64,000 bases of DNA. It comes from Marinobacter subterrani (lineage in GTDB: Bacteria; Pseudomonadota; Gammaproteobacteria; Pseudomonadales; Oleiphilaceae). Within the stretch, counting starts at the first letter, position 1, and every line of letters begins with the position of its first letter. The position numbers and the translations under genes were made by a program. The DNA is taken from positions 186,001 to 250,000 of the forward strand of contig NZ_LFBU01000001.1 in NCBI RefSeq assembly GCF_001045555.1, read 5' to 3'. Shown one piece after another: positions 1 through 64,000 of the stretch. Under the pieces are notes generated by a model that did not search any database, was not told the DNA's origin, and worked only from the letters and a program-made list of their open reading frames with translations.

Positions 1-524
1 CTCGGTGTAGCTCTCGGTGTCCGGGCCATCGCCCACCTGGTGGGTGGCGCTGTAGATGGCAAAGTCGGCCAGATCCGAGATATCGGTAGCCCTCAGGGTC
101 AGGGCTTGCTGCCAGCTGACTGCCCAGAGCGCTATGCCCTGGCGGTCAGCGGGGCCGCTGTACAGGTTCTCGGCGGCCACGTTTTCCGGGCGCTGGGTGT
201 TGTCCAGCCCCCAGCGGTTGTCCTTGATGCAGCGCAGCAACGCTTCGGTGTAGTCCAGGGCGATGACGTCCCGCGACACACCCGGCGCATCGCTGGCCAC
301 CACGTAAGCCACCCACCGCACCGTGACCTGGTTGACCCGGTTACGGGCGGCCTCCGGTATCTGCACAGCGGCTACCAGCACAGCGGGCGCGCGACGGCTC
401 CACCGCTTCAGCTCCTGGAGGTCGAAACGACCGCCATGGGCCTGGCAATCCTTCAGCTCGGGCAGTGCCTTGGCGATGGCGGCGACGATGGCGTCGCGGG
501 TCAGGTTGATGTCACCGGTGTTCA
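1..524 (-). CDS. Mu gp37-like protein (DUF1834), partial
   Basis: Reading the minus strand from the ATG at 524 gives an open frame of more than 170 codons starting MNTGDINLTRDAIVAAIAK, still open at the window edge. The sequence resembles Mu gp37/DUF1834 proteins, which sit between the gpG/gp36 genes and the tail sheath gene and are thought to help head-tail assembly. Its start overlaps the end of the preceding gpG-like gene by a few bases, as expected for a tightly packed late operon. Confidence 0.75.
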
Positions 525-983
525 TGCCTGCTCCAGGTGCCGATCCAGCCAGCGGTCAGCGACCGCCTGGATCTCGGCCAGGTTGTCATTGGAAAAGCCC
601 AGGTAAGGACGCGCAGGGATGCCAGCAGGGCCCGGCGCCATGCCGGCCTCACCGCCTTCCTGGTGGATCCGCGCGTAGATCAGGTTCGAGCCCACCTCTA
701 CCTGGTCGTTCTGGACATCAAAGGTGATGCTGTCGCTGAGGTCGCCTTCGCCCTGAAGCAGCGATTGGCCGCCATGCCGACTCTTTGCGTAGTCCGGCGT
801 CCACGTTGCCCAGGGGACGCCATCTGGCGACTCTTGATCCTCGCTGAGCCGACGCCGGGTCTGACTCTCCACGAGACTGCCAAGCTGCTCACCGAGCACC
901 CGCCGGTCCGGGTTGGCCAGGCGACCGATCCGGGCCTGCAGCCGCTCAATGTCGGAGAAATCCGTACGCAGAGACACACTCAT
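522..983 (-). CDS. Phage virion morphogenesis protein (Mu gpG-like)
   Basis: This is a protein of about 153 residues of the phage virion morphogenesis / tail completion family (gpG of Mu, gpS of P2). The N-terminal helix (DFSDIERLQARIGRL), the central WTPDYAKSR segment and the C-terminal IPARPYLGFS motif are typical. The ATG at 983 is preferred over an upstream in-frame start because it overlaps the stop of the gp36-like gene (ATGA-type overlap), suggesting translational coupling. It is expected to act in tail completion or head-tail joining. Confidence 0.85.
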   Translation of the reverse strand: MSVSLRTDFSDIERLQARIGRLANPDRRVLGEQLGSLVESQTRRRLSEDQESPDGVPWATWTPDYAKSRHGGQSLLQGEGDLSDSITFDVQNDQVEVGSNLIYARIHQEGGEAGMAPGPAGIPARPYLGFSNDNLAEIQAVADRWLDRHLEQA

Positions 984-1396
984 GTGAGCCTCCTGTCGCG
1001 GCCCCACCGGCGTGGGCGGGAGCTGATCTCGGGTTTGATGCTGACCGGCGAGGCTTGCTGAATACCCAGGCTCACTTCACCGCGGGCGATCAACTTCAGC
1101 AGCTGGACGGCCTTCTCTCGCCGGGTCTGACGGTGTTCGGTCGCGGTGTCCGCCTCTGGTGACAAGGTGTCGAAGGCGATGTCCACAGCCAGCTTGGTCA
1201 GGATGCGCGGAACCATAGGCAGCGGCAGCTGGTACTGCTGTCCGACGTAGGTGTCGATTTCGGCATCGGCATCCGCCAGGGCCTGCTCCACCACGTCGGC
1301 ATCCACCTGGCCGTCGCCGTCCCGATCGGCAGCGATCAGCAGGGCGTCCGTGCCGAACCGGTCGAGCAGATTCTGCAGCGTGGCGTAGACAGCCAT
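980..1396 (-). CDS. Mu gp36-like protein (DUF1320)
   Basis: 138 residues. The N-terminus YATLQNLLDRFG and the motif VEQALADADAEIDTYVGQQYQLPL are typical of DUF1320/gp36 proteins. These are connector or head-completion proteins encoded just downstream of the major capsid region in Mu-like phages. The Asp-rich stretch DRDGDGQVD (about residues 25-33) looks EF-hand-like and is common in this family. It lies between the gp35-like and gpG-like genes, as in Mu. Confidence 0.85.
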   Translation of the reverse strand: MAVYATLQNLLDRFGTDALLIAADRDGDGQVDADVVEQALADADAEIDTYVGQQYQLPLPMVPRILTKLAVDIAFDTLSPEADTATEHRQTRREKAVQLLKLIARGEVSLGIQQASPVSIKPEISSRPRRWGRDRRLT

Positions 1397-1397
1397 G

Positions 1398-1859
1398 TCA
1401 GCCTTCCTGGCCTGAGTCTGCGGTCACCGGACGAACCACCAGGCGCGGCTCTTCCTCGATGGCCTGCAGCTGCTCGTCGGTGAGCCGGCGGATGTCCAGG
1501 ATGGTTTCGGTACGACCGAACTGGAAGCCGGCCCGGCGGAAGCTGGGGGTGATGGAACGGACCGCGATCCGTTTCACTTCCTCGGACGCCGAGGACTTCT
1601 CCTGGTCGCCCGCTTTCGGTTGCGCTTCCGGATCCTTGGTGTCGCCACTGTTGCCCCCATCCGCCGGTGATCCCTGGTCGCTTCCTGCGGTGTCCTGAGC
1701 TGGCGTCTCGCCCTGGCTCTGCTCACCCTGGCCCTGAGTCACTTCCTCGGGCTTGGCGGTGTCCTGAATCTGGGTGTTGTCCGTATCGGCAGCGGTGTCC
1801 TTGCTGGCCTGGGTGACCTGCTTGGTGGACCGTGCTTTGCTGGTCTTGGTGGCAGCCAT
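1398..1859 (-). CDS. Mu gp35-like protein with disordered N-terminal half
   Basis: About 153 residues. The first 100 are low complexity (Lys/Thr/Ser, then Gln/Glu/Gly/Asp rich). The last 50 (IAVRSITPSFRRAGFQFGRT...DIRRLTDEQLQAIEEEP) match the HI1506/gp35 family of Mu-like prophages. The start at 1859 is chosen because a strong GGGAGG ribosome site sits just upstream; a longer in-frame start at 1889 lacks one. The small folded C-terminal domain is thought to be a minor capsid-associated protein, but its role is not firmly known. Confidence 0.75.
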   Translation of the reverse strand: MAATKTSKARSTKQVTQASKDTAADTDNTQIQDTAKPEEVTQGQGEQSQGETPAQDTAGSDQGSPADGGNSGDTKDPEAQPKAGDQEKSSASEEVKRIAVRSITPSFRRAGFQFGRTETILDIRRLTDEQLQAIEEEPRLVVRPVTADSGQEG

Positions 1860-1939
1860 GGTGCCCTCCCAAATGATGGTTGTTTTCAAAAATGGCCAGG
1901 CACGGGCCCGGCCATTTTCAGATCACGCACTGCCCGGGC

Positions 1940-2860
1940 TTAGCCCTGACCTGTGGAGCCGTAGGCCATCTGCCAGAAACTGAACCCGGCAGCACCACGG
2001 GCTTCCGCGCCGTAGCGGTACTTCTTCTGCAGAAACACGCTGTCGCTGTCCATGTTGGTCTGGGAGACGAACACCGGCGCCTTGCGCTCCTGGTAGATGA
2101 ACGGCTTCACCGGCTTGGTGGTATCCAGCAGGAACCAGGCGGTGTCGGAGGTCAGGCGAGAAGACACCACCACTTCCGCCGCGCCCTTGTATGGATTGGG
2201 CTTGCCGTCCTCCAGTCGGTCGACGGTCATCAGAGCGCGAGCGGTATCCTCCAAAGCAGGCGGTACCAACAGCACGCTGGGGTTGATGTTGAGTGGCCGC
2301 TCCTCGTCGTCCTTCATCTTGCGCAGAGCGGTCCGGCCTGCCCCGAAACTGGCCTGGGCCGCCGCCAGAGTGGCGTGACTCAGGGCCGACGTGCCCTTAT
2401 TGGAGACACTGACCGTAGTGCCATCCTTCTTGCCCACCGGGTGATCGGTGTCGAAGAACGGCTGGCCGTCGTACGACAGTTCGGTGAAGCCGGCATTGAC
2501 CAGGTCAAACACCAGCTCGTCCGGCAGGTGGGCGGAGCTGTAACCGGCCATCTCGGCCTCCGGGCCATAGATGCCCAGGGTGTCGTCCTCGATGTCGTTA
2601 CGGTCCACCTCGATGGTGGCCTCGAAGTCATCGTTGATGATCGTGTAGCCCTGGCCCTTGAGCTGTTTCACCACTTTCTCGCCCGCCCACTTGCGCATGG
2701 CCGGGAAACGCTCCATCCACTTGTAGCGATTCTCCGATGACGTGGAGGTCACCTTCATGGCGATCTTCTGCCACTCAGGCTCGGACGCTTTCAGGGCCCG
2801 GTTGAACGTGGTCTTCAGGTTGAAGAACACGCCATCAAGTGCACTTTTATTGACAATCAC
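1940..2860 (-). CDS. Major head protein (Mu gpT-like)
   Basis: 306 residues, the usual size for Mu gpT major capsid subunits. Family features seen are the N-terminal region FNRALKASEPEWQKIAMKVTSTS, KWMERFPAMRKWAGEK, and the conserved block FEATIEVDRNDIEDDTLGIYGPEAEMAG. The C-terminal YGAEARGAAGFSFWQMAYGS is also typical. It forms the shell of the icosahedral head. It is preceded by the decoration-protein and protease genes, the standard Mu-like order. Confidence 0.95.
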   Translation of the reverse strand: MIVNKSALDGVFFNLKTTFNRALKASEPEWQKIAMKVTSTSSENRYKWMERFPAMRKWAGEKVVKQLKGQGYTIINDDFEATIEVDRNDIEDDTLGIYGPEAEMAGYSSAHLPDELVFDLVNAGFTELSYDGQPFFDTDHPVGKKDGTTVSVSNKGTSALSHATLAAAQASFGAGRTALRKMKDDEERPLNINPSVLLVPPALEDTARALMTVDRLEDGKPNPYKGAAEVVVSSRLTSDTAWFLLDTTKPVKPFIYQERKAPVFVSQTNMDSDSVFLQKKYRYGAEARGAAGFSFWQMAYGSTGQG

Positions 2861-2871
2861 TGCAGCTCTCC

Positions 2872-3273
2872 TTACTCGACCCAGACGCCGGCAGACTCGA
2901 CAGCCAGCACAACTCCGGCTTCGGAACGGGTTCCGGTGCCATCAGTGCCGGCGACGGTCTCGTCGTCCAGGATGTAACAGGGTTTACCGACCAGGCTCTG
3001 GTCGACCGGATCGGTGCCGGAGTTCTTCCAGAGGAAGGCCTGCTTGCGGCGGACATGGACCAGCTCGTCGCCATCGGCGCCGGTGGTGTTATCCACGTGA
3101 GCATCGGCCCGCCCGATGTAGGTCAGGCCAGTGGCCTCGGTACCCGCGACGAGGAAGCCTGCCGCGTTCACGGCCACCAGGGCCCCCATGAAGATCTCCT
3201 GGCCTGCCGCCACGGCGTAGGGCATCAGCTCGCCGTCACGGTTGGCCGTCATGCGGTCTTGAGTCAGCGGCAT
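2872..3273 (-). CDS. Capsid decoration / cement protein (DUF2190-like)
   Basis: 133 residues, mostly beta-strand in character, beginning MPLTQDRMTANRDGELMPYAVAAGQ. It has the pattern of small capsid cement proteins encoded next to gpT in many Mu-like phages (gene 'structural cement protein gp24' / DUF2190-like). It would bind the outside of the head and stabilise it. Its start overlaps the protease stop by one base, so the two are probably translated together. Confidence 0.7.
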   Translation of the reverse strand: MPLTQDRMTANRDGELMPYAVAAGQEIFMGALVAVNAAGFLVAGTEATGLTYIGRADAHVDNTTGADGDELVHVRRKQAFLWKNSGTDPVDQSLVGKPCYILDDETVAGTDGTGTRSEAGVVLAVESAGVWVE

Positions 3274-4292
3274 CAGTTGATCCCTCCGTAGGTTTTGAGA
3301 TCCTCCTCGGAATTGCCCATCATGCTGGCAATCTGCAGGGTCTCGGCATTCAGGGCCTTGTCGGCCCCGGGTACCTTGCGGCCATCCAGGCCAGAGTCAC
3401 CCGCCACTACCGGGGCGCTCTCCACAAACGCCTTGAAGCGTTCCAGGCCGCCCTCGGTGCGGCACTGTGCCTTGTGGTACTCAACCGTGGCCGGCGCGAT
3501 CTTGCGATCCTCCAGGGCCTGGTTGATGGCGGTCTCGATTGCCTCGTCCTCACGCTGCTTTTTCAGGCCTTCCAGCTGCTGCTCCGCGTTGGCGGCGCGC
3601 TGCTGGGCCTGATCGAAGTCAGCCCGGGGCACATACTTGTCGAGGCTAGGGTTGGCCTCGCGGTTTTTTGCGGTCTCAAGATCCGCCTGGACCTGATTGA
3701 GGGCAGTGATGGCCTGCGCCTCAGTCGCGTCCTCGGGCAGACCCAACTTTTTGAGCAGATCTTTCCACACGGGGAAGTCCTCCTGGTGGGTTTGCTGGTT
3801 AAGCGCTGTGAGCGCCAGGTTGGGTTGGTTGGTAAGGCCCGCGCTTGTGAGCCGGACGATCTGGCGCTCATCGCGGGTAAACAGGAAAACAGGGGACAGG
3901 TAGCGGTATGCCTTCGCTTCCAGCTGCTGGGCGGCTTTGGGAGTCCATTCCGTGCGCCCCCACACGGAGCCGTCGCGCACTTCCATTTCTTTCACCCAGG
4001 CGGCGGCCGGGGCGTCTTCGCCTTTCGGGGCGCGGTGCTCGGTGGCGTGTTCCCAGTCAATGACCAGGTCCATGCCCCGCAGGTTGAACTGATCCACCAC
4101 GGCCTGGGGGTTGGGGTTGCGCCATGTCCGGCCATCGCGACCGACGAGCACTTCCCCGGCGGGCAGCAGCTCCACCCACTCCGGCACTTCCCCGGCGGGC
4201 AGCTCAACATTCAGCGCCAGGCGTTCGCCCGGGGCTGGCTCGGTGTTCAGGGCCTTTGAGAGGCCAAAGCGGAGTGCGTTTGTGTTGTCCAT
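3273..4292 (-). CDS. Phage head maturation protease with scaffold tail (Mu gpI-like)
   Basis: 339 residues. Residues 1-165 match Mu gpI-type proteases: EWVELLPAGE, GRDGRTWRNPNPQAVVDQF, LVIDWEHATEH and AYRYLSPVF are family motifs. Residues about 180-290 are Gln/Glu/Ala-rich and predicted coiled coil (ADFDQAQQRAANAEQQLEGLKKQRED). This matches the scaffold part (gpZ) that in Mu is also made from an internal start. It assembles the procapsid core and cleaves scaffold during maturation. It is the first gene after a roughly 440-bp gap and has a repeated promoter-like module immediately upstream. Confidence 0.92.
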   Translation of the reverse strand: MDNTNALRFGLSKALNTEPAPGERLALNVELPAGEVPEWVELLPAGEVLVGRDGRTWRNPNPQAVVDQFNLRGMDLVIDWEHATEHRAPKGEDAPAAAWVKEMEVRDGSVWGRTEWTPKAAQQLEAKAYRYLSPVFLFTRDERQIVRLTSAGLTNQPNLALTALNQQTHQEDFPVWKDLLKKLGLPEDATEAQAITALNQVQADLETAKNREANPSLDKYVPRADFDQAQQRAANAEQQLEGLKKQREDEAIETAINQALEDRKIAPATVEYHKAQCRTEGGLERFKAFVESAPVVAGDSGLDGRKVPGADKALNAETLQIASMMGNSEEDLKTYGGIN

Positions 4293-4296
4293 GGCG

Positions 4297-4380
4297 CCAC
4301 AGTAGCGGCACCGGCAGGCTTAGCTGATCCTGAGATGGTTCAGGGGTGATCCGGGTGGGGTTTCAGGGGGTAAATCGAGA
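4297..4380 (-). promoter_or_regulatory. Late-promoter-like module upstream of head protease
   Basis: Read on the minus strand, this segment holds an imperfect dyad (plus-strand 4329-4344, CCTGAGATGGTTCAGG), then TAAGCC (4316-4321), then CCGCTAC (4303-4308), ending at the protease ATG. The same elements in the same order and nearly the same spacing occur before the DUF5675 lysis gene at 11588-11645. The phage encodes a Mor-family activator, so an activator-dependent late promoter is the natural reading. No transcript data support it. Confidence 0.45.
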
Positions 4381-4732
4381 CGTTGCTGGCGGGCGCAGCA
4401 ACTGGAAAACAGAATATCGAACCCCGCCTTATCCTGGCAATCGCCACAAAGGCATTTAACCCCCGTTTAAAAACGTTTTTCGGGGTCTGGTCCCGGCGTT
4501 GGTAGCGCCAGCTTGCCAGAGGGCCTTAGAGAGCGTCTGAGGGCGTTCTGTGAATCGTCGCTCTGGCGGGCGGAATTGCACTTGCCGAGGCCACGCCAGT
4601 ATACTGAAATCCGGCGCACGCGACACGGTGATGAATCTGCCTGCCGTAGCACGCCCTTCAGGACGAGGGGCGGAGCGCAATGTGGGGTTGCCCGCACCCG
4701 ATGCGGGAGGCAGGCCCCACCGTGCGCCACTC
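4381..4732. other. Intergenic gap between gpF and protease genes
   Basis: About 350 bp without a convincing gene. Open frames on both strands have random-looking composition and no ribosome site. The only notable item is a short AT-rich palindrome (AAAAACGTTTTT, about 4470-4481). In Mu this spot holds gene G; here the gpG-like gene is downstream of gp36 instead, so the gap may be a remnant of rearrangement as well as a regulatory spacer. Confidence 0.5.
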
Positions 4733-6013
4733 CTACTGTTCGTTCCGGATCACCTTCCCCTGGCGTTGAAGGCGTCGCAGCTCCCGGTCGTCGGCTTTCT
4801 GAAAGCTCACCAGGTACAGCCGGTCCGAGTCCCCTGTCCGCTTGAATGCAACTTTCCACCATCGGTTTCTGGAGTCGCCATCACGTCGGCGAAACGACAC
4901 CACCGTGCGCGCATCCTGTTCCACCAACATGCCGCCGGCCAGAATGTCCGGAAGCTGGCGATAGTCAGCAACGGTCAGATCGGCATGCTGCTGCGCCTGC
5001 TTGTTGAACGTATCCGGCGATAACCGCACCACCTGGGTACTTGCGCTCAGGGCCGACTGTGCCTGGCGGGGGACCACGCCCGCGGGCAGCTCGCCATCAG
5101 GTCGATTGACCCAGGCATCCAGTACCGGCGAGCCCATCACATCCCGCGTGGTTGCCTGTGCCAGCCGCTGATCCACTGTGTCAAGCTTGCCCGCCAACCG
5201 GTCGCGCAACACCCGCACCCGGTCCTGTCCGGGGTTGGTAGCCCAGGCCGGGTGCAGGCCCTGGTCCACCTGAGTGATCTCGCCGGTACGTCGATTGGTG
5301 AAGCTGACGGTGCGGGTGGGTGGCGGCTCGCGCCGCACCGGCGCAGCCCGACGCTGTCGCCTGCCCGTGGGCAGCCCGGTCTCCGGGTCCGTTTCGATCT
5401 CGGCGCGCGGGTCCTGAACGCCCTCGCGGTCCAGGCGTTCGGCCTCCACCTGCGACACCTGGCGCACCCGGCATTTGCAGCCGTAGCCGTTGGGCGGCAT
5501 GTGATCACGCCACCAGGGGTGATCCACCGGCAGCAGGGTGCCCGCCCAGGACACGTGCTCGTCCCGGTGGTTCTCGCTGGGGCCCAGCTCATAGAGCAGG
5601 AATGGCTGGCCTTCCTTGGTGCGCTGGATGCGTTGCCACTGGCCCGCCGCCCGGGCGCTGCGCAGGTTGGACTGGTAGATGGTTTTTAGCCGGCGAGGTG
5701 AGCCCAGCTGCACCTCACGGCGCTCGCCGGTCTCCGGGTCGATCTCTTCCTTGACGCCCCACCAGCCCTTCGCCTGCAGCCTGGGCTTGAGGTCACGGGA
5801 AAACTCCCGGAACGTTTTCCCCTCAGCCAGGGCCTCATCCAGTCCGGCACGGATATCGTCCAGGATATCCAGCTTCATGGCCTTGGCCACGGTGAAGGCG
5901 TGGGCGTGCTCCTGGCCCCAGACGTCCCGGTAATCGAAGCCGACCCGCAGATCCTTGCCACGGAAGTAGGCCAGCGCGTCACGCGGTACCGGGCCCGCCT
6001 CGAAGTTGGCCAT
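4733..6013 (-). CDS. Phage minor head protein gpF with extra C-terminal domain
   Basis: 426 residues. The N-terminal half is the Mu gpF/SPP1 gp7 family: a helical region, then TIYQSNLRSARAAGQWQRI, YELGPSENHRDEHVSWAGTLLPVDHPWW and MPPNGYGCKCRVRQVS with its conserved Cys pair. Residues about 300-426 form a second, compact domain (VVRLSPDTFNKQAQQHADLT...TVVSFRRRDGD...WKVAFKRT...YLVSFQKADD). This resembles the phage-encoded Barnase/EndoU/colicin/RelE-like domains often fused to gpF. The core is a minor capsid protein near the portal. The activity of the C-terminal domain is inference. Confidence 0.88.
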   Translation of the reverse strand: MANFEAGPVPRDALAYFRGKDLRVGFDYRDVWGQEHAHAFTVAKAMKLDILDDIRAGLDEALAEGKTFREFSRDLKPRLQAKGWWGVKEEIDPETGERREVQLGSPRRLKTIYQSNLRSARAAGQWQRIQRTKEGQPFLLYELGPSENHRDEHVSWAGTLLPVDHPWWRDHMPPNGYGCKCRVRQVSQVEAERLDREGVQDPRAEIETDPETGLPTGRRQRRAAPVRREPPPTRTVSFTNRRTGEITQVDQGLHPAWATNPGQDRVRVLRDRLAGKLDTVDQRLAQATTRDVMGSPVLDAWVNRPDGELPAGVVPRQAQSALSASTQVVRLSPDTFNKQAQQHADLTVADYRQLPDILAGGMLVEQDARTVVSFRRRDGDSRNRWWKVAFKRTGDSDRLYLVSFQKADDRELRRLQRQGKVIRNEQ

Positions 6014-7581
6014 CAGTCCTCCTCCGCATTACCGAGGCCCCGGGCCTTGAACGTGCTGGCCGCGAGCCGCCGCACCAGCTCGGTTTCGTCCATCTCTTCC
6101 AGCACGTCGCCCAGGCGGGACAGGAAGTCATTCTCGTCACCGCCCTCATCGGCAACCCGACGCGCCAGTCGTTCGATCGGATCAATGATCGGCGCCAGCT
6201 GGGGCTGCCACTCGTCCTCGGCCTCGGCGATCTGCTCGAAGTCCGGGTCGCGCTCATCGACCACAGACTCCCGGTTTTGAGCGGTGTTTAAAGACCGGTT
6301 AGGGGCGGTTTCCTGGAACGGTAAACCCGCCGCTGGTGGCTGCAGGACCTCGGCATCCTCAGCCGGATCCGGCAGGCCTAACTTGTCGGCGATCACGGAG
6401 CGCTCCACCCGCAGGCCCAGCGGCACCAGGTCCTTCAGCGCAGCCACCAGCTGCTGGAGATCCTCCGGCTCGGGGATGTGGATCCGGATGGTGGGGTAGC
6501 GTCGCTGGACGCCATAGTTCAGGTCGACGAACGGCTTGACCAGGTCCCGGCCCAGGGTGTGGCTGAGGTGGCGGGCGTCGGCGCGTTGGATGTCTTCACG
6601 CACGTCGTTATGGACCGTTGCCTGGGACTGGCTGGAACCGTCGTCCGCCGTCATGGTCTGGCCCAGCACCGCCTTGCTGGTCTGCTTGTCGATCCATTCG
6701 GCCAGCCCCTTGAACAGGTCGGCCCCGCCCTGGGTGTTGGCGATCTCCTGAAACTCGATCTTCATGCCTTCAGGCAGGATGGCCGCTGCATCGGAGCCCA
6801 GGTTGGCTACGGCGGCACGCAAAATGTCGACCTCGTCCGGTCTGGCGTTGCTGTTGTAGCGACCCAGGCGCAGCGGCATACCGAACACTTCGGCAAAGGC
6901 CAGCCAGTCGGTCAGGGTGTAACTCTTGGCCATGTAGGAGACGGCCACCAACCGGGCCAGGCCGCCGCGCATGGGGATGCCCGCCTTCAGCCGGGGGCGA
7001 TGCACAATGAACTTGTAGGGTGCCAGCGGGATGCCTTCGGCCACGTTCTGGGGGTCGATCAGCCTCAGCTCGCGCCCGGTGGCCTGGTCGAACCGGAAAA
7101 AGCGCGGGTCGCGCCACACATACTCACGGGGCCACCACTGCCCGCCCCGGGTACTCCACAGGATCTCAGACACGGAATACCCTTTTCCCAGGGCGTCCAG
7201 CAGGTCCTCCACCAGGGTGCCGAAGGCAGCGTCACGCACCAGGTCACGCACCGCATCCGCCAGGCGCACATCCGCCGGGTCATCGGAGGCAGATTCCACC
7301 ACTACGTCCAGGCCACTGACGGCGCGCTTGCGGGTACCGAGGACCGAGGCATAGTGCGGTTCGCGCTCCTCCATCTCCTCGGCGAGGGTCAGGTAGTCGT
7401 GGCCGTCGTTGTTCTCGGCAGCCCGGAGGATGGTCCCGAGCCGGTCCGGCGTCAGGTGGCTGGCAATGCCGTTGTGCCACACCTGGCGTACACCGGTGAG
7501 CGATGGGGCGGCCAGCTCCTTCTTCAGTTCGGCCTTACGGATCGGACGGCCGTTTGTGTCAACAATGGGTGATTCCGCCAT
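6013..7581 (-). CDS. Portal protein (Mu gp29-like, DUF935)
   Basis: 522 residues, normal for DUF935 portals. Conserved features include LTPDRLGTILRAAENND (about residue 43), a central FRFDQATGRELRLID, the LARLVAVSYMAKSYTLTDWLAFAEVFGMPLRLGRYN block, and the C-terminal RHLSHTLGRDLVKPFVDLNYG. It forms the dodecameric ring at the head vertex through which DNA is packaged. It overlaps the terminase stop by one base. Confidence 0.95.
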   Translation of the reverse strand: MAESPIVDTNGRPIRKAELKKELAAPSLTGVRQVWHNGIASHLTPDRLGTILRAAENNDGHDYLTLAEEMEEREPHYASVLGTRKRAVSGLDVVVESASDDPADVRLADAVRDLVRDAAFGTLVEDLLDALGKGYSVSEILWSTRGGQWWPREYVWRDPRFFRFDQATGRELRLIDPQNVAEGIPLAPYKFIVHRPRLKAGIPMRGGLARLVAVSYMAKSYTLTDWLAFAEVFGMPLRLGRYNSNARPDEVDILRAAVANLGSDAAAILPEGMKIEFQEIANTQGGADLFKGLAEWIDKQTSKAVLGQTMTADDGSSQSQATVHNDVREDIQRADARHLSHTLGRDLVKPFVDLNYGVQRRYPTIRIHIPEPEDLQQLVAALKDLVPLGLRVERSVIADKLGLPDPAEDAEVLQPPAAGLPFQETAPNRSLNTAQNRESVVDERDPDFEQIAEAEDEWQPQLAPIIDPIERLARRVADEGGDENDFLSRLGDVLEEMDETELVRRLAASTFKARGLGNAEED

Positions 7582-9098
7582 TACAGCAGTCCTCCTCGGT
7601 TACGGAAGCCAGCGGTGGCGCGCACCGGGCGGGGGTGTCGTTGTTCGGGGCCAGTGCGGATCGCCTCATAGCCATATTCCAGGGCGGCCTGCTGGAAGCT
7701 GGCGTAGTAGGCCAGGGCCAGCGCGATCGCGGCGTCACCGTGGCGCTTCTTGTCTTCGCCGGTCTTGGCGTCCGGCAGCTTGGGAATCCCCTTGATAACC
7801 TGCAGAGCCCTGAGGTCATCGAGCACATCGCTGTCCCGGGGGATCTCAATCCCGTCGTCCTCGAAGGCCGCCTTGAACCGGGGCATCGCATCCAGGTACC
7901 AGGCCTGGGAGAGCATCACGGCCTCCACGCGCTCGGCGCCATACTCGTACTGGGCCTGCTCCGCCAGGTACTGGCCGTTGCCCCGGGCGTCCAGGGCCCC
8001 GTATTGCAGCCCTGGCAACCGGTCGACGATGTAATACAGGATCTGCTCCTGCTGTTTGAAGGGCACGTTCCGCAGCTCGACCAGGAACGGCACCCGCCGC
8101 TTGAGCTGCTGGCTGATAGCCATGGGGGCGATGACCGTCAGGTCACCACTGCGCCCGAAGTCCTCACCAAAGCAGTGGCACTCTTCCGGGTTCAGCGCTT
8201 GCAGCAGCGGCAGCAGCTCGCTTTCACACCAGTCGCGGACCTCAGCCTGGCGCAGGTGCTCCGGCCAGGCGTTGAACTCCGCCGTGCCCTCAAAGCGGAC
8301 CACCGGGGCCTCCACCATCCGTGCCTCGATCATGCCCCGGGACAGGTAGGCACCGCCGCCGGATTTGGGCACGCAGTAGTATTCCTCCAGGGCGTCCTCG
8401 CGGGTGGCCGTGTCCCGCAGCAGGTTGTCCTTCCATTGCTTCTCGGCGGCCTCGCTCCAGGGCTTGCCACGCACCTGGCAGATGCGCTGGTACAGGCCCT
8501 GGTCACAGGCATCGTCCAGGGTGAGCCGATGCACGCTGTAGCGTTTCTTGCCGGCGCGGCTGTCCTGGATCAGCTCATTGAACAGGTTCTCGGCGCCGTT
8601 GTGGGTACTGATCAGGCGTACCTTGGAGCCCCACATGGTCAACGCCAGTGCGGCCTTGAGCACCTCGGCCAGCTCCGCGTGGAAGGCGGCCTCGTCAATG
8701 GTGACGTTGCCCTGACGGCCCCGCAGGTTACTGGGGCGACTGGACAGCGCCTGAATCTTGTAGCCACTGGAGAAGCGGATATTGAAGGTGAGAATGTCCT
8801 TGTCCTCATCCTCGATGACTTCTTCCTGGACGGTGGAGGCGGCCCGGTCGAAGGCCCGTGCCCACATGGCACAGGCGTCGATGAACTCGATGGCCATTTC
8901 CTTGTTGGAGCCGACGTAGAAGTGGTTGGTACCGCCGGCAGACTTGGCGGCGCTGGCCGTCAAAACAGCATCCGCCGCCTCGCCCCAGGTGAGGCCGGTG
9001 CGTCGGCTCTTCTCGGCAATCTTGAGTTCGGACTGGTCCTCGATCCATGCCTTCTGGTACGGCAGCAAGACCGAGTCAGGGAGGGAGGCAGTCATCAC
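7581..9098 (-). CDS. Terminase large subunit (Mu gp28-like)
   Basis: 505 residues. The N-terminal ATPase half has a degenerate Walker A-like segment (EKSRRTGLTWGEAADAVL, about residues 28-45) and a Walker B-like VTIDEAAFH. The C-terminal half has acidic motifs (CFGEDFGRSGDLT, GALDARGNG) of the RNase H-fold nuclease. It packages phage DNA by the Mu headful mechanism. It lies between the small subunit and the portal gene. Confidence 0.93.
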   Translation of the reverse strand: MMTASLPDSVLLPYQKAWIEDQSELKIAEKSRRTGLTWGEAADAVLTASAAKSAGGTNHFYVGSNKEMAIEFIDACAMWARAFDRAASTVQEEVIEDEDKDILTFNIRFSSGYKIQALSSRPSNLRGRQGNVTIDEAAFHAELAEVLKAALALTMWGSKVRLISTHNGAENLFNELIQDSRAGKKRYSVHRLTLDDACDQGLYQRICQVRGKPWSEAAEKQWKDNLLRDTATREDALEEYYCVPKSGGGAYLSRGMIEARMVEAPVVRFEGTAEFNAWPEHLRQAEVRDWCESELLPLLQALNPEECHCFGEDFGRSGDLTVIAPMAISQQLKRRVPFLVELRNVPFKQQEQILYYIVDRLPGLQYGALDARGNGQYLAEQAQYEYGAERVEAVMLSQAWYLDAMPRFKAAFEDDGIEIPRDSDVLDDLRALQVIKGIPKLPDAKTGEDKKRHGDAAIALALAYYASFQQAALEYGYEAIRTGPEQRHPRPVRATAGFRNRGGLL

Positions 9099-9643
9099 GC
9101 AATGCCCAGGATGTCGCGCTTGATGGCGTCGATGGACTCGCGGGTCATGCCCTGGCTGGCCATCGCGCCTTCGGCAGCCTCAGCGGCTTCCCGGGCTACT
9201 TCCAGGCGCAGCTCCCGGGCCCACTTCTTCTGCCCCAGAGACACCCGCCCGATCTCGGCCAGGGCACGGGTCACGCTGCCCAGCTGCTTGGCGGCCTTGG
9301 CCGGGTCGTCCTCGGCCTTGCGCATGGCAATGGAAATACGCAGCAGCTGGTCCTGCACGATACGGGCGGTGGCGTCGATCAGATGGCCGCTCTCGTCCTC
9401 CTGATTCGTCGCCATGGCGCGGGCCAGCTCGGTAGTCTTGCGCACATCCCCCATGGCCTCCTCGAACTCTTCCTGGAGGTCCTGGCCATACCGGTGCACA
9501 GCGGAGCGTGAGAGCTTGAATCCGCGCTCCTCCAGCCACTGAGTGAGGCCGTCATAGCCCTGGAAACCGGTGCTGACCAGCCGCTCATTCAGTTCCTCAC
9601 GAAGGTCCTGGGGCAAGTCGTAGATCTTTGAGCGCGGCGGCAT
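9095..9643 (-). CDS. Terminase small subunit (Mu gp27-like, DUF3486)
   Basis: 182 residues. The N-terminus SKIYDLPQDLREELNERLVSTGFQGYDGLTQWLEERGF followed by LSRSAVHRYGQDL is the conserved DNA-binding region of DUF3486 proteins; the rest is helical. It recognises the phage packaging site and presents DNA to the large subunit. Its end overlaps the start of the large subunit by four bases. Confidence 0.9.
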   Translation of the reverse strand: MPPRSKIYDLPQDLREELNERLVSTGFQGYDGLTQWLEERGFKLSRSAVHRYGQDLQEEFEEAMGDVRKTTELARAMATNQEDESGHLIDATARIVQDQLLRISIAMRKAEDDPAKAAKQLGSVTRALAEIGRVSLGQKKWARELRLEVAREAAEAAEGAMASQGMTRESIDAIKRDILGIA

Positions 9644-9646
9644 GGC

Positions 9647-9946
9647 TTATACCTCCGGCCGTGGCGGGGCGACACCCGGCACACGGGCCCGGCCCTCGGC
9701 CACGTCACTACCGCGACTGGTCAGGGTCACGATCCAGCCGGCGCGCGGCTGCTGGCAGATCACCAGTCCCTGCTCCTCCAGCCAGGCCAGGTCTGTGTGC
9801 AACTGGTCCTTACTCACCAGATGGCCATAGTTGCCGCCCAGCTCGTCGCTGAGACTGTACTCGTTGGTGGTGAACTGATTGCGCCGGGACAGAATGCGGA
9901 GAATGCCCAGACGACGACCTTCAGTCTGAAAGTCCTGGTAGCTCAT
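9647..9946 (-). CDS. Mu gp26-like small protein, winged-helix character
   Basis: 99 residues matching the small phage family found just upstream of gp27 in Mu-like phages (Mu gp26 / VpaChn25_0724-type). It has the pattern of a winged helix: GILRILSRRNQFTTNEYSLSDEL, then VSKDQLHTDLAWLEEQGLV and a beta wing GWIVTLTSRG. Function is unknown; DNA binding is plausible from the fold only. Confidence 0.75.
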   Translation of the reverse strand: MSYQDFQTEGRRLGILRILSRRNQFTTNEYSLSDELGGNYGHLVSKDQLHTDLAWLEEQGLVICQQPRAGWIVTLTSRGSDVAEGRARVPGVAPPRPEV

Positions 9947-10329
9947 TGACCCTGGCCTCCTTTCTGGTTCAGCAGGTACTGGTTGACCATTGATAGCTGG
10001 TGAGACAGGGCACGCATCTGTCCGGACACCCCGGAAAGATCCTCGGCCACGTCGTTTAAGCGCTCATAAACCCGTGATAAATCCTGATGAGTCGGCGCAC
10101 CATCAAGCTTGCTTTCGAACACATCCTGCCGTCGCTCGGTGCGGCTGACGCGCTCCTCCAGGTGGTCGTACTGTTGCTCCAGATCACCCCGCACGGTATT
10201 GATGGCACTGGCATTGGCCTTCGACTTGTTGGTGATGTGCGTGTAAACAAACAGCGCGACCAGGCCGGCCAGCTGAATAAAGCCCATCCAGAACTTCGCG
10301 GCTTCGTAGTCGAACTCCAGCAAACCCAT
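9943..10329 (-). CDS. Mu gp25-like membrane-anchored coiled-coil protein (DUF2730)
   Basis: 128 residues. There is one N-terminal membrane segment (FWMGFIQLAGLVALFVYTHI, about residues 12-31), then a long helical coiled-coil region (LEQQYDHLEERVSRTERRQDVFESKL). This is the DUF2730 architecture. It lies between the lysis and packaging genes as in Mu, where a role as spanin or lysis accessory has been suggested but not established here. Confidence 0.78.
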   Translation of the reverse strand: MGLLEFDYEAAKFWMGFIQLAGLVALFVYTHITNKSKANASAINTVRGDLEQQYDHLEERVSRTERRQDVFESKLDGAPTHQDLSRVYERLNDVAEDLSGVSGQMRALSHQLSMVNQYLLNQKGGQGQ

Positions 10330-10553
10330 TACGCCCCCCGTCGGTCATGGTCGGTCTGACACGCCACGCAGCGCACGGCGTTCGGGTTGGCCCTCAGGCG
10401 GGGTGCGCCCAGAGCGCTGTCGCAGTCGCGACACAACCGCTGGCCATTGATCTCCAGCGGGGGCTCAAGATGAACCTGCAGGGCCTGCTCGATGCCGGCC
10501 CGGGTGAGCCGTTCGGTGAGCGCCTGCGCCTCCTCAAAGCTGCGTTCATCCAT
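10329..10553 (-). CDS. TraR/DksA-type zinc-finger protein
   Basis: 74 residues with four cysteines in the pattern CRDCDSA...CVACQTDHDR, the C4 zinc finger of the DksA/TraR family. Short phage and plasmid members bind the RNA polymerase secondary channel and mimic DksA plus ppGpp. It sits in the lysis region, a common location in Mu-like phages, and overlaps its neighbour (10546) by a few bases. Confidence 0.82.
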   Translation of the reverse strand: MDERSFEEAQALTERLTRAGIEQALQVHLEPPLEINGQRLCRDCDSALGAPRLRANPNAVRCVACQTDHDRRGA

Positions 10554-11124
10554 GGCGCTTTGCCTCCAGGCTGTCGGTCAGTTTATCCAGCAGGCCCCGG
10601 CTGTCCTGCCCGGCAGAGGCTCGCTTGTCGCGACTGCGGGCGGTGATGTTGATGCCCAGGATGGACAGCGCAATGCCCCACATGGGCGTCAGTGCCGTTA
10701 CAGCGTTGATCAGATCCGCCGCGTTCTCAGGCGCGCCCACCATGGCCCAGGCGATGGCCACCGATTGCACCAGCCAGGTGATGGCGACCATGTACCCGAA
10801 GGTGGGGCGCCAACGGCGCACATAGCCGTCCTGGGCGCTTGCCTCGGCTCGCATGGTCTGGTTGATCTCAGCCAGCCGGGCGGTCTCCGCCTCGATGACC
10901 ATGCGCTTGAGTTCCCGTTCGTGCTCACGCTCCAGGGCCTTGAGCTTGACCAGCGCATCCGGGTCGGCCTGGATGGCAGTCGCCACGGCCTCGGGGTTGT
11001 CATCGGTACCCAGGGCGCTGGCGATCAGCGTGCCCACGGCACCACCAGCAGGCCCCAGGGCGCTGCCCAGCAATGGCGCGGCCTTGGCTACCACGCCCTT
11101 TACGTCGTCCCAGCTCCAGCTCAT
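10546..11124 (-). CDS. 3TM-type phage holin
   Basis: 192 residues of the 'holin of 3TMs' family. An N-terminal amphipathic/Gly-Ala region (KAAPLLGSALGPAGGAVGTLIASALG) is followed by a charged helix. Two membrane segments follow near residues 125-165 (YMVAITWLVQSVAIAWAMV and ALTPMWGIALSILGINITA). It forms the membrane lesion that triggers lysis. It follows the DUF5675 gene by one base, which supports a lysis module. Confidence 0.87.
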   Translation of the reverse strand: MSWSWDDVKGVVAKAAPLLGSALGPAGGAVGTLIASALGTDDNPEAVATAIQADPDALVKLKALEREHERELKRMVIEAETARLAEINQTMRAEASAQDGYVRRWRPTFGYMVAITWLVQSVAIAWAMVGAPENAADLINAVTALTPMWGIALSILGINITARSRDKRASAGQDSRGLLDKLTDSLEAKRHG

Positions 11125-11125
11125 G

Positions 11126-11587
11126 TCAGGGCCACTCCGGTGTTTTGGTGCGGATATCCAGATGCCAGCGCTGCCTGGCTTCCAGGTCTTCCATCAGCAT
11201 CTTGAAGGCCGCAAAGGAATTGAGCACCGCCCACTGGGGCGTGCCGTGGTTGTCCGGCAGTACGCCGGTGGACAGCCCGGGGGCCAGGCAGCCTTCCAGA
11301 TCGTCGATGGTGTTGGCGGGGTGCATCATGATGTAGGTGCGCCCGGGCACGTCCTGCACCTCCCAGCCGTGCAGGTACTGGCCGCCGGTGGTGCGCTCTA
11401 CCACGCCGGAACGGCGCAGGCCGAGGGTATACACGCCCTCGGGAATGCAGCTGACGGAGGTGCGGTTGCCCAGCCAGGGGCGCTCCAGCAGGTGGTAACT
11501 CCGGTTCGGGGTTACCAGCGTGCCAAACACGCCCCGGTCAGTGTAGGCGCGATGCAGAAACAGGGTGTCGGGGTTTGAAGTAGTCAT
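11126..11587 (-). CDS. DUF5675 family protein (lysis module)
   Basis: About 153 residues. The motifs LERPWLGNRTSVSCIPEGVYTL and YIMMHPANTIDDLEGCLAPG match DUF5675, a family with conserved His, Asp and Cys residues often found next to phage holins where an endolysin would be. A role in cell-wall degradation is inferred from location. The start at 11587 is chosen because the promoter-like module ends there; the longer in-frame start at 11608 would run into it. Confidence 0.75.
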   Translation of the reverse strand: MTTSNPDTLFLHRAYTDRGVFGTLVTPNRSYHLLERPWLGNRTSVSCIPEGVYTLGLRRSGVVERTTGGQYLHGWEVQDVPGRTYIMMHPANTIDDLEGCLAPGLSTGVLPDNHGTPQWAVLNSFAAFKMLMEDLEARQRWHLDIRTKTPEWP

Positions 11588-11645
11588 GGCCGCAGGGTAG
11601 CGGCCCAAAGGCTTAGGCCGCGTCCTGAACGGGTTCAGGGGGTAA
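11588..11645 (-). promoter_or_regulatory. Late-promoter-like module upstream of lysis genes
   Basis: A perfect dyad CCTGAACGGGTTCAGG lies at 11624-11639. It is followed on the minus strand by TAAGCC and CCGCTAC and then the DUF5675 start codon. The arrangement parallels the module before the head protease (4297-4380). It is the best candidate for the binding site of the phage Mor-like activator and the start of the late lysis/packaging operon. Confidence 0.5.
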
Positions 11646-11755
11646 TCACGGGCAGGGGGATGAAGTGATCAAAGCGTACCGCCGGCCGGTCTTTATGGCA
11701 AGCTCAGGCGGCGGGCAGACAAAGGCGGGGCTGCAGGGCGCAGCCCCGGGGCGGG

Positions 11756-11956
11756 TCAGTCGTCGTCTTCCGGTACCAGCGGCACCATGGTGTTGAGCAC
11801 CGCGTGCACATCGTTGATCGCCAGATCCACATCCACGTCCCATTCGCGCTGACCATCACCCAGATCCGTCAGGATCTGGCGAAGGCGGGTCTGTCGCTCT
11901 TCCAGCAGGGGCGTTAAAGTCTGGATCTGGGCGGGTGTCAATCGCTCTGTTTTCAT
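11756..11956 (-). CDS. Small acidic phage protein, unknown
   Basis: 66 residues (MKTERLTPAQIQTLTPLLEER...), helical in the first half and acidic at the C-terminus (VPEDDD). A GAGGTG ribosome site lies just upstream of the ATG at 11956. It diverges from the plus-strand gene at 11980 with only about 23 bp between the start codons. No family recognised. Confidence 0.55.
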   Translation of the reverse strand: MKTERLTPAQIQTLTPLLEERQTRLRQILTDLGDGQREWDVDVDLAINDVHAVLNTMVPLVPEDDD

Positions 11957-11979
11957 ACATCACCTCGGAGATTAGTAGT

Positions 11980-12249
11980 ATGCCGATTTATCGCAAGTCT
12001 GCGACTGAGCCGTTTCTCAAGGACATTGATGAGTTCTATCAGAGACTCCGCAAAACCCTTGAAGGCCGGCCGCCTTCCACTGCCCTGGCACCGGAGTACC
12101 AGGCCAGCCATGAAGACTTCGCTGAAACCTTTACCCACATCGACCCGCTGGACCTGGAGCGCGATGTGAAGTACTTCAAAGTGGCCGTGGAATCCTGCAG
12201 AGAACTGAAGAAAAAGGAGTACCACGCCCAGAAACGTCAGCGCCCGTAG
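11980..12249 (+). CDS. Possible moron: small unknown gene opposite to the late operon
   Basis: About 89 residues from ATG 11980 (MPIYRKSATEPFLKDIDEFYQ...), with GGAG about 10 bases upstream. The protein looks real: amphipathic helices, a charged C-terminus (RELKKKEYHAQKR) and no low-complexity artefact. It is the only plus-strand gene in the body of the prophage, which is the usual sign of an independently expressed cargo gene. It converges with the 68-residue gene ending at 12237. Function unknown. Confidence 0.5.
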   Translation: MPIYRKSATEPFLKDIDEFYQRLRKTLEGRPPSTALAPEYQASHEDFAETFTHIDPLDLERDVKYFKVAVESCRELKKKEYHAQKRQRP

Positions 12250-12446
12250 GGGCTGCGGTGGCGCAGGGCGTTGAGCCTGCGCCGCCAGTCATTCCTGTCT
12301 TCCCCGTCTTCCATCTCCTGCAGCCACACCCGGATATCCGCCGGCCGGCGCGACTGGGTGATCTGCCAGGCCTTGAACCACCGGCGCTTGTCGCGCTCGA
12401 TGCCGGCGCGGTGATCCTCCGGTTGCAACGCCAGGTTATGACTCAT
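12237..12446 (-). CDS. Small Mu-like phage protein, unknown
   Basis: 69 residues from MSHNLALQPEDHRAG to RHRSPYGR, rich in Arg and Trp (DKRRWFKAWQITQSRR). The ATG at 12446 overlaps the last codons of the Mor-like gene (ends 12436), so I prefer it to the long upstream extension. It probably belongs with the middle genes. No family assigned. Confidence 0.5.
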   Translation of the reverse strand: MSHNLALQPEDHRAGIERDKRRWFKAWQITQSRRPADIRVWLQEMEDGEDRNDWRRRLNALRHRSPYGR

Positions 12447-12831
12447 TGAACAGATCCGCCTGCTGATCGCCCGGCAGGTCCTCGGCGAGGATCTCCCACA
12501 CCCGCCGTTCGGTGAGCTGGTAACGCAGCGCCAGGCGGCGTACGGACACGCCGGCCTCGTGCTCCTGGCGCATCCGCCGGTTGCGCATTGCCTTGGTGGC
12601 GGCACTGGCCGTGGGCACGTCGAACCGCTCCAGAGCGTAATGCCGGGACAGCGTCCGGGCTGCCTCGATCCCCAGCAGCTCCGCCAGAGGGTGCGCCTCG
12701 TGCATCTTCGCGGGCACCGTCAGCCGGGTGCCGCCATACACGCCGACCAGCTTGCGGGCCGGCTCCAGGCCGACCACATCAATCAGGTCTTTCAGCGAGG
12801 CGGGCAGGTAGTCGGTGTCCCAGTCGCTCAT
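12436..12831 (-). CDS. Mor-family transcription activator
   Basis: 131 residues matching the Mor/C family of Mu. The N-terminal dimerisation region is LPASLKDLIDVVGLEPARKLVGVYGGTRLTVPA. The C-terminal helix-turn-helix is HEAGVSVRRLALRYQLTERRVWEIL (residues about 92-116). Mor and C activate middle and late promoters by binding dyads just upstream of the -35 position. Here a single member is seen. The repeated dyad modules at 4297-4380 and 11588-11645 are its probable targets (inference). Confidence 0.88.
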   Translation of the reverse strand: MSDWDTDYLPASLKDLIDVVGLEPARKLVGVYGGTRLTVPAKMHEAHPLAELLGIEAARTLSRHYALERFDVPTASAATKAMRNRRMRQEHEAGVSVRRLALRYQLTERRVWEILAEDLPGDQQADLFNES

Positions 12832-12832
12832 A

Positions 12833-13348
12833 TCAGCCTCCGGTATTGCGCTTGGTGTTGAACTGCTCGGGGTCCACGCCCAGCCGGCGCATCTGCGCCT
12901 CCCACTTGCGACGGGACTCCTCGGGGGTTTCCTCTACGCCCTGCTTTTTCTCCCAGGAGGTCGGGCGGTTGCTGTCAGATTCCGCCCCCGGTTTGCGGGC
13001 ATCGGGCGCTACGCTGGCCAGCACCTGTTTCAGGTAGTTGTGGTTCTTCAGCGGCTTGGTCTCACCCCGCTGGCGCTTCTCGTGCAGGCTGCGAACGGTG
13101 TCCTGCAGCCCGGCGATCAGGCTGTCCCGGTCCGCGATGGCCAGGGTGTCCTGCGCGAGTTTGAGGGCGCGGGCGTTGCTCAGGTCGCTCTTGGCCGGAC
13201 GGAACAGTGCCAGGTATTGCACCAGCGGCCTCGCCAATGGACGACCAAGGCTCGCCAGCAGGCCCAGCAGCTCACTGCCGGCGTCGTCCTGGATAAGGGC
13301 GTCCAGGTGCAGGTGGCTATGGCAGACGGGGCAGCGGCCGAGTTTCAT
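12833..13348 (-). CDS. Mu-like early/middle gene with N-terminal zinc-finger motif
   Basis: 171 residues from MKLGRCPVCHSHLHLDALIQDD. The CPVCHSHLH segment is a likely metal-binding knuckle. The middle is helical, and the C-terminal 60 residues are polar and probably disordered before WEAQMRRLGVDPEQF. Proteins of this shape accompany gemA in Mu-like prophages, but their function is unknown. The ATG at 13348 overlaps the gemA stop (13345), favouring it over the longer frame. Confidence 0.65.
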   Translation of the reverse strand: MKLGRCPVCHSHLHLDALIQDDAGSELLGLLASLGRPLARPLVQYLALFRPAKSDLSNARALKLAQDTLAIADRDSLIAGLQDTVRSLHEKRQRGETKPLKNHNYLKQVLASVAPDARKPGAESDSNRPTSWEKKQGVEETPEESRRKWEAQMRRLGVDPEQFNTKRNTGG

Positions 13349-13944
13349 GAATGACCGCCCTCCCGGCAGGCTTCGTACCACGATTCGACATTCGCGAAGT
13401 CCACAAAAAGGGAGCCCAATATCTTTCTGTTCCGCCGCCAGTTTTTCGGGAGCGCAGGGCGGGAGGTGTCGATAAAGTCGAGCGTTAGGCCTTGCTTCTC
13501 AAGGGTAAGCTCTAACGCCCTCAGCAACCGGCGCTTTTCCAGCTCTACGTCCAGTGAGGCAATCAGCGCCCGCAGGTGCTCCGGTTTTTTCAGCCAGGCC
13601 ACCCGCTCGATGCCGGTCTGCCGTTTGGCGATGGCGTCGGCGTAGCTCCAGGGCGCTTTTATTTCGGCCAGCAGGGCCTCCACTTTCTGCAGCATGGGCT
13701 CGCGGCCCAGGTTGTGCGGGGTGCCGGGATGCTGCACCACCCGTTTACGGGGCCGGGCCTTGAAGCCCCGGTCCTTCATGTGCTGCAGGATCTGGTACAG
13801 CTCCGCCACGGTGCAGTCGGCGCAGGATCGTTTGCCACCGGTGACCATGGCGATCGCAGCGCGATAGGTATCCTCATCCATGCCCAGCTGCTTGCGGGCG
13901 ATATGGATCTGGGCCGTGACCTTTTTGCGGTTGTCGCCCCTCAT
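13345..13944 (-). CDS. gemA: GemA-like regulatory protein (Mu gp16, DUF1018)
   Basis: 199 residues from MRGDNRKKVTAQIHIARKQLGMDEDTYRAAIAMVTGGKRS. This N-terminal block, with ELYQILQHMKDRGFK, defines the DUF1018/GemA family. In Mu, GemA alters host gene expression and DNA supercoiling. The C-terminal half (WLKKPEHLRALIASLDVELEKR) is helical. The start at 13944 follows the overlapping stop of the small zinc-finger gene (13941). Confidence 0.85.
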   Translation of the reverse strand: MRGDNRKKVTAQIHIARKQLGMDEDTYRAAIAMVTGGKRSCADCTVAELYQILQHMKDRGFKARPRKRVVQHPGTPHNLGREPMLQKVEALLAEIKAPWSYADAIAKRQTGIERVAWLKKPEHLRALIASLDVELEKRRLLRALELTLEKQGLTLDFIDTSRPALPKNWRRNRKILGSLFVDFANVESWYEACREGGHS

Positions 13945-14123
13945 GCTGTCGCTCCGGCCTTGCGGGCTTTCCTCGAAGGCAGCTGTGCGTAACAGGCCTT
14001 GCACGGCTGGGCCGACCGGCCGTTCTTGCGGTAGTAGAACTCCGCATCATCCGGCCAGTAATCGCCGCACTTCGTGCATTGGCGCTCCTGGCCCAGTTCG
14101 GTTACGCGTATTCGCTGTGCCAT
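13941..14123 (-). CDS. Small zinc-ribbon-like phage protein
   Basis: 60 residues with four cysteines in CTKCGDYWPDD...CKACYAQLPSRKARK, a two-CxxC zinc ribbon pattern with a basic tail. It overlaps gemA by four bases. Probably a nucleic-acid-binding accessory protein, but this is inferred only from the motif. Confidence 0.6.
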   Translation of the reverse strand: MAQRIRVTELGQERQCTKCGDYWPDDAEFYYRKNGRSAQPCKACYAQLPSRKARKAGATA

Positions 14124-14197
14124 GCCTGCCTCCCGTTGATTGGCTGCTCATCAGTACCGGGCCACCACGCCCGATAGACGCCCCGTGGGGCGTTTCG

Positions 14198-14452
14198 CTA
14201 GTGGGGTTTCTGGTCCTGCGCATCCATGCGGACCACTTCCTCGGACCTGACGTCCAGCTGGTCACGGATCGCCTTGCGGATGGCCTCACAGCCCACCAGG
14301 GCAAGGCCCTGGACCATCGTCGGGTTTTCCAGGTTCGCCTTTTCCTCGCCAAAGCGAAGCGCCAACTGGATCCCATCCTTAGTCGGCAGAATGGTGATGG
14401 TTGCCGGCTTTCCGCAGTCGGCCAGCCACTGCTTTGCGTTGTGTTCAGCCAT
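14198..14452 (-). CDS. Small Mu-like early protein, unknown
   Basis: 84 residues (MAEHNAKQWLADCGKPATITILPTKDG...), with beta-strand and helix alternation. Its start overlaps the end of the HU-like gene (14445), indicating one early transcript. No family recognised. Confidence 0.55.
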   Translation of the reverse strand: MAEHNAKQWLADCGKPATITILPTKDGIQLALRFGEEKANLENPTMVQGLALVGCEAIRKAIRDQLDVRSEEVVRMDAQDQKPH

Positions 14453-14744
14453 GGTTGAGCGCCTCCCGCAGTGCCTTGGCTGGCTTCAGCCGGGCGGTCA
14501 CGGACGCCGGCACCTGGATGGCCTCACCGGTTTGCGGGTTGCGCCCGCTGCGCGCACTGCGCTCCACGGCCACCAGTTTGCCGACACCTGGCAGTGGCAC
14601 TTCGCTGCCGGCAGCCAAACGGTCCTGGATGATTTCACCCAGGGAATCCACCACGGCTTCCATATCGGCTTTGCTGATTTCGCACATCTCGCGCTTGCCA
14701 TGATGACCGGCAATGAGGGCCTCAATAAGTTGGCTCTTGGTCAT
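14445..14744 (-). CDS. HU-family DNA-binding protein (phage-encoded)
   Basis: 99 residues from MTKSQLIEALIAGHHG. The HU/IHF fold is clear: two N-terminal helices, then the beta-arm region VPLPGVGKLVAVERSARSGRNPQTGEAIQVPASVTARLKPAKALREAL with the typical RNPxTGE loop. HU-type proteins bend DNA. Mu transposition needs host HU/IHF, so the phage copy may serve transpososome assembly. Two further in-frame ATGs lie upstream (14762, 14780); the one used here has AGAGG upstream. Confidence 0.85.
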   Translation of the reverse strand: MTKSQLIEALIAGHHGKREMCEISKADMEAVVDSLGEIIQDRLAAGSEVPLPGVGKLVAVERSARSGRNPQTGEAIQVPASVTARLKPAKALREALNHG

Positions 14745-14801
14745 GGTCTGTTCCTCTTTGGTCATGGGGTAATTCCTCATTTGAGCTGGTTTAACGGCCC
14801 G

Positions 14802-15419
14802 TTAAAGGGCCGCTACGTCCAGCGGGATCTGGCGGTAGGGGCCGTCCTGGCCCTGCCGCTCGTAAAAGCGTAAGTAGCTCTTGCTGCCGGTGATCTGGAT
14901 GGAATCCATGATCGCCTGCATGGCCTGCTGCCATTTTTCGTGCTGGATGTTCAGGCTGCGCAGACTCAGCACCCGGGCGGTGGAGATCTTGCCCTCTTTG
15001 TCGGTCTGGAAGGCGTGCTCCACCAGGGCCTGTACTTCGCTGCGACTGCCGGCGGTCCACTCATGGATGCACTGGTCAATCAGTTCCTTGGCCACCTGCA
15101 GGCGCTCATCGAACGCCAGGTGATCGGCCACCGCCCGTTTCACCTGGTACTGGCCATCGAAGGACGCCAGGGTGACGTTGCCCTTCTTGCCGCCGTAGGT
15201 GGTGTCGTACTCCCGGGCGGAGAGCTCCAGGAAAGCGTCCACCTCCTCGGTCAGCAGGGCCTTCACCCGGCGCATTTCCGCCTGCAGGGCGAGCACCTGG
15301 CTGATGACGTTTTGCACCAGGTCATCCCGCAGACGGTCGATGTCCCGGATCTGCTCCAGCGGTACCAGGTGCCCGCGACTGTTGCGGCGGAACTGTTCTG
15401 GATCGTGGGTCGTGTTCAT
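14802..15419 (-). CDS. Mu-like early protein DUF3164
   Basis: About 205 residues. DUF3164 features seen are FRRNSRGHLVPLEQIRDIDRLRDDLVQ, AREYDTTYGGKKGNVTLASFDGQYQVKRAV and the end FYERQGQDGPYRQIPLD. This family is found in the early region of Mu-like phages and resembles a sulfate-free 'DUF' of unknown biochemical role. The ATG at 15419 is chosen at MNTTHDPEQ. Confidence 0.8.
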   Translation of the reverse strand: MNTTHDPEQFRRNSRGHLVPLEQIRDIDRLRDDLVQNVISQVLALQAEMRRVKALLTEEVDAFLELSAREYDTTYGGKKGNVTLASFDGQYQVKRAVADHLAFDERLQVAKELIDQCIHEWTAGSRSEVQALVEHAFQTDKEGKISTARVLSLRSLNIQHEKWQQAMQAIMDSIQITGSKSYLRFYERQGQDGPYRQIPLDVAAL

Positions 15420-15424
15420 GATTC

Positions 15425-15832
15425 TCAACCTCGTGTGGGGTGGGGTGTTGGTTTCGGGCTCCGCTTGAACCAGCAGGCAAAGCCACGGCGTTTCGGGTAC
15501 CGGTGGTGGCGCATGGGCTCGAACGGCCGCACGTTGTTGCGCGGGTAGCCGTCCAGCTCCTGCTCCAGCTGGGCCTCGATCTCGCGACGAAGCTCGTCGC
15601 GGACCAGGTCCGCCGTGGACTGAAGGCGCTCTTTCTTAATCTCCTCCCGCATCAGCCGGGTGCGCACCCGTGTCTGTGTCGGCAGCAGCGGGAACGGGCG
15701 GGTCAGCAGGTCCTGGTACCGGGCCGGGTCGGCCAGGTACTGGTCCAGGCTGACACCCTGCTTGTGCAACAGGGCGGCGGCGTACTGGTCCGCGTGGTAT
15801 TCGAGATAGGCGGTCGGATACATGCGTGTCAC
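15425..15832 (-). CDS. Unknown early phage protein
   Basis: 135 residues beginning MTRMYPTAYLEYHADQYAAALLHKQG, helical, with many Arg/Glu and a basic C-terminus. The annotated start is GTG at 15832, overlapping the upstream stop; an internal ATG at 15823 is equally possible. No family recognised. Confidence 0.55.
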   Translation of the reverse strand: MTRMYPTAYLEYHADQYAAALLHKQGVSLDQYLADPARYQDLLTRPFPLLPTQTRVRTRLMREEIKKERLQSTADLVRDELRREIEAQLEQELDGYPRNNVRPFEPMRHHRYPKRRGFACWFKRSPKPTPHPTRG

Positions 15833-16071
15833 AGCTCACCTCCTGCGATCTCCCGGACTCGCTCGGCAAAGGCCACGGAGTCTTTCAGGCTACCGGCGAT
15901 ATCGGTGGCCTCTTTGGGTGACAGCTCCAGGCAGAACGTCTGCTTTGGCTGGCCACTCACCATTTGCCAGGCCCGCAGAGAGATGGGGCGCTCTGCCGTT
16001 CTCGCATCGCTGTCGTAGCTGACCGTGATGTCGGCGGCGTCCAGGTTGATGGGGGTGTTGTCGTTGGCCAC
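15829..16071 (-). CDS. Small early phage protein, unknown
   Basis: 80 residues (MANDNTPINLDAADITVSYDSDAR...), beta-rich N-terminal half and helical C-terminal half. It overlaps the next gene by four bases. No family recognised. Confidence 0.55.
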   Translation of the reverse strand: MANDNTPINLDAADITVSYDSDARTAERPISLRAWQMVSGQPKQTFCLELSPKEATDIAGSLKDSVAFAERVREIAGGEL

Positions 16072-16074
16072 AGG

Positions 16075-16395
16075 TCAATCCTCCTCAATTGCGCTGTTTG
16101 GGCAGCCGCTGCGGCAGGCACGGTAGAGCCTGACGCGCTGCGCGTTGGTGGCGGCAAATGGCTGGCGCTGGCAGTCCAGGCACTCGCGTACAGAGATCCG
16201 GCCAAGCACCGGGCAATCCACGGAGGCACCCAGCAACTCGCCCTCTACGCGCTTTCGCAAACTGGTCATGTCGCCCGGGTATTTACCCTTGAGCGCCTGG
16301 CTGATCATCGCGGCCGAGACGCCCAGGCGTCTGGCCACTCGGTTCTGGCTGCTTTGCTGGCAGGCCTGATCCAGGGCTTCGAGCCAGTTACTCAT
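16075..16395 (-). CDS. Helix-turn-helix protein with C-terminal cysteine motif
   Basis: 106 residues from MSNWLEALDQACQQ. Residues 15-50 form an HTH (SQNRVARRLGVSAAMISQALKGKYPGDM). The C-terminus carries CPVLGRISVRECLDCQRQPF and CRSGCPNS, a cysteine-rich segment seen in the same small regulator of many Mu-like phages. It probably binds DNA; its target is unknown. The start overlaps the stop of the gene at 16388. Confidence 0.72.
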   Translation of the reverse strand: MSNWLEALDQACQQSSQNRVARRLGVSAAMISQALKGKYPGDMTSLRKRVEGELLGASVDCPVLGRISVRECLDCQRQPFAATNAQRVRLYRACRSGCPNSAIEED

Positions 16396-17002
16396 GGTCA
16401 TCCTCCTTCGGCCACACAACCCGGCCGACATTGGGGTCGAACACCTGCTTGATGCGCTGCACCATGGGGGGCAGCGGGCCGGTGTAGCGGCTGGGAAACA
16501 GGCGGTAGCGGGCGGCCTGTCCCGGGCCACCGGCCTGCACACAGCCGAGATAGCCGGCCTTGTACAGGTGGTGGACGTAATCTTTCGCCTCGCCGGGCTT
16601 GACCGGGTGGTCTTCGGTGCTCGCCTGCACCGCCAGTTCGCGCCAGTTGAAGCTGCCGATGATGCGCATGGTCCGCCACATCTGTTCGCGGCCCCGGCCC
16701 TGAGTGACGGGCTTTCCATCCTGGGTGACGCGGGGCGCCTCCACGCCCACATCGTTCACCAGCTCCCACCAGTGCGGCGGGTAGCGCGTATCGGCGGGGG
16801 GCTCCGGCGCCTCGATGCGCTTGAGGTAACCGGCCCGGGTGAGCCCTTTAACGTAGGTCTGGACTGTCTTCTCCAGAATCCGGGTCTGGTCCTCGATGTC
16901 ACTCAGGCGGAACCGGCGCAGCTTGCGCATGGCTTCCCACATGACCTGGCGGCCTTCCGGGCGCGGCGCGTTTGCCATCAGATGAACGGGTTTGCGGGCC
17001 AT
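16388..17002 (-). CDS. Tandem winged-helix-like early phage protein
   Basis: 204 residues with two similar modules. Residues 18-65 (QVMWEAMRKLRRFRLSDIEDQT...VQTYVKGLTRAGYLKRIE) and 105-155 (EQMWRTMRIIGSFNWRELAVQAS...AKDYVHHLYKAGYLGCV) look like repeated winged helices. It follows the B-type ATPase, a fixed position in Mu-like early operons. DNA binding is inferred from the fold. Confidence 0.65.
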   Translation of the reverse strand: MARKPVHLMANAPRPEGRQVMWEAMRKLRRFRLSDIEDQTRILEKTVQTYVKGLTRAGYLKRIEAPEPPADTRYPPHWWELVNDVGVEAPRVTQDGKPVTQGRGREQMWRTMRIIGSFNWRELAVQASTEDHPVKPGEAKDYVHHLYKAGYLGCVQAGGPGQAARYRLFPSRYTGPLPPMVQRIKQVFDPNVGRVVWPKEDDHE

Positions 17003-17004
17003 GG

Positions 17005-17754
17005 TTACACCCTCCGCTTCGGCGCATCGCCGCTGTAGAGGGGGCGATTGCCCCAGGCATCCAGGTCCATCGAATCCAGGCCGTTGGTCAGCGCTCCCTG
17101 GCGCACGCTTTCGAGGTTTACGCAGATCCGGCGGGCGGCCCCGCGGCTGACGTCCTGGATCTTTGCCAGCAGGTCATCGGCAATCGCGACCTCGTGGCAG
17201 TACATCCGTGCCAGCGCCCGGGTGTCATCCAGGTCGCAGGGCTGGGCCGGTACCCACGCCAGCATGCGGTTGTGAAAGCGTTCCCACTCGCGCAGCTTGG
17301 CGGGCAGCAGCTCCTCACCAATCAGCAGGATGGCGGCGTTGGAACCCTCGTAGATGTCCCGGATCACCTCCACCGCCTTCTTGCTGACGATGTGGTCCAT
17401 CTCGTCGACGATCAGCGGGCGCTGGGACAGCACCAGTTGCTCGCTGATCTGGTCAGCCATCTCGTACAGCGTCTTGGCCGGGGCGATGCCCATTTCGGAG
17501 AGAATCGCCGAGAGCAGCGCTTTCTTGGTCCAGGAGCTCTTGCACTCCACGTAATAGGCGCGGTGTTTGTTGGCGCAGTAGGCCGCCGCTGTGGACTTGC
17601 CCCAGCCGGAGGGGCCATAGAAGGCCACCAGGCCCGGCAGGTGTGCCGGCCGGTTCATGGCCCGCTCCAGTGCGCCGTTGCACAGCGCCACATTTTGCAA
17701 GGGGGCGGTGGTGACGCCCGAGCCGAGATTGACTACGTTTTGCGGTTGGTTCAT
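17005..17754 (-). CDS. Transposition ATPase (MuB-like AAA+)
   Basis: 249 residues. Walker A is GPSGWGKSTAAAYCA (about residues 48-62) and Walker B is PLIVDEMDHI (about 112-121). The C-terminal helical part carries RGAARRICVNLESV. MuB-type ATPases bind target DNA, choose insertion sites and activate the transposase. The gene sits directly downstream of the A transposase. It lacks the long N-terminal DNA-binding extension of Mu B, as do many shorter relatives (TnsC/IstB-like size). Confidence 0.88.
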   Translation of the reverse strand: MNQPQNVVNLGSGVTTAPLQNVALCNGALERAMNRPAHLPGLVAFYGPSGWGKSTAAAYCANKHRAYYVECKSSWTKKALLSAILSEMGIAPAKTLYEMADQISEQLVLSQRPLIVDEMDHIVSKKAVEVIRDIYEGSNAAILLIGEELLPAKLREWERFHNRMLAWVPAQPCDLDDTRALARMYCHEVAIADDLLAKIQDVSRGAARRICVNLESVRQGALTNGLDSMDLDAWGNRPLYSGDAPKRRV

Positions 17755-17817
17755 GCTTTACTCCGTTGTTGCAGTAGTGATTGCGCCCGTGCCCTTACAC
17801 GGGCGTTTTCTTGCCTT

Positions 17818-20052
17818 TCAATACCCGTTTACATCCAGATTGAAGTCCTCGAAAAAGCCCTTCATAGAGCGGTATTCGTCCGTCCCCCGGTAGCTGTTGT
17901 GGAATTTCTGGTCGCCTTCGGCCAGGCGCTCGCCGTTGTTCACCCGCTGGTCCAGCCGAACCCAGCGCTGGTACCGCCGCTTCGGGTTGTCCGCTTCCAG
18001 CACGGTGGGTGTCGAGTTGGCGGCGGCCAGTTCAGCGGCCAGTTGCTGGCGGGCATCGTCCTGAGCGCCGTCGAGGGGCTCCGCCTGGGGCGGCAGGTCG
18101 GCGCGGGCGGCACGGCCGGCCTCGCGCAGGCCATTCGGGGCGTACTCCTCGCTGGGACGAGGCAGCGCTTCGACGTTCTCGATCTGCGCCAGCTGGTAGT
18201 CGAGCACGGTCTGGCCGATGTTCTTGTCGATGTCCTTGCGTACCCGCTTGAACTCTTTCTGCTGGACTGCCAGGAACCGCTTCTGCGCCGCCTTGGTGGC
18301 AGCCGCCCGCTCCTGACGGGAGATGCCCAGTAGCTCGGCGCACTCGGCGATGGCCACAAACTCGCCCTCGACGTAGACGTACAGCCGGCCAATGTCAGAC
18401 TCGTCCCGCTTCAGTACCGCTTCACGGCCCACGTGCTCGAACAGCTCCGGCGCATCGTAGAGGTGGCCCTCGAACCGCAGACCTTTCTTGCCGATCACAC
18501 GGGTACCGCCCACCTCGGCCAGCAGCAGGTCCAGCGCCCGCTCGTCGGTGATGCGCCGTACCGGGCCTGTCCAGTTGGTGGCCACCTCAAAGGGTGTCCG
18601 GTTCTCCAGCCCGCTGTGCGGCGTGTGGTGGTATACCTGGCACCACTGGTCGAGGACCTTCTGCAGCTCGTCGCTGCTCATGGAGACCTCGACGGTTTCA
18701 CCCGGCGTCATGATCCGCTTGGCGAAGCTCTTGCGGGCCTCGATCACCTTGCGCTCGGCGACGTTGTGCCCGATAAACCCAGGCAGCAGGTCCAGGATGC
18801 CGTGGCTCATGGTGCGGAAAGCGCGCTCAACCGTGCCTTTCTCTTCGGAGGCGAACGGGGCGCAGAGCTCCTGGTCCACTTCCAGGTCGCGCAGCACTGA
18901 GGTGAACTGGTGGCTCACGTAGTCCTTGCCGTTGTCGGTGCGGGCGATTTCGTTGATGCCCCAGGCCAGGACTGAGCGGCGATAGACCTGGCAAACGGCC
19001 ATTGCGGTCGAACTCTTGGACACATACAGCTTGAAGCGACGTGAGTAGAGATCGATGCAGCCGATGACGCTGTGTCGCCCGTCCGAGAGCAGCCAGTCCC
19101 CCGGAGTGGAGTCCAGCTCCCACACCTGGTTGAGGCGCTCCACCCGCTCATGGTGGGAGCCCACCGCCGCCATGTACTGGTTCTTCCACGCGTCCGGGTT
19201 GGTGGCGTAGGTGTAGGCCTGGGCGTTGTCAGACTTCCATTGCTTCATGAACCGCTCGTAGCTCTTGAGCGAGATCAGGTCCTTCTCGGGGTGCTTCGCC
19301 GCCACGTACTGCTTGACCTTCTTGGGGGTGATGTGCGGCTGCTCCAGCAGCAGGCCCTTGATCACATCCGCGAGGCCGTCGATCTGCAGCACCTTGGACT
19401 GGCCCTTGCGGGCACCGTAGCCGTCTACCAGGCCCCAGATACCCTCCGCCCGGTAGTCGTAGTGCCAGCGCTTGATGGTGCCGGCGCTCAGCGCCCGGCG
19501 GCCCCGGACATGGGGCATCCATTGCCAGACGGAGTCCGGAAGGGCCACTTCTCCGGCGTTGGCCAGCTCGGCGAACTGGGCGAGCGCCGGGCGCAGGGTC
19601 AGGCCGCGGCGGCGCTGGTAGTCCCACAGGGTGAGCAGCAGCGACTCTCTGGCCTTGGCGCGCAGACGTTTATCACTGTCCGCCGGCAGCGAGGCGAAAC
19701 GTTTCATGCCTTCCTGCTTGCGCTGGCGCCGGGCCTCCTCGCCAGCCTCCTGTTCCGCCCGCAGTGTGCGGGCATAGGCCCGGGCCTCTTCTCGGGGGTC
19801 CGGCGCCCGGCTGGTCAGTGAGGCTTCAGCCAGGGTCTCGATCCGGGCCTGAGCGGCGATGATGGCTTCGCGTTCCTCAATGGCTTCCTGCGTTTTCTCA
19901 GGAAGCGAAGCAAACTCATACTCCCAGCCCTTTCCTTTCAGGCGTTTGTGGCGCTGGAGGACCCCCTTTTCACCCCAGCCGTTCACGCCACGTTCAGTGG
20001 TCGGCATGCCCGGAAGGCCCGCCAACTCCTTAGGGGTGTATCGTCTACTCAT
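17818..20052 (-). CDS. MuA-type DDE transposase
   Basis: About 744 residues from MSRRYTPKELAGLPGMPTTERGVNGWGEKG, the Mu-type N-terminal DNA-binding domain. The RNase H-like core has the expected acidic triad: WELDSTPGD, then RTDNGKDY, then EEKGTVERAF. The C-terminal domain (basic, about residues 620-744) would contact the ATPase. It cuts and joins both prophage ends for replicative transposition. The start at 20052 overlaps the upstream HTH gene (ends 20045); the longer frame adds 30 unlikely residues. Confidence 0.95.
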   Translation of the reverse strand: MSRRYTPKELAGLPGMPTTERGVNGWGEKGVLQRHKRLKGKGWEYEFASLPEKTQEAIEEREAIIAAQARIETLAEASLTSRAPDPREEARAYARTLRAEQEAGEEARRQRKQEGMKRFASLPADSDKRLRAKARESLLLTLWDYQRRRGLTLRPALAQFAELANAGEVALPDSVWQWMPHVRGRRALSAGTIKRWHYDYRAEGIWGLVDGYGARKGQSKVLQIDGLADVIKGLLLEQPHITPKKVKQYVAAKHPEKDLISLKSYERFMKQWKSDNAQAYTYATNPDAWKNQYMAAVGSHHERVERLNQVWELDSTPGDWLLSDGRHSVIGCIDLYSRRFKLYVSKSSTAMAVCQVYRRSVLAWGINEIARTDNGKDYVSHQFTSVLRDLEVDQELCAPFASEEKGTVERAFRTMSHGILDLLPGFIGHNVAERKVIEARKSFAKRIMTPGETVEVSMSSDELQKVLDQWCQVYHHTPHSGLENRTPFEVATNWTGPVRRITDERALDLLLAEVGGTRVIGKKGLRFEGHLYDAPELFEHVGREAVLKRDESDIGRLYVYVEGEFVAIAECAELLGISRQERAAATKAAQKRFLAVQQKEFKRVRKDIDKNIGQTVLDYQLAQIENVEALPRPSEEYAPNGLREAGRAARADLPPQAEPLDGAQDDARQQLAAELAAANSTPTVLEADNPKRRYQRWVRLDQRVNNGERLAEGDQKFHNSYRGTDEYRSMKGFFEDFNLDVNGY

Positions 20053-20536
20053 TGGGGTTCCTCGCCTCATCAAACAGACCCAGTTCCGGGGCTTCATGCT
20101 TAACAACGTTTTCTCGGTGACCGGCCAGCTGCTGCATCGCACAGGTCACCCCCTGCAGCACGTCTTCGGCTTCGGCCTCGCCCCGGTAAAACCGGGTCAG
20201 CAGCGACACGGACTCGTTCAGCTGGTTCTGCAGGTCCAGCAGTTCGTCCTGGTTGCCCGATCGTCCCGAAGGGATATCAATCACCAGCTTCTGGGCACTG
20301 CTGGCGATGTAGCGGGTAACGAACGTGGCGTCACAGGCAAACTCGAAGGGGCGGATCCGTTTGCTCGGGATAGAGCCCTCACTCATCCACTTGTAAACCG
20401 TCCACTCTGAGGTGCCGATCAGGTCGGCCACCCGGGCCACGCTGCGGTTGTGCTTGTGCACGGCGTAGTCCAGGCACAGCCGGATCGCGTGCTGCATGGT
20501 CTGCGGCTGAACCGGCTTCCAGCGCTTACGTGTCAT
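20045..20536 (-). CDS. Early HTH phage protein
   Basis: 163 residues from MTRKRWKPVQPQTMQHAIRLCLDYAVHKHNRS. An HTH is visible at about residues 33-55 (VARVADLIGTSEWTVYKWMSEG). The rest is helical with an acidic C-terminus. Genes of this type sit between ner and A in D3112-like Mu phages and are probably DNA-binding. ATG 20536 is used; the longer frame to 20566 has no ribosome site. Confidence 0.68.
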   Translation of the reverse strand: MTRKRWKPVQPQTMQHAIRLCLDYAVHKHNRSVARVADLIGTSEWTVYKWMSEGSIPSKRIRPFEFACDATFVTRYIASSAQKLVIDIPSGRSGNQDELLDLQNQLNESVSLLTRFYRGEAEAEDVLQGVTCAMQQLAGHRENVVKHEAPELGLFDEARNPNE

Positions 20537-20642
20537 TTGTACCCCCTGGCAAAACCGGCACTCCAATCACCGCGCTGCTCTGCATCTAGGCAACTGCAGG
20601 GCCGCCCCTTAGGCTGAGCGTTAAACATGGATGGAGTCCGAC

Positions 20643-20966
20643 TCATGCCGCCGCTCTCTGCGCTTTACAGTTGGTTGCAGCTTGCACCCCCGAATTGGTG
20701 TTATTCTTGGAGGCGGTGCGTGAAGCGTTTTTGGCATACCGGCTTGGCCAGATTTTGGCCGGTTCAATACCGATCGCATCCGCAATTAATGCCTGCCCCT
20801 TTGGCCAGCGACGATCCAACGCAGCAGTCAGGGTGGTGGGCGACGAGTAGCCGTGATGTAGCGCTAACTGACGCAGGCTCCAACCAGCCTTGCGCAGTGC
20901 CGCAACAATGTCGGCGCGGTGCCAGTCTTCTGGCGCCGCTTTTTTTGGCTTGCGTGATTCGCTCAT
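20643..20966 (-). CDS. Ner-like negative regulator of early transcription
   Basis: 107 residues from MSESRKPKKAAPEDWHRADIVAALRKAGWSLRQLALHHGYSSPTTLTAALDRRWPKGQALIADAIGIEPAKIWPSRY. This is the Ner/Nlp family HTH. Ner shuts down early transcription after induction and represses the repressor gene. It is the first gene of the leftward early operon and faces the repressor across a 149-bp control region. Confidence 0.9.
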   Translation of the reverse strand: MSESRKPKKAAPEDWHRADIVAALRKAGWSLRQLALHHGYSSPTTLTAALDRRWPKGQALIADAIGIEPAKIWPSRYAKNASRTASKNNTNSGVQAATNCKAQRAAA

Positions 20967-21019
20967 GTCTAAAGATCCTTGGTCGGTATTTGTAGGTAAT
21001 GACCTAAAGCCATGAGCGA

Positions 21020-21049
21020 AGAATAGCCGCATTTGTTCTAGTACGTCAA
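21020..21049 (-). promoter_or_regulatory. Candidate early promoter (Pe) for ner-transposase operon
   Basis: On the minus strand TTGACG (plus 21049-21044) is followed after 18 bases by TATTCT (plus 21025-21020), about 55 bp upstream of the ner ATG. The inverted copy of the repressor-site motif (21061-21071) lies just upstream. Sequence-only prediction. Confidence 0.45.
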
Positions 21050-21060
21050 GAGCTAGATAT

Positions 21061-21071
21061 TGTTCCGATTC
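21061..21071 (-). promoter_or_regulatory. Repressor operator candidate, inverted copy
   Basis: TGTTCCGATTC, the reverse complement of GAATCGGAACA found three times inside the 5' end of the repressor gene. It sits next to the candidate early promoter -35 box. Confidence 0.5.
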
Positions 21072-21115
21072 TAGATTTCGGAGCGCAGTTATAGAGCAAG
21101 ATATAGGTTATTGAT

Positions 21116-21607
21116 ATGCCTGGTAAAAGGAAAGAATCGGAACAGGACGCAGGAATCGGAACAGGTTTCCCAAATCTCGCATCCGGAATCGGAACACGAA
21201 TAAAGACTGCGGCCAGCAAGGTTGGAACTAGAGCTAGCGCGGCAAAAGCTGCCGGGGTATCCGATGACATGCTCTACCGCTATATCCGTGAGCAGAGCCC
21301 TCCATCTTTCAGCGCCATGGCGGGGCTGGCAGCAGCGGCAGGTGTCCGTCTAGAGTGGATAGCGACTGGGGAAGGCCGCCCTGAGGCTCGCTCAGCAGAG
21401 AGCGAATCTCAGGGCGAACTGGACCTGGATCTTTTGGAGCACGTGGCGCACACCACGTTTGAGGAGCTGGACGATCGGGGCCTGACCCTGGACCCGGCGA
21501 ACAAGGCCCGCCTAGTTCGCGTGCTATACAGGCACTTCGTCAGCCGCAAGGAGCAGGTGGATCATGAGACTGTAAGTAACATCATAGACTTAGCAGCTTT
21601 CCGTTAG
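21116..21607 (+). CDS. Mu-like prophage repressor (c)
   Basis: 163 residues. Residues about 24-75 form the HTH region (GIGTRIKTAASKVGTRASAAKAAGVSDDMLYRYIREQSPPSFSAMAGLAAAAGVRLEWIATGEG), with the 'LEWIATGEG' ending common to phage repressors. The C-terminal half is helical and probably the oligomerisation/degradation region. It is divergent from ner, as expected. The first 23 residues are encoded by the operator-like repeats and may be an extension of the core protein. No LexA-type cleavage domain is visible. Confidence 0.85.
   Translation: MPGKRKESEQDAGIGTGFPNLASGIGTRIKTAASKVGTRASAAKAAGVSDDMLYRYIREQSPPSFSAMAGLAAAAGVRLEWIATGEGRPEARSAESESQGELDLDLLEHVAHTTFEELDDRGLTLDPANKARLVRVLYRHFVSRKEQVDHETVSNIIDLAAFR
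21134..21196 (+). promoter_or_regulatory. Three direct operator-like copies inside the repressor gene
   Basis: GAATCGGAACA occurs at 21134-21144, 21153-21163 and 21186-21196. These are three exact 11-bp direct copies in the first 27 codons of the repressor frame, with spacing of 19 and 33 bases start to start. With the inverted copy at 21061 this looks like a multi-site operator placed in coding sequence. Confidence 0.5.
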
Positions 21608-21634
21608 AGGCACTGCATTATTAAGGTGTAACCA

Positions 21635-22240
21635 ATGAGTGACGATGTAGAAAAAGAGATCAAAGAGATATTCGAAAAGAGTCGGCGCAAGAAAGGGGAG
21701 AAAGAGAGGCCTGTAGGAATCGCGGTGGGTGATATCACAGGCAACAGCGGCACCGTGGTGATAGGCGGCAATATCAATCAGGGGCGCCGAGAGGAAGACC
21801 GCCCGGACGCGGACGAGAGCAGCCATGGCCGGCGTGCGTCTGACCATAAGCTGCACCGAGAGTTGCGCCAGCTTCGCCAGCAGGTGGGCACGTTAGTCGA
21901 CCTGGTAGACCGGCTTCAAAAAAAACAGGCTGAATGTCTAGTAACAACATGCAAAAATTCGGTCGGGAAAACGGGCGTTAAAAGAGACGTAAAGGTGCCT
22001 TTTCCGGTTCGTCATAGTGTTCGCAAACTATGCGACGCCACGCCCGAAAATTGCCCGATCTATCTGACGCGGCGACGTTCGAAATCTGCGACATCAAATC
22101 GCTCTGAAAGTCCCGTCATTGCAGGTTCCGTCCCATCTCTTCCCAGATTGTTTATAGGTAGTCCCGCTTTTCCCATACTAAGTGTCCCCTCACACCAGTC
22201 TCGCGAGTTCACTGCTGGAGCTGGCGGTCTGGTTGGATGA
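21635..22240 (+). CDS. Prophage-end gene, unknown; frame reads out into host mcp
   Basis: 201 codons. The N-terminal 105 residues look like a real protein: [21 protein letters not shown], then [20 protein letters not shown], then a basic helical region. The remainder looks like random translation of the phage-end sequence. The frame crosses the prophage boundary at 22192 and ends 46 bp inside the chemotaxis gene. Either the true stop has been lost or the phage protein tail depends on the insertion site. AAGGTG upstream of the ATG supports the start. Confidence 0.5.
21995..22192. promoter_or_regulatory. Candidate transposase-binding sites at the prophage end
   Basis: Related direct elements occur near the end: GTCCCATCTCTTCCCAG (22130-22146), GTCCCGCTTTTCCCATA (22161-22177) and a weaker GTGCCTTTTCCGGTTC (21995-22010). 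Mu ends carry several spaced MuA sites, so these are the best candidates here. The terminal CA is at 22191-22192 (or 22193-22194). Confidence 0.42.
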
Positions 22241-24019
22241 GGCTGCGGACTGATCGGTAACATCCCGGATGCTGGTAATGTTCTGGCTGATCTCTTCGGC
22301 CACCGAGGTCTGTTGCTCGGACGCTGTGGCAATCTGGCTGTTGTATTGTTTGATGTCTTCAACCGCCCGCGCAATGCGCTCAATCGTTGCGCCCGTTGCT
22401 TTGGCGCGTTGCAGGGTGTTGGAAGCCATTGTGGTGCTGGATTCCATGGCGGACACCGAATCTCCGGCACTGTTCTGAAGTGAGGTTACCAGGGTTTCGA
22501 TTTCCTGTGCTGATGACTGGGTCCGCTGGGCCAGGGAGCGCACCTCATCGGCAACCACCGCAAACCCGCGGCCCTGCTCGCCGGCGCGCGCGGCCTCTAT
22601 GGCGGCGTTCAGGGCAAGAAGGTTGGTCTGCTCCGCCACGGATTTAATGACGTCCAGAACGGCACCGATGTTGGCTGTTTCCTTTTGCAGGCCTTGAATG
22701 GTTTCCATGCTCTGGCTGACTTCCCGGGCCAGATCATTCACCTGATTCACCGTTTCCCCCACTTCGCGCTCCCCGTCGCTCGCCTGACTGGCAGCATCCG
22801 TTGCCACCGTGAAGGCCTGTTCGGCGCTGCGCGCGATGTCGCTGACCGTCGCGGTCATCTCGTTCATGGCCGTTGCAACCTGATCGGTCTCCTGCTTCTG
22901 GCGATGAATGCCGTCACTTGTCTGGCTGGTAACGGTAGACAGTTGCTCAGAGGAGGCCGCGATATTGGCGGCGCCGGATTCGATGCTTCGGACCAGCTCC
23001 CGAAGGCTGGTGACCATGGTTGCAAGTGCAGCCATCAGCCGGCCGATTTCGTTGGTTCCGGCGGTGTTGATGTCGACCGTCAGATTACCGGAGGCAACCT
23101 CACTGGCCACGCTTACTGCCTGGTTGAGCGGCGTGACGATTGCCCGGGTAATCAGGTAGGCCATCAGTATGCCCAGCACCAGCGCGATTCCGGTCGCGCC
23201 ATAGATCAGCCAGGTTGCCTGCTGACGATCAGCTTCCATCTTCCCGGACTGCAGCACACGAAGGCTGTTTGCAGACTCGATGGCGCTTCTGGCTCTGGTG
23301 ACCATTTGCTCCGATAAACGCTTGCCGCTCTGGATCAGCTCAACAACGGTCTGGAATTCGCTGACATAAGTGTCGAGGGCTGCGTTGATCTGTTCTTTTT
23401 CCTCCGCAGTAATGGCCGCCGATTTTACGGGGCCCTGAACCCGTTTGGCGTCGCCCAGAAAGGTCTTGACGCTGGCGTCGTCATGCTCGATCAGGAATTG
23501 CCGCTCTGACCGGCGCATATCCTCGAAAATTGCGGACGCAAAGAACAGCGAGCTCTGGGCCTTCAGGGATGACCCCAGGATTCTGGCGCTGGTCTCGAGG
23601 CGCTTCAGGGCTTCTTCCCGCGCACTGATATTGCTCTCAACCTGAGCCATGAGCTGCTGATACTGTTTAACATCGGACTGAATGCTGTCCAGCCTGGCGA
23701 TGTCTTCGTCAGCGACCAGCATAGGCCTGATTTTACCGGTTAACTCAAGAACACGATCACCCCGGGCCTGAACGTCCTGAACGGCGCTGGCCTCGCCTGT
23801 CAGCAGGAAGTTTTTTTCTTCAACGCGGGCTTCGGTAAGCCGGGTATTTACTTGCCCGAGCATGGCAACGATGTTTGATCTCTGGCTATAGCTGTCAAGG
23901 GCGCGGTCACCCACAAGGCCCACCAAAATGGTCAGCAACAGCAGGATGGCGAAGCCGCTGGACAGCCGGGTTCGAATGGTCAGGTTGGTGAGGAGTTCTC
24001 GAAAACGCATTGTGGTCAT
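22190..24019 (-). CDS. Methyl-accepting chemotaxis protein, 3' end removed by prophage
   Basis: 609 residues. Topology: TM1 ([16 protein letters not shown], near residue 20), a periplasmic four-helix-type sensor region to about 270, TM2 ([21 protein letters not shown]), HAMP, then a cytoplasmic methyl-accepting domain with the highly conserved tip [20 protein letters not shown] and [18 protein letters not shown]. It senses a signal and controls CheA. The protein stops at SSSELARLV, where relatives continue for about a dozen more residues. The stop codon is supplied by the prophage end, so the gene is slightly truncated and may still work. Confidence 0.9.
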
Positions 24020-24262
24020 GTCCCTGGAGGGTGTGAGGTTTGCCGTTTTGACCTGTACCGATCCACGTATCCAGAGAAAAGCCCGGTGGCATTCGTGATA
24101 CGCAAAGGCGGCAAAGGTAGCTTTTGTTTGACTTATATTAAGTCGTTTTACGGCTGCGTTTTCCAGAACTTTACAGTTACAGATGTTTACCAGGAGTATT
24201 TTGAATGCGATACGGAATGAGGGGGCTCTGGCTCTGAATGCTATCAGAACCAGGGGGTCGGG

Positions 24263-24799
24263 TTACCACATCAGGTCATCAGGGATCTCATAACCGGCAT
24301 AGGGATCATCTTCTCCCGCGTCGTCGGTCTTGCGATCGTGGAGCACGATAACGGCTTTTTCATCACGTTCCATAACCTTCCTGGCAACGCCCTCTGCCAC
24401 GATCTCGTAATTGTCGTTGACATAGACAATAGCCAGCCGGCCGCGGGAAAGCTGATCGACCATTTTTTCATCAACAAAAATCTTCTTGATCTTCTTGTCG
24501 TGGACAAACTGATAGGATGTTTCCCCCCGGCTTCGGTCCAGACGATTGGTTTCGACCAGTTGACGGATCTGGGCCTGGATGGCCTTCTTCTCGGCGGCCT
24601 GCTGGCGTTCAAGGTTGAGCTGGCGATCCCGCTCTGCCTTCTCTTCGCGGGCCTGGCGTGCCCGGGTTTCAGCCTCGCTGACCTGAACCGCGCCCTTGGG
24701 TTGCTGCTTGCGTTGCTTGCGCTTTTCGCTGCGAATGGTCTTGGCCTTTTTTTCATCGGCAAGGCCGGCTTTCAGCAATTGATCCTGAAGGGATGCCAT
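24263..24799 (-). CDS. DUF2058 family protein (YaiL-like)
   Basis: 178 residues from MASLQDQLLKAGLADEKKAKTIRSEKRKQRKQQ. The conserved N-terminus, a highly charged coiled-coil middle (EEKAERDRQLNLERQQAAEKKAIQ) and the C-terminal domain YQFVHDKKIKKIFVDEKMVDQLSRGRLAIVYVND match DUF2058/YaiL. The family is described as nucleoprotein/polynucleotide-associated and its function is unknown. GGAG sits six bases before the ATG at 24799. It diverges from dbpA across about 105 bp. Confidence 0.88.
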   Translation of the reverse strand: MASLQDQLLKAGLADEKKAKTIRSEKRKQRKQQPKGAVQVSEAETRARQAREEKAERDRQLNLERQQAAEKKAIQAQIRQLVETNRLDRSRGETSYQFVHDKKIKKIFVDEKMVDQLSRGRLAIVYVNDNYEIVAEGVARKVMERDEKAVIVLHDRKTDDAGEDDPYAGYEIPDDLMW

Positions 24800-24904
24800 C
24801 AGTAACTCCGTTATTGGTTGCGGATTCTGGTACAATCTGCAGCTATTATACGCCCTCATTATTGCCTTCATAACCAGCTTCCGCTGATTCCGGGATTTTC
24901 TTCT

Positions 24905-26278
24905 ATGTCTTCTTTCAACGACTTCGGTTTGTCTTCCGCCATGCGCGCAAATCTTGAACAGTTGGGTTTTGAAAAACCCACGGAGATTCAGGAAAAGGCG
25001 CTGCCACCGGGCCTTTCCGGCAAGGATGTTATTGCCATGGCGAAAACCGGGAGTGGCAAGACGGCTGCGTTTGGTATCAGCCTGATCGAGCGGCTGAACC
25101 CTGGGCTGTTTGCTGTGCAGTCATTGGTTCTGTGCCCCACCCGGGAACTGGCGGATCAGGTGGCCAAGGCGTTGAGGGAGTTGGCCCGGGCCCGGGATAA
25201 CGTCAAGATACTGACCCTGTGCGGGGGGGTGGCTATCGGGCCCCAGATCGGCTCGCTCAGCCACGGCGCGCATATTGTTGTGGGTACGCCGGGCCGCATC
25301 CAGGATCATCTGCACAAGGAGACCCTTTCGCTCGCTCGCCTGAAAACCGTGGTTCTTGATGAGGCAGACCGGATGCTGGATATGGGGTTTCAGGAGGCCA
25401 TGGAGGACATCCTGTCGAAGACTCCGTCTTTCCGCCAGACCCTGATGTTCTCGGCAACCTGGCCTGCGCCGATACGTGAACTCAGCAAGCAATACCAGAA
25501 AGACCCGGTGGATGTGCGGGCAGAAGCCACGGGCGAAAACCCGGATATTGAAGAGCTGTTCTACGAGGTGTCGCCCCAACTCAAGATGGATGCCGTAGTG
25601 GCACTGCTCTCTGCAAGGCAGCCTGAATCCTGCATTGTCTTCTGTACCACCAAGCAGCAGTGTGACGAGATGGCGGGTGATCTGGGGGGGCGCGGGTTTT
25701 CCGCGCTGGCGTTACATGGTGATCTGGATCAAAAGGATCGGGACAGTGTGCTGGTACGTTTTGGTAATCAAAGCTGTTCGATTCTGGTTGCCACGGATGT
25801 CGCCGCCCGCGGCCTGGATATCAAGTCGCTGCCCCTTGTTATTAATGCGGAGCCAGCCCGAGACCCCGAGGTGCATACGCACCGCATCGGTCGTACCGGG
25901 CGGGCAGGGGAGCAGGGCCACGCGGTAACCTTCTGCACGCCGGCCCAGGGGCACAAGGTCAGCCGGCTTGAATCCGAGCGGGGGCGCAGCGTCGTTTGGG
26001 GAGATACAGAATCGCTTATGGCCACCCCCGTAAAACCGGTGGTTCCGGCCATGCGAACACTGTGCATTGCCGGCGGCCGCAAAGACAAAATACGCCCGGG
26101 TGATGTGCTGGGCGCGTTAACCGGAGAGGCCGGCATTCCCGGAAGTGCGGTTGGCAAGATTGACCTGTTTGATCATCAGTGTTTTGTGGCTGTTGAAAAG
26201 TCACAGGCGGCTAGGGCTTTGTCGAGGCTGGAAAGCGGCAGGGTCAAAGGCCGGAAAATACGCGTGCGGTATGCCTGA
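24905..26278 (+). CDS. dbpA: ATP-dependent RNA helicase DbpA
   Basis: 457 residues from MSSFNDFGLSSAMRANLEQLGFEKPTEIQ (Q motif). DEAD-box motifs appear in order: AKTGSGKTAAFG, PTRELADQ, TPGRIQDH, DEADRMLDMGF, SAT, and in domain 2 HRIGRTGRAG. The C-terminal 75 residues (MRTLCIAGGRKDKIRPGDVLGALTG...GRKIRVRYA) are the DbpA RNA-recognition domain, which binds hairpin 92 of 23S rRNA. It remodels the large subunit during assembly. ATG 24905 is preferred over an upstream in-frame start because it gives the normal family N-terminus. Confidence 0.95.
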   Translation: MSSFNDFGLSSAMRANLEQLGFEKPTEIQEKALPPGLSGKDVIAMAKTGSGKTAAFGISLIERLNPGLFAVQSLVLCPTRELADQVAKALRELARARDNVKILTLCGGVAIGPQIGSLSHGAHIVVGTPGRIQDHLHKETLSLARLKTVVLDEADRMLDMGFQEAMEDILSKTPSFRQTLMFSATWPAPIRELSKQYQKDPVDVRAEATGENPDIEELFYEVSPQLKMDAVVALLSARQPESCIVFCTTKQQCDEMAGDLGGRGFSALALHGDLDQKDRDSVLVRFGNQSCSILVATDVAARGLDIKSLPLVINAEPARDPEVHTHRIGRTGRAGEQGHAVTFCTPAQGHKVSRLESERGRSVVWGDTESLMATPVKPVVPAMRTLCIAGGRKDKIRPGDVLGALTGEAGIPGSAVGKIDLFDHQCFVAVEKSQAARALSRLESGRVKGRKIRVRYA

Positions 26279-26426
26279 ATAGGGTTTTATGCCGCAGTCG
26301 GGGCGTTTGCGATCCCGGGCAAGAGCTTCGGAAACTCCTTATGGCAATCTTTATTCAGGTTGCCCGGGGCCATTGAAAACGGTAAATTACGCAAGATTTT
26401 GCCGCCCAAATTGTGCCGGAAAAGCG

Positions 26427-26442
26427 TTAGACTTTAGTCTAA
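26427..26442. promoter_or_regulatory. Perfect 16-bp palindrome upstream of oadG
   Basis: TTAGACTTTAGTCTAA lies about 60 bp before the oadG start in the 223-bp gap after dbpA. Its location suggests an operator for the oad operon. No regulator is identifiable from the sequence. Confidence 0.35.
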
Positions 26443-26501
26443 GTGGTCAGTCCGGGCAATGTTTTTGGGGAAACATAAATCAATACAGGTAGCTGTTCGA
26501 T

Positions 26502-26750
26502 ATGAATGACCTGATGTCACAAGCCATCGATCTGATGATTGCCGGGATGGGGTTCGTGTTCGTGTTTCTGATCATTCTGGTCTTTGCGACACAAATCATG
26601 TCCAAGCTCATAGGACGGTTTGCGCCAGAGCCGGTAACCCCAAAAAAAGCGCCACGTGCCAAGCCTAAGGCGCCGGCGTCGGTTGATCCCGACACGGCAG
26701 AGGCCATCAAAAAGGCGATTGCCAAGTTCCGGTCACGCCACAAGAAGTGA
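26502..26750 (+). CDS. oadG: Oxaloacetate decarboxylase gamma subunit
   Basis: 82 residues: one N-terminal membrane helix ([23 protein letters not shown], about residues 11-33), then a Pro/Ala/Lys-rich linker and a basic C-terminus. This is the usual OadG shape. The gamma subunit anchors the alpha subunit to the membrane beta subunit and helps assembly (Zn-binding in some species). It is first in the oadGAB operon, 40 bp before oadA. Confidence 0.9.
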
Positions 26751-26790
26751 CACGACAAAAGACAGAACCTTTAAACAGAAGGCTGACACG

Positions 26791-28581
26791 ATGACTGACA
26801 CAAAGAAGCCGCTCGGGATTACGGACGTTATTCTGCGCGACGCCCACCAATCCCTCCTTGCCACCCGCATGCGGCTTGACGACATGCTGCCCATTGCCGA
26901 GAAACTCGACAAGGTCGGCTTCTGGTCTCTGGAATCCTGGGGCGGAGCTACCTTTGATTCCTGCATTCGCTATCTGGGCGAAGATCCCTGGGAGCGAATC
27001 CGCGAGCTTAAAAAAGCCATGCCCAACACCCAGCAGCAGATGCTTCTGCGGGGTCAGAACCTGTTGGGTTACCGGCATTACGCGGACGATGTAGTGGACC
27101 GATTCTGTGAGCGTGCCGCCGAGAATGGCGTGGACGTGTTCCGTATTTTCGATGCGATGAATGACCCCCGTAATCTGGACCGCGCTATCAAGGCTGTTCG
27201 CAAGACCGGTAAGCATGCCCAGGGCACTATTGCCTACACTACCAGCCCTGTCCACACCATCGAGATGTGGGTAGAGCTGGCGAAAGAAGTGGCCGACATG
27301 GGGGCGGACTCCATCGCGATCAAGGACATGGCGGGCATCCTCAAGCCTTACGTGGCCTATGATCTGGTCAGCCGTCTAAAGAAAGAATTACATATTCCGA
27401 TCCACATGCAGTGTCACGCAACGACTGGTATGTCGACCGCTACCGCTATCAAGGCAGCGGAGGCCGGTATCGATAACGTGGATACGGCCATCTCGTCAAT
27501 GAGCATGACCTACGGTCATTCGCCCACTGAAGCGGTGGTTGCGATCCTTGAAGGTACTGACCGTGACACAGGCCTGGACCTGAACCTGCTAGAAGAGATC
27601 GCCAGCTACTTCCGCCAGGTGCGTAAGAAGTACGCGAAGTTTGAGGGCAGCCTCCGCGGTACCGATTCCCGCATCCTGATTGCCCAGGTGCCAGGTGGCA
27701 TGCTGACCAACATGGAAAACCAGCTTCGCGAGCAGAACGCCAGCGACAAGTTTGACCAGGTTCTGGACGAGATTCCCAAGGTTCGTGAAGACCTGGGCTT
27801 CATCCCTCTGGTCACTCCGACCTCCCAGATCGTAGGTACCCAGGCGGTACTGAACGTTCTTACGGGTGAGCGCTACAAGTCCATCTCCAAAGAAACCTCT
27901 GCGATCCTCAAAGGTGAGTACGGTGCTGCGCCGGCTGCGATGAACAAGGAATTGCAGGAGCGTGTTCTGAATGGAAAAGAGCCTGTTACCTGCCGTCCGG
28001 CTGATCTGATTGAACCGGAAATGGACAAGCTGACCGACGAGCTCAAGAAGCTGGCCGATGAGAAAGGCATCAAGCTGGCGGAAAACACCGTAGATGATGT
28101 GCTGACTTACGCCCTGTTCCCGCAGATTGGTCTGAAGTTTCTGGAGAATCGCGGTAATCCGGATGCGTTTGAGCCGGTACCGACCGCCGAATCTGCTGCA
28201 CCAGCCAAGAAGGCCGACGGGCCCGAAACCTACACCGTTGAGGTAAACGGCAAGAAGTTTGTGGTTGCTGTTTCCGAAGGCGGCGAGATTGCCCAGATCC
28301 AGGGTGAGGGCAGCGCAGCGTCTTCCCCGGCGGCCTCTTCTCCCACACCGGCTCCTGCGGTTGGTGAAGGTGAGCCGGTGGTTGCGCCTCTGGGTGGCAA
28401 CATCTTCAAGGTTCTGGTCTCTGCGGGGGACACCGTGGAAGATGGCGATGTGCTGGTCATTCTCGAGGCCATGAAAATGGAAACCGAGATCCGCGCACAC
28501 AAGGCCGGTACTATCGGCGAAGTCTTCATCAAGGTCGGTGATGCCGTTTCCCCTGATGATGAAATGCTGACAATCGCATAA
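26791..28581 (+). CDS. oadA: Oxaloacetate decarboxylase alpha subunit (biotin carboxyltransferase)
   Basis: 596 residues from [28 protein letters not shown]. The N-terminal carboxyltransferase TIM barrel carries the metal/substrate motifs [19 protein letters not shown] and [10 protein letters not shown]. The middle is the conserved PYC/OadA domain. An Ala/Pro linker then leads to a biotinyl domain with the lysine in EAMKMETEI (near residue 560). It transfers the carboxyl of oxaloacetate to biotin; OadB then releases CO2 and pumps Na+. An upstream in-frame extension overlaps oadG and is rejected. Confidence 0.96.
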
Positions 28582-28594
28582 GGGCCAGCATTCC

Positions 28595-29917
28595 ATGGAT
28601 AAATTATTGACGCTCTGGACAGGCAGTGGCCTGTTCAATATGACAGCGGGCCAGGCAGTGATGATCGCGGTCGGTCTGCTTCTTCTGTACCTTGCGATTC
28701 GCAAGGGGTTTGAGCCTCTGCTGCTGGTGCCGATTGGTTTCGGTGGCATTCTGGCGAATATTCCGGAGGCAGGGCTGGCCCTGTCTGCGGCAGAAAATGC
28801 CATTCATTTTGCCAAGCCTGAAGTATTGGCAGCGTTGGCGGGAATTCTGGATGTGTCATACCAGGCCGGCCAGGCAGTGACGCCGGAAGTTGTGGAGGTG
28901 TTCAAGCATGCCTATAAGGAAGCCAGTACTGGCGAGGTTTCAACGGCGATTGCCGCGGCCCAGGACTTTGGTTACACCAATGGCATGATGTACAACTTCT
29001 ATCAGGTTGTGATCGGCAGCACCGTAGGGCCGCTGGTTATCTTCATGGGCGTTGGTGCCATGACCGACTTTGGTCCACTGCTGGCCAACCCCAAGACCAT
29101 GCTGCTGGGTGCCGCGGCGCAGTTCGGTATCTTCGGAACCGTGCTGGGTGCGGCCCTGCTGGACTGGACCGGGATTCTGGATTTCACCATGCTTGAAGCG
29201 GCGGCCATTGGCATCATTGGTGGCGCGGATGGCCCCACTTCGATTTATGTGGCCAGCGTACTGGCGCCTCAACTGCTTGGTGCGATTGCGGTCTCTGCCT
29301 ATGCCTACATGGCGATGGTGCCGATGATCCAGCCGCCGATCATGAGAGCCCTGACGACACCGGAAGAGCGCAAAATCAAGATGTCCCAGTTGCGCCCGGT
29401 GAGCAAACTGGAAAAGATTGTATTCCCGATCGTTGTTCTGATCGCGGTTGCACTTTTCCTGCCGGATGCCGCCCCGCTTCTGGGTATGTTCTGCTTTGGT
29501 AACCTGATGCGCGAGTGTGGTGTGGTCGAGCGCCTGAGTGATACCTCGCAGAACGCCCTGATCAATATTGTCACCATTTTCCTGGGGCTCTCGGTGGGGT
29601 CCAAGCTGATGGCTGACAAGTTCCTGGATGCCCAGACTCTGGGTATTCTGGCACTGGGTATCATCGCCTTTGGTATCGGCACCGCCTGTGGTGTGCTGAT
29701 GGCGAAACTGATGAACAAGTTCACCAAGGAACCCATCAACCCGCTCATCGGTTCCGCCGGGGTATCCGCGGTGCCGATGGCAGCGCGAGTATCCAACAAG
29801 GTTGGCCTGGAAGCCAATCCGCACAACTTCCTGCTGATGCACGCCATGGGCCCGAACGTGGCTGGTGTTATTGGTTCGGCGGTGGCTGCCGGTGTGATGA
29901 TCAAGCTTTTGGGCTGA
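28595..29917 (+). CDS. oadB: Oxaloacetate decarboxylase beta subunit, Na+ pump
   Basis: 440 residues, strongly hydrophobic with many membrane segments. The conserved signature [27 protein letters not shown] (near residue 160) and [28 protein letters not shown] are hallmarks of OadB. These contain the Asp and Asn/Ser residues needed for Na+ transport and carboxybiotin decarboxylation. It is last in the operon and followed by a strong terminator. Confidence 0.96.
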
Positions 29918-29936
29918 TAGTCTTGCCGCAGTACCA

Positions 29937-29966
29937 AAAACCCCGCCTTGGTGCGGGGTTTTCTTA
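29937..29966 (+). terminator. Rho-independent terminator after oadB
   Basis: The stem AACCCCGC / GCGGGGTT with a short loop is followed by a T-rich run (TTTTCTTATTTTT), starting about 20 bp after the oadB stop. Confidence 0.88.
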
Positions 29967-29998
29967 TTTTTGCAGACTGCGAATTTTGGTGCTGGCAC

Positions 29999-30182
29999 CA
30001 TTGCGAAGGCCCCTTCCAGGAAACGCTACAAGCACCCCTGCGGGGTCCAGCCTGCAATCACAGATTGCAGTCGTTCGGCTGTCGCATGAAGCTTCGCTTC
30101 ATCAACGCTCGGCCTCACCCATGTGCGCTTGACTCCGGCCGTCCATGGCCGGAGACATTCCTGGAAAGGGCCTCCGCAATGG
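29999..30182. repeat. Intergenic element with ~25-bp terminal inverted repeats and inner palindromes
   Basis: The first 25 bases (from 29999) and the last 25 (to about 30182) are reverse complements with only two mismatches. Inside are several short dyads: around GCAATCACAGATTGC (30055-30069), ATGAAGCTTCGCTTCAT (about 30088) and TCCGGCCGTCCATGGCCGGA (about 30135). There is no coding potential. It looks like a non-coding structured repeat or MITE-like unit. Confidence 0.55.
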
Positions 30183-30218
30183 CGCTTCGAACTCTACAGT
30201 TGCCCTTCAATGCTCCCC

Positions 30219-30252
30219 GTAGGTCGGATTAGGCAAAGCCGTAATCCGACAG
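30219..30252. repeat. Hairpin-forming intergenic repeat unit
   Basis: GTCGGATTA and TAATCCGAC form a perfect stem around GGCAAAGCCG. This type of GTAGGTCGGATTAG...CGTAATCCGAC unit recurs between genes in many gammaproteobacteria. It lies just after the dnaE2 stop (minus strand) and could act as its terminator. Confidence 0.5.
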
Positions 30253-30274
30253 ACTTGATCTGCAAGTTGCAGAC

Positions 30275-33200
30275 TTAATGAAAATTCCGGGAATGCACCG
30301 GTAACGACTGAATCAGATGGCTAAGGTCTGAAAGCCTCCCTGCCATCACATGCACGATATCCCCCTGGCGCTCCAGAACCCCCTTCACATGCAACAAGCG
30401 GGCGGTCAACAACGGCTTCCGCTGCCGCCGTGCCGTTTCCAGCCACACCACCACATTCACATTGCCGGTCTCGTCCTCGAGAGTGACGAAGGTAACCCCA
30501 GAGGCGGAGCTGGGGCGTTGGCGGCCGGTAACGAGCCCGGCGACCTGAACCGGGATGCCGGCTTTGGTGGTTTTCAGCTGTTCGGAACTCAAGCAGAACT
30601 TCAGGTGGCCCTGTTCCCGAAGTAGCGCCAGAGGGTGGCGCTGGAGGGTTAAGCCCTGGCTGGCATAGTCGGCGAGGACGTTCTGGCCTTCGGACGGTTC
30701 TGGTAGTTGGTGACAATACTCTGGCTGGTAGTCGACGGTGGTTTCTTCGGCAAACAGTTCGATGGGCTGCTCGTAGTCGAGCAACTGCCAATAGGCCTGG
30801 TGGCGATTGGCGGTGAAAGCCGGCATGGCGTTGGCACCGGCGAGCAGTTCCATCTCCCGCTGGCTCACGGCGGCCAGGCGGCGAAGTTCGCTGGCGGCTC
30901 GGTAGCCGTTGGCTGGCCGGTTCTGGTGGATGCGTTCGGCACCATTAACGGACAAACCCTGGATGATGCGCAGGCCCAGGCGCAGGTGGCGTTCCTCGCC
31001 TTCCAGGGTGTGGTCCCACTGGCTGGTATTCACATCCGGCGGAAGCACGTTAACGCTATGGCGCCGGGCGTCCTGCACCAGTTGGGAAGGCGAGTAGAAT
31101 CCCATGGGCTGGCTGTTGAGCAGGGCGCAATAAAAGGCGGCCGGGTAATGCCGTTTGATCCAGGCCGAGACGTACACCAGCAGGGCAAAGCTGGCAGCGT
31201 GGGATTCCGGGAAGCCGTAGCCGCCGAAACCACAGATCTGCTGATACAGCCGCTCGGCAAAATCGGCATCGTGACCGCGTTCGAGCATGCCGGTGATCAG
31301 CTTCTCCCGGAACGGGGTCAGGTCGCCATGGGATTTCCAGGCTGCCATGGCCCGCCGCAGCTGGTCGGCTTCGCCGGCGGAAAAACCGGCGGCCACCATG
31401 GCCAGCTTGATCACCTGTTCCTGGAAGATCGGCACGCCCAGGGTGCGTTCGAGGACTTTTCGTACAGCATCATTGGGGTAGTCCACCGGCTCAAGGCCAT
31501 GTTTCCGGCGCAGGTACGGGTGCACCATGTCGCCCTGGATGGGGCCAGGGCGCACAATGGCGACTTCAATCACCAGATCGTAATAGGTTTCCGGTTTCAG
31601 GCGCGGGAGCATGTTGATCTGGGCCCGGGATTCCACCTGGAACACGCCGATGCTGTCGCCTTTCTGAAGCATGGCGTAGGTGGCCCGATCTTCCTGGGGA
31701 ACATCCTGTATCCGGAAGGGTTGGCCCTTTTCGTCGCTGATCAGTTCCAGCGCCTTGCGGATGGCCGACAGCATACCGAGGGCCAGCACATCCACTTTCA
31801 TCAGGCCCAGGCTTTCCAGGTCGTCCTTGTCCCACTGGATCACGGTTCGGTCGGCCATGGCGGCGTTTTCCACCGGCACCAGCTCGGCCAGTGGCCCGGC
31901 GCTGATGACAAAGCCGCCCACGTGCTGGGACAGGTGCCGGGGGAAGCCCAGCAATGTATTGACCAGGGTGAAGAACTGGTCGGCCACCTGGGGGTTGCGG
32001 GTGATTTTCTTGTCCAGAATCTGCTGGCGCCAGCTGGTGACCTTGTCCCGCCAGTCGATGCCTTCCAGCAACTGCTCCACCAGGGCCGGGTCAAACCCCA
32101 GGGCTTTGCCGACATCGCGAATGGCGCTCCGGGGCCGGTAACGGATCACGGTGGCGGCCAGAGCAGCGCGCTCACGGCTATAACGCCGGTAGATATACTG
32201 GATAACCTCTTCACGCCGTTCGTGCTCGAAATCCACATCAATATCGGGTGGCTCGTCGCGGTCTTTGGAGATAAAACGCTCGAACAGAAGCTCCACCCGG
32301 GCCGGGTTCACTTCGGTGATGCCCAGGCAATAACAGACGGCAGAATTGGCGGCCGAACCCCGGCCCTGACAGAGAATGCCCCGGCTGCGGGCAAAGTCCA
32401 CGATATCGTGGATGGTGAGGAAGTAATGCTCGTACTTCATCTCCGAGATCAGGCCCAGCTCCTTGCGGATCAGACTCTGTACCTGCAGCGGCGTGCCCTC
32501 CGGATAACGCCGGCGCTCGCCTTCGCGGGTCAGCCGTTTCAGGTAGCCGGCCGGGGTTTCGCCTTCCGGCACCAGGTCCGGTGGGTATTCATAGCGCAGG
32601 CTCCCGGGCTCGAAGGTGCATTGCCGGGCAATATTAAGTGTTTCATTCAGCCAGGCCCCCGGAAACAGCCGTTGCAAAACAGGCAGGGGCCGCAGGTATC
32701 GCTCTCCATTCTGGAACAGACAGTGGCCGGCATTTTCCAGATTGGTGTGGTTGCGCAGGGCGGTGAGCACATCCTGCAGGGGCTGGCGCTCCCGGCTGTG
32801 CATGTGCACCTCGCCCACGGCAGCAACGGGAAGGCGCAGCTGGTCAGCCAGCCAGCGTATCCGCGCTAGCCGCTGCTCCTCGCCGGATTCCAGGGTGCGG
32901 GCTGCGGCAATCCAGATCCTTGGGTCAAACAGGCGGGCCAGCCACTCGCCGCAGGCCAGGGCCTGATCGGAGTCCACCTCGGTGGGTGAGGGGGGCAGCC
33001 ACAGGCACAGGCAGTCATCGAGGGTGTGGGTTTCAATATCCCGGTAGAACAGCTGGTACTGGCCTTTCTCGGCCCGGCGACGACCAGTGGTGATCAGCTG
33101 GCAAAGCTGGCCATAGCCCTTGCGCGTGCGGGCCAGAAGGATAAAACGGGGCGGGGTTGTGCCGACTGGCGCATCCGACAGCTCAAACCAGCTGCCGGTA

Positions 33201-33394
33201 ATGAGTTTGACCGGGCTGTCTGCCAGCGCCGCCCAGGCCCTGGGAATGCCGGCAACGGAGCAGGCATCGGTGATGGCCAGGGCGGTGTAGCCCAGCTCGT
33301 GCGCCCGCTCAGCCAACTCGTGAGGATGAGAGGCGCCGGTCAGGAAGGTGAAATTGCTGAAGCAGAACAGCTCCGCATACTGCTGCCCGGACAT
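30275..33394 (-). CDS. dnaE2: Error-prone DNA polymerase DnaE2 (ImuC)
   Basis: 1039 residues from MSGQQYAELFCFSNFTFLTGASHPHELAERAHELGYTALAITDACSVAGI. The PHP domain has the degenerate residues typical of DnaE2, not the intact metal-binding set of DnaE1. The palm carries PDIDVDFEHERREEV with the catalytic aspartates. An OB-fold domain lies at the C-terminus (VAGLVTGRQRPSSASGVTFVTLEDETGNVNVVVW). It performs mutagenic translesion synthesis with ImuA and ImuB. The start at 33394 overlaps the imuB stop, so the two are translationally coupled. Confidence 0.95.
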   Translation of the reverse strand: MSGQQYAELFCFSNFTFLTGASHPHELAERAHELGYTALAITDACSVAGIPRAWAALADSPVKLITGSWFELSDAPVGTTPPRFILLARTRKGYGQLCQLITTGRRRAEKGQYQLFYRDIETHTLDDCLCLWLPPSPTEVDSDQALACGEWLARLFDPRIWIAAARTLESGEEQRLARIRWLADQLRLPVAAVGEVHMHSRERQPLQDVLTALRNHTNLENAGHCLFQNGERYLRPLPVLQRLFPGAWLNETLNIARQCTFEPGSLRYEYPPDLVPEGETPAGYLKRLTREGERRRYPEGTPLQVQSLIRKELGLISEMKYEHYFLTIHDIVDFARSRGILCQGRGSAANSAVCYCLGITEVNPARVELLFERFISKDRDEPPDIDVDFEHERREEVIQYIYRRYSRERAALAATVIRYRPRSAIRDVGKALGFDPALVEQLLEGIDWRDKVTSWRQQILDKKITRNPQVADQFFTLVNTLLGFPRHLSQHVGGFVISAGPLAELVPVENAAMADRTVIQWDKDDLESLGLMKVDVLALGMLSAIRKALELISDEKGQPFRIQDVPQEDRATYAMLQKGDSIGVFQVESRAQINMLPRLKPETYYDLVIEVAIVRPGPIQGDMVHPYLRRKHGLEPVDYPNDAVRKVLERTLGVPIFQEQVIKLAMVAAGFSAGEADQLRRAMAAWKSHGDLTPFREKLITGMLERGHDADFAERLYQQICGFGGYGFPESHAASFALLVYVSAWIKRHYPAAFYCALLNSQPMGFYSPSQLVQDARRHSVNVLPPDVNTSQWDHTLEGEERHLRLGLRIIQGLSVNGAERIHQNRPANGYRAASELRRLAAVSQREMELLAGANAMPAFTANRHQAYWQLLDYEQPIELFAEETTVDYQPEYCHQLPEPSEGQNVLADYASQGLTLQRHPLALLREQGHLKFCLSSEQLKTTKAGIPVQVAGLVTGRQRPSSASGVTFVTLEDETGNVNVVVWLETARRQRKPLLTARLLHVKGVLERQGDIVHVMAGRLSDLSHLIQSLPVHSRNFH

Positions 33395-34812
33395 CAGCCG
33401 AACCACCCATGCACAAACCAGCCTTCCCGGGCATCCCGGAAGACCCAGGCCAGCTGGCCGCTGTTCAATTGGGCAATGTAATAATCCCGATGCACGCGCT
33501 GGCCATCCCACCAGCCACCGCTAATGCGCTCTGGCCCGGAAAACCAGGCAACTGGCGCTTCAGTCAGTGGTTGCGGACCTTTCAACAACCAGAGCGGCCG
33601 CCTGGGCAGTTCTGCCGCCGGTATTAGCGGCGTTCCGGTTTTACGCAGAACTTCCGAAGCAGACCAGGCCCGTTCCGGGCGGTGATCGGCCTGGGGGGAA
33701 AGCTGCCTGAGGGCCTGATCGCCAAGACGCGCCTGCAACCGGCTGATCAGGGTATGCCAGGCTTCATTCAGATCCTGTGTTTCACCCAGCAGATCCAGCC
33801 CGGAGGGTGCTTCACGGGAAAGGAAGCGCTTCACCAGCAGAACCATGGAGATAACCGGCGCGCTCAGGGAATGCTGCTCCAGCCGCAGGCGAATCAGATT
33901 GAGGAAGTTATCGGCCCGGTGCTCCGGCCCGGACGTGCGGATCTGTAGCCGGGTTGGCTCTGCATGCCGGTGCCTCAGAACCAGCCGCAGACTGTCGGTA
34001 TCCTGCTGGCGCCAGCACAGATCCTCTTCCAGTTCGGCAAGCATGCGCTGGAGCGGAAACAGCAGCCCCTGGGTATGCTCGATCTCCTGCACAAAATCCG
34101 CCTGTTGCCGGAACGAGTGGGGCGGCTGCCAGGGCGTGCGGGGATCTGGCCGGGTGCCCTGGATTTTCTGGATGTAAGCCAGCAGTTCCGGAGACAGGCG
34201 CCGGGCCAGTTCCCCGGGCGGTAAATCAAACACCTCCCCCAGAGTGTTCAGCCCCAGGCGCTTTAGCCGGGTACAGGCCTTGTCGTTGAATTCCGCTGCC
34301 AGCAGAGGCATCTGGCTCAGAGTCCGCAGAATATGGCCTTTATCCGCCGTGCATTCTCCTTTGCCGGCCCGGGCAATCAGCCGGGCGGCCAAGGGGGTAT
34401 AGCCAATACCGATCCAGGCATTCAACTGGCGTTCATTCAGCCCCTGCTCCATGGTTTGCCAAACGGCGGGCAGACCGCCATAGAGCTTCTGCAGGCTGCC
34501 AATCTCGGCCAGCAGGCCATCGGGCGGCACCAATACAATATGGGCGGCATAGCGGTATAGCCAGCGGGCCTGATCTTCCAGAATCCTGGCTTCCTGGGTT
34601 TCATCGGCACGCACCATGCCCAGATCCGGCGCCAGACTGATGGCAGTCTTCAGGCGCATGCCGCTACGAATACCCTGGCTCCTGGCCTCAGGGCAGGCCT
34701 GAATCACCTTCTGGCCAGAGCCTTCAACCACCACCAGGGCGCCCTGATCTTCACGGGTGCGGCGAATATGGTCCAGCACCAGGTGCGGGAAATGCAGATA
34801 AAGCCAGAGCAT
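33394..34812 (-). CDS. imuB: ImuB, inactive Y-family polymerase-like mutasome protein
   Basis: 472 residues with the Y-family fold (ARSQGIRSGMRLKTAISLAPDL; CTRLKRLGLNTLGEVFDLPPGELARRL). The active-site acidic residues of true Y-family polymerases are missing: the N-terminal strand reads LWLYLHFPHLVLD instead of a DMDAFFA-type motif. ImuB acts as a hub joining DnaE2, ImuA and the beta clamp. It is the middle gene of the operon, ten bases from imuA. Confidence 0.93.
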   Translation of the reverse strand: MLWLYLHFPHLVLDHIRRTREDQGALVVVEGSGQKVIQACPEARSQGIRSGMRLKTAISLAPDLGMVRADETQEARILEDQARWLYRYAAHIVLVPPDGLLAEIGSLQKLYGGLPAVWQTMEQGLNERQLNAWIGIGYTPLAARLIARAGKGECTADKGHILRTLSQMPLLAAEFNDKACTRLKRLGLNTLGEVFDLPPGELARRLSPELLAYIQKIQGTRPDPRTPWQPPHSFRQQADFVQEIEHTQGLLFPLQRMLAELEEDLCWRQQDTDSLRLVLRHRHAEPTRLQIRTSGPEHRADNFLNLIRLRLEQHSLSAPVISMVLLVKRFLSREAPSGLDLLGETQDLNEAWHTLISRLQARLGDQALRQLSPQADHRPERAWSASEVLRKTGTPLIPAAELPRRPLWLLKGPQPLTEAPVAWFSGPERISGGWWDGQRVHRDYYIAQLNSGQLAWVFRDAREGWFVHGWFG

Positions 34813-34821
34813 GGAGCGTTA

Positions 34822-35511
34822 TTACCCGGTTGAACCCGACCAGGGGCCCCGGATAATCCGGGTGGTTTCACGAAATGAGAGGTCTGCCCGCTGGGCCATG
34901 GCCAGTGAACAGCGTTGCCCGGGCCAGCTGCCCCGGCGTTTGAGTACATTCACCTTGAGATCCTGCTGCTCGCCCGGTTCGAGTTCCAGGCGCAGGGCAG
35001 CCGGAGAATTCTGCTCGGCGTAGCGCCGCTCCCGGAACAGAACGCACACGTTGCTACCGGCTTCGGCTGCCAGTTGCAGGCGGCGGACTTCCCGGGAGGC
35101 CAGTTTCCCCGGCCAGGCCATCACCAGGCCCGTTACCGGTGAGCGCAGGCAGTTCTCAAGGGTCCACAGAAAGTCGCCCTCATCTTCGGTATGGATCAGC
35201 ACCACCTGGTCCAGATTCACACCCTCCCGAGCCAGGGCAGGGGCATAGGGTGTGTGGGGCGGGTTCAGCCAGAACACGCTTTTGCCCTCTTCGCACAGCC
35301 GCTGTAGGAGCGGCAGCAGCAAATGCAACTCACCAATACCCGGTGCATCCAGCAGGCATTCGCTCAGGGCGCCCCGGGGCCAGCCCAGGCCTCCGAGCTG
35401 GTTATCCAGAACCTGATACCCGGTTGGTTCCGCCGGCTGTGTGGTCCGGGTGTGACGGTGCCCCTGCCAGACACGGGCATCCTGCATCAGCGTGTTCAGA
35501 AGCTCGCTCAT
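34822..35511 (-). CDS. imuA: ImuA, RecA-like mutasome protein
   Basis: 229 residues from MSELLNTLMQDARVWQGHRH. The motif QLGGLGWPRGALSECLLDAPGIGELHLLLPLL is the ImuA form of a RecA/SulA-like P-loop region, with a degenerate Walker A. It is the first gene of imuA-imuB-dnaE2 and lies about 20 bp downstream of a perfect LexA box. The ATG at 35511 is used; the longer frame would extend through the LexA box. Confidence 0.92.
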   Translation of the reverse strand: MSELLNTLMQDARVWQGHRHTRTTQPAEPTGYQVLDNQLGGLGWPRGALSECLLDAPGIGELHLLLPLLQRLCEEGKSVFWLNPPHTPYAPALAREGVNLDQVVLIHTEDEGDFLWTLENCLRSPVTGLVMAWPGKLASREVRRLQLAAEAGSNVCVLFRERRYAEQNSPAALRLELEPGEQQDLKVNVLKRRGSWPGQRCSLAMAQRADLSFRETTRIIRGPWSGSTG

Positions 35512-35528
35512 GATGAAAACTCTCGAAA

Positions 35529-35548
35529 TACTGTTTAAATATACAGTA
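35529..35548 (-). promoter_or_regulatory. LexA (SOS) box of the imuA operon
   Basis: TACTGTTTAAATATACAGTA contains CTGT-N8-ACAG at 35531-35546 with matching flanks, an ideal gammaproteobacterial LexA site. It lies about 20 bp upstream of the imuA ATG. Confidence 0.92.
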
Positions 35549-35639
35549 TTCGGAAAGCGACCGGATTTCAAGAGAAGGGTTGATAAAGCGAAGAGCCCGA
35601 CCCACGCTTGTAGTACAGCCATCAACCATGGAGGTTGAA

Positions 35640-35987
35640 ATGATTGACCTGAAAGCCCACAGCTGTGAAGCCTGCAGCCCGAACGCACCCAAGGCGACCG
35701 AGGAAGAAAAGCAGCAGCTACACAAAGATGTTCCGGACTGGGAGATCCTGGACATTGACGGTGAAGAGCAGCTTCACAAGGTCTACAAGCTTAAAAACTT
35801 TGTGAAGGCCCTGGAGTTCACTAACAAGATTGGCGAACTCGCCGAAGAAGAAGACCACCATCCTGTGGTTGTTCTGGAGTACGGCAAAGTCGCAGTGAGC
35901 TGGTGGAGCCATGAAATCGGCGGACTGCACAAAAATGACTTTATCCTGGCGGCAAGAACCGACGCTGCCTTTAGCGATATGCAATAA
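35640..35987 (+). CDS. phhB: Pterin-4a-carbinolamine dehydratase
   Basis: 115 residues from MIDLKAHSCEACSPNAPKATEEEKQQLHKDVPDW. The active-site signature EEEDHHPVVVLEYGKVAVSWWSHEIGGLHKNDFILAARTD is intact. The enzyme dehydrates 4a-hydroxytetrahydropterin to recycle the cofactor of phenylalanine hydroxylase, although no phhA is in the window. A GGAGG sits before ATG 35640. It diverges from imuA. Confidence 0.95.
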   Translation: MIDLKAHSCEACSPNAPKATEEEKQQLHKDVPDWEILDIDGEEQLHKVYKLKNFVKALEFTNKIGELAEEEDHHPVVVLEYGKVAVSWWSHEIGGLHKNDFILAARTDAAFSDMQ

Positions 35988-36044
35988 TTCAAACTGCGGC
36001 GGAACCCCGCTTCCGCCGCGTTCCTTCCGGAGATCGCCAGCAAC

Positions 36045-36320
36045 ATGGTTGAAGACCGCACCGATAACCCCCTGACTCTGCAGTTGGGTCATGAAGAGCT
36101 GATCATTCGTCGACGCTACGAGATGATCAGCATCATCAACGATTTTTTCATCGCCATCTGGTTCCTGGTGGGCAGCATCCTGTTTCTGTTCCCGGAGTAT
36201 GAGACGTCGGCTATCTGGCTGTTTATCATCGGCAGCTTTCAATTTCTGGTTCGCCCGACCATCCGGCTTATCAGCCACATTCACGTTAAGCGGATTCCAG
36301 CCAGCAACTGGGAGAGTTAG
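36045..36320 (+). CDS. YrhK-domain membrane protein
   Basis: 91 residues. The pattern [41 protein letters not shown]...[22 protein letters not shown] gives two membrane helices and matches the YrhK domain. Function unknown. It converges with intI and the two stop codons overlap by four bases. Confidence 0.85.
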
Positions 36321-37303
36321 AAGCCTTCATCAACCGGGCTACGCACACCAAAACCGCCCCTGCGAACAACGTGGGTGTAGATTTCTGTGGTGCGCAAATC
36401 CGAGTGACCAAGCAGTTTCTGGATAGTGCGGAGATCATAGCCGGCTTCAAGCAAGCGTGTGGCAAAACTGTGGCGAAAGGTATGACTGCCCGCGAGTTTG
36501 CGGATGCTGGCCGCCTGGATAGCTCGGCGAACGTGCTTTTGAACAGTTCGATCCAGTAAATGATGGCGCCTGCGAATGTTTGAGCGAGGATCCCGTGAAA
36601 GCTCCTGCGCGGGAAAGATATACTGCCAGCCGGGCTCCTGACTGGCATTGGGATATTTGCGTGCAAGGCCCGCCGGAAGATAAACAGAGCCAAATCCTTT
36701 CAAAAGATCCGCCTGATGCTGGTGCAGCGCGGAATCGATCTGTTCCTTTAACGGCTCGACGAGACGGTCTGGCAATAGCGTAATTCGGTCTTTAGCACCT
36801 TTGCCGCTTCGAACAATCAACTGTTGCATATCAAAATCAACATCTTTGACTCTTAGGCGCAGGGCTTCGTTGATACGCAGACCGGAGCCATAGAGGAGCA
36901 TGGCCACAAGCTTGTAGTCTCCACTCAGGTTGTGAATAACGGATCTGGCTTCTTCCGCACTGAATACCGTTGGCAGCTTTACCGGCTTTCTGGATTGCTC
37001 GAACTTCAGATCGTCCAGAGGTTGGCCCAGGAATTCCCGATATAAAAACACCAATGCGTTCAAAGCGACTCTCTGGGTAGAGGCGCTGGCGTTTGCCTGC
37101 AAAACCAGATGAGACAGAAATGCTTCGACTTCTGCAGAGCCCATAGCTTCAGGGTGTTGGAGGCCATGGAAACGGATAAAGCGTTTGATCCAAAACAGGT
37201 AGGTTTTCTCTGTCTTATACGCCATGCCTCGCGGGCGAATAAAACCTCGAACTTTGTCCAAAAAACGGGTTGGTTGCGCAGGTATCGGGGTAGGGATATC
37301 CAT
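36317..37303 (-). CDS. intI: Integron integrase IntI
   Basis: 328 residues, tyrosine recombinase. Catalytic residues are visible: the Arg in [31 protein letters not shown] (HxxR), [16 protein letters not shown] (His and the nucleophile Tyr). An extra segment (about residues 195-250, [41 protein letters not shown]) is the IntI-specific patch that recognises folded single-stranded attC. It excises and inserts cassettes. The gene points away from the array, the standard integron layout, and has a LexA box just upstream. Confidence 0.97.
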
Positions 37304-37317
37304 ATCCAGTCATCCTT

Positions 37318-37337
37318 TACTGTTTTTATATACAGTA
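37318..37337 (-). promoter_or_regulatory. LexA (SOS) box of intI
   Basis: TACTGTTTTTATATACAGTA contains CTGT-N8-ACAG at 37320-37335, 15 bp upstream of the intI start codon. It differs at only two positions from the imuA box at 35529. Confidence 0.93.
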
Positions 37338-37374
37338 TATCGGTTTGAGCCGAAGTCAAGAGGCAGATGTTAGC

Positions 37375-37655
37375 GGAGTTATACGAACCCGTTCGCAAAA
37401 CTCCAGATATCACATGAGAAATGTCGGTAACTATCTGATAGGGTTGGAAAGTTGGAGCGGGAATGGCAAAGTTATACGCCCACGGTGGGAGCAGGAGTGG
37501 CTCAAAAGAGGGCGTATAACTCCGGCGGTAGCCGTGGTGATTGGTGCTCAAGAGGCTGTTTTTATTAAAGAAGCTCGTGATTTCTTGAGCGTGTTTGAAT
37601 GAAGTTTTACGAACGGGTGATATACGAACGCGTTCGTATAATTAGCTGTTAGAGA
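37375..37655 (+). promoter_or_regulatory. attI region with repeated palindromes
   Basis: The 354-bp spacer between intI and cassette 1 holds no convincing gene. The attI crossover is G^TT at 37648. Three related arms carry ACGAAC: a 30-bp imperfect inverted repeat at 37375-37404, a single arm at 37609-37614, and a perfect 20-bp palindrome TATACGAACGCGTTCGTATA at 37621-37640, ending eight bases before the crossover. They are candidates for integrase binding or a regulator. The exact left limit of attI cannot be read. Confidence 0.6.
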
Positions 37656-37657
37656 CT

Positions 37658-38245
37658 ATGGATACTAAAACGAACACATGGAATTTCGGCAATAGGGTTC
37701 TTTATCAAATGTGTGAACAGCATCCTCTACACAATGATGAGGACGTTATCGCTGGAAAGATTTGGCTTATTGGACGTGCTTACTCGGCGGCTATAGAAAG
37801 AAAAGCCGGTGATAACATCGTTGAAGGTGAAAACTTCTATGCAGCGAAGGTTGCTCCCATGATCCGAGCTTCAGACCTTGATGGCTGGATAAAATCAGTG
37901 CGCCATATAGAGCGGGTTACGGTGGATAACGTTGAGCAGGTTTTGAGCGTACATAAAAATTTCACGGATCTGCTCAAGGACATAACCGGAATAGAAAAAA
38001 GGTCACTGGCATCAAAGTATTTACATTTTCACTTGCCAAATGCCTTTTTCATTTTCGACTCAGTCGCGAATAAAGAGCTACGAAAGCGTCTGAAAGGGAG
38101 GCGTTTCAAGTATCCAAAAGAATATGATGATGCTTATGCTGCATTCGTCGTTCGGTGTCTAGAGTTTCGCAATACGGTATTGGAACGCACCGGTAAACGG
38201 AACACACATCCTCGTGAGCTTGATAAGCTCCTACTTGGGTACTAA
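37658..38245 (+). CDS. Cassette 1: unknown protein, 195 aa
   Basis: 195 residues starting nine bases after the attI crossover. The mostly helical sequence includes AGKIWLIGRAYSAAIERK and RSLASKYLHFHLPNAFFIFDSVANKELR. The latter 'ASKYLHFHxPxxFxIxDS' pattern is seen in uncharacterised bacterial proteins. As the first cassette it is the one nearest any array promoter and the most recently integrated. No function assigned. Confidence 0.8.
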   Translation: MDTKTNTWNFGNRVLYQMCEQHPLHNDEDVIAGKIWLIGRAYSAAIERKAGDNIVEGENFYAAKVAPMIRASDLDGWIKSVRHIERVTVDNVEQVLSVHKNFTDLLKDITGIEKRSLASKYLHFHLPNAFFIFDSVANKELRKRLKGRRFKYPKEYDDAYAAFVVRCLEFRNTVLERTGKRNTHPRELDKLLLGY

Positions 38246-38249
38246 TTAT

Positions 38250-38324
38250 CTCTAACAATCGCGTCAACGGGACCGCTTTGTTCCGCTGCGCTCCACAAAT
38301 CGGCCCGTTACGCCAGCGTTACAC
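38250..38324 (+). repeat. attC 1
   Basis: The R'' box ends in TAAC at 38256 and the crossover GTTACAC begins at 38318. The inner arms pair ACGGGACCG with CGGCCCGT. Length about 75 bp. Confidence 0.85.
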
Positions 38325-38339
38325 ATTGCAGGAGGCATC

Positions 38340-38726
38340 GTGATAGTCATCTATGGAATCAAAGAACACCTTAACTCGGTTAAGGCTCAGCTCTCCGAAG
38401 TCATTCACGGATGCATGCAGTCCGTACTCGGAATGCCGGAAGACAAGCGGGCTCATCGTTTTATCCCGATGGATGCCGAGGATTTTTATTACCCAGGTGG
38501 CAGAACTCCAGCCTACACTGCCATCGAGATCAACATGATGCAGGGGCGAGCTCCCGAGACCCAAAAAGCTCTGATCAAGGAGCTCTTCAACAAGATTGAG
38601 TCTGTGGTTGGCATATCACCTGTGGACATCGAAGTGACAATTAAGGAGCAACCTGCTCATTGTTGGGGATTTCGGGGCATGACTGGAGACGAGGCACGTG
38701 ACCTCAAGTACTCAGTCAATGTGTAA
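38340..38726 (+). CDS. Cassette 2: tautomerase-like protein lacking Pro-1
   Basis: 128 residues. The sequence VKAQLSEVIHGCMQSVLGMPEDKRAHRFIPMDAEDFYYPGGRTPAYTAIEINMMQGRAPETQKALIKELFNKIE with VGISPVDIEVTI matches the tautomerase superfamily. Members normally use an N-terminal proline after Met, but here the best start (GTG, after AGGAGG) gives MIVIYG. Either the start differs or the catalytic proline is missing. Residues aligned with the second half of the fold are well kept. Confidence 0.78.
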   Translation: MIVIYGIKEHLNSVKAQLSEVIHGCMQSVLGMPEDKRAHRFIPMDAEDFYYPGGRTPAYTAIEINMMQGRAPETQKALIKELFNKIESVVGISPVDIEVTIKEQPAHCWGFRGMTGDEARDLKYSVNV

Positions 38727-38807
38727 CAAATCGCTCAAGTACGTTCCCGGCCTGACGGCCGTCCACCGGACGTCCCTGACGGGCCGCCGCTTAGCTTCGC
38801 GTTAGCT
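38721..38807 (+). repeat. attC 2
   Basis: TAAC at 38724-38727 overlaps the cassette 2 stop codon; crossover at G 38801 (GTTAGCT). The long inner palindrome includes GGCCTGACGGCC. Confidence 0.88.
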
Positions 38808-39229
38808 GAGAAGTGCGCTGTTCCTTTGGGGTGGTTCGGTGCCAGTGGCATTGGCCGCAAACGGGTAGCAAAATCGTCAAGGTCGGTGGTTTGCCAAGGC
38901 CGTCGAAATCCGTCGTCAGGTTGGCAGCTCAGTCGGTCAGCGGTGTTGGTAAAAGCTTGGGTGTTTGCCGTGCGGGGCCGTCCGGCGAAACCTGGTTCCT
39001 TGCTTACCTGCTACTCTGAAGTTCAGGTTCGTTCACCGCATCATCGGCGGTGGTTTTAATCAAGGTGCACTGGGCAGAGCTTGTGCCCCAAAGAAACGGA
39101 GCAGGCTGTCATGCTGGTTGCCAAAGATCGGGTTTCATTCCGGTTCGGTTGTTCGCAGCTAACAAAGCCATCAAATTCGCTCCCTACGGTCGCCGGACGC
39201 CCTTGTCAGGGCGCCGTTTATGGCCGGCG
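38802..39229 (+). other. Cassette 3: gene-less cassette, identical to cassette 20
   Basis: 428 bp with no believable gene; the open frames (for example 38826-39059) have odd composition and no ribosome site. The whole unit, including its attC, is identical base for base to 51377-51804. It may carry a promoter, a small RNA or a decayed gene. Confidence 0.75.
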
Positions 39230-39235
39230 TTATGT
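39157..39235 (+). repeat. attC 3
   Basis: R'' AGCTAAC at 39157-39163, crossover G 39229 (GTTATGT). It is identical to attC 20 up to the crossover. Confidence 0.88.
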
Positions 39236-39249
39236 TTTGTGGGGCATGA

Positions 39250-39837
39250 ATGAGTGAACTGCAAGAAATCGAAAAACTATTAAAGGCCGCTATGCAGTCC
39301 TTAGAGGTGGGTCTTGAAGAATACTGGCCGGTCGTTAATCCTGATAAGAATGGATTGCAAGAGGCGAACCTTACCACTCACTTAGCTCATAAGGCACTCA
39401 ACTCCGGATTCTATGCGTATCCGCAAGCATCTAACGCTCATTTTGAAGCCGGCCATAGTCGCGTCGATTTACTTCTAATCCGAAAAACGGAAAGAATAAA
39501 AACTGCAGTGCTTGTAGAAGCCAAGAAGCTCTATTCATCAGAGAAGGCTTTAGAGCTTGTGTCAGACTTTGAGAAAATTCGTAGATTCCGTTTCGTGCCG
39601 GACCGAATTCAAAAAGGCGCCGACCTCGAAACAGTCAAATATGGCCTTTTGATGGCGATAACAACTAGCTCTGCAAATATGGAATGGTGGAACGACCCAT
39701 ATGATTGGGATTTTGGGGCATCTTGGGACAAGCTCAAAGCCATTATTGAGACGGCTGCACTTAGGTCATCAGTTACTTTACCAGCGCGCAGGCATCAGTA
39801 TGTTTTGTACGCTGTATTCGAGCTGGGGAGAACATAA
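39250..39837 (+). CDS. Cassette 4: PD-(D/E)XK nuclease-like protein
   Basis: 195 residues. HFEAGHSRVDLLLIRKTERIKTAVLVEAKKLYSSEKALELVSDFEKI has the pattern of a PD-(D/E)XK active site: Asp in VDLLLI, then ExK in VLVEAKK on the next strand, followed by a helix. An N-terminal helix with the EANLTTHLAHKAL region also fits restriction-endonuclease-like folds. It may be a defence nuclease, but no partner methylase or sensor is encoded in the cassette. Single-gene cassette with its own start just after the attC. Confidence 0.7.
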   Translation: MSELQEIEKLLKAAMQSLEVGLEEYWPVVNPDKNGLQEANLTTHLAHKALNSGFYAYPQASNAHFEAGHSRVDLLLIRKTERIKTAVLVEAKKLYSSEKALELVSDFEKIRRFRFVPDRIQKGADLETVKYGLLMAITTSSANMEWWNDPYDWDFGASWDKLKAIIETAALRSSVTLPARRHQYVLYAVFELGRT

Positions 39838-39907
39838 CCAGTAGCGCCAGTCGGACCGGTTTGTTTCGCTGCGCTACACAAACCGGCCGCTGCGCATAGC
39901 GTTAGCT
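39832..39907 (+). repeat. attC 4
   Basis: ACATAAC at 39832-39838 overlaps the stop of the nuclease-like gene; crossover G 39901 (GTTAGCT). Arms GGACCGGTTTGT / ACAAACCGGCC pair. Confidence 0.88.
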
Positions 39908-39914
39908 CTACAAG

Positions 39915-40709
39915 ATGAGATCGAGCATGAAGGAAAAATTAAAAAAGTTATTTGGGGTTTTGCCATTCGCAGCTGCTGCAGGAGCTTCTGTTCAAGCCAA
40001 TGAAATGGATGAAGACGCATTTTGGCAGAAGGTTTATGACGTCAGGACGAGCTACTATGAGGAAAATATCGGTCAATTCCCACAAGACATCCTGAAAATG
40101 GGAAATATGACAGGAGTTTGGCCTGGTGGTGGTCTGTTTGTAATGTCAGCTGAGAAGCTGGGTAAAGGCCTTTGGGTTTACACGACATTTGGGTTAAGTA
40201 ACCCAGATATGCCGGCCAGCACCATGATGGCCGATTATAAAATTGAAACTGATGACCATGGTCGTGCCAGCAAATACTCAGGTACTTTAAAGGGAAAAGA
40301 GCCTTCCAAAACGTCGGATGGCTATGCTGGGTATGGATATGAAATGTTATTGATCGCCAGAGAAAATACTGAATGGCCACTCTGGTTCATGCAGTGGTCA
40401 GTAAATGCAGAGATCCTTAACGACGCGGGAATACTAGAACGGGTGGAGAAATATAATGGTCTCACCGTTCAAGATATTCAGGTGGGAGAAAACGAATCAG
40501 TCAACGTGCTTATTGCTAAGGCTCAAAAGCCACTGCCCACGGGTTTGGTGCTTCCAAATGGTAGCATGGATCTGCTCGTGGCCACTGTAATAACAGAAGC
40601 AGAAATGAAGTGGTCTATGGAAAACGGGCGTGACGAACTACTTAAAAGACTAATCGCAGCTAGCATTGGCCAAGTGAGCGATAGAAATAGAGACTCTGTC
40701 GTAAAATGA
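39915..40709 (+). CDS. Cassette 5: SUFU-domain-like protein with possible signal peptide
   Basis: 264 residues. WVYTTFGLSNPDMPAS, YGYEMLLIARENTEWPLWFMQWSVNAEI and the C-terminal LPTGLVLPNGSMDLLVATVITEAEMKWSMENGRDELLKRL resemble bacterial 'suppressor of fused' domain proteins. The first 30 residues (KEKLKKLFGVLPFAAAAGASVQA) look like a signal peptide, which would put the protein outside the cytoplasm, unlike most SUFU-like proteins (often immunity proteins of toxin systems). An alternative start is ATG 39927. Family assignment is by resemblance only. Confidence 0.6.
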   Translation: MRSSMKEKLKKLFGVLPFAAAAGASVQANEMDEDAFWQKVYDVRTSYYEENIGQFPQDILKMGNMTGVWPGGGLFVMSAEKLGKGLWVYTTFGLSNPDMPASTMMADYKIETDDHGRASKYSGTLKGKEPSKTSDGYAGYGYEMLLIARENTEWPLWFMQWSVNAEILNDAGILERVEKYNGLTVQDIQVGENESVNVLIAKAQKPLPTGLVLPNGSMDLLVATVITEAEMKWSMENGRDELLKRLIAASIGQVSDRNRDSVVK

Positions 40710-40779
40710 GCTAACAAGTGGCTGTTGTCGGACGCACCTCCGCTGGCGCTCCGGTGCGCCGCAAAGCCAAGCGTTAGAG
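40709..40779 (+). repeat. attC 5
   Basis: AGCTAAC at 40709-40715 just after the stop; the following bases AAGTG are shared with several other attC sites. Crossover G 40773 (GTTAGAG). Confidence 0.86.
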
Positions 40780-40807
40780 CCATAAAACAACAAAGCTAGG
40801 AGGTAGC

Positions 40808-41038
40808 ATGAAAGTTAGCGATTTACTTAACGAGCGGAAAAAAGATTGCGTTCCCTATGGTAGCGATGTTTCAGCGGGTACGTATCGCTGTGCGGACTGT
40901 GGCCATGAGTACTCAAACCAGTCAAAAACATCATTGCCGCCATGCCCAAAGCTGGAGAAAGTGCCGCATCCGAGAAAATGCTGGAAAATCGTAACTGGGA
41001 AAGGGGATGCTCCGGAAGATCCTTATCCCAATAAATAG
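40808..41038 (+). CDS. Cassette 6: small zinc-ribbon-like protein
   Basis: 76 residues; YRCADCGHEYSNQSKTSLPPCPKLEKVPHPRKCWKI has a CxxC knuckle and two further cysteines, resembling a rubredoxin-like or zinc-ribbon fold. GGAGG precedes the ATG. The cassette attC behind it is interrupted by an IS110-type element. Confidence 0.72.
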   Translation: MKVSDLLNERKKDCVPYGSDVSAGTYRCADCGHEYSNQSKTSLPPCPKLEKVPHPRKCWKIVTGKGDAPEDPYPNK

Positions 41039-41072
41039 CTTTAACAAGTGACTGTGGTGTCAATCACATATA

Positions 41073-42025
<953 letters not shown>

Positions 42026-42231
42026 AATAAGCTGACTCTGCCTTGCTATACGGGCTCGAGGCCCCGATGACTGTACGAGTTATCGCTTGAGAGTCATGCA
42101 GCGCTACGCACTTGTTACCGGTCTCTCGGATGAGGAGCCTGCCAACATCGAGCTGCCGCATGAAGGCCCCCAGCGGCCACTGGGGGTGGGCCTCAATTTA
42201 CCCAAACACGGTAGAAATTATCCATACAAGG
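42026..42231 (-). ncRNA. Candidate IS110 bridge-RNA leader (copy 1)
   Basis: This is the 206-bp non-coding end upstream of the transposase start. It contains a strong hairpin (about 42164-42192, arms AGGCCCCCAG / CTGGGGGTGGGCCT, imperfect). On the transposase strand it also holds GGTAACAAGTGCG (plus 42108-42120), which matches the attC sequence TAACAAGTGC. IS110 elements encode a bridge RNA in this end; whether this one does is inference. Confidence 0.42.
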
Positions 42232-42319
42232 CCATTAAGGTTGTTCCGGGCCGATGGCCCTCCACCGGACGCCCCTGTCGGGGCGCCGCTTATGGCTGGC
42301 GTTAACTGGGAAGGAGCCC

Positions 42320-42865
42320 ATGAATCAGAATCTTGCGGATGAACTAATCAAAATGATGGCGGAAGACCAGCAGCTATTGACGCAGCTCGTCGATTCTGGA
42401 GAACTGGAGTCTGAGCCTTACCATCCCAGTATGAAAGCCCTGCATGAGCACAACGCCTCCCGCCTGAAAGAGATTATTGGCGTGCACGGTTGGCCCGGCA
42501 TTGGGTTAGTGGGGGAGGAGGCTGCCAAAGCTGCATGGCTAGTCGTTCAGCATTCTGTTTCAGATCCCGAGTTTATGGGAAAGTGTATCCCTCTGCTAGA
42601 AGATGCCGTTGCGAGAGAGGACGCAGCTGGCTGGCAGTTGGCGTTCCTCCAGGATCGAATATGTACGCTATCAGGCAAGTCTCAATACTACGGCACCCAG
42701 TTTGATGCTGATGAAAACGGTTGGCCAATACCGTTTCCAATTGAGGATTCTGCTAACGTTAATGAACGTCGTGCGCGTCTTGGGCTGAACTCTCTTGAGG
42801 AACGCCAGGAACAAATTACCGAGCAGATACGGAAACGTCGAGCCAATATCGGGCAAACCAGTTAA
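42320..42865 (+). CDS. Cassette 7: DUF6624 protein
   Basis: 181 residues from MNQNLADELIKMMAEDQQLLTQLVDSGELE with AAGGAG upstream. The block HNASRLKEIIGVHGWPGIGLVGEEAAKAAWLVVQHSVSDPEFMGKCIPLLEDAVAREDAAGWQLAFLQDRI, with YYGTQFDADENG, matches DUF6624, a common cassette and accessory-genome protein of unknown function. Confidence 0.82.
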   Translation: MNQNLADELIKMMAEDQQLLTQLVDSGELESEPYHPSMKALHEHNASRLKEIIGVHGWPGIGLVGEEAAKAAWLVVQHSVSDPEFMGKCIPLLEDAVAREDAAGWQLAFLQDRICTLSGKSQYYGTQFDADENGWPIPFPIEDSANVNERRARLGLNSLEERQEQITEQIRKRRANIGQTS

Positions 42866-42937
42866 CCAAACGCGGCACTCGGACGCCCTTGTCTCCGCTT
42901 CGCTACGTCAAGGTCGCCGGTGCGCTCTGCGTTAAAA
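42860..42937 (+). repeat. attC 7
   Basis: AGTTAAC at 42860-42866 overlaps the stop; crossover G 42931 (GTTAAAA). It is very similar to attC 23 (shared GCGGCACTCGGACGCC and GGTCGCCGGTGCGC). Confidence 0.87.
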
Positions 42938-42947
42938 GGGGTCATGG

Positions 42948-43376
42948 ATGGCAGAAACTTTCCTTGTAGATGCGAGCTTTTTGGTTCCCGCAATTCGGAG
43001 CAGCCACGAGTTCCATCTGCCTTGCTATACCTTTGCTGAAGACCATAGAGATGCCAAATGGATCATTCCTAATCTGGCAATCTTTGAGTTTCAAGCAACT
43101 CAGTCTCGGCGAAATCGCGGCGACAATGACTCCCGAGAGCCGTACCGGCATATCTATTGGGAAAATGCTGTGCCGTATGAAGTTGGCCCGGAGCTCACAA
43201 AGAAGGCCTGGGAGTTAGACCTGTTCAATCGTTTCGACCGCTTGAAGGGCGCCGATCTTGTTTATGCATGCATAGCGAAAATTGAGAATGTGCCGTTGGT
43301 CACTCGCGATAATGATTTTTCTCGTTATTCTAAGGAGATAACCATCATCAACCCCGTGACCGATAGTGACTTTTAA
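42948..43376 (+). CDS. Cassette 8: PIN-domain ribonuclease-like protein
   Basis: 142 residues with the PIN-domain acidic set: Asp in FLVDASFLVP (residue 8), Glu in LAIFEFQA, Asp in LKGADLVYACIA, and Asp in LVTRDNDFSRY. PIN proteins cut RNA and many are VapC toxins. No antitoxin gene is present in the cassette or directly next to it, so it may be an orphan toxin or a non-toxic PIN protein. Confidence 0.8.
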   Translation: MAETFLVDASFLVPAIRSSHEFHLPCYTFAEDHRDAKWIIPNLAIFEFQATQSRRNRGDNDSREPYRHIYWENAVPYEVGPELTKKAWELDLFNRFDRLKGADLVYACIAKIENVPLVTRDNDFSRYSKEITIINPVTDSDF

Positions 43377-43456
43377 CCAGTCAATTAAGTACGTTCCGGC
43401 CCTGCGGGCCTCCACCGGACGCCCCTGTCGGGCCGCCGCTTATTTCAGCGTTATGG
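43371..43456 (+). repeat. attC 8
   Basis: TTTTAAC at 43371-43377 overlaps the PIN gene stop; crossover G 43450 (GTTATGG). Confidence 0.88.
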
Positions 43457-43468
43457 GTATCTGACCGC

Positions 43469-43894
43469 ATGTTCTTAGCTCTGTTTCTAAGCCTTGTTTT
43501 AACGACTTTTGTTTTTGTGGTGGTTGGTCCGATAGTGGGATTTTTTGCTCTTTCGTTTGCCGTCCCATCGCTACTTGAGAACATTCCGCAAAACTTATTC
43601 TTTGCGTATGTGGGTGGTGCTATGCCAGCTTTGTTAGCTGGGATAGTAAACTGGAGCCTGCTTCTTGCTCTGCACCCTCAGGTTGGTAGGTTAAGGTTAA
43701 ACCTCTTAAGTGCCTTAGCATCTAGCGTTGTTGCTTCGTTCATTTTCGGATGGCGGATAATTTTCGAGGACCCAACGAGTTTTTTGATTTTCTTTTTGCT
43801 CTGTTCAATTGCCTCTGTCAGCTGCGTTTTCCTGACCAATAAAGCTGCCCGCAATATTTTGGAGGATTTAGGTGGTTCACGTTTTACCCCATAA
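43469..43894 (+). CDS. Cassette 9: membrane protein, unknown
   Basis: 141 residues with about four membrane helices (LALFLSLVLTTFVFVVVGPIVGFFAL; FAYVGGAMPALLAGIVNWSLLLAL; LSALASSVVASFIFG; FLIFFLLCSIASVSCVFLT). No family recognised. Lower GC than the prophage and core genes. Confidence 0.75.
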   Translation: MFLALFLSLVLTTFVFVVVGPIVGFFALSFAVPSLLENIPQNLFFAYVGGAMPALLAGIVNWSLLLALHPQVGRLRLNLLSALASSVVASFIFGWRIIFEDPTSFLIFFLLCSIASVSCVFLTNKAARNILEDLGGSRFTP

Positions 43895-43975
43895 CCAGTC
43901 GCTTAAGTCTGTTCCCGGCCTGTCGGCCGTCCACCGGACGCCCCTGTCGGGGCGCCGCTTAGCTTCGCGTTAAAG
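43889..43975 (+). repeat. attC 9
   Basis: CCATAAC at 43889-43895 overlaps the stop; crossover G 43969 (GTTAAAG). The inner arm CGGCCTGTCGGCCG is palindromic. Confidence 0.88.
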
Positions 43976-44308
43976 GCCTTACTCCGGTGTTCTTTGGTTG
44001 GGTGTTTGGCTGCGGTTTTGGTGGTTGCCCGCAGGCACAATACAGCCCTGAATTGGGCAACGGTTTTGACCGGTAATTCGGTGTTCAGGTCGCGGGGCAA
44101 TCCGGAGCAATCGTCGGGCACTTTCCGCGCATTCAGTGTTCTGGTTTCTGGCGCCATGGGTCTGGCTGGTCCACAGTATCGGGAGTGGGCATTCGGCCTG
44201 GGTGCCGGAATGAATCGCCGGGTTACCGGCATTTAACCAAGCCAGGCACAGCGACGGCTTTTCCATTGCGGCTTCGCCTACATTCCAAAGCCGCGCGTGC
44301 TGGCGGCG
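43970..44308 (+). other. Cassette 10: probably gene-less, homologous to cassette 22
   Basis: 339 bp. The only plus-strand frame (43994-44236, TTG start, 80 codons) has no ribosome site. In the related cassette 22 the aligned frame carries a TAA where this one has CAA. The nucleotide sequence is conserved between the two while the translation is not, so a non-coding or decayed cassette is more likely. Confidence 0.6.
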
Positions 44309-44314
44309 TTATGA
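44231..44314 (+). repeat. attC 10
   Basis: ATTTAAC at 44231-44237; crossover G 44308 (GTTATGA). The inner arm sequence TTCCATTGCGGCTTCGCC differs from the commoner CCGGACGCC type and recurs in attC 22. Confidence 0.86.
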
Positions 44315-44499
44315 CCACAAGGAAGTCGAGTGAAGAAGAAGGTTTATCTGTCCATTTTTGCCAGCCTAATTTTGGCAGTGTTTGTCAGCGCCGCAGGCGG
44401 AAGTTATGGGCGAGCACTGACAGAGCACGTTAATAAAGAGGCTATTGAATTAGCGTTAGATGGCAGGTCCATATCAGATCTTTCGTAAGCGTCCGGGCA

Positions 44500-46065
44500 T
44501 CACACCTTGTCAGGTATAGCCGGCTTCCAGTTGTGGGGCAATAGCTCGTCGATGGCGTTGTTTTTCTGCGTCGGCAGGCGGGTCAGCACATCTTTGAGGT
44601 AGGCATAGGGATCATGCCCGTTCAGCTTGGCTGACTGGATCAGAGTCATGACCGCCGCAGCACGCCGGCCACTGCGTAGTGATCCCGCGAACAGCCAGTT
44701 GGAACGGCCCAGCGCCCAGGGCCGGATCTGGTTTTCCACCCAGTTGTTATCGATGGGCACAGCACCATCGTCCAGGTAGCGCGTCAGCGCTTCCCAGCGT
44801 TTGAGGCTGTAATCCAGGGCTTTGGCTGTGCCGGAGCCATCCGGCACTTTCTGTCGGTGGGCCAGCATCCATTGATGCAAGGCGTCAGCAATCGGTCGGG
44901 CTTTTGTTTCCCGGATCTCCTGCCGTTTGTCCGGTGGCAGGTCTTTGGTATCCCGCTCGATCTCGTAGAGGGTACCGATGTATTCCAGGGCTTTGGCCGC
45001 CAACTCACTCTTGTTGGCTTCGTGCAGGTCGTAGAACTTGCGTCGGGCGTGGGCCATGCAGCCGATTTCGATGATGCCGTTGCCGAACCCGGCCTTGTAG
45101 CCAGCATAATCATCACACACCAGCTTGCCCGGCCAGTCGCCCAGGAAGGTGCGGGCGTGTTCGCCCGCGCGGCTGGGCGCGAAGTCGTAAACGGTGGCTT
45201 TCAGATCTGAGAACGGCGTGGTGCAGTAGGCCCAGACGTAGGCTTTGTGGGTTTTCTTCTTGCCCGGAGCCAGCATGCTCACCGGGGTTTCATCGGCATG
45301 CAGAACGTTGTGTTCCAGCAAGGTGTTTCGCAGTGCATCCGCCAGGGGCTGCAACTGCACACCGCAGGCACCGACCCATTCGGCCAGAGTGGAGCGCGGG
45401 ATTTCCAGGCCGGCACGGCCGAAGATGCGTTCCTGGCGGTACAGCGGCAAGTGGTCGGCGTACTTGGCCACCAGGACCTGAGCCAACAGACCGGAGGTAG
45501 GTATTCCCTTATCGATCACCTGCGCCGGTACCGGTGCCTGGATCAGCGTCTCGCATTTGTCGCAGGCCCACTTGCCCCGGATGTGGCGCTCCACCGTGAA
45601 CTCGCCGGGGACATAATCCAGCTTCTCACTGACGTCCTCGCCAATGCGCTTGAGCTGGCAGCCACACTGGCATTGGGTATTGTCCGGTTCGTGGTGGATC
45701 AGGGTACGGGGCAGTTCCGGTGGCAGCGGTGTACGCTTGGGCTTTTGCTTGGGCCGGGCAGCCTTCTGCTCCTCGGTCATCGCCTGGTCCAGCTCGGCTT
45801 CGATCGCCGCCAGGTCGCTGTCGATCAATTCATCCAGCAGCTTGCCCTGAACGGCGTCCAGTTGCTCGCTGCGCCGGGCGTACTTGTGGCGCTTGAGGAT
45901 GGCTACTTCGTGAGTCAGCTTCTCGATGATGGCGTTGCTGCGCACCAACTCTCGCTCCTTCAGGCCCAAGACTTGATCCTTGGCGTCTAGAGAGTCCATC
46001 AGTTCCGTCGCCAGGGCACGGAGCTGATCGGCAGAGAGTTGGTTGATATCGGGGCGCTGAGTCAT
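44500..46065 (-). CDS. tnpC: IS66 transposase TnpC
   Basis: 521 residues. N-terminal leucine-rich helix region (LKERELVRSNAIIEKLTHEVAILKRHKYARRSEQL), a zinc-binding segment (CQCGCQL...CDKCETLI), then the DDE domain with LHADETPVSML, KLVCDDYAGYKAG and the C-terminal Glu region NNWVENQIRPWALGRSNWLFAGS. Full length for the family. Confidence 0.96.
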   Translation of the reverse strand: MTQRPDINQLSADQLRALATELMDSLDAKDQVLGLKERELVRSNAIIEKLTHEVAILKRHKYARRSEQLDAVQGKLLDELIDSDLAAIEAELDQAMTEEQKAARPKQKPKRTPLPPELPRTLIHHEPDNTQCQCGCQLKRIGEDVSEKLDYVPGEFTVERHIRGKWACDKCETLIQAPVPAQVIDKGIPTSGLLAQVLVAKYADHLPLYRQERIFGRAGLEIPRSTLAEWVGACGVQLQPLADALRNTLLEHNVLHADETPVSMLAPGKKKTHKAYVWAYCTTPFSDLKATVYDFAPSRAGEHARTFLGDWPGKLVCDDYAGYKAGFGNGIIEIGCMAHARRKFYDLHEANKSELAAKALEYIGTLYEIERDTKDLPPDKRQEIRETKARPIADALHQWMLAHRQKVPDGSGTAKALDYSLKRWEALTRYLDDGAVPIDNNWVENQIRPWALGRSNWLFAGSLRSGRRAAAVMTLIQSAKLNGHDPYAYLKDVLTRLPTQKNNAIDELLPHNWKPAIPDKV

Positions 46066-46140
46066 GCCGCCTAGTATGCCAAGTCCCTGTGCGGCAAGCG
46101 ATTCGCGGTTCTGGCTATAGCAGCATTACGGCACTTGTGG

Positions 46141-46476
46141 TTACAGGATGGAGATGACGCCTTCCGCGCCAAGGCGCTGCCAGGGCAGGCCCTGAACCAG
46201 AGCGGACAACTGTTCCTCGGTCAGGCGCAGTTGGTCACCGCGCCAGGTTTCACCCCAGTGGAACTTGCCCCGGTTCAGCCGGCGGGCACACAGCCAGATA
46301 CCGAGGCCATCGTGGATCAGCACCTTCATCCGGTTGCCGCGTTTGTTGGCGAACAGATAGGCGCAATGCGGCCTGGCCGAACCAAACACCTGGATGACTC
46401 GCGCCAGCGCCTTGTCCGGCCCCGCCCGCATATCCAGTGGTTCGGTGGCCAGCCAGATCTCGTCGATACGGATCAT
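46141..46476 (-). CDS. tnpB: IS66 accessory protein TnpB
   Basis: 111 residues from MIRIDEIWLATEPLDMRAGPDKALARVIQVFGSARPHCAYLFANKRGNRMKVLIHDGLGIWLCARRLNRGKFHW, the classic Orf2 sequence of IS66 (PF05717). It overlaps the tnpA stop, and both are needed for transposition in studied IS66 members. Confidence 0.95.
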   Translation of the reverse strand: MIRIDEIWLATEPLDMRAGPDKALARVIQVFGSARPHCAYLFANKRGNRMKVLIHDGLGIWLCARRLNRGKFHWGETWRGDQLRLTEEQLSALVQGLPWQRLGAEGVISIL

Positions 46477-46838
46477 CCCAACAGGCCCCGGAGCAAAGCA
46501 GCACATTGATGCGCCTGCTCCGCAGGCCACTCCACCACAACCGCACCACCGGCGCGGGGAATCTCGATACGGATGGTGCTACGCTTGTCCGAGACCGACG
46601 GGTTGCTCGGTGCTGAGGTTGCCGCTGGCAGTTTGACCGGTACAAATTCCGGCGTTTTATCCGCTCGCTGCGCTTCACTCATCCAGCGCCGGACCATGTT
46701 GGCGTTGAGGCCGTTATCCAGGGCGATCCGGGAAACGGAGGCACCAGGTGCCAGGCATTGGGCGACAATCTCGGCCTTGAATTCGCGGGAAAAGCGGCGA
46801 CGGCGCTGGTAGGGTTTGGTTACGCTTAAGTCGTTCAT
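46473..46838 (-). CDS. tnpA: IS66 accessory protein TnpA
   Basis: 121 residues. The HTH region RRRRFSREFKAEIVAQCLAPGASVSRIALDNGLNANMVRRWM is typical of IS66 Orf1. The C-terminal half (IRIEIPRAGGAVVVEWPAEQAHQCAALLRGLLG) is also family-like. Confidence 0.94.
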   Translation of the reverse strand: MNDLSVTKPYQRRRRFSREFKAEIVAQCLAPGASVSRIALDNGLNANMVRRWMSEAQRADKTPEFVPVKLPAATSAPSNPSVSDKRSTIRIEIPRAGGAVVVEWPAEQAHQCAALLRGLLG

Positions 46839-47118
46839 GTTAAGTGTCCACTAGAAAATAAGTGGACACTATCCTGACGGCGGCAGCGCCTGACTCAAGA
46901 TGGGATTACCGGCCGCTTACGATCTTTCCCGAGAAGAGGGCAATGCATTGAGGCGCTCTCCGGAATTTTTGGACCGCTTGGTCGCAGCTAAGGAAGAGGT
47001 ATCTGACCAGTACTGGTGGTATTTCGCCGCGAACCTCCCCATCCAAATTTTACTAATGCTCGTCATTTGCTTGGTTTGCGGAAAATTTGTAATTCATACG
47101 GTGACTAAGCATGCGAGG

Positions 47119-47208
47119 CCATAACCAGGCGGTCAGCCGGACGCCAAAAGCGTGGCGCTTTTGGTGCCCTCCGCTAGCGCTCCGGCGCCGGTTACCTCGG
47201 CGTTAAGG
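47119..47208 (+). repeat. attC 11
   Basis: CCATAAC at 47119-47125 overlaps the stop of the split membrane gene; crossover G 47202 (GTTAAGG). Inner arms AGCCGGACGCCAAAAGC / GCTTTTGGTGCC pair. Confidence 0.87.
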
Positions 47209-47219
47209 TAGGTGAGAGT

Positions 47220-47573
47220 TTGACGCAAAGTCTTGATTGCTCGTCAGTGTCTTATGAAAGGCTTAAAAATTTGTTCAACGAGCAGGGCTTCATACTGATT
47301 GAATTGCCGCCCAGAAAGGCCCGTGTAGCACGAAGATTGTTGAGACCCGTGCAGTCGATGAGAGATATTGAGTCTGGAGCCGAGTATTCAAAGGCCTCCC
47401 TATGTCTTCAAATGATAACGGGTATAGTTTCGGTTCTTCTGGACGGCCTGTCTCGCAATAGCATATTCCCTGTTCTCCAGTTCTATATTTTGGAAAAGCC
47501 TGTGGGTTGGGAGCTTGAACGAATTCCGAACGGCATGTACCGGCTGAGCTTTTTGGGGCGGTCAGCACCTTAA
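47220..47573 (+). CDS. Cassette 12: unknown protein, 117 aa
   Basis: 117 residues with a TTG start at 47220 preceded by GGTGAGAG. Mixed alpha/beta sequence (SYERLKNLFNEQGFILIELPPRKARVARRLLRP...). It ends exactly at the R'' box of its attC. No family recognised. Confidence 0.65.
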   Translation: MTQSLDCSSVSYERLKNLFNEQGFILIELPPRKARVARRLLRPVQSMRDIESGAEYSKASLCLQMITGIVSVLLDGLSRNSIFPVLQFYILEKPVGWELERIPNGMYRLSFLGRSAP

Positions 47574-47652
47574 CAAGTGCATCAAATTCGTTCCGGCCCG
47601 ATGGGCCTCCACCGGACGCCCTAGTCGGGCGCCGTTTATGCAGGCGTTATGC
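47568..47652 (+). repeat. attC 12
   Basis: CCTTAAC at 47568-47574 followed by AAGTGCATC; crossover G 47646 (GTTATGC). It contains the full TAACAAGTGC string discussed for the IS110 leader. Confidence 0.88.
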
Positions 47653-47667
47653 ACAAATGGAGAAACT

Positions 47668-48168
47668 ATGAACATCAAGGATGATTGGAAGAAGGTAAAG
47701 TCAGTTTTAGAGCAAGGTCAGGCTTCTACTGTTTACTGCTCGATAGCAACCGTAAACCCCGACGGCACGCCCCACATCACGCCAGTTGGCACTGTTTTCC
47801 TTCGCGATGATCAGAGCGGGTACTTTTTTGATCACTACGCCGAGGCTTTGGGTAAAAACATCGATCAGAACCCGAATGTTTGCATCATGGCAGTCAACGC
47901 CGGTCGATTCTTTTGGCTAAGGTCTCTGCTAAAAGGCCGTTTTGTTGCTCCGCCGGGCGTGAGACTTTACGGCAAGGTCGGACGAATGCGTGAAGCCACG
48001 CCTGAAGAAATCGAGAAGATAGAAAAACGGGTTAAGCCATCTCAGTGGATGAAGGGGGCGAGGTTGCTCTGGACTGATTTCACCCACGTTCGAGACATTG
48101 AATTTACCCATTACAAGCCAATCACCTACCCAGTGATGATGGATGGGATGTGGCCGGAACATGCATAA
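47668..48168 (+). CDS. Cassette 13: pyridoxamine 5'-phosphate oxidase-like FMN-binding protein
   Basis: 166 residues from MNIKDDWKKVKSVLEQGQASTVYCSIATVNPDGTPHITPVGTVFLRDDQSGYFFDHYAEALGKNIDQNPNVCIMAVN. This is the split-barrel PNPOx-like fold, with the typical TPHITPVG strand and the NPNVCI segment. Such proteins bind FMN or F420 and reduce small molecules; the substrate is unknown. GGAGAAAC precedes the ATG. Confidence 0.82.
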   Translation: MNIKDDWKKVKSVLEQGQASTVYCSIATVNPDGTPHITPVGTVFLRDDQSGYFFDHYAEALGKNIDQNPNVCIMAVNAGRFFWLRSLLKGRFVAPPGVRLYGKVGRMREATPEEIEKIEKRVKPSQWMKGARLLWTDFTHVRDIEFTHYKPITYPVMMDGMWPEHA

Positions 48169-48234
48169 CCAAGTGGTCAACGGGACGCCAACTACGCTGC
48201 GCTCCGTTGTCGCCCATTACCACCGGCGTTATGG
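48163..48234 (+). repeat. attC 13
   Basis: GCATAAC at 48163-48169 overlaps the stop; crossover G 48228 (GTTATGG). One of the shorter sites, with an ACGCCAACTACGCTGCGCTCCGTTGTCG-type arm. Confidence 0.86.
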
Positions 48235-48254
48235 GTATCTAAGGAAGGAGCAAC

Positions 48255-48686
48255 ATGCAAATAAGGAGCTGTGAGGCAGCAGATATCGAGCAAGCTGCCC
48301 TGATTTTTTGTCAGGCCTATGCTACCCCGCCATATAACGAATCTTGGGAGTTAGCCGATGCATCCGCTTACTTGCGGCGGTTTCGGGAAATCGACCCTCA
48401 GGGCTGCTTTGTCTCTGAACAGACCGGTGAGGTTACCGGGGCAATTTTTTCGTTTTCTTACCCATGGCATTCGGGCAAGCTCACCTGTATCCAGGAGCTA
48501 TTTGTTGCCGAGCCAAGCAGGAAACAAGGTGTGGCCCGGACATTGGTCCAAAGGGTAAATGGCGGTTTGGGTGGTGGCGCTTGGTTGGTCGCCCACAAGG
48601 CCTCCGGGGCAGCTGAATTCTACGAGCGCCTGGGATTTCGCAAGGATGGGCCTTATGAATTTTACTATGGCGCAATCAACCCATAA
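48255..48686 (+). CDS. Cassette 14: GNAT-family acetyltransferase
   Basis: 143 residues. IRSCEAADIEQAALIF at the N-terminus, the acetyl-CoA-binding motif region QELFVAEPSRKQGVARTLVQRV, and the C-terminal AEFYERLGFRKDGPYEFYY define a GNAT enzyme. The acceptor is unknown; cassette GNATs include antibiotic acetyltransferases but nothing here shows that. Confidence 0.86.
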   Translation: MQIRSCEAADIEQAALIFCQAYATPPYNESWELADASAYLRRFREIDPQGCFVSEQTGEVTGAIFSFSYPWHSGKLTCIQELFVAEPSRKQGVARTLVQRVNGGLGGGAWLVAHKASGAAEFYERLGFRKDGPYEFYYGAINP

Positions 48687-48765
48687 CAAGGCAATCAAAT
48701 TCGTTCCGGCCGATGGCCTCCACCGGACGCCCTTGTCAGGGCGCCGTTTATTGCTGGCGTTAAGT
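48681..48765 (+). repeat. attC 14
   Basis: CCATAAC at 48681-48687 overlaps the stop; crossover G 48759 (GTTAAGT). Confidence 0.88.
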
Positions 48766-48781
48766 GCCAAAGGATTGATCG

Positions 48782-49201
48782 ATGCAAGGTGAATGTCTCT
48801 GCGGAAGCGTGAAATTCGAAATTGATGGGGAGATACGGAATCTCTATCAGTGTCACTGCTCGCTGTGCCGCAAAGCCACAGGGGCTGCCGCTAACGCTGC
48901 CACATTTGTGCAGGGTTCTAGTTTTCGTTGGGTCTCAGGTCAAAGCGAGATCCGGTCGTACCAAAAGCCAAGTGGTTTCCGGAGCGATTTTTGCTCAAGT
49001 TGTGGGAGTCCGGTTCCAAATAGCCTGCGGGGCACCGAGATGGTTTGGGTTCCAGCCGGTTTGTTCGATGAACTCGCCGTATCAAGGGTTTCTGTTCACC
49101 TCCACACAGCCTCCGCCGCGCCATGGGAGCAAGAATCCGCTGAGTGCGTTCGATTGGAGGGCGGCCCTGAGAGCCTGGAATCACTTAACAAATTGTTGTA
49201 G
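48782..49201 (+). CDS. Cassette 15: GFA-family (CENP-V/GFA) zinc protein
   Basis: 139 residues. The cysteine pattern GECLCGSVKFEI, YQCHCSLCRKATGAA, and FCSSCGSPVP is the GFA domain, which binds two zinc ions. Related to glutathione-dependent formaldehyde-activating enzyme, although most family members have unknown substrates. The R'' box of its attC lies inside the last codons of the gene. Confidence 0.88.
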   Translation: MQGECLCGSVKFEIDGEIRNLYQCHCSLCRKATGAAANAATFVQGSSFRWVSGQSEIRSYQKPSGFRSDFCSSCGSPVPNSLRGTEMVWVPAGLFDELAVSRVSVHLHTASAAPWEQESAECVRLEGGPESLESLNKLL

Positions 49202-49280
49202 TTCGTTCCGGGCCTCCGGCCCTACACCGGACGCCCATTTCGCTGCGCTACACGGGCGCCGCTAAACAAGGGCGTTAGGC
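49183..49280 (+). repeat. attC 15
   Basis: ACTTAAC at 49183-49189 lies inside the 3' end of the GFA gene; crossover G 49274 (GTTAGGC). Cassette exchange here keeps the gene end intact. Confidence 0.85.
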
Positions 49281-49291
49281 AACCATAGTCT

Positions 49292-49984
49292 ATGCGAGTG
49301 GAAGATATCGAATTTCTAGACCAGCGCACATTTACTCTTTTGATTGATATAGCATTGTTGCTAGACGAGAGCGAACGGTGCGATAAACCATGGATCGCAA
49401 GTAGTTTTGCGCGGTCAGCAATTATGAACTCGTCATTGCTCTTGGAATGTATCTCCAATAGCTGCTTGACCACCCTCGCCCTGCCATCGAAGTTGCTCAA
49501 TGAAATTGACAGGCTTCCCGTCCTGAGCAAACTCGACTATTTCTTATTCGCAAATACCGGCGCACATATTGATCGCGGTTGTAGAGAAGTCCAGCTCGTG
49601 AGCGAGGTGCTAAAACTTCGGGATCATATTGTGCACCCTAAGCCCAAGCCCGGTAATTATGTTTCGGACGATAGGGGCGAGCGAGTCGATTACGGGTCCT
49701 CATCCAGTATGGATATAGCTTTTGATAGCCGAGACTGGGACCATAAAGATGGGGCAAAGGTCGCACATGCAGTTACTCAGTTTTTGGAGCTTTTCTTTCT
49801 CAACTGGTGCCGCCTGGAAAAGGGGCATATCACGCGCATGCTTGGGTGTCGTGAGAAAGGATTGCTGAGTACAGACCAAGTTATGTGGGTTCAAGTATCT
49901 GGGCCTATTTATGGTTTAATTCTTAAATGGTTGCCGTCATTGCTGGCCTTTATGGACGTGCGTTCTGGCGGAGATAAAGCCTAA
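49292..49984 (+). CDS. Cassette 16: unknown helical protein with HEPN-like motif
   Basis: 230 residues, largely helical. EVLKLRDHIVHPKPKPG contains R-x4-H (RDHIVH), the pattern of HEPN-domain RNases and their relatives. The N-terminal helices (ASSFARSAIMNSSLLLECISNSCLTTLAL) fit a helical bundle. HEPN proteins often act as toxins or abortive-infection effectors. No partner gene is present. The assignment rests on the motif alone. Confidence 0.6.
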   Translation: MRVEDIEFLDQRTFTLLIDIALLLDESERCDKPWIASSFARSAIMNSSLLLECISNSCLTTLALPSKLLNEIDRLPVLSKLDYFLFANTGAHIDRGCREVQLVSEVLKLRDHIVHPKPKPGNYVSDDRGERVDYGSSSSMDIAFDSRDWDHKDGAKVAHAVTQFLELFFLNWCRLEKGHITRMLGCREKGLLSTDQVMWVQVSGPIYGLILKWLPSLLAFMDVRSGGDKA

Positions 49985-50077
49985 CCAAGCATTGCAGTTC
50001 GTTCCGGCCCGAACGGGCCTCCACCGGACCACCTTTCCGCTGCGCTCCAAGGTGGCCGCTGAATATCAGCGTTACAA
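49979..50077 (+). repeat. attC 16
   Basis: GCCTAAC at 49979-49985 overlaps the stop; crossover G 50071 (GTTACAA). Confidence 0.87.
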
Positions 50078-50099
50078 GGCCAACTGAAAGGGAGTTCAA

Positions 50100-50405
50100 G
50101 TGGTTACCTGCTACCTAAAGTACGTTATAGATCCCTACAAAGCCGCCGAGTTCGAGCGCTATTCCAAGATGTGGATACCTCTGGTCCAGAGGTTCGGCGG
50201 TCAGCACCATGGGTATTTCTTGCCTTCCGAGGGTGCCAACAATATCGCCATCGCACTATTCACGTTCGAGTCTCTGGCAGCCTATGAAAAATACCGTGAG
50301 GCTTCGTTCCAAGACTCAGATTGCCAGGCCGCATTCAAATACGCAGAAGAAACTCGTTGTGTACTAAGCTGTGAGCGCAGTTTTATGAGGCCGGTCTTTG
50401 AGTGA
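50100..50405 (+). CDS. Cassette 17: NIPSNAP-family protein
   Basis: 101 residues, GTG start with GGGAG upstream. CYLKYVIDPYKAAEFERYSKMWIPLVQRFGGQHHGYFLPSEGANNIAIALFTFESLAAYEKYREA is the NIPSNAP/dimeric alpha-beta barrel pattern. Function of bacterial members is unknown. Confidence 0.83.
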   Translation: MVTCYLKYVIDPYKAAEFERYSKMWIPLVQRFGGQHHGYFLPSEGANNIAIALFTFESLAAYEKYREASFQDSDCQAAFKYAEETRCVLSCERSFMRPVFE

Positions 50406-50407
50406 GC

Positions 50408-50494
50408 TTGTAACCAGTCATTCAAGTTCGTTCCCGGCCTGGCGGCCGTCCACCGGACGCCCTAGTCGGGCGCCGCTTAATATTGGCGTTAGGC
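50408..50494 (+). repeat. attC 17
   Basis: TTGTAAC ending at 50414, just after the NIPSNAP stop; crossover G 50488 (GTTAGGC). Confidence 0.87.
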
Positions 50495-50501
50495 ACCAAG
50501 T

Positions 50502-50762
50502 ATGGACACTGATCAGGTAGCTCGAAAAGTCCTTGAAGAACTGCGGAGAAAGGCGGCAGCCAGTGATGATGGCTCAATCTACGGTGAGCGGGACAGAGCG
50601 CTCCAGGATCTAGACCTCTTGCTTAGCAATCCGTCGACTGATGGCGTAAAGCGCCTGTTGTTGCCGACGGCCAACCTTCAAGAGTTGTCCTTGGAGAATG
50701 GGTGGGGTGATGAGTTCAATAAGCTAGCATCTAAACTAGAGTCAGTGCTTGATATTTCCTAG
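50502..50762 (+). CDS. Cassette 18: small helical protein, unknown
   Basis: 86 residues (MDTDQVARKVLEELRRKAAASDDGSIYGERDRALQDLDLLLSN...), helical and acidic. No family recognised. It starts 13 bases after the crossover. Confidence 0.68.
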   Translation: MDTDQVARKVLEELRRKAAASDDGSIYGERDRALQDLDLLLSNPSTDGVKRLLLPTANLQELSLENGWGDEFNKLASKLESVLDIS

Positions 50763-50789
50763 GATTTCGGGCTTCAGTCACCAGATAAA

Positions 50790-50877
50790 GACTAACAAAT
50801 CAATCAAGTACGTTCCGGGCCTGACGGCCCTACACCGGACGCCCTTGACAGGGCGCCGCTTATTTTTGGCGTTAAAG
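50790..50877 (+). repeat. attC 18
   Basis: GACTAAC at 50790-50796; crossover G 50871 (GTTAAAG). Confidence 0.87.
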
Positions 50878-50892
50878 GGTAGATCATTAGTC

Positions 50893-51303
50893 ATGGCACG
50901 GAGGCAATTTCTGGATGGGACGATAAAGGTTACTGGTCTGCGCATAACTCCAGTCACCGCTGGAACAAGTGGTAGAGCTTTCAGGGTCATTGCTTTACCT
51001 GGAAAGGAAATCATCTATTGGTCATTTTTCCGCGTCAAAGTTAATCGGTTCGCTAGAAAACAATCGGAAGAACTGCAAGTGCCAGTTGATTTTGAGCCCA
51101 GCCTTTATGGACAGTCACTGAAGTTTGAATACAGTTATGAGCCTTTTGAATACATTGTAGGCGGAGTATTGTCGATAGGGATGGCTGGGCTTTTACAGTT
51201 GGATATGGATGGGTCGAGTGCACTAGCCGCAGTCTTCTGTGGGCTTGGGATATTTCAATTGGTACAAGCTTACAAGGCGAGGGCAGCTTTCAAAAACCTT
51301 TAA
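50893..51303 (+). CDS. Cassette 19: unknown protein with C-terminal membrane helices
   Basis: 136 residues from MARRQFLDGTIKVTGLRITPVTAGTSGRAF. A beta-rich N-terminal part is followed by two membrane helices (FEYIVGGVLSIGMAGLLQL and ALAAVFCGLGIFQLVQAY). No family recognised. Confidence 0.7.
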   Translation: MARRQFLDGTIKVTGLRITPVTAGTSGRAFRVIALPGKEIIYWSFFRVKVNRFARKQSEELQVPVDFEPSLYGQSLKFEYSYEPFEYIVGGVLSIGMAGLLQLDMDGSSALAAVFCGLGIFQLVQAYKARAAFKNL

Positions 51304-51382
51304 CAAGTGCATTAAGTCTGTTCCGGCCCGACGGGCCTCCACCGGACGCCCTAGTCGGGCGCCGCTTATGCAAGCGTTAGCT
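51298..51382 (+). repeat. attC 19
   Basis: CTTTAAC at 51298-51304 followed by AAGTGCATT; crossover G 51376 (GTTAGCT). Confidence 0.88.
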
Positions 51383-51804
51383 GAGAAGTGCGCTGTTCCT
51401 TTGGGGTGGTTCGGTGCCAGTGGCATTGGCCGCAAACGGGTAGCAAAATCGTCAAGGTCGGTGGTTTGCCAAGGCCGTCGAAATCCGTCGTCAGGTTGGC
51501 AGCTCAGTCGGTCAGCGGTGTTGGTAAAAGCTTGGGTGTTTGCCGTGCGGGGCCGTCCGGCGAAACCTGGTTCCTTGCTTACCTGCTACTCTGAAGTTCA
51601 GGTTCGTTCACCGCATCATCGGCGGTGGTTTTAATCAAGGTGCACTGGGCAGAGCTTGTGCCCCAAAGAAACGGAGCAGGCTGTCATGCTGGTTGCCAAA
51701 GATCGGGTTTCATTCCGGTTCGGTTGTTCGCAGCTAACAAAGCCATCAAATTCGCTCCCTACGGTCGCCGGACGCCCTTGTCAGGGCGCCGTTTATGGCC
51801 GGCG
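51377..51804 (+). other. Cassette 20: gene-less cassette, exact copy of cassette 3
   Basis: 428 bp, the same sequence as 38802-39229 including the attC. No gene recognised. Because the neighbours on both sides differ, this is a duplicated cassette and not a duplicated array segment. Confidence 0.78.
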
Positions 51805-51810
51805 TTAAAA
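51732..51810 (+). repeat. attC 20
   Basis: AGCTAAC at 51732-51738; crossover G 51804 (GTTAAAA). Same as attC 3 up to the crossover. Confidence 0.88.
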
Positions 51811-51826
51811 AGTCACCAATCATCCT

Positions 51827-52084
51827 ATGAAAGAGCATGTAATCGAATCTGTCGCAGAAATTCTCCAGCAGTGGAATCCGCTAGGAGAAAGCGCGTCATC
51901 AATGAGCGACCTCGAGGGTTACAGGTACGAGGCTATGGACATCATCTCCACGGCCTCAATAGCCAAGAAACCCGTACGGGACGCAGTTGCTCTCGTTTTG
52001 ACCCAAGCATTCAAAGTTGAGCTGGATTCAGAAGCACTCACCCGCTTCAGTGAGCGTATTGAAAGAGCTATAGCTGAGGATTAG
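51827..52084 (+). CDS. Cassette 21, gene 1: small unknown protein
   Basis: 85 residues (MKEHVIESVAEILQQWNPLGESASSMSDLEGYRYEAMDIISTASI...). The 'ILxxWNPLG ... YxYEAMDI' pattern resembles DUF1871-type proteins, weakly. First of two genes in one cassette. Confidence 0.6.
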   Translation: MKEHVIESVAEILQQWNPLGESASSMSDLEGYRYEAMDIISTASIAKKPVRDAVALVLTQAFKVELDSEALTRFSERIERAIAED

Positions 52085-52133
52085 TTCCTTTCCTAAACTG
52101 GACGCTGGGAATTAGCATAAGTGGGGTGACACC

Positions 52134-52364
52134 GTGGAGATCGATGAGAACAAAATCGACGAGACTGTTTTGGCTCTGCTCTACCTGACGTTGCATGATG
52201 GTGCTCGTGCATGGAAGTCTTTTGATTGGGATTCGATGAATAGGCTTCACGAAAAAGGATTTATTACTGATCCCGTCAACCAAGCGAAGTCAGTCGGTTT
52301 GACGGAGGGCGGACTTCAGGCATCAGAGCGACTGTTCAAACAGCTTTTTTCCAAGAATCAGTAA
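52134..52364 (+). CDS. Cassette 21, gene 2: DUF6429-like protein
   Basis: 76 residues with GTG start after GGGGTGA. MEIDENKIDETVLALLYLTLHDGARAWKSFDWDSMNRLHEKGFITDPVNQAKSVGLTEGG matches the compact DUF6429 pattern. Found as a stand-alone gene in many genomes; function unknown. No attC separates it from gene 1, 49 bp upstream. Confidence 0.72.
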   Translation: MEIDENKIDETVLALLYLTLHDGARAWKSFDWDSMNRLHEKGFITDPVNQAKSVGLTEGGLQASERLFKQLFSKNQ

Positions 52365-52381
52365 CATTGGCGGGAGTGCTG

Positions 52382-52495
52382 TTTTAACAAATTGTTCCAG
52401 TTTGTTCCGGGCCTACGGCCCTCCACCGGACGCCCTTTTCTCCGCTTCGCTGCAAAAAGGTCGCCGCTGAACAAAAGCGTTAAAGGCCTGGCTCA
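52382..52495 (+). repeat. attC 21
   Basis: TTTTAAC at 52382-52388; crossover G 52489 (GTTAAAG). One of the longer sites, about 114 bp. Confidence 0.85.
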
Positions 52496-52639
52496 GGTGT
52501 TCTTTGGTTGGGTGTTTGGCTGCGGCTTGGCAGGTTGCGTAAACCGCTGAAGGTTGCCACCCATTCCACGTGAAGCCTGCCACCCGGACCGGAGCAAGGC
52601 TGCCACCCATCGGAGCGTAGCGACGCGGGGTTTCTCTTC

Positions 52640-53395
52640 TTACTCCGAAGTCTCGGTGGTCGTCAACTTTGCCTGTTGTTTTCGCATGGACTCGCCCCGC
52701 AGATTGATCTTGTAGGCGTTGTGAACGAGCCGGTCCAGAATGGCGTCTGCCAGAGTGGCGTCACCGATTACGCCATGCCATTCCTCGATGGGTAATTGGC
52801 TAGTGGCGATGGTGGAGCGCCGGCCATGTCGGTCTTCCAGCACCTCCAGCAAGTCTCTCCGGTTCTCCGCGCTCAGTTTCATCAGCCCCCAGTCATCCAG
52901 GATCAACACGTCGACCTTGGCCAGATTCGTCAGGAGTTTTGAGTATTGGCCGTCGCCCTTGGCAATGGTCAGCTCCCGCATCAGTCGGGTCAGGCGCACG
53001 TACTGTGCGGTGTAGCCTTCCCGGCAGGCCTTGTGTGCCAGGGCGCAGGCCAGCCAGGTTTTGCCAACCCCGGTGGGACCGGTGATGAGCACGTTCAGGT
53101 GCTCTTTTACCCATTGGCAGCCCGCCAGTGATTGCACCAGCCCTTTATCCAGGCCCCGTGAGTGCCGGTAATCGATGTCTTCGAGGATGGCCGTGTGCCG
53201 CAGCCGGGCCCGGCGCAACCGGCTGGTCATGCGCCGGTTATCTCGCTCGGTCATTTCCCGGTCCACGAGTAGCCCGAGGCGCTCCTCGAAGCTCAGATCG
53301 GTGATGTCGGGGGTGGCCGACTGATCCGCCAGGGCGGCAGCCATGCCGGTTAGCTTGAGAGCGTGGAGCTTGTCCAGAGTCGGATGTTTCAACAT
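52640..53395 (-). CDS. istB: IS21 helper ATPase IstB (element 1)
   Basis: 251 residues. Walker A GPTGVGKTWLACALAH, Walker B DVLILDDWGL, and the arginine-rich C-terminus NAYKINLRGESMRKQ are typical of IstB. It acts with IstA as the target-selecting AAA+ partner. Twelve bases after istA. Confidence 0.96.
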   Translation of the reverse strand: MLKHPTLDKLHALKLTGMAAALADQSATPDITDLSFEERLGLLVDREMTERDNRRMTSRLRRARLRHTAILEDIDYRHSRGLDKGLVQSLAGCQWVKEHLNVLITGPTGVGKTWLACALAHKACREGYTAQYVRLTRLMRELTIAKGDGQYSKLLTNLAKVDVLILDDWGLMKLSAENRRDLLEVLEDRHGRRSTIATSQLPIEEWHGVIGDATLADAILDRLVHNAYKINLRGESMRKQQAKLTTTETSE

Positions 53396-53406
53396 GTCAG
53401 GTTCCT

Positions 53407-54957
53407 TCAGTGGTAGTAGGCGGGGCCGCGGATGTTGTCGTGGGTGTCGGGTAAGGCCAGTTCCTGTTGTTCTTCCAAGGGCTGCTGGTCCAGGCGATGT
53501 TTGAGGATGGATTCAATGCTCTTGTAGCGGCAGCTTCCCAGCATCAGGGCGCGCTGGCAGGCGGCCTCCAGCCGCGACTCGCCGTAGCTCTGCCCCAACC
53601 GGAGAATGCCGAGGCACGAACGGTAAGCCTGCTGTGGGTGTTTGCGGGCACCCAGTGCGGTGCGGATAAGCTTCTCCGTCGCCGGTCCGGTCTTGGCTGC
53701 CCAGGCGATCAGCCGTTCCGGCGACCACTCGCCGGCGTGGCGATGGGATTCGGGCATGTGCGCGGCGATGGTGGTGTGCCGTCCCTTCTGGTCGGAGCGC
53801 CGGTGGCTGGCGATCCGGTTGCCCCGGTAAAAGCATTCGATGGTGTTGTGAGTGATGCGAACCTCCACCTCTTTCTTGATCAGGGTGTAGGGCACCGAGT
53901 AGTAATGCCCGTCGATGGCCACGTGGTAGTCGATGTGGACCCGGGCTTTTTTCCACTCCGCGTAGACATACGGCTCTGCGGGCAATGGCTGTAGAACCGG
54001 TTTATCCAGCTGCTCGAAGTGGTCGCGCCGGCAGCCGGGCAACTTGCGGAAGGGGCGGGTGTTCAGCCTCTCCAGCAGCTCACGGATGGTGGCGTTGAGT
54101 TGCCCCAGAGAGAAGTGCTGGTGATGGCGCAACGCCGCCAGGATCCAGCGCTCGACGATCAACACACCCCCTTCCACCTTGGCCTTGTCGCGGGGCTTGC
54201 GGGCACGCGTGGGAACGATGGCGATCCCATAATGGGCAGCCATATCCTGGTAAGTTGGATTGAGGTCCGGTTCGTACCGGTGGGCCTTGGTGACCCCCGA
54301 TTTCAAATTGTCCGGGACCACTAATTCCGGCACTCCGTTCAGGTACTGGAAGGCCCGGGTGTGAGAGCCGATCCAGTCCGGCAATGTCTGGCTCCAGGTG
54401 GCTTCGGCGTAGGTGTAATTGGATGCGCCCATCACCGCGACAAAGACTTGCGCCTCATGGATCTCTCCGGTGGTGCGGTCAATGACGGGCACGGTCTGAC
54501 CAGCGTAGTCCACGAACAGCTTCTCACCGGCCCGATGGTCCTGGCGCATCACCAGGTCCAGCTTGCCCCGCCAGGTCCGGTAGTGCTCGCAGAACCAGCT
54601 GTACTGATAACCGTCCGGGTTGGCTTGCCGGTACTCCTGCCACAGCAGGAACAGGGTGACATTCTTGCCCGTGAGTTCGTCGCGGATGTGTTGCCAGTCG
54701 GGTATGCCTCTGGCCTGTGCCGGGAGATCCGGTGGTGGCGGGAACAGCAGCTGCTCCAGATGGGCCTCGTCCAGATCCGCTGGCAACGGCCAGCTCAGAC
54801 CGGCCTCAACCGTGCGGCGCAGGTATTCGCTCACGGTGGGGCGGCTGACGCCACAGGCCGCCGCAATCTGGCGGTTGCTCAGCCCTCGCTCCCACTTGAG
54901 GCGAAGAACTTCTTTGATCTTACGCATGGATAACCTCTTCGCTGGCATCTGGCCCAT
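53407..54957 (-). CDS. istA: IS21 transposase IstA (element 1)
   Basis: 516 residues; N-terminal HTH (WERGLSNRQIAAACGVSRPTVSEYLRR), then the DDE core with GEKLFVDYAGQTVPVID, LVVPDNLKSGVTK and KVEGGVLIVERWILAAL. Full length and undamaged. Confidence 0.96.
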   Translation of the reverse strand: MGQMPAKRLSMRKIKEVLRLKWERGLSNRQIAAACGVSRPTVSEYLRRTVEAGLSWPLPADLDEAHLEQLLFPPPPDLPAQARGIPDWQHIRDELTGKNVTLFLLWQEYRQANPDGYQYSWFCEHYRTWRGKLDLVMRQDHRAGEKLFVDYAGQTVPVIDRTTGEIHEAQVFVAVMGASNYTYAEATWSQTLPDWIGSHTRAFQYLNGVPELVVPDNLKSGVTKAHRYEPDLNPTYQDMAAHYGIAIVPTRARKPRDKAKVEGGVLIVERWILAALRHHQHFSLGQLNATIRELLERLNTRPFRKLPGCRRDHFEQLDKPVLQPLPAEPYVYAEWKKARVHIDYHVAIDGHYYSVPYTLIKKEVEVRITHNTIECFYRGNRIASHRRSDQKGRHTTIAAHMPESHRHAGEWSPERLIAWAAKTGPATEKLIRTALGARKHPQQAYRSCLGILRLGQSYGESRLEAACQRALMLGSCRYKSIESILKHRLDQQPLEEQQELALPDTHDNIRGPAYYH

Positions 54958-55342
54958 CTCCGGATGAAAAGGGTCAGAGTACCGTTAAGTTATCCCGCGC
55001 CGGACGATTTTGATGGAGCTTCAGGCAGCCTGCCGGGGTGGCAGCTTTGCCGTGGAATCAGTGGCAGCTTTCGCGTGGAATGGGTGGCAGGCTTGGTCTG
55101 GAATCAGTGGCAACCTTGGTCTGGAATACGCAGCAGGTCTTCGGCAGGCAGAAAACAGCCCTCAGTTTGGCAACGGTTTTCGCTGGTAATTTGGTGTTCA
55201 GGTCACGGGGCAATCCGGCGTAATCATCGGGTGTTTTCTGTCTCCGGTGCTCTGGTTCCTAGCGCAATGGGTCAAGTTCCTGCAAGGTATCAGGAGTCGG
55301 CATTCTGTTTTGGGTGCCAAAATAAAGCACCGGGTAACCGGC

Positions 55343-55443
55343 ATTTAACCAGTCGCTGTAGTACGCGGCCGATGGCCGCCGGACGCCCTTTTCATTGCGG
55401 CTTCGCCTCCATTACAAGGTCGCCGCTAAGCTCAGCGTTATAG
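55343..55443 (+). repeat. attC 22
   Basis: ATTTAAC at 55343-55349; crossover G 55437 (GTTATAG). It shares the TTCATTGCGGCTTCGCC arm with attC 10. Confidence 0.86.
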
Positions 55444-55448
55444 GCAAT

Positions 55449-56324
55449 ATGAGTAAGCCACCATATAGAAGCAAAAGTAGAGATAAACCCAGGACGGTGT
55501 ATGGGGTAAGTCCGTTCGCGAAAAAGAAAGGTCCGCCGCCACCAGAGAGTGGCAAGTTGAATTACCATCTTAAAGGCCATCGCTTCTCTGAAATTTTTGA
55601 AGCGTCCGTAGAGGAGAATCGAAGGAAAATCACGTCGGAATTTCATGACGAAGTAAGCAGAGCGCATGAGGTGGCAGACTTAATTTATGAGCTTGCCAGC
55701 CAATATATGTGGCTAGTGAGGTCTCCACTTGCCGCCGACATAAGCCCTGTAAATGACATTTTAATGCCATGTTTTCATAAAACCCAGATTGGGGTTTACT
55801 CGGCCTTGACGATGACTGAAAAAGGGCTCTACGGAGCAGCACGCCCCTTGCTGCGTCACGCTTTTGAATCGTTGATGATTGCAAAATTTTGCTCAGTGAA
55901 TAACGATTCTGAGATTTTTGATAAATGGGTGGACGGACTAGATATTTATTTCACAAACGGGGTTTTGAAGAAGATTAAACACCCTGATAATGATGAGTTT
56001 AAGGTATTCTGGTCGTCACTCTCAAATTATAGTCACTCCTCTATATATGCGATTCAGCCTGATCTCTCAGTTGATGGAGCATCATCTGAAATCGACTTGA
56101 ATTTTGTTTTCATAGGTATGCTTCAGGAGTGTAAATATCACCTTTTGATACGACATTTTGTAACCCCGTCAATGAGGTATTATCAGGCTAGATATAAAGA
56201 CCGAGGTCGTGTGTGCGAAATAAAGGAACGTCTTAAGCAGCTTTTTACTGAGAGCCGTAGATCTATGGCTCCGGGTGCTAAAGCACTCATAAGAGATTAC
56301 CGCGCCGCGTGGTACTCGGATTGA
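55449..56324 (+). CDS. Cassette 23: unknown protein, 291 aa
   Basis: 291 residues. A basic, disordered N-terminus (SKPPYRSKSRDKPRTVYGVSPFAKKKG) precedes a helical domain containing EKGLYGAARPLLRHAFESLMIAKFCSVNNDSEIFDKW. That segment recalls the 'xxxxLLRxxFE' helix of DUF5677-type proteins. AT-rich compared with the rest of the window. The largest cassette gene here; no function assigned. Confidence 0.72.
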   Translation: MSKPPYRSKSRDKPRTVYGVSPFAKKKGPPPPESGKLNYHLKGHRFSEIFEASVEENRRKITSEFHDEVSRAHEVADLIYELASQYMWLVRSPLAADISPVNDILMPCFHKTQIGVYSALTMTEKGLYGAARPLLRHAFESLMIAKFCSVNNDSEIFDKWVDGLDIYFTNGVLKKIKHPDNDEFKVFWSSLSNYSHSSIYAIQPDLSVDGASSEIDLNFVFIGMLQECKYHLLIRHFVTPSMRYYQARYKDRGRVCEIKERLKQLFTESRRSMAPGAKALIRDYRAAWYSD

Positions 56325-56333
56325 TCGAAACAG

Positions 56334-56411
56334 CTATAACAATACGCGGCACTCGGACGCCCTTGTCTGCGCTTAGCTCCGTCAAGGTCGCCGGTGCGCT
56401 CTGCGTTATGT
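56334..56411 (+). repeat. attC 23
   Basis: CTATAAC at 56334-56340; crossover G 56405 (GTTATGT). Nearly the same as attC 7. Confidence 0.87.
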
Positions 56412-56436
56412 GCGTTGAACCTACAGACGAAAATTA

Positions 56437-56667
56437 ATGGATGTGTCTGAGATTAGGGTCGTAATTGCGAGCGATGTCAGTGATCGAGATGGCATAGGTG
56501 TAGAGCTATATCACGGCGATGAGATGCTGATGGAGATCTTTCGTGACGACACAAAGAGAGAACGAGAGGTTACTCTGTACCGTAAAGATCTCCCGCTAAA
56601 CATCGTTGAGTACGGTATACGGTTATTTAAGTCAGAATTACCCTGGGACTACATCGAAGATGAGTAG
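56437..56667 (+). CDS. Cassette 24: small acidic protein, unknown
   Basis: 76 residues (MDVSEIRVVIASDVSDRDGIGVELYHGDEMLMEIFRDD...), beta-strand rich with a helical end. Small proteins of this look are common integron cassette products. No function assigned. Confidence 0.7.
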   Translation: MDVSEIRVVIASDVSDRDGIGVELYHGDEMLMEIFRDDTKREREVTLYRKDLPLNIVEYGIRLFKSELPWDYIEDE

Positions 56668-56705
56668 TCATCACATAACAGTGACTGTGGTGTCAATCAC
56701 ATATA

Positions 56706-57865
<1,160 letters not shown>

Positions 57866-57954
57866 ACAATCCCGGCGACGTCTACTACATTGCGGCTTTG
57901 CCTGCATTTCGTAGCCGCGCATGTTGAGCGGCGTAAGACTGGAAAGAGGACAAC

Positions 57955-58497
57955 ATGAAATTACTAGCCATTTCCGGAAGCGCACGCAAAGCATCCACCA
58001 ATACGGCGTTGCTGAGGGTTATGAAGAGCGTTGCTCCGGATGGTCTCGAGTTATCGGTCTTTAACAGGCTAGATGCACTTCCGGTTTTTTCTCCAGACTC
58101 TGAAGATGAGGCGACACCACTGGCGGTGCGCGAGTTTATGGAAGCGGTTTCCGCTGTGGATGGCATTATCATATCGAGCCCAGAATACGTCCGATCCATA
58201 CCGGGTGGTCTTAAAAATGCAATAGACTGGATGGTTTCTCGTTTCGAAGTTATAGGTAAACCCATAGCTTTAGTCCATGCTTCACACCGAGGTGACGATA
58301 TGCTTGCCTCCCTAAGGCTAGTGCTTTCCACAGTCAGCGATAATTTTCTGGAAGATATTTTTTTGCGTATCCCTTCCCTCGGGAAATCCCCAGAAGAAAT
58401 CGAAGAGTTGGTTTGGGTGCCAGAGTATAAGTCGCAAATTTCGACGTTTCTGAGCGATTTTGTAGCGGCAGTCCAGAATAGTGGCGGGCAAGCCTAA
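57955..58497 (+). CDS. Cassette 25: NADPH-dependent FMN reductase family
   Basis: 180 residues from MKLLAISGSARKASTNTALLRVM, the flavin phosphate-binding loop (GSxRxxSxN). GIIISSPEYVRSIPGGLKNAIDWMVS is the conserved second flavin-binding block. It would reduce FMN or quinone-like substrates using NAD(P)H. GAAAGAGG lies before the ATG. Last clear cassette of the array. Confidence 0.88.
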   Translation: MKLLAISGSARKASTNTALLRVMKSVAPDGLELSVFNRLDALPVFSPDSEDEATPLAVREFMEAVSAVDGIIISSPEYVRSIPGGLKNAIDWMVSRFEVIGKPIALVHASHRGDDMLASLRLVLSTVSDNFLEDIFLRIPSLGKSPEEIEELVWVPEYKSQISTFLSDFVAAVQNSGGQA

Positions 58498-58569
58498 CAA
58501 TCGGTTGCACAGCGACCGATTCTCCGCCGCTTCGAGGCTCCAAACCGGCGTGTGAACCGTGCGTTAAAT
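58492..58569 (+). repeat. attC 25 (last of the array)
   Basis: GCCTAAC at 58492-58498 overlaps the stop; crossover G 58563 (GTTAAAT). Inner arms ATCGGTTGCACAGCGACCGAT are palindromic. Confidence 0.85.
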
Positions 58570-58629
58570 TGCCCGGTTCTGTTTATCTTTCGAGTTCAAA
58601 GATATCTCTTTGCAGAAGATCCCCTATGA

Positions 58630-58691
58630 AACACCACTCGGTGTGTATGGTGTGTAAAAATATTGACTTTCGTGTGTTGTGTGTGTAAGCT
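58630..58691 (+). promoter_or_regulatory. hicA promoter/operator candidate
   Basis: The dyad ACACCACTCGGTGTGT (58630-58645), then repeated GTGTGT tracts, with TTGACT (58663-58668) and a weak TAAGCT -10 17 bases later. HicB-type antitoxins autoregulate through such sites; this is a prediction. Confidence 0.45.
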
Positions 58692-58721
58692 GCCCTTGTC
58701 ATTTTGATTAAGGACCCGCTT

Positions 58722-58901
58722 ATGGATAGTCGGAAACTTGTCAAGATGATCGAAGCAGATGGTTGGCAGCTCATTCGAACGAGGGGGAGCCATCAGCAGT
58801 TCAAGCACCCAGAAAAGCTTGGACTGGTGACGATTCCCCATCCAAAGAAAGATCTTCCAACTGGCACTGTTAAGAGCATCTTGAAGCAAGCCGGGCTTTA
58901 A
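58722..58901 (+). CDS. hicA: HicA toxin
   Basis: 59 residues (MDSRKLVKMIEADGWQLIRTRGSHQQFKHPEKLGLVTIPHPKKDLPTGTVKSILKQAGL). This is the complete HicA double-stranded-RNA-binding-like fold with the catalytic His in RGSHQQF. It cuts mRNA when HicB is lost. AAGGA precedes the ATG. It lies directly after the last attC. Confidence 0.93.
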   Translation: MDSRKLVKMIEADGWQLIRTRGSHQQFKHPEKLGLVTIPHPKKDLPTGTVKSILKQAGL

Positions 58902-58914
58902 AGCCCGGCCGCTT
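58890..58914 (+). terminator. Hairpin at the end of hicA
   Basis: Perfect palindrome GCCGGGCTTTAAAGCCCGGC (58890-58909) followed by CGCTTTT. It starts inside the hicA stop region and should reduce read-through into hicB. Confidence 0.65.
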
Positions 58915-59010
58915 TTCCGAGCCAATTGTGGGGTAAATCCAACAAAGGAGGAAAGCGCGAGGCGATTGAGACACGCGCAACTATAAAGTTCATCAACTGA
59001 ATCCGTTGAA

Positions 59011-59038
59011 TTGACTGTTAAGTTAACCAAAGTAAATT
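59011..59038 (+). promoter_or_regulatory. hicB promoter candidate
   Basis: TTGACT (59011-59016), a 16-base spacer and TAAATT (59033-59038), about 55 bp before the hicB ATG. It would give the antitoxin its own transcript. Confidence 0.5.
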
Positions 59039-59094
59039 GTCATTTAATAAATAGACCTTTAAATGAAATCTAAGTGGAAAGTGGAGGTGGTGAT

Positions 59095-59499
59095 ATGTTC
59101 TATCCCATCCTGATCCAACAAGAAGGGGACAGTGCCTACGGAGTGATTGTGCCGGATCTTCCCGGCTGTCACTCAGCAGGAGATACCTTTAATGAAGCAG
59201 TAGAAAATGCAGCAGAAGCGATCGATTTCCATATGGAGACTATGGCGGAAGAGGGGATAGAGATTCCGACCGCCAGTGATCTAGGAGAGCTAACAGGTAA
59301 TCCGAATTACGCCAACGGCGTTTGGGTAATGGTTCAAGTCGATGTGGTTCGTTATCTTGGTACAGCCCAACGAATCAATATTTCGCTGCCGAACCGCCTG
59401 ATTACTCAGATCGACCGCTTCGTTGACACACATAAGGCCTACAAGGATCGATCGAAGTTTTTAGCAGATGCTGCAATGAAAATTTTGCATCACGTTTAA
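59095..59499 (+). CDS. hicB: HicB antitoxin
   Basis: 134 residues from MFYPILIQQEGDSAYGVIVPDLPGCHSAGDTFNEAVENAAEAIDFHMETMAEEG, the HicB RNase H-like core. The C-terminal INISLPNRLITQIDRFVDTHKAYKDRSKFLADAAMKIL is a ribbon-helix-helix DNA-binding part. GGAGGTGGTG precedes the ATG at 59095. It is 193 bp from hicA, much further than the usual overlap or short gap. Confidence 0.93.
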   Translation: MFYPILIQQEGDSAYGVIVPDLPGCHSAGDTFNEAVENAAEAIDFHMETMAEEGIEIPTASDLGELTGNPNYANGVWVMVQVDVVRYLGTAQRINISLPNRLITQIDRFVDTHKAYKDRSKFLADAAMKILHHV

Positions 59500-59519
59500 T
59501 CTTCTATGGCCTTAGTAGA

Positions 59520-59555
59520 TAAAAAGCCCTGCATTTTGCGGGGCTTTTTATTTTG
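59520..59555 (+). terminator. Terminator after hicB
   Basis: AAAAAGCCCTGC and GCGGGGCTTTTT form a stem over ATTTT, followed by ATTTT. Confidence 0.85.
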
Positions 59556-59682
59556 AACTTGATATCCAATTTAACACATATGAGCCTTCTGCGTATTCCG
59601 GCGAACGTGACCGGTCATTCCGGGGATCGTGACCGATTTTCACACGGCCATCACACTGGAGTGGGTTTTGTACTCTGAGCGG

Positions 59683-60438
59683 TCACGATGGGTCAACCGA
59701 TTCCGGTTTTTGTGCTTTCGCTTTTCGCAATGATTCCCCCTTTAGATTGAGTCGGTGAGCGCCGTGCAGAAGCCGATCCAGGATGGCGTCTGCCAGCGTG
59801 GCGGAGCCGATGTAATCGTGCCAGTGTTCAGTCGGTAACTGGCTGGCAATGAGGGTCGAGCCCCGGCCATGGCGGTCCTCAATCACTTCCATCAGATCCT
59901 GTCGTTGTTGCGCGGTCACCTTTTGCATGCCCCAGTCGTCCAGGATCAGCAGATCGGTTTTAAGCAACTGATTCATTAGTCGGGCATAGCTGCCATCGCC
60001 ATGGGCGATGCGCAGTTGTTCGAACAGGCGCGGTACCCGCAGGTAACGAACCGAGAGGCCCTGCCGGCAGGCCTGGTTACCCAGGGCACACGCCAGCCAG
60101 GTCTTGCCACAACCTGTCGGGCCGGTGATGCACAGGTTCAGGGATTGGCGGATCCAGTCGCAGCTGGCCAGACCCGCCATGCGAGAACGCTCCAGCCCTC
60201 GTGGGTGGCGGTAATCGATGTCTTCGATGCAGGCCGGCACACGTAGACGGGCGGCCCTGAGCAGCCGCTCCAGTCGCCGGCTTTCGCGGTGCAGCACTTC
60301 ACGATCCACCAACAGGGCCAGTCGTTCCTCGAACGCCAGGTCGTGGGTCTCAGGTTGGGATCGTTGTTGTTCCAGCGCATCGCACATGCCCGTCAGTTTG
60401 AGTTGGCGCAGGATGTCGAGGGTGTTTTGAGTCAGCAT
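59683..60438 (-). CDS. istB: IS21 helper ATPase IstB (element 2)
   Basis: 251 residues; Walker A GPTGCGKTWLACALGN, Walker B DLLILDDWGMQK, C-terminal GAHRLNLKGESLRK. Same length as in element 1 but with many substitutions. Confidence 0.95.
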   Translation of the reverse strand: MLTQNTLDILRQLKLTGMCDALEQQRSQPETHDLAFEERLALLVDREVLHRESRRLERLLRAARLRVPACIEDIDYRHPRGLERSRMAGLASCDWIRQSLNLCITGPTGCGKTWLACALGNQACRQGLSVRYLRVPRLFEQLRIAHGDGSYARLMNQLLKTDLLILDDWGMQKVTAQQRQDLMEVIEDRHGRGSTLIASQLPTEHWHDYIGSATLADAILDRLLHGAHRLNLKGESLRKAKAQKPESVDPS

Positions 60439-60452
60439 CAGTCTCTCCGGGA

Positions 60453-61997
60453 TCAGTGGTAGTAGTGGGGGCCACGAACGTTGGTGTGAACAGGCAGATC
60501 GGTCAGTTCCGGCTCTTCCTCAGCTAGGGGCAGCGGGAGTTGATCCAGCCCCTGCTTTAGGATCGAGGTGATGCTCTGGTAACTGGCCGAGTTGATAGCC
60601 AACGCCCGGTCACAAGCCTGCTCAAGGCGGTCACGGCTGTAGCGACGACTGAGGTTCAGCAGACCCAGGCAGGCCCGGTAACCATGTTCCGGATGCGGCC
60701 GATCCTTGAGCTGTCCCTGCACCACATCCAACGTGGCGGGGCCGATGTCCTTGGCCCAGTTCAGGAAGCGTCCCGGTGACCAGTTCTGATGGGCCTGATG
60801 CGACTTGGGCATGTGTTCGGTCAGGGTCACGAAGCGGCTCTTGCCGTGGCGAGAATGCAAGGCTACCCGTTGTCCCTTGTGCATGACCTCAACGGACGTA
60901 TCGGTCACCCGAACATCCAGCTTCACACCCACCAGGGCGTGAGGCACGCTGTACAGCCGTTTGTCGATCTCGATGTGGTAGTCAATGCCCGGTCGCGCTT
61001 TGCACCACTCGGCATAGACATAGGGTGTTGCGGGCAGAGGTCTCAGAGCTGGGCGATCCAGTGACTCGAACAAGCTCTGGCGGCTCTCGGAGCGCCCCTG
61101 GAACGGGCGCTGGTTCAGCGCCGGCAACAACTGGGCAATGGCCGAGTTCAGTTCGGCCAGGGAGAAGAACATCCGGTGCCGTAACCGGGCCAGTATCCAG
61201 CGCTCGACCAGCAGTACGGCGGCTTCAGCTTTCGCCTTGTCCTTGGGTTTGTAGGGGCGTGCCGGTAATACGGCAGTCTGGTAGTGGGCGGCCAGTTCGG
61301 CGTAGGTCTCGTTGATCTTCGGGGTATATCGATCGGCCTTGGTGACCGCTGCCTTGAGGTTGTCAGGAACCAGCAATTCAGCTACACCGCCGTAGAACGC
61401 CAGCATCCGTTGGTGGGAGGCAATCCAGTCCGGCAGGGACTGGCTCCAGGTAGCCTCGGCGAAGGTATAGCTGGACGCTCCAAGCACGGCGACAAAGACC
61501 TGAGCCTTACGCATTTCACCGGTGGAACGATCCACCACTGGCACAGTGGGGCCACAGTAATCGATAAAGATCTTCTCACCGGCTCGATGGACCTGGCGCA
61601 TGCTGCGCCGCTGCCGGCCACGCCAGAGCCGGTAATGGTGGCAGAACTGGCTGTAGCGATAGGCCTTGTCGCTGTGGCGTTCTACGTACTCGGCCCAGAG
61701 CAGTTGCAGGGTCACGCCCTTGGTCTTCAGTTCCTGGTGGACCTGGAAGTAATCAGGTTCGGCAAAGCGTGCAGGTGGGGTCTTAGCCGGGAACAGCAGC
61801 GCTTCCAGTCGTACCTCATCAACATCCTCTGGCAACGGCCAGGTCACATCATGGGCCTGGGCAAGATTGACGTACTTGCCAACCACACCTTTGGAGAGAC
61901 CGCAGGCGCGGGCAATGCGCTCATGGCTCAGGCCTGCTTCGTACTTGAGGCGCAAGACCTCGATAATCTGTCGCATGGAAATCCTCGCAACCGGCAT
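60453..61997 (-). CDS. istA: IS21 transposase IstA (element 2)
   Basis: 514 residues from MPVARISMRQIIEVLRLKYEAGLSHERIARACGLSKGVVGKYV (HTH). DDE core with GEKIFIDYCGPTVPVVD, LLVPDNLKAAVTK and KAEAAVLLVERWILARL. ATG 61997 has GAGGAAGAG upstream; the longer frame would enter the terminal repeats. Confidence 0.95.
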   Translation of the reverse strand: MPVARISMRQIIEVLRLKYEAGLSHERIARACGLSKGVVGKYVNLAQAHDVTWPLPEDVDEVRLEALLFPAKTPPARFAEPDYFQVHQELKTKGVTLQLLWAEYVERHSDKAYRYSQFCHHYRLWRGRQRRSMRQVHRAGEKIFIDYCGPTVPVVDRSTGEMRKAQVFVAVLGASSYTFAEATWSQSLPDWIASHQRMLAFYGGVAELLVPDNLKAAVTKADRYTPKINETYAELAAHYQTAVLPARPYKPKDKAKAEAAVLLVERWILARLRHRMFFSLAELNSAIAQLLPALNQRPFQGRSESRQSLFESLDRPALRPLPATPYVYAEWCKARPGIDYHIEIDKRLYSVPHALVGVKLDVRVTDTSVEVMHKGQRVALHSRHGKSRFVTLTEHMPKSHQAHQNWSPGRFLNWAKDIGPATLDVVQGQLKDRPHPEHGYRACLGLLNLSRRYSRDRLEQACDRALAINSASYQSITSILKQGLDQLPLPLAEEEPELTDLPVHTNVRGPHYYH

Positions 61998-62412
61998 CCG
62001 CTCTTCCTCGTGATAAAAAGGAAGGGGGTATGCCGGATTAAGTTGAAGAATTCCAGCGCTTTGGCAGTGGTTCCGGGGGAACGTGACCGATGATTCCGGC
62101 ATCGTGACCGGCGATTCCGGAAAACAACCCGAAATCGGTCACGATAAAACGGAATGAGCGGTCACGATCGCCCGGAACAGGCGGTCACGTTCAAACGGAA
62201 TGGGTGGTCACGATGGCGCGGAATACGCACCTTCTCGGAATCAATAGGCAATAGTCATTTTTTTGGCCGCGCCGGCGGCCAACCTAAACCCATGAGCGAG
62301 AACGCCTGCTTCGTCAGTCTCGCGGGGCTGTCAGGCACTCAGGTAATCCCCCCGAAAAACAGCGGTGATCAAAAGTAGAATTTTCCGTAAGCTACACGCA
62401 GGGAGATTCTGC

Positions 62413-62679
62413 ATGAAGAAGTCACGTTTTTCCGACAGCCAGATCCTGTCGATACTTAAGCAAGCCGAGAACGGCGTACCGATTCCGGAGCTTTGCCGTG
62501 AGCACGGCATGAGCAGTGCCAGCTTTTATAAATGGCGCGCCAAGTTTGGCGGCATGGATGCATCGATGATGGCCCGCCTGAAAGAGCTGGAGGATGAAAA
62601 CCGCCGGCTCAAGAAGATGTATGCCGAGGAGCGGCTGAAGGCTGACATCCTCAAGGAAGCCATCGAAAAAAAGTGGTGA
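62413..62679 (+). CDS. IS3 OrfA
   Basis: 88 residues from [47 protein letters not shown] (HTH), followed by a leucine-zipper region ([31 protein letters not shown]). It ends at a run of seven A (62666-62672), where a -1 shift would join it to orfB. Confidence 0.93.
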
Positions 62680-63500
62680 AGCCGTCTCGTCGCCGTGAGA
62701 TGGCGCAGAAAGCCGTTGATGAAAAGCGTGTCAGCATTCGTCTGGCCTGCTGGATGTTCAGCATCAGTGAGACCTGCTACCGCTATCAGCCCAAACTGAG
62801 CAGCGAGAACGCTGAGATCGCGGACTGGCTGGTGCGACTGACCCACAATCAGCGGAACTGGGGCTTTGGTTTGTGCTTTTTGCACCTCCGGAACGTTAAA
62901 GGGTTTGGTTGGAATCACAAGCGGGTTTACCGGATTTACCGGGAGCTGGAACTGAATCTGCGCATCAAGCCCAAGAAGCGTCTGGTTCGGGAAAAGCCGG
63001 AGCCATTGGCTGTGCCGGCAATGATCAACGACAGTTGGTCGATGGACTTCATGCACGACCAGCTCAACGATGGCCGCAGTTACCGGCTACTGAATGTGAT
63101 TGATGACTTTAACCGCGAGGGGCTTGGCATCGAAGTGGACTTCTCGCTTCCGGCAGAACGGGTTATCCGATCGCTGGATCAGATCATTGAATGGCGGGGT
63201 AAACCGCGTTCTATCCGCTGTGACAACGGACCTGAGTACATCAGCGGCAAGCTGTCCGCCTGGGCTGAAAAACGGGAGATCGCGCTGGCGTTTATCCAGC
63301 CTGGCAAACCCCAGCAGAACGCCTACATCGAACGCTACAACCGAACGGTCCGTTACGATTGGCTGGCACAGTATCTGTTCGACAGCACCGAAGAAGTCCA
63401 GGATTATGCCACCCGCTGGCTCTGGCACTACAATCACGAACGACCCAATATGGGACTGGGAGGAATTACTCCTCAACAGAAATTGGCCATGATGGCCTGA
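62673..63500 (+). CDS. IS3 OrfB transposase
   Basis: 275 residues of the IS3 rve-type integrase. DDE residues: [19 protein letters not shown] and [12 protein letters not shown]. It is probably made as an OrfAB fusion through the A7 slippery run, not from its own start. Confidence 0.94.
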
Positions 63501-63543
63501 GGTCTACTTTTGAATCCCGTTAAAAATGGGGGGATTACCCTCA

Positions 63544-63885
63544 CAGCAAACACATATAGGGGCTCTCTTACGTGGCTTTAGGCCACGGCCTGACCGGTCG
63601 TTCCTTCGGTGGGTCAGGGGCACCAGACATTCATCGGTTAACCGGTCACTGGCACTATTCAAGGTGTCGGGCTGCATAGCTCCAGTTAGTTTCAGGCTCA
63701 GGACCGGTGTAAGCGCACTGGCTCATGGTATTAAGGCACGCCCACGGAGTGGCTAATCAAAGCGACTGGCTTCAACGTCGGTGATAGAAGGCCGGTTTGG
63801 TATCGAGTACCAGTCAGCGGACACCCGGCTTTCGGTCATCATCCTGTTTGATCCAGTTAGACGTCATGCTCACCCCGTGGCGTGA
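63544..63885. other. Stretch without a recognised gene before the edge IS fragment
   Basis: About 340 bp with no convincing open frame (a 76-codon plus-strand frame at 63526 looks random). The region next to 63886 is probably the non-coding downstream end of the IS110-type element whose transposase enters from the right edge. Confidence 0.4.
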
Positions 63886-64000
63886 CTAACCCTTCAGGAA
63901 TCGTTGTTCATCGAAGACCCTCTGATGCTTGAGCATGAAGTAGGCGGCCCGGCCCAGCTTGTGGGCCAGCGCGGACAGCGCCTTGGGCTTGTTCATTCGT
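63886..64000 (-). CDS. IS110-type transposase, C-terminal fragment at window edge
   Basis: The minus strand encodes about 38 residues ending MNKPKALSALAHKLGRAAYFMLKHQRVFDEQRFLKG and a stop. 'LAHKLGRAAYxMLK...FD..RF' is the usual C-terminus of IS110/IS116-type transposases. It differs from the two IS110-type copies inside the array. The rest lies outside the window. Confidence 0.65.
   Translation of the reverse strand, partial: RMNKPKALSALAHKLGRAAYFMLKHQRVFDEQRFLKG

Follow-up and report, generated by a model that had tools for sequence, protein, structure and literature searches.

What brings an insertion sequence repeatedly to one and the same point of integron attC sites, and could an RNA encoded at the element's own end guide it there? 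The question is raised by the 64,000-nucleotide stretch of Marinobacter subterrani contig NZ_LFBU01000001.1 analyzed here (the window; contig positions 186,001 to 250,000, numbered below from 1), in which the plus strand from 38.2 to 58.6 kb is occupied by a cassette array of about two dozen attC sites. The array holds two near-identical copies of an IS110-type element, both on the minus strand. Our results make it very probable, as judged from sequence, that this element has a bridge RNA whose target loop reads the core and R'' box of attC.

Comparison of the copies and of empty sites places copy 1 at 41047–42228 (1182 bp, to within 2 bases at the core), and comparison of the copies places copy 2, which is intact, at 56680–57862 (1183 bp). 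The transposase gene of copy 1 carries a 1-base deletion, and with it a frameshift, relative to the other three copies in the genome, which leaves two open pieces on the minus strand (41624–42025 and 41073–41600). That of copy 2 (56706–57659, minus strand) encodes a DEDD transposase of 317 amino acids with domains PF01548 and PF02371, both above cut-off; a G--P----SG motif can be read in the protein, and its closest solved relatives are the transposases of ISCro4 and IS621. The original prediction counted two copies, which holds for the window, but the genome (4.45 Mb, two contigs) has four, the two outside the window lying intact on the same contig with proteins identical to that of copy 2, each with one further attC-like site in the surrounding 20 kb. 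Non-coding sequence amounts to 203 bp upstream of the copy 1 transposase against 26 bp downstream. The leader predicted at 42026–42231 is present in substance but ends at 42228 (again within 2 bases at the core), its last bases being attC. Upstream regions are 195–240 bp long in relatives with a mapped left end, apart from L021 (127), L072 (185), and L073 (143), where L numbers denote individual loci. In copy 2, the 60 bp next to the ends contain no exact inverted repeat of at least 5 bp. A scan of viral contigs returned no relative, and the best 10 of 26 phage records reached identities of 26–33%.

The window has other features of note. Within the array, three genes on the minus strand at 44500–46838 look like an IS66-type transposase set, and a 300-base stretch that occurs twice at 98% identity (38782–39081 and 51357–51656) is probably part of a duplicated cassette. 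Outside the array, the minus strand at 14138–14200 matches the Type II hammerhead ribozyme with 73.9 bits (E 1.5e-13), far over the Rfam threshold.

Both window copies break an attC site, as placed by their junctions and by intact relatives of those sites. Copy 1 separates an R'' end reading TTTAACA (41040–41046, plus strand) from the remainder of its attC, which extends to the R' box GCGTTAACT (42229–42307, plus strand); copy 2 separates CATAAC (56674–56679, plus strand) from a remainder with a variant R' (CGTAAGACT; 57863–57940, plus strand). On the plus strand, the flanks therefore read TTTAACA and then AGGCCATTAAGG for copy 1, and CATAAC and then AGGACAATCC for copy 2. Four other genomes of the genus (L131–L134) have an uninterrupted attC, 96–97% identical over 76–77 bases, in which TAACA is joined directly to AGGCCATTAAGG; on this alignment, these sites are the exact empty site of copy 1, with no target duplication. 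Uninterrupted relatives of the copy 2 site are 88–91% identical. The mapped ends and flanks thus bear out the claim that the two copies sit at the same point of two attC sites. The rejoined targets originally given for them, sharing TAACAAC-AT, were in error, as the real flanks and the intact sites agree with the leader over TAACAAG. All four genomic copies have the same junction and the same orientation in their flanks.

To place these insertions in a wider context, relatives were gathered from named genomes (22 loci), from 19 of 124 genomes of the genus (E 1e-60), from 25 of 390 of the order and 9 of 369 of the class (both E 1e-70), these sets overlapping, and from plasmids, with 8 regions taken of 2712 records. 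The first 86 loci reduce to 64 distinct insertions, partial ones counted, of which four (L072, L073, L084, and L085) are outgroups by their flanks and 52 have a usable upstream region. An attC test combining an R' matrix from 23 window sites with L'/L'' pairing, and taking shuffled flanks as its null, left out three further insertions with short flanks; of the insertions scored, 37 of 47 lay above the 95th percentile of that null, and 33 also passed the 99th. When L072 and L073, outgroups with other guides that both fail, are set aside, 37 of 45 family insertions pass. The eight that fail are L001, L011, L013, L016, L019, L057, L063, and L067, and by eye the flanks of L011, L013, L057, and L067 resemble other DNA. 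Three of the four genomic copies pass; copy 2 (L001) falls just below the 95th percentile because of its variant R'. We conclude from these flanks that each of the four copies in the genome breaks an attC, always at the same point and in the same orientation, which for L001 means by context and intact relatives only. The outcome that would have spoken against the prediction, copies lying mostly outside attC, is thus absent, with four of four genomic copies in attC. An earlier scorer based on outer-arm duplexes was dropped, as it missed plain attC sites such as L028, and a covariance model built from 20 window sites went unused with only 4 base pairs, its alignment having misplaced L''.

Two details of the junctions deserve mention. 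The left end of the copies (TTGTATG, minus strand) itself resembles R'' (TTGTTATG), so that the attC half next to the insertion retains a near-R'' sequence (ATACAAG for TAACAAG); this is not an adaptation to attC, since the same end is found in the non-attC outgroups L072 and L093. In L002 (G000:C1:606043), the R'' region of the attC reads TAGGCAAG in place of TAACAAG, which could reflect decay after insertion or a rearrangement between copies.

The upstream non-coding region has the features expected of a bridge RNA template. In copy 1, the predicted template spans 42026–42228 on the minus strand. The 52 upstream regions were aligned; 44 distinct ones were kept, with L072, L073, L077, L082, and identical sequences excluded, and removal of L055, L067, and L078 for their inserts left an alignment of 41 on which structure was counted. 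The structure drawn on this alignment has 24 pairs, with pairing in 96.5% of cells and change on both sides in 18 of the pairs, and its covariation score of 0.451 compares with 0.175 for shuffled and at most 0.137 for slid controls; the structure was derived from the same sequences and is favored to that extent, for which the controls compensate in part. RNAalifold, run by itself, recovered the same architecture, with compensatory change in 23 of 29 pairs. A hairpin stands at the 5' end, a closed target loop bears guides along both of its sides, and the donor region includes a small hairpin of its own, so that the fold check originally proposed finds a conserved, covarying structure with a target loop. 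The strong GC hairpin noticed in the leader is the predicted 5' hairpin (42167–42186, minus strand; 6 of 7 pairs changed on both sides), and it is followed by the target-binding loop with its closing stem (42095–42162, minus strand; both partners changed in all 8 stem pairs counted) and by the hairpin of the donor-binding loop, GGGCCUCGAGCCC (42052–42064, minus strand), a helix in the covarying structure. The corresponding region of copy 2 is 57660–57862 (minus strand), with left target, right target, and left donor guides at 57774–57782, 57741–57753, and 57700–57708. Taken singly, the leader fold is not unusually stable (z −1.1), and an Rfam search gave no match in six loci (E up to 1) or at the window leader.

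The donor-loop hairpin shows two further peculiarities. The short inserts of L055, L078, and L067 (CACCCAAAGGGCATCACA or similar) adjoin it. In addition, the strand that forms it can pair alternatively with the 5' end of the leader (window region 42187–42196): across the 41 relatives, the longest run averages 8.37, compared with 7.19 when partners are swapped (none of 500 swaps as high), although it is only 5 in 9 of 41. This pairing suggests that the predicted RNA may adopt two exclusive conformations.

Element and target are linked through the right target guide, which lies in the target loop on its 3' side. The leader was said to contain GGTAACAAGTGCG, and it does, at 42107–42119 on the minus strand, where the right guide region reads GGUAACAAGUGCG; the guide proper, UAACAAG (42111–42117), is complementary to the core CT plus the TGTTA of R'' on the attC bottom strand, TAACAAG being the reverse complement of CT+TGTTA. 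It was also stated correctly that TAACAAGTG occurs in the attC sites at 40712, 47571, and 51301, in the last two as TAACAAGTGC. The 9–10 base match to attC 12 and 19 that was drawn from this overstates the guide, because the TG after TAACAAG is constant in close relatives whatever target bases precede the core and drifts in distant ones. The whole of GGTAACAAGTGCG was accordingly rejected as a guide, since its TG does not follow the target bases.

Across the family, the guide changes with the site. A TAACCAG guide accompanies a GGTTA flank in 6 of 6 cases and TAACAAG a TGTTA flank in 37 of 40, the other three having odd flanks (L001, L002, and L063), and no crossed pair was seen among the 46 scorable TAAC[AC]AG elements of the 52. 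On a tree of 28 transposase genes there are four guide switches and four flank switches, and four of four independent pairs agree; a sign test on the four gives 0.125, fewer than six pairs being unable to reach 0.05. Five plasmid relatives, from Salinivibrio, Pseudoalteromonas, and three Vibrio, extend the pattern by eye: L087, L089, and L091 have the guide UAACAAA with a right junction TTTGTTA, and L088 and L090 have UAACAAG with CTTGTTA, where the first core base in these relatives may be donor-derived. Three of the five have a left end, and L087 and L090 pass the attC threshold with L088 just short. In the outgroups, GGGAGAG stands opposite CT+CTCCC in L072, L092, and L093, and with one mismatch in L073; this branch, to which L084 and L085 are joined by their flanks, is on these sequences another target class. 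The TAACAAG motif is retained in elements less than 50% identical in protein. The position of the guide and its switching with the R'' base thus support the central claim of the original prediction, that the predicted target loop would read the R'' box, and the opposite finding, guides that fail to pair with attC flanks, did not occur. That the likeness of leader and attC should be a matter of chance, or a captured piece of attC with no guide in it, has a probability close to negligible: the matching stretch is only 7 bases long, but it is conserved, occupies the place of the guide in a loop that covaries, and varies in step with the target.

The left target guide, AUGUUGGCA (42140–42148, minus strand), behaves differently. 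It precedes the right guide, which puts the bottom-strand match 5' of the top-strand match, and it is hypervariable: within a set of 18 close upstream regions, pairwise differences per site come to 0.456 in the left guide versus 0.067 in the right, with 0.036–0.117 in the stems and hairpins and 0.044 in the unassigned rest of the RNA. These 18 close relatives have 15 distinct left guides, and two copies in one genome, L006 and L008, differ in the left guide and at only 2 other aligned positions. The guide agrees with the left flank at 3.79 of 8 positions versus 2.85 for permuted partners (z 4.6, 0 of 2000, n=48, uncorrected for relatedness). The signal peaks at one register, with weaker ones at two others (z 2.2 and 2.1), and is carried mostly by positions 4 to 6 from the 3' end. 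At the left junction, the base preceding the core T varies, in parallel with a variable attC base at that place.

This covariation bears on the alternative that the transposase recognizes the folded attC hairpin, single-stranded or as a cruciform, or else an integron protein, the guide match being minor. Such a mechanism would not lead one to expect that the right guide and the R'' subtype switch together, that the left guide changes with the left target, or that relatives with a different right guide occupy different sites, with L072 and L073 failing the attC test; structure alone would not separate TGTTA from GGTTA sites. We regard it as decidedly unlikely, notwithstanding two observations in its favor that are taken up below with the sufficiency of the guides.

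Covariation extends to the donor side. The left donor guide, ACAGUCAUC (42066–42074, minus strand), matches the right end of the element, CACAGTCACT, and the two change together in 49 elements, agreeing at four positions in 49, 49, 48, and 48 of 49 (uncorrected for relatedness); by eye, the guide also tracks the right end in four of the five plasmid relatives, the exception being L091. A putative right donor guide, GUAUAGCAAGG (42041–42051, minus strand), is proposed from its position and its partial complementarity to the left end, CTTGTATGG, both sides being conserved. When the ends are joined, they form TTGACA-N17-GATAAT in 21 of 50 elements, and the mean promoter score of the circle junction is 9.91 versus 7.44 and 8.29 for the integrated left and right ends and 7.56 for shuffled sequence. 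In all 50 elements the best promoter site extends across the junction, a result favored by the junction's position in the middle of the stretch tested.

These observations fit a model in which excision would join the element ends into a circle, where the promoter-like TTGACA-N17-GATAAT would drive a bridge RNA made from the upstream end of the element. The donor-binding loop would recognize the joined ends, and the right guide UAACAAG would pair with the core together with the conserved R'' box. The variable left guide would pair imperfectly with the adjoining spacer and L''. The transposase would then recombine the circle into attC in one orientation and with no target duplication, the transposase strand corresponding to the attC bottom strand. 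At the level of sequence, the ends, the empty site of copy 1, the attC location, the covariation of the fold, of guide with target and of guide with donor, and the promoter-like junction are established. We infer that the element produces the RNA, that the transposase binds it, and that it suffices for targeting, and the circle and the recombination chemistry are carried over by analogy from IS621 and ISEc21.

Guide match alone, as modeled, does not explain why the insertions are in attC. In the element's own genome, the pattern TTGGCNTTGTTA, which leans on guide positions found weak, has 87 sites with at most one mismatch versus 82 for a reversed control, so that guide-like sites are frequent and occur outside attC as well. 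For only 19 of 43 elements does no higher-scoring site lie within 1 kb of the insertion, and the insertion site is uniquely best for 14 of 43. For L002 the match is poor on the left (2 of 7) as well as on the right (3 of 6), and L001, whose target is one base shorter, scores low (4 of 7 and 2 of 6). Either the guide score misses part of recognition, such as further bases, the core, or the attC fold, or selection removes other insertions. It is here that recognition of the folded hairpin gains some credit, from guide-like sites about as frequent as chance and from the 37 of 45 family insertions in attC, more specific than the imperfect match of the left guide predicts. Selection, for its part, would mean that the element inserts at many guide-like sites and survives mainly in attC, arrays being dispensable. 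The 87 near-matching sites genome-wide agree with this, and cassette arrays would be expected to tolerate insertions, but many near-matches are to be expected in dispensable DNA as well, and the exact point, the orientation, and the covariation with R'' require a recognition step. Survival as the main explanation is therefore unlikely, and reading of the core and R'' by the predicted target loop is the account we prefer.

Elements in attC are not new in themselves. Retroelements also invade attC sites and are likewise RNA-containing mobile elements, with unrelated chemistry. IS1111 elements that target attC were reportedly published by Tetu and Holmes in 2008 and by Post and Hall in 2009. According to PMC11187229, ISKpn4 and ISPst6 have a seekRNA derived from the non-coding region that matches both target strands and was purified with the transposase. 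Targeting of attC by IS1111 elements with a seekRNA is thus known already, and the mechanism proposed here is of a known kind. That source describes the RNA of IS1111 elements as usually downstream, the top-strand match preceding the bottom-strand one; in the IS110 type it is mostly upstream, and in the single RNA tested there the bottom-strand match precedes.

The present element could, then, simply belong to the published IS1111-attC group (ISKpn4, ISPst6, ISPa21, and ISPa25), with which it shares insertion in cassette attC and a related DEDD transposase. IS1111 elements have an RNA region that is usually downstream, sub-terminal inverted repeats, and the reversed guide order, none of which applies here: the RNA region is upstream, no inverted repeat of at least 5 bp lies within 60 bp of the ends, and the bottom-strand match comes first, as in the IS110 type and opposite to IS1111. 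Membership in that group is very improbable, and we assign the element to the IS110 type by its domains and motif, its upstream non-coding region, its guide order, and its lack of a long sub-terminal inverted repeat. Among the 60 plasmid records listed of 2712, none had an IS1111 annotation.

Other parallels are found among IS110-type elements. IS621 (PMC11208160) shares with the present element a bridge RNA at the left end, a target loop with left and right guides, a donor loop, a CT core, a promoter at the joined ends, and a homologous transposase. The present element differs from IS621 in that its target is the attC R'' box, its core is NT, with only the T invariant in 20 aligned window sites, and its left guide is hypervariable with a loose left match. 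ISEc21, for which a circle-junction promoter is described, and ISMch6 (PMC11187229) are of the IS110 type with an upstream non-coding region, a circle-junction promoter, no target duplication, and natural redirection by altered guide bases, as here; theirs, however, is a linear target in IS3-family genes with one redirection, whereas the present clade has at least four right-guide switches. The 'IS110' said to disrupt attC in PMC11616780 is ISPa21, of the IS1111 group, and a Shewanella survey (PMC9229058) reports IS110 elements in cassette arrays with no IS interrupting attC. The open literature searched, taken as titles, opening lines of abstracts, and selected passages, gave no description of upstream-RNA IS110 elements in attC. 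What looks new, on sequence grounds, is an IS110-type clade in attC with an upstream RNA and a guide order reversed relative to IS1111, in which a hypervariable left guide stands beside a near-fixed right one.

We lean slightly toward the view that this clade, found in Marinobacter, the Vibrio group, and other Gammaproteobacteria, evolved RNA-guided integron parasitism separately from the IS1111-attC group, its right guide tied to the integrase core box and adjusted as the R'' subtype changes while its left guide is continually reprogrammed to track attC spacers. If this is true, integrons are a point of convergence for the two branches of the IS110 family, and the left guides amount to a natural series of reprogrammed recombinases. 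The guide-target code is testable, elements with TAACAAG and TAACCAG guides being located in TGTTA and GGTTA attC sites respectively, and the naturally matched guide-target pairs could be used both for work on bridge recombinases and for the study of how IS110 guides evolve. We would expect an element sitting at R'' to alter the cassette or lock it. Our work suggests that the two branches of the IS110 family both attack integrons, which would be natural landing pads for this element and its relatives.
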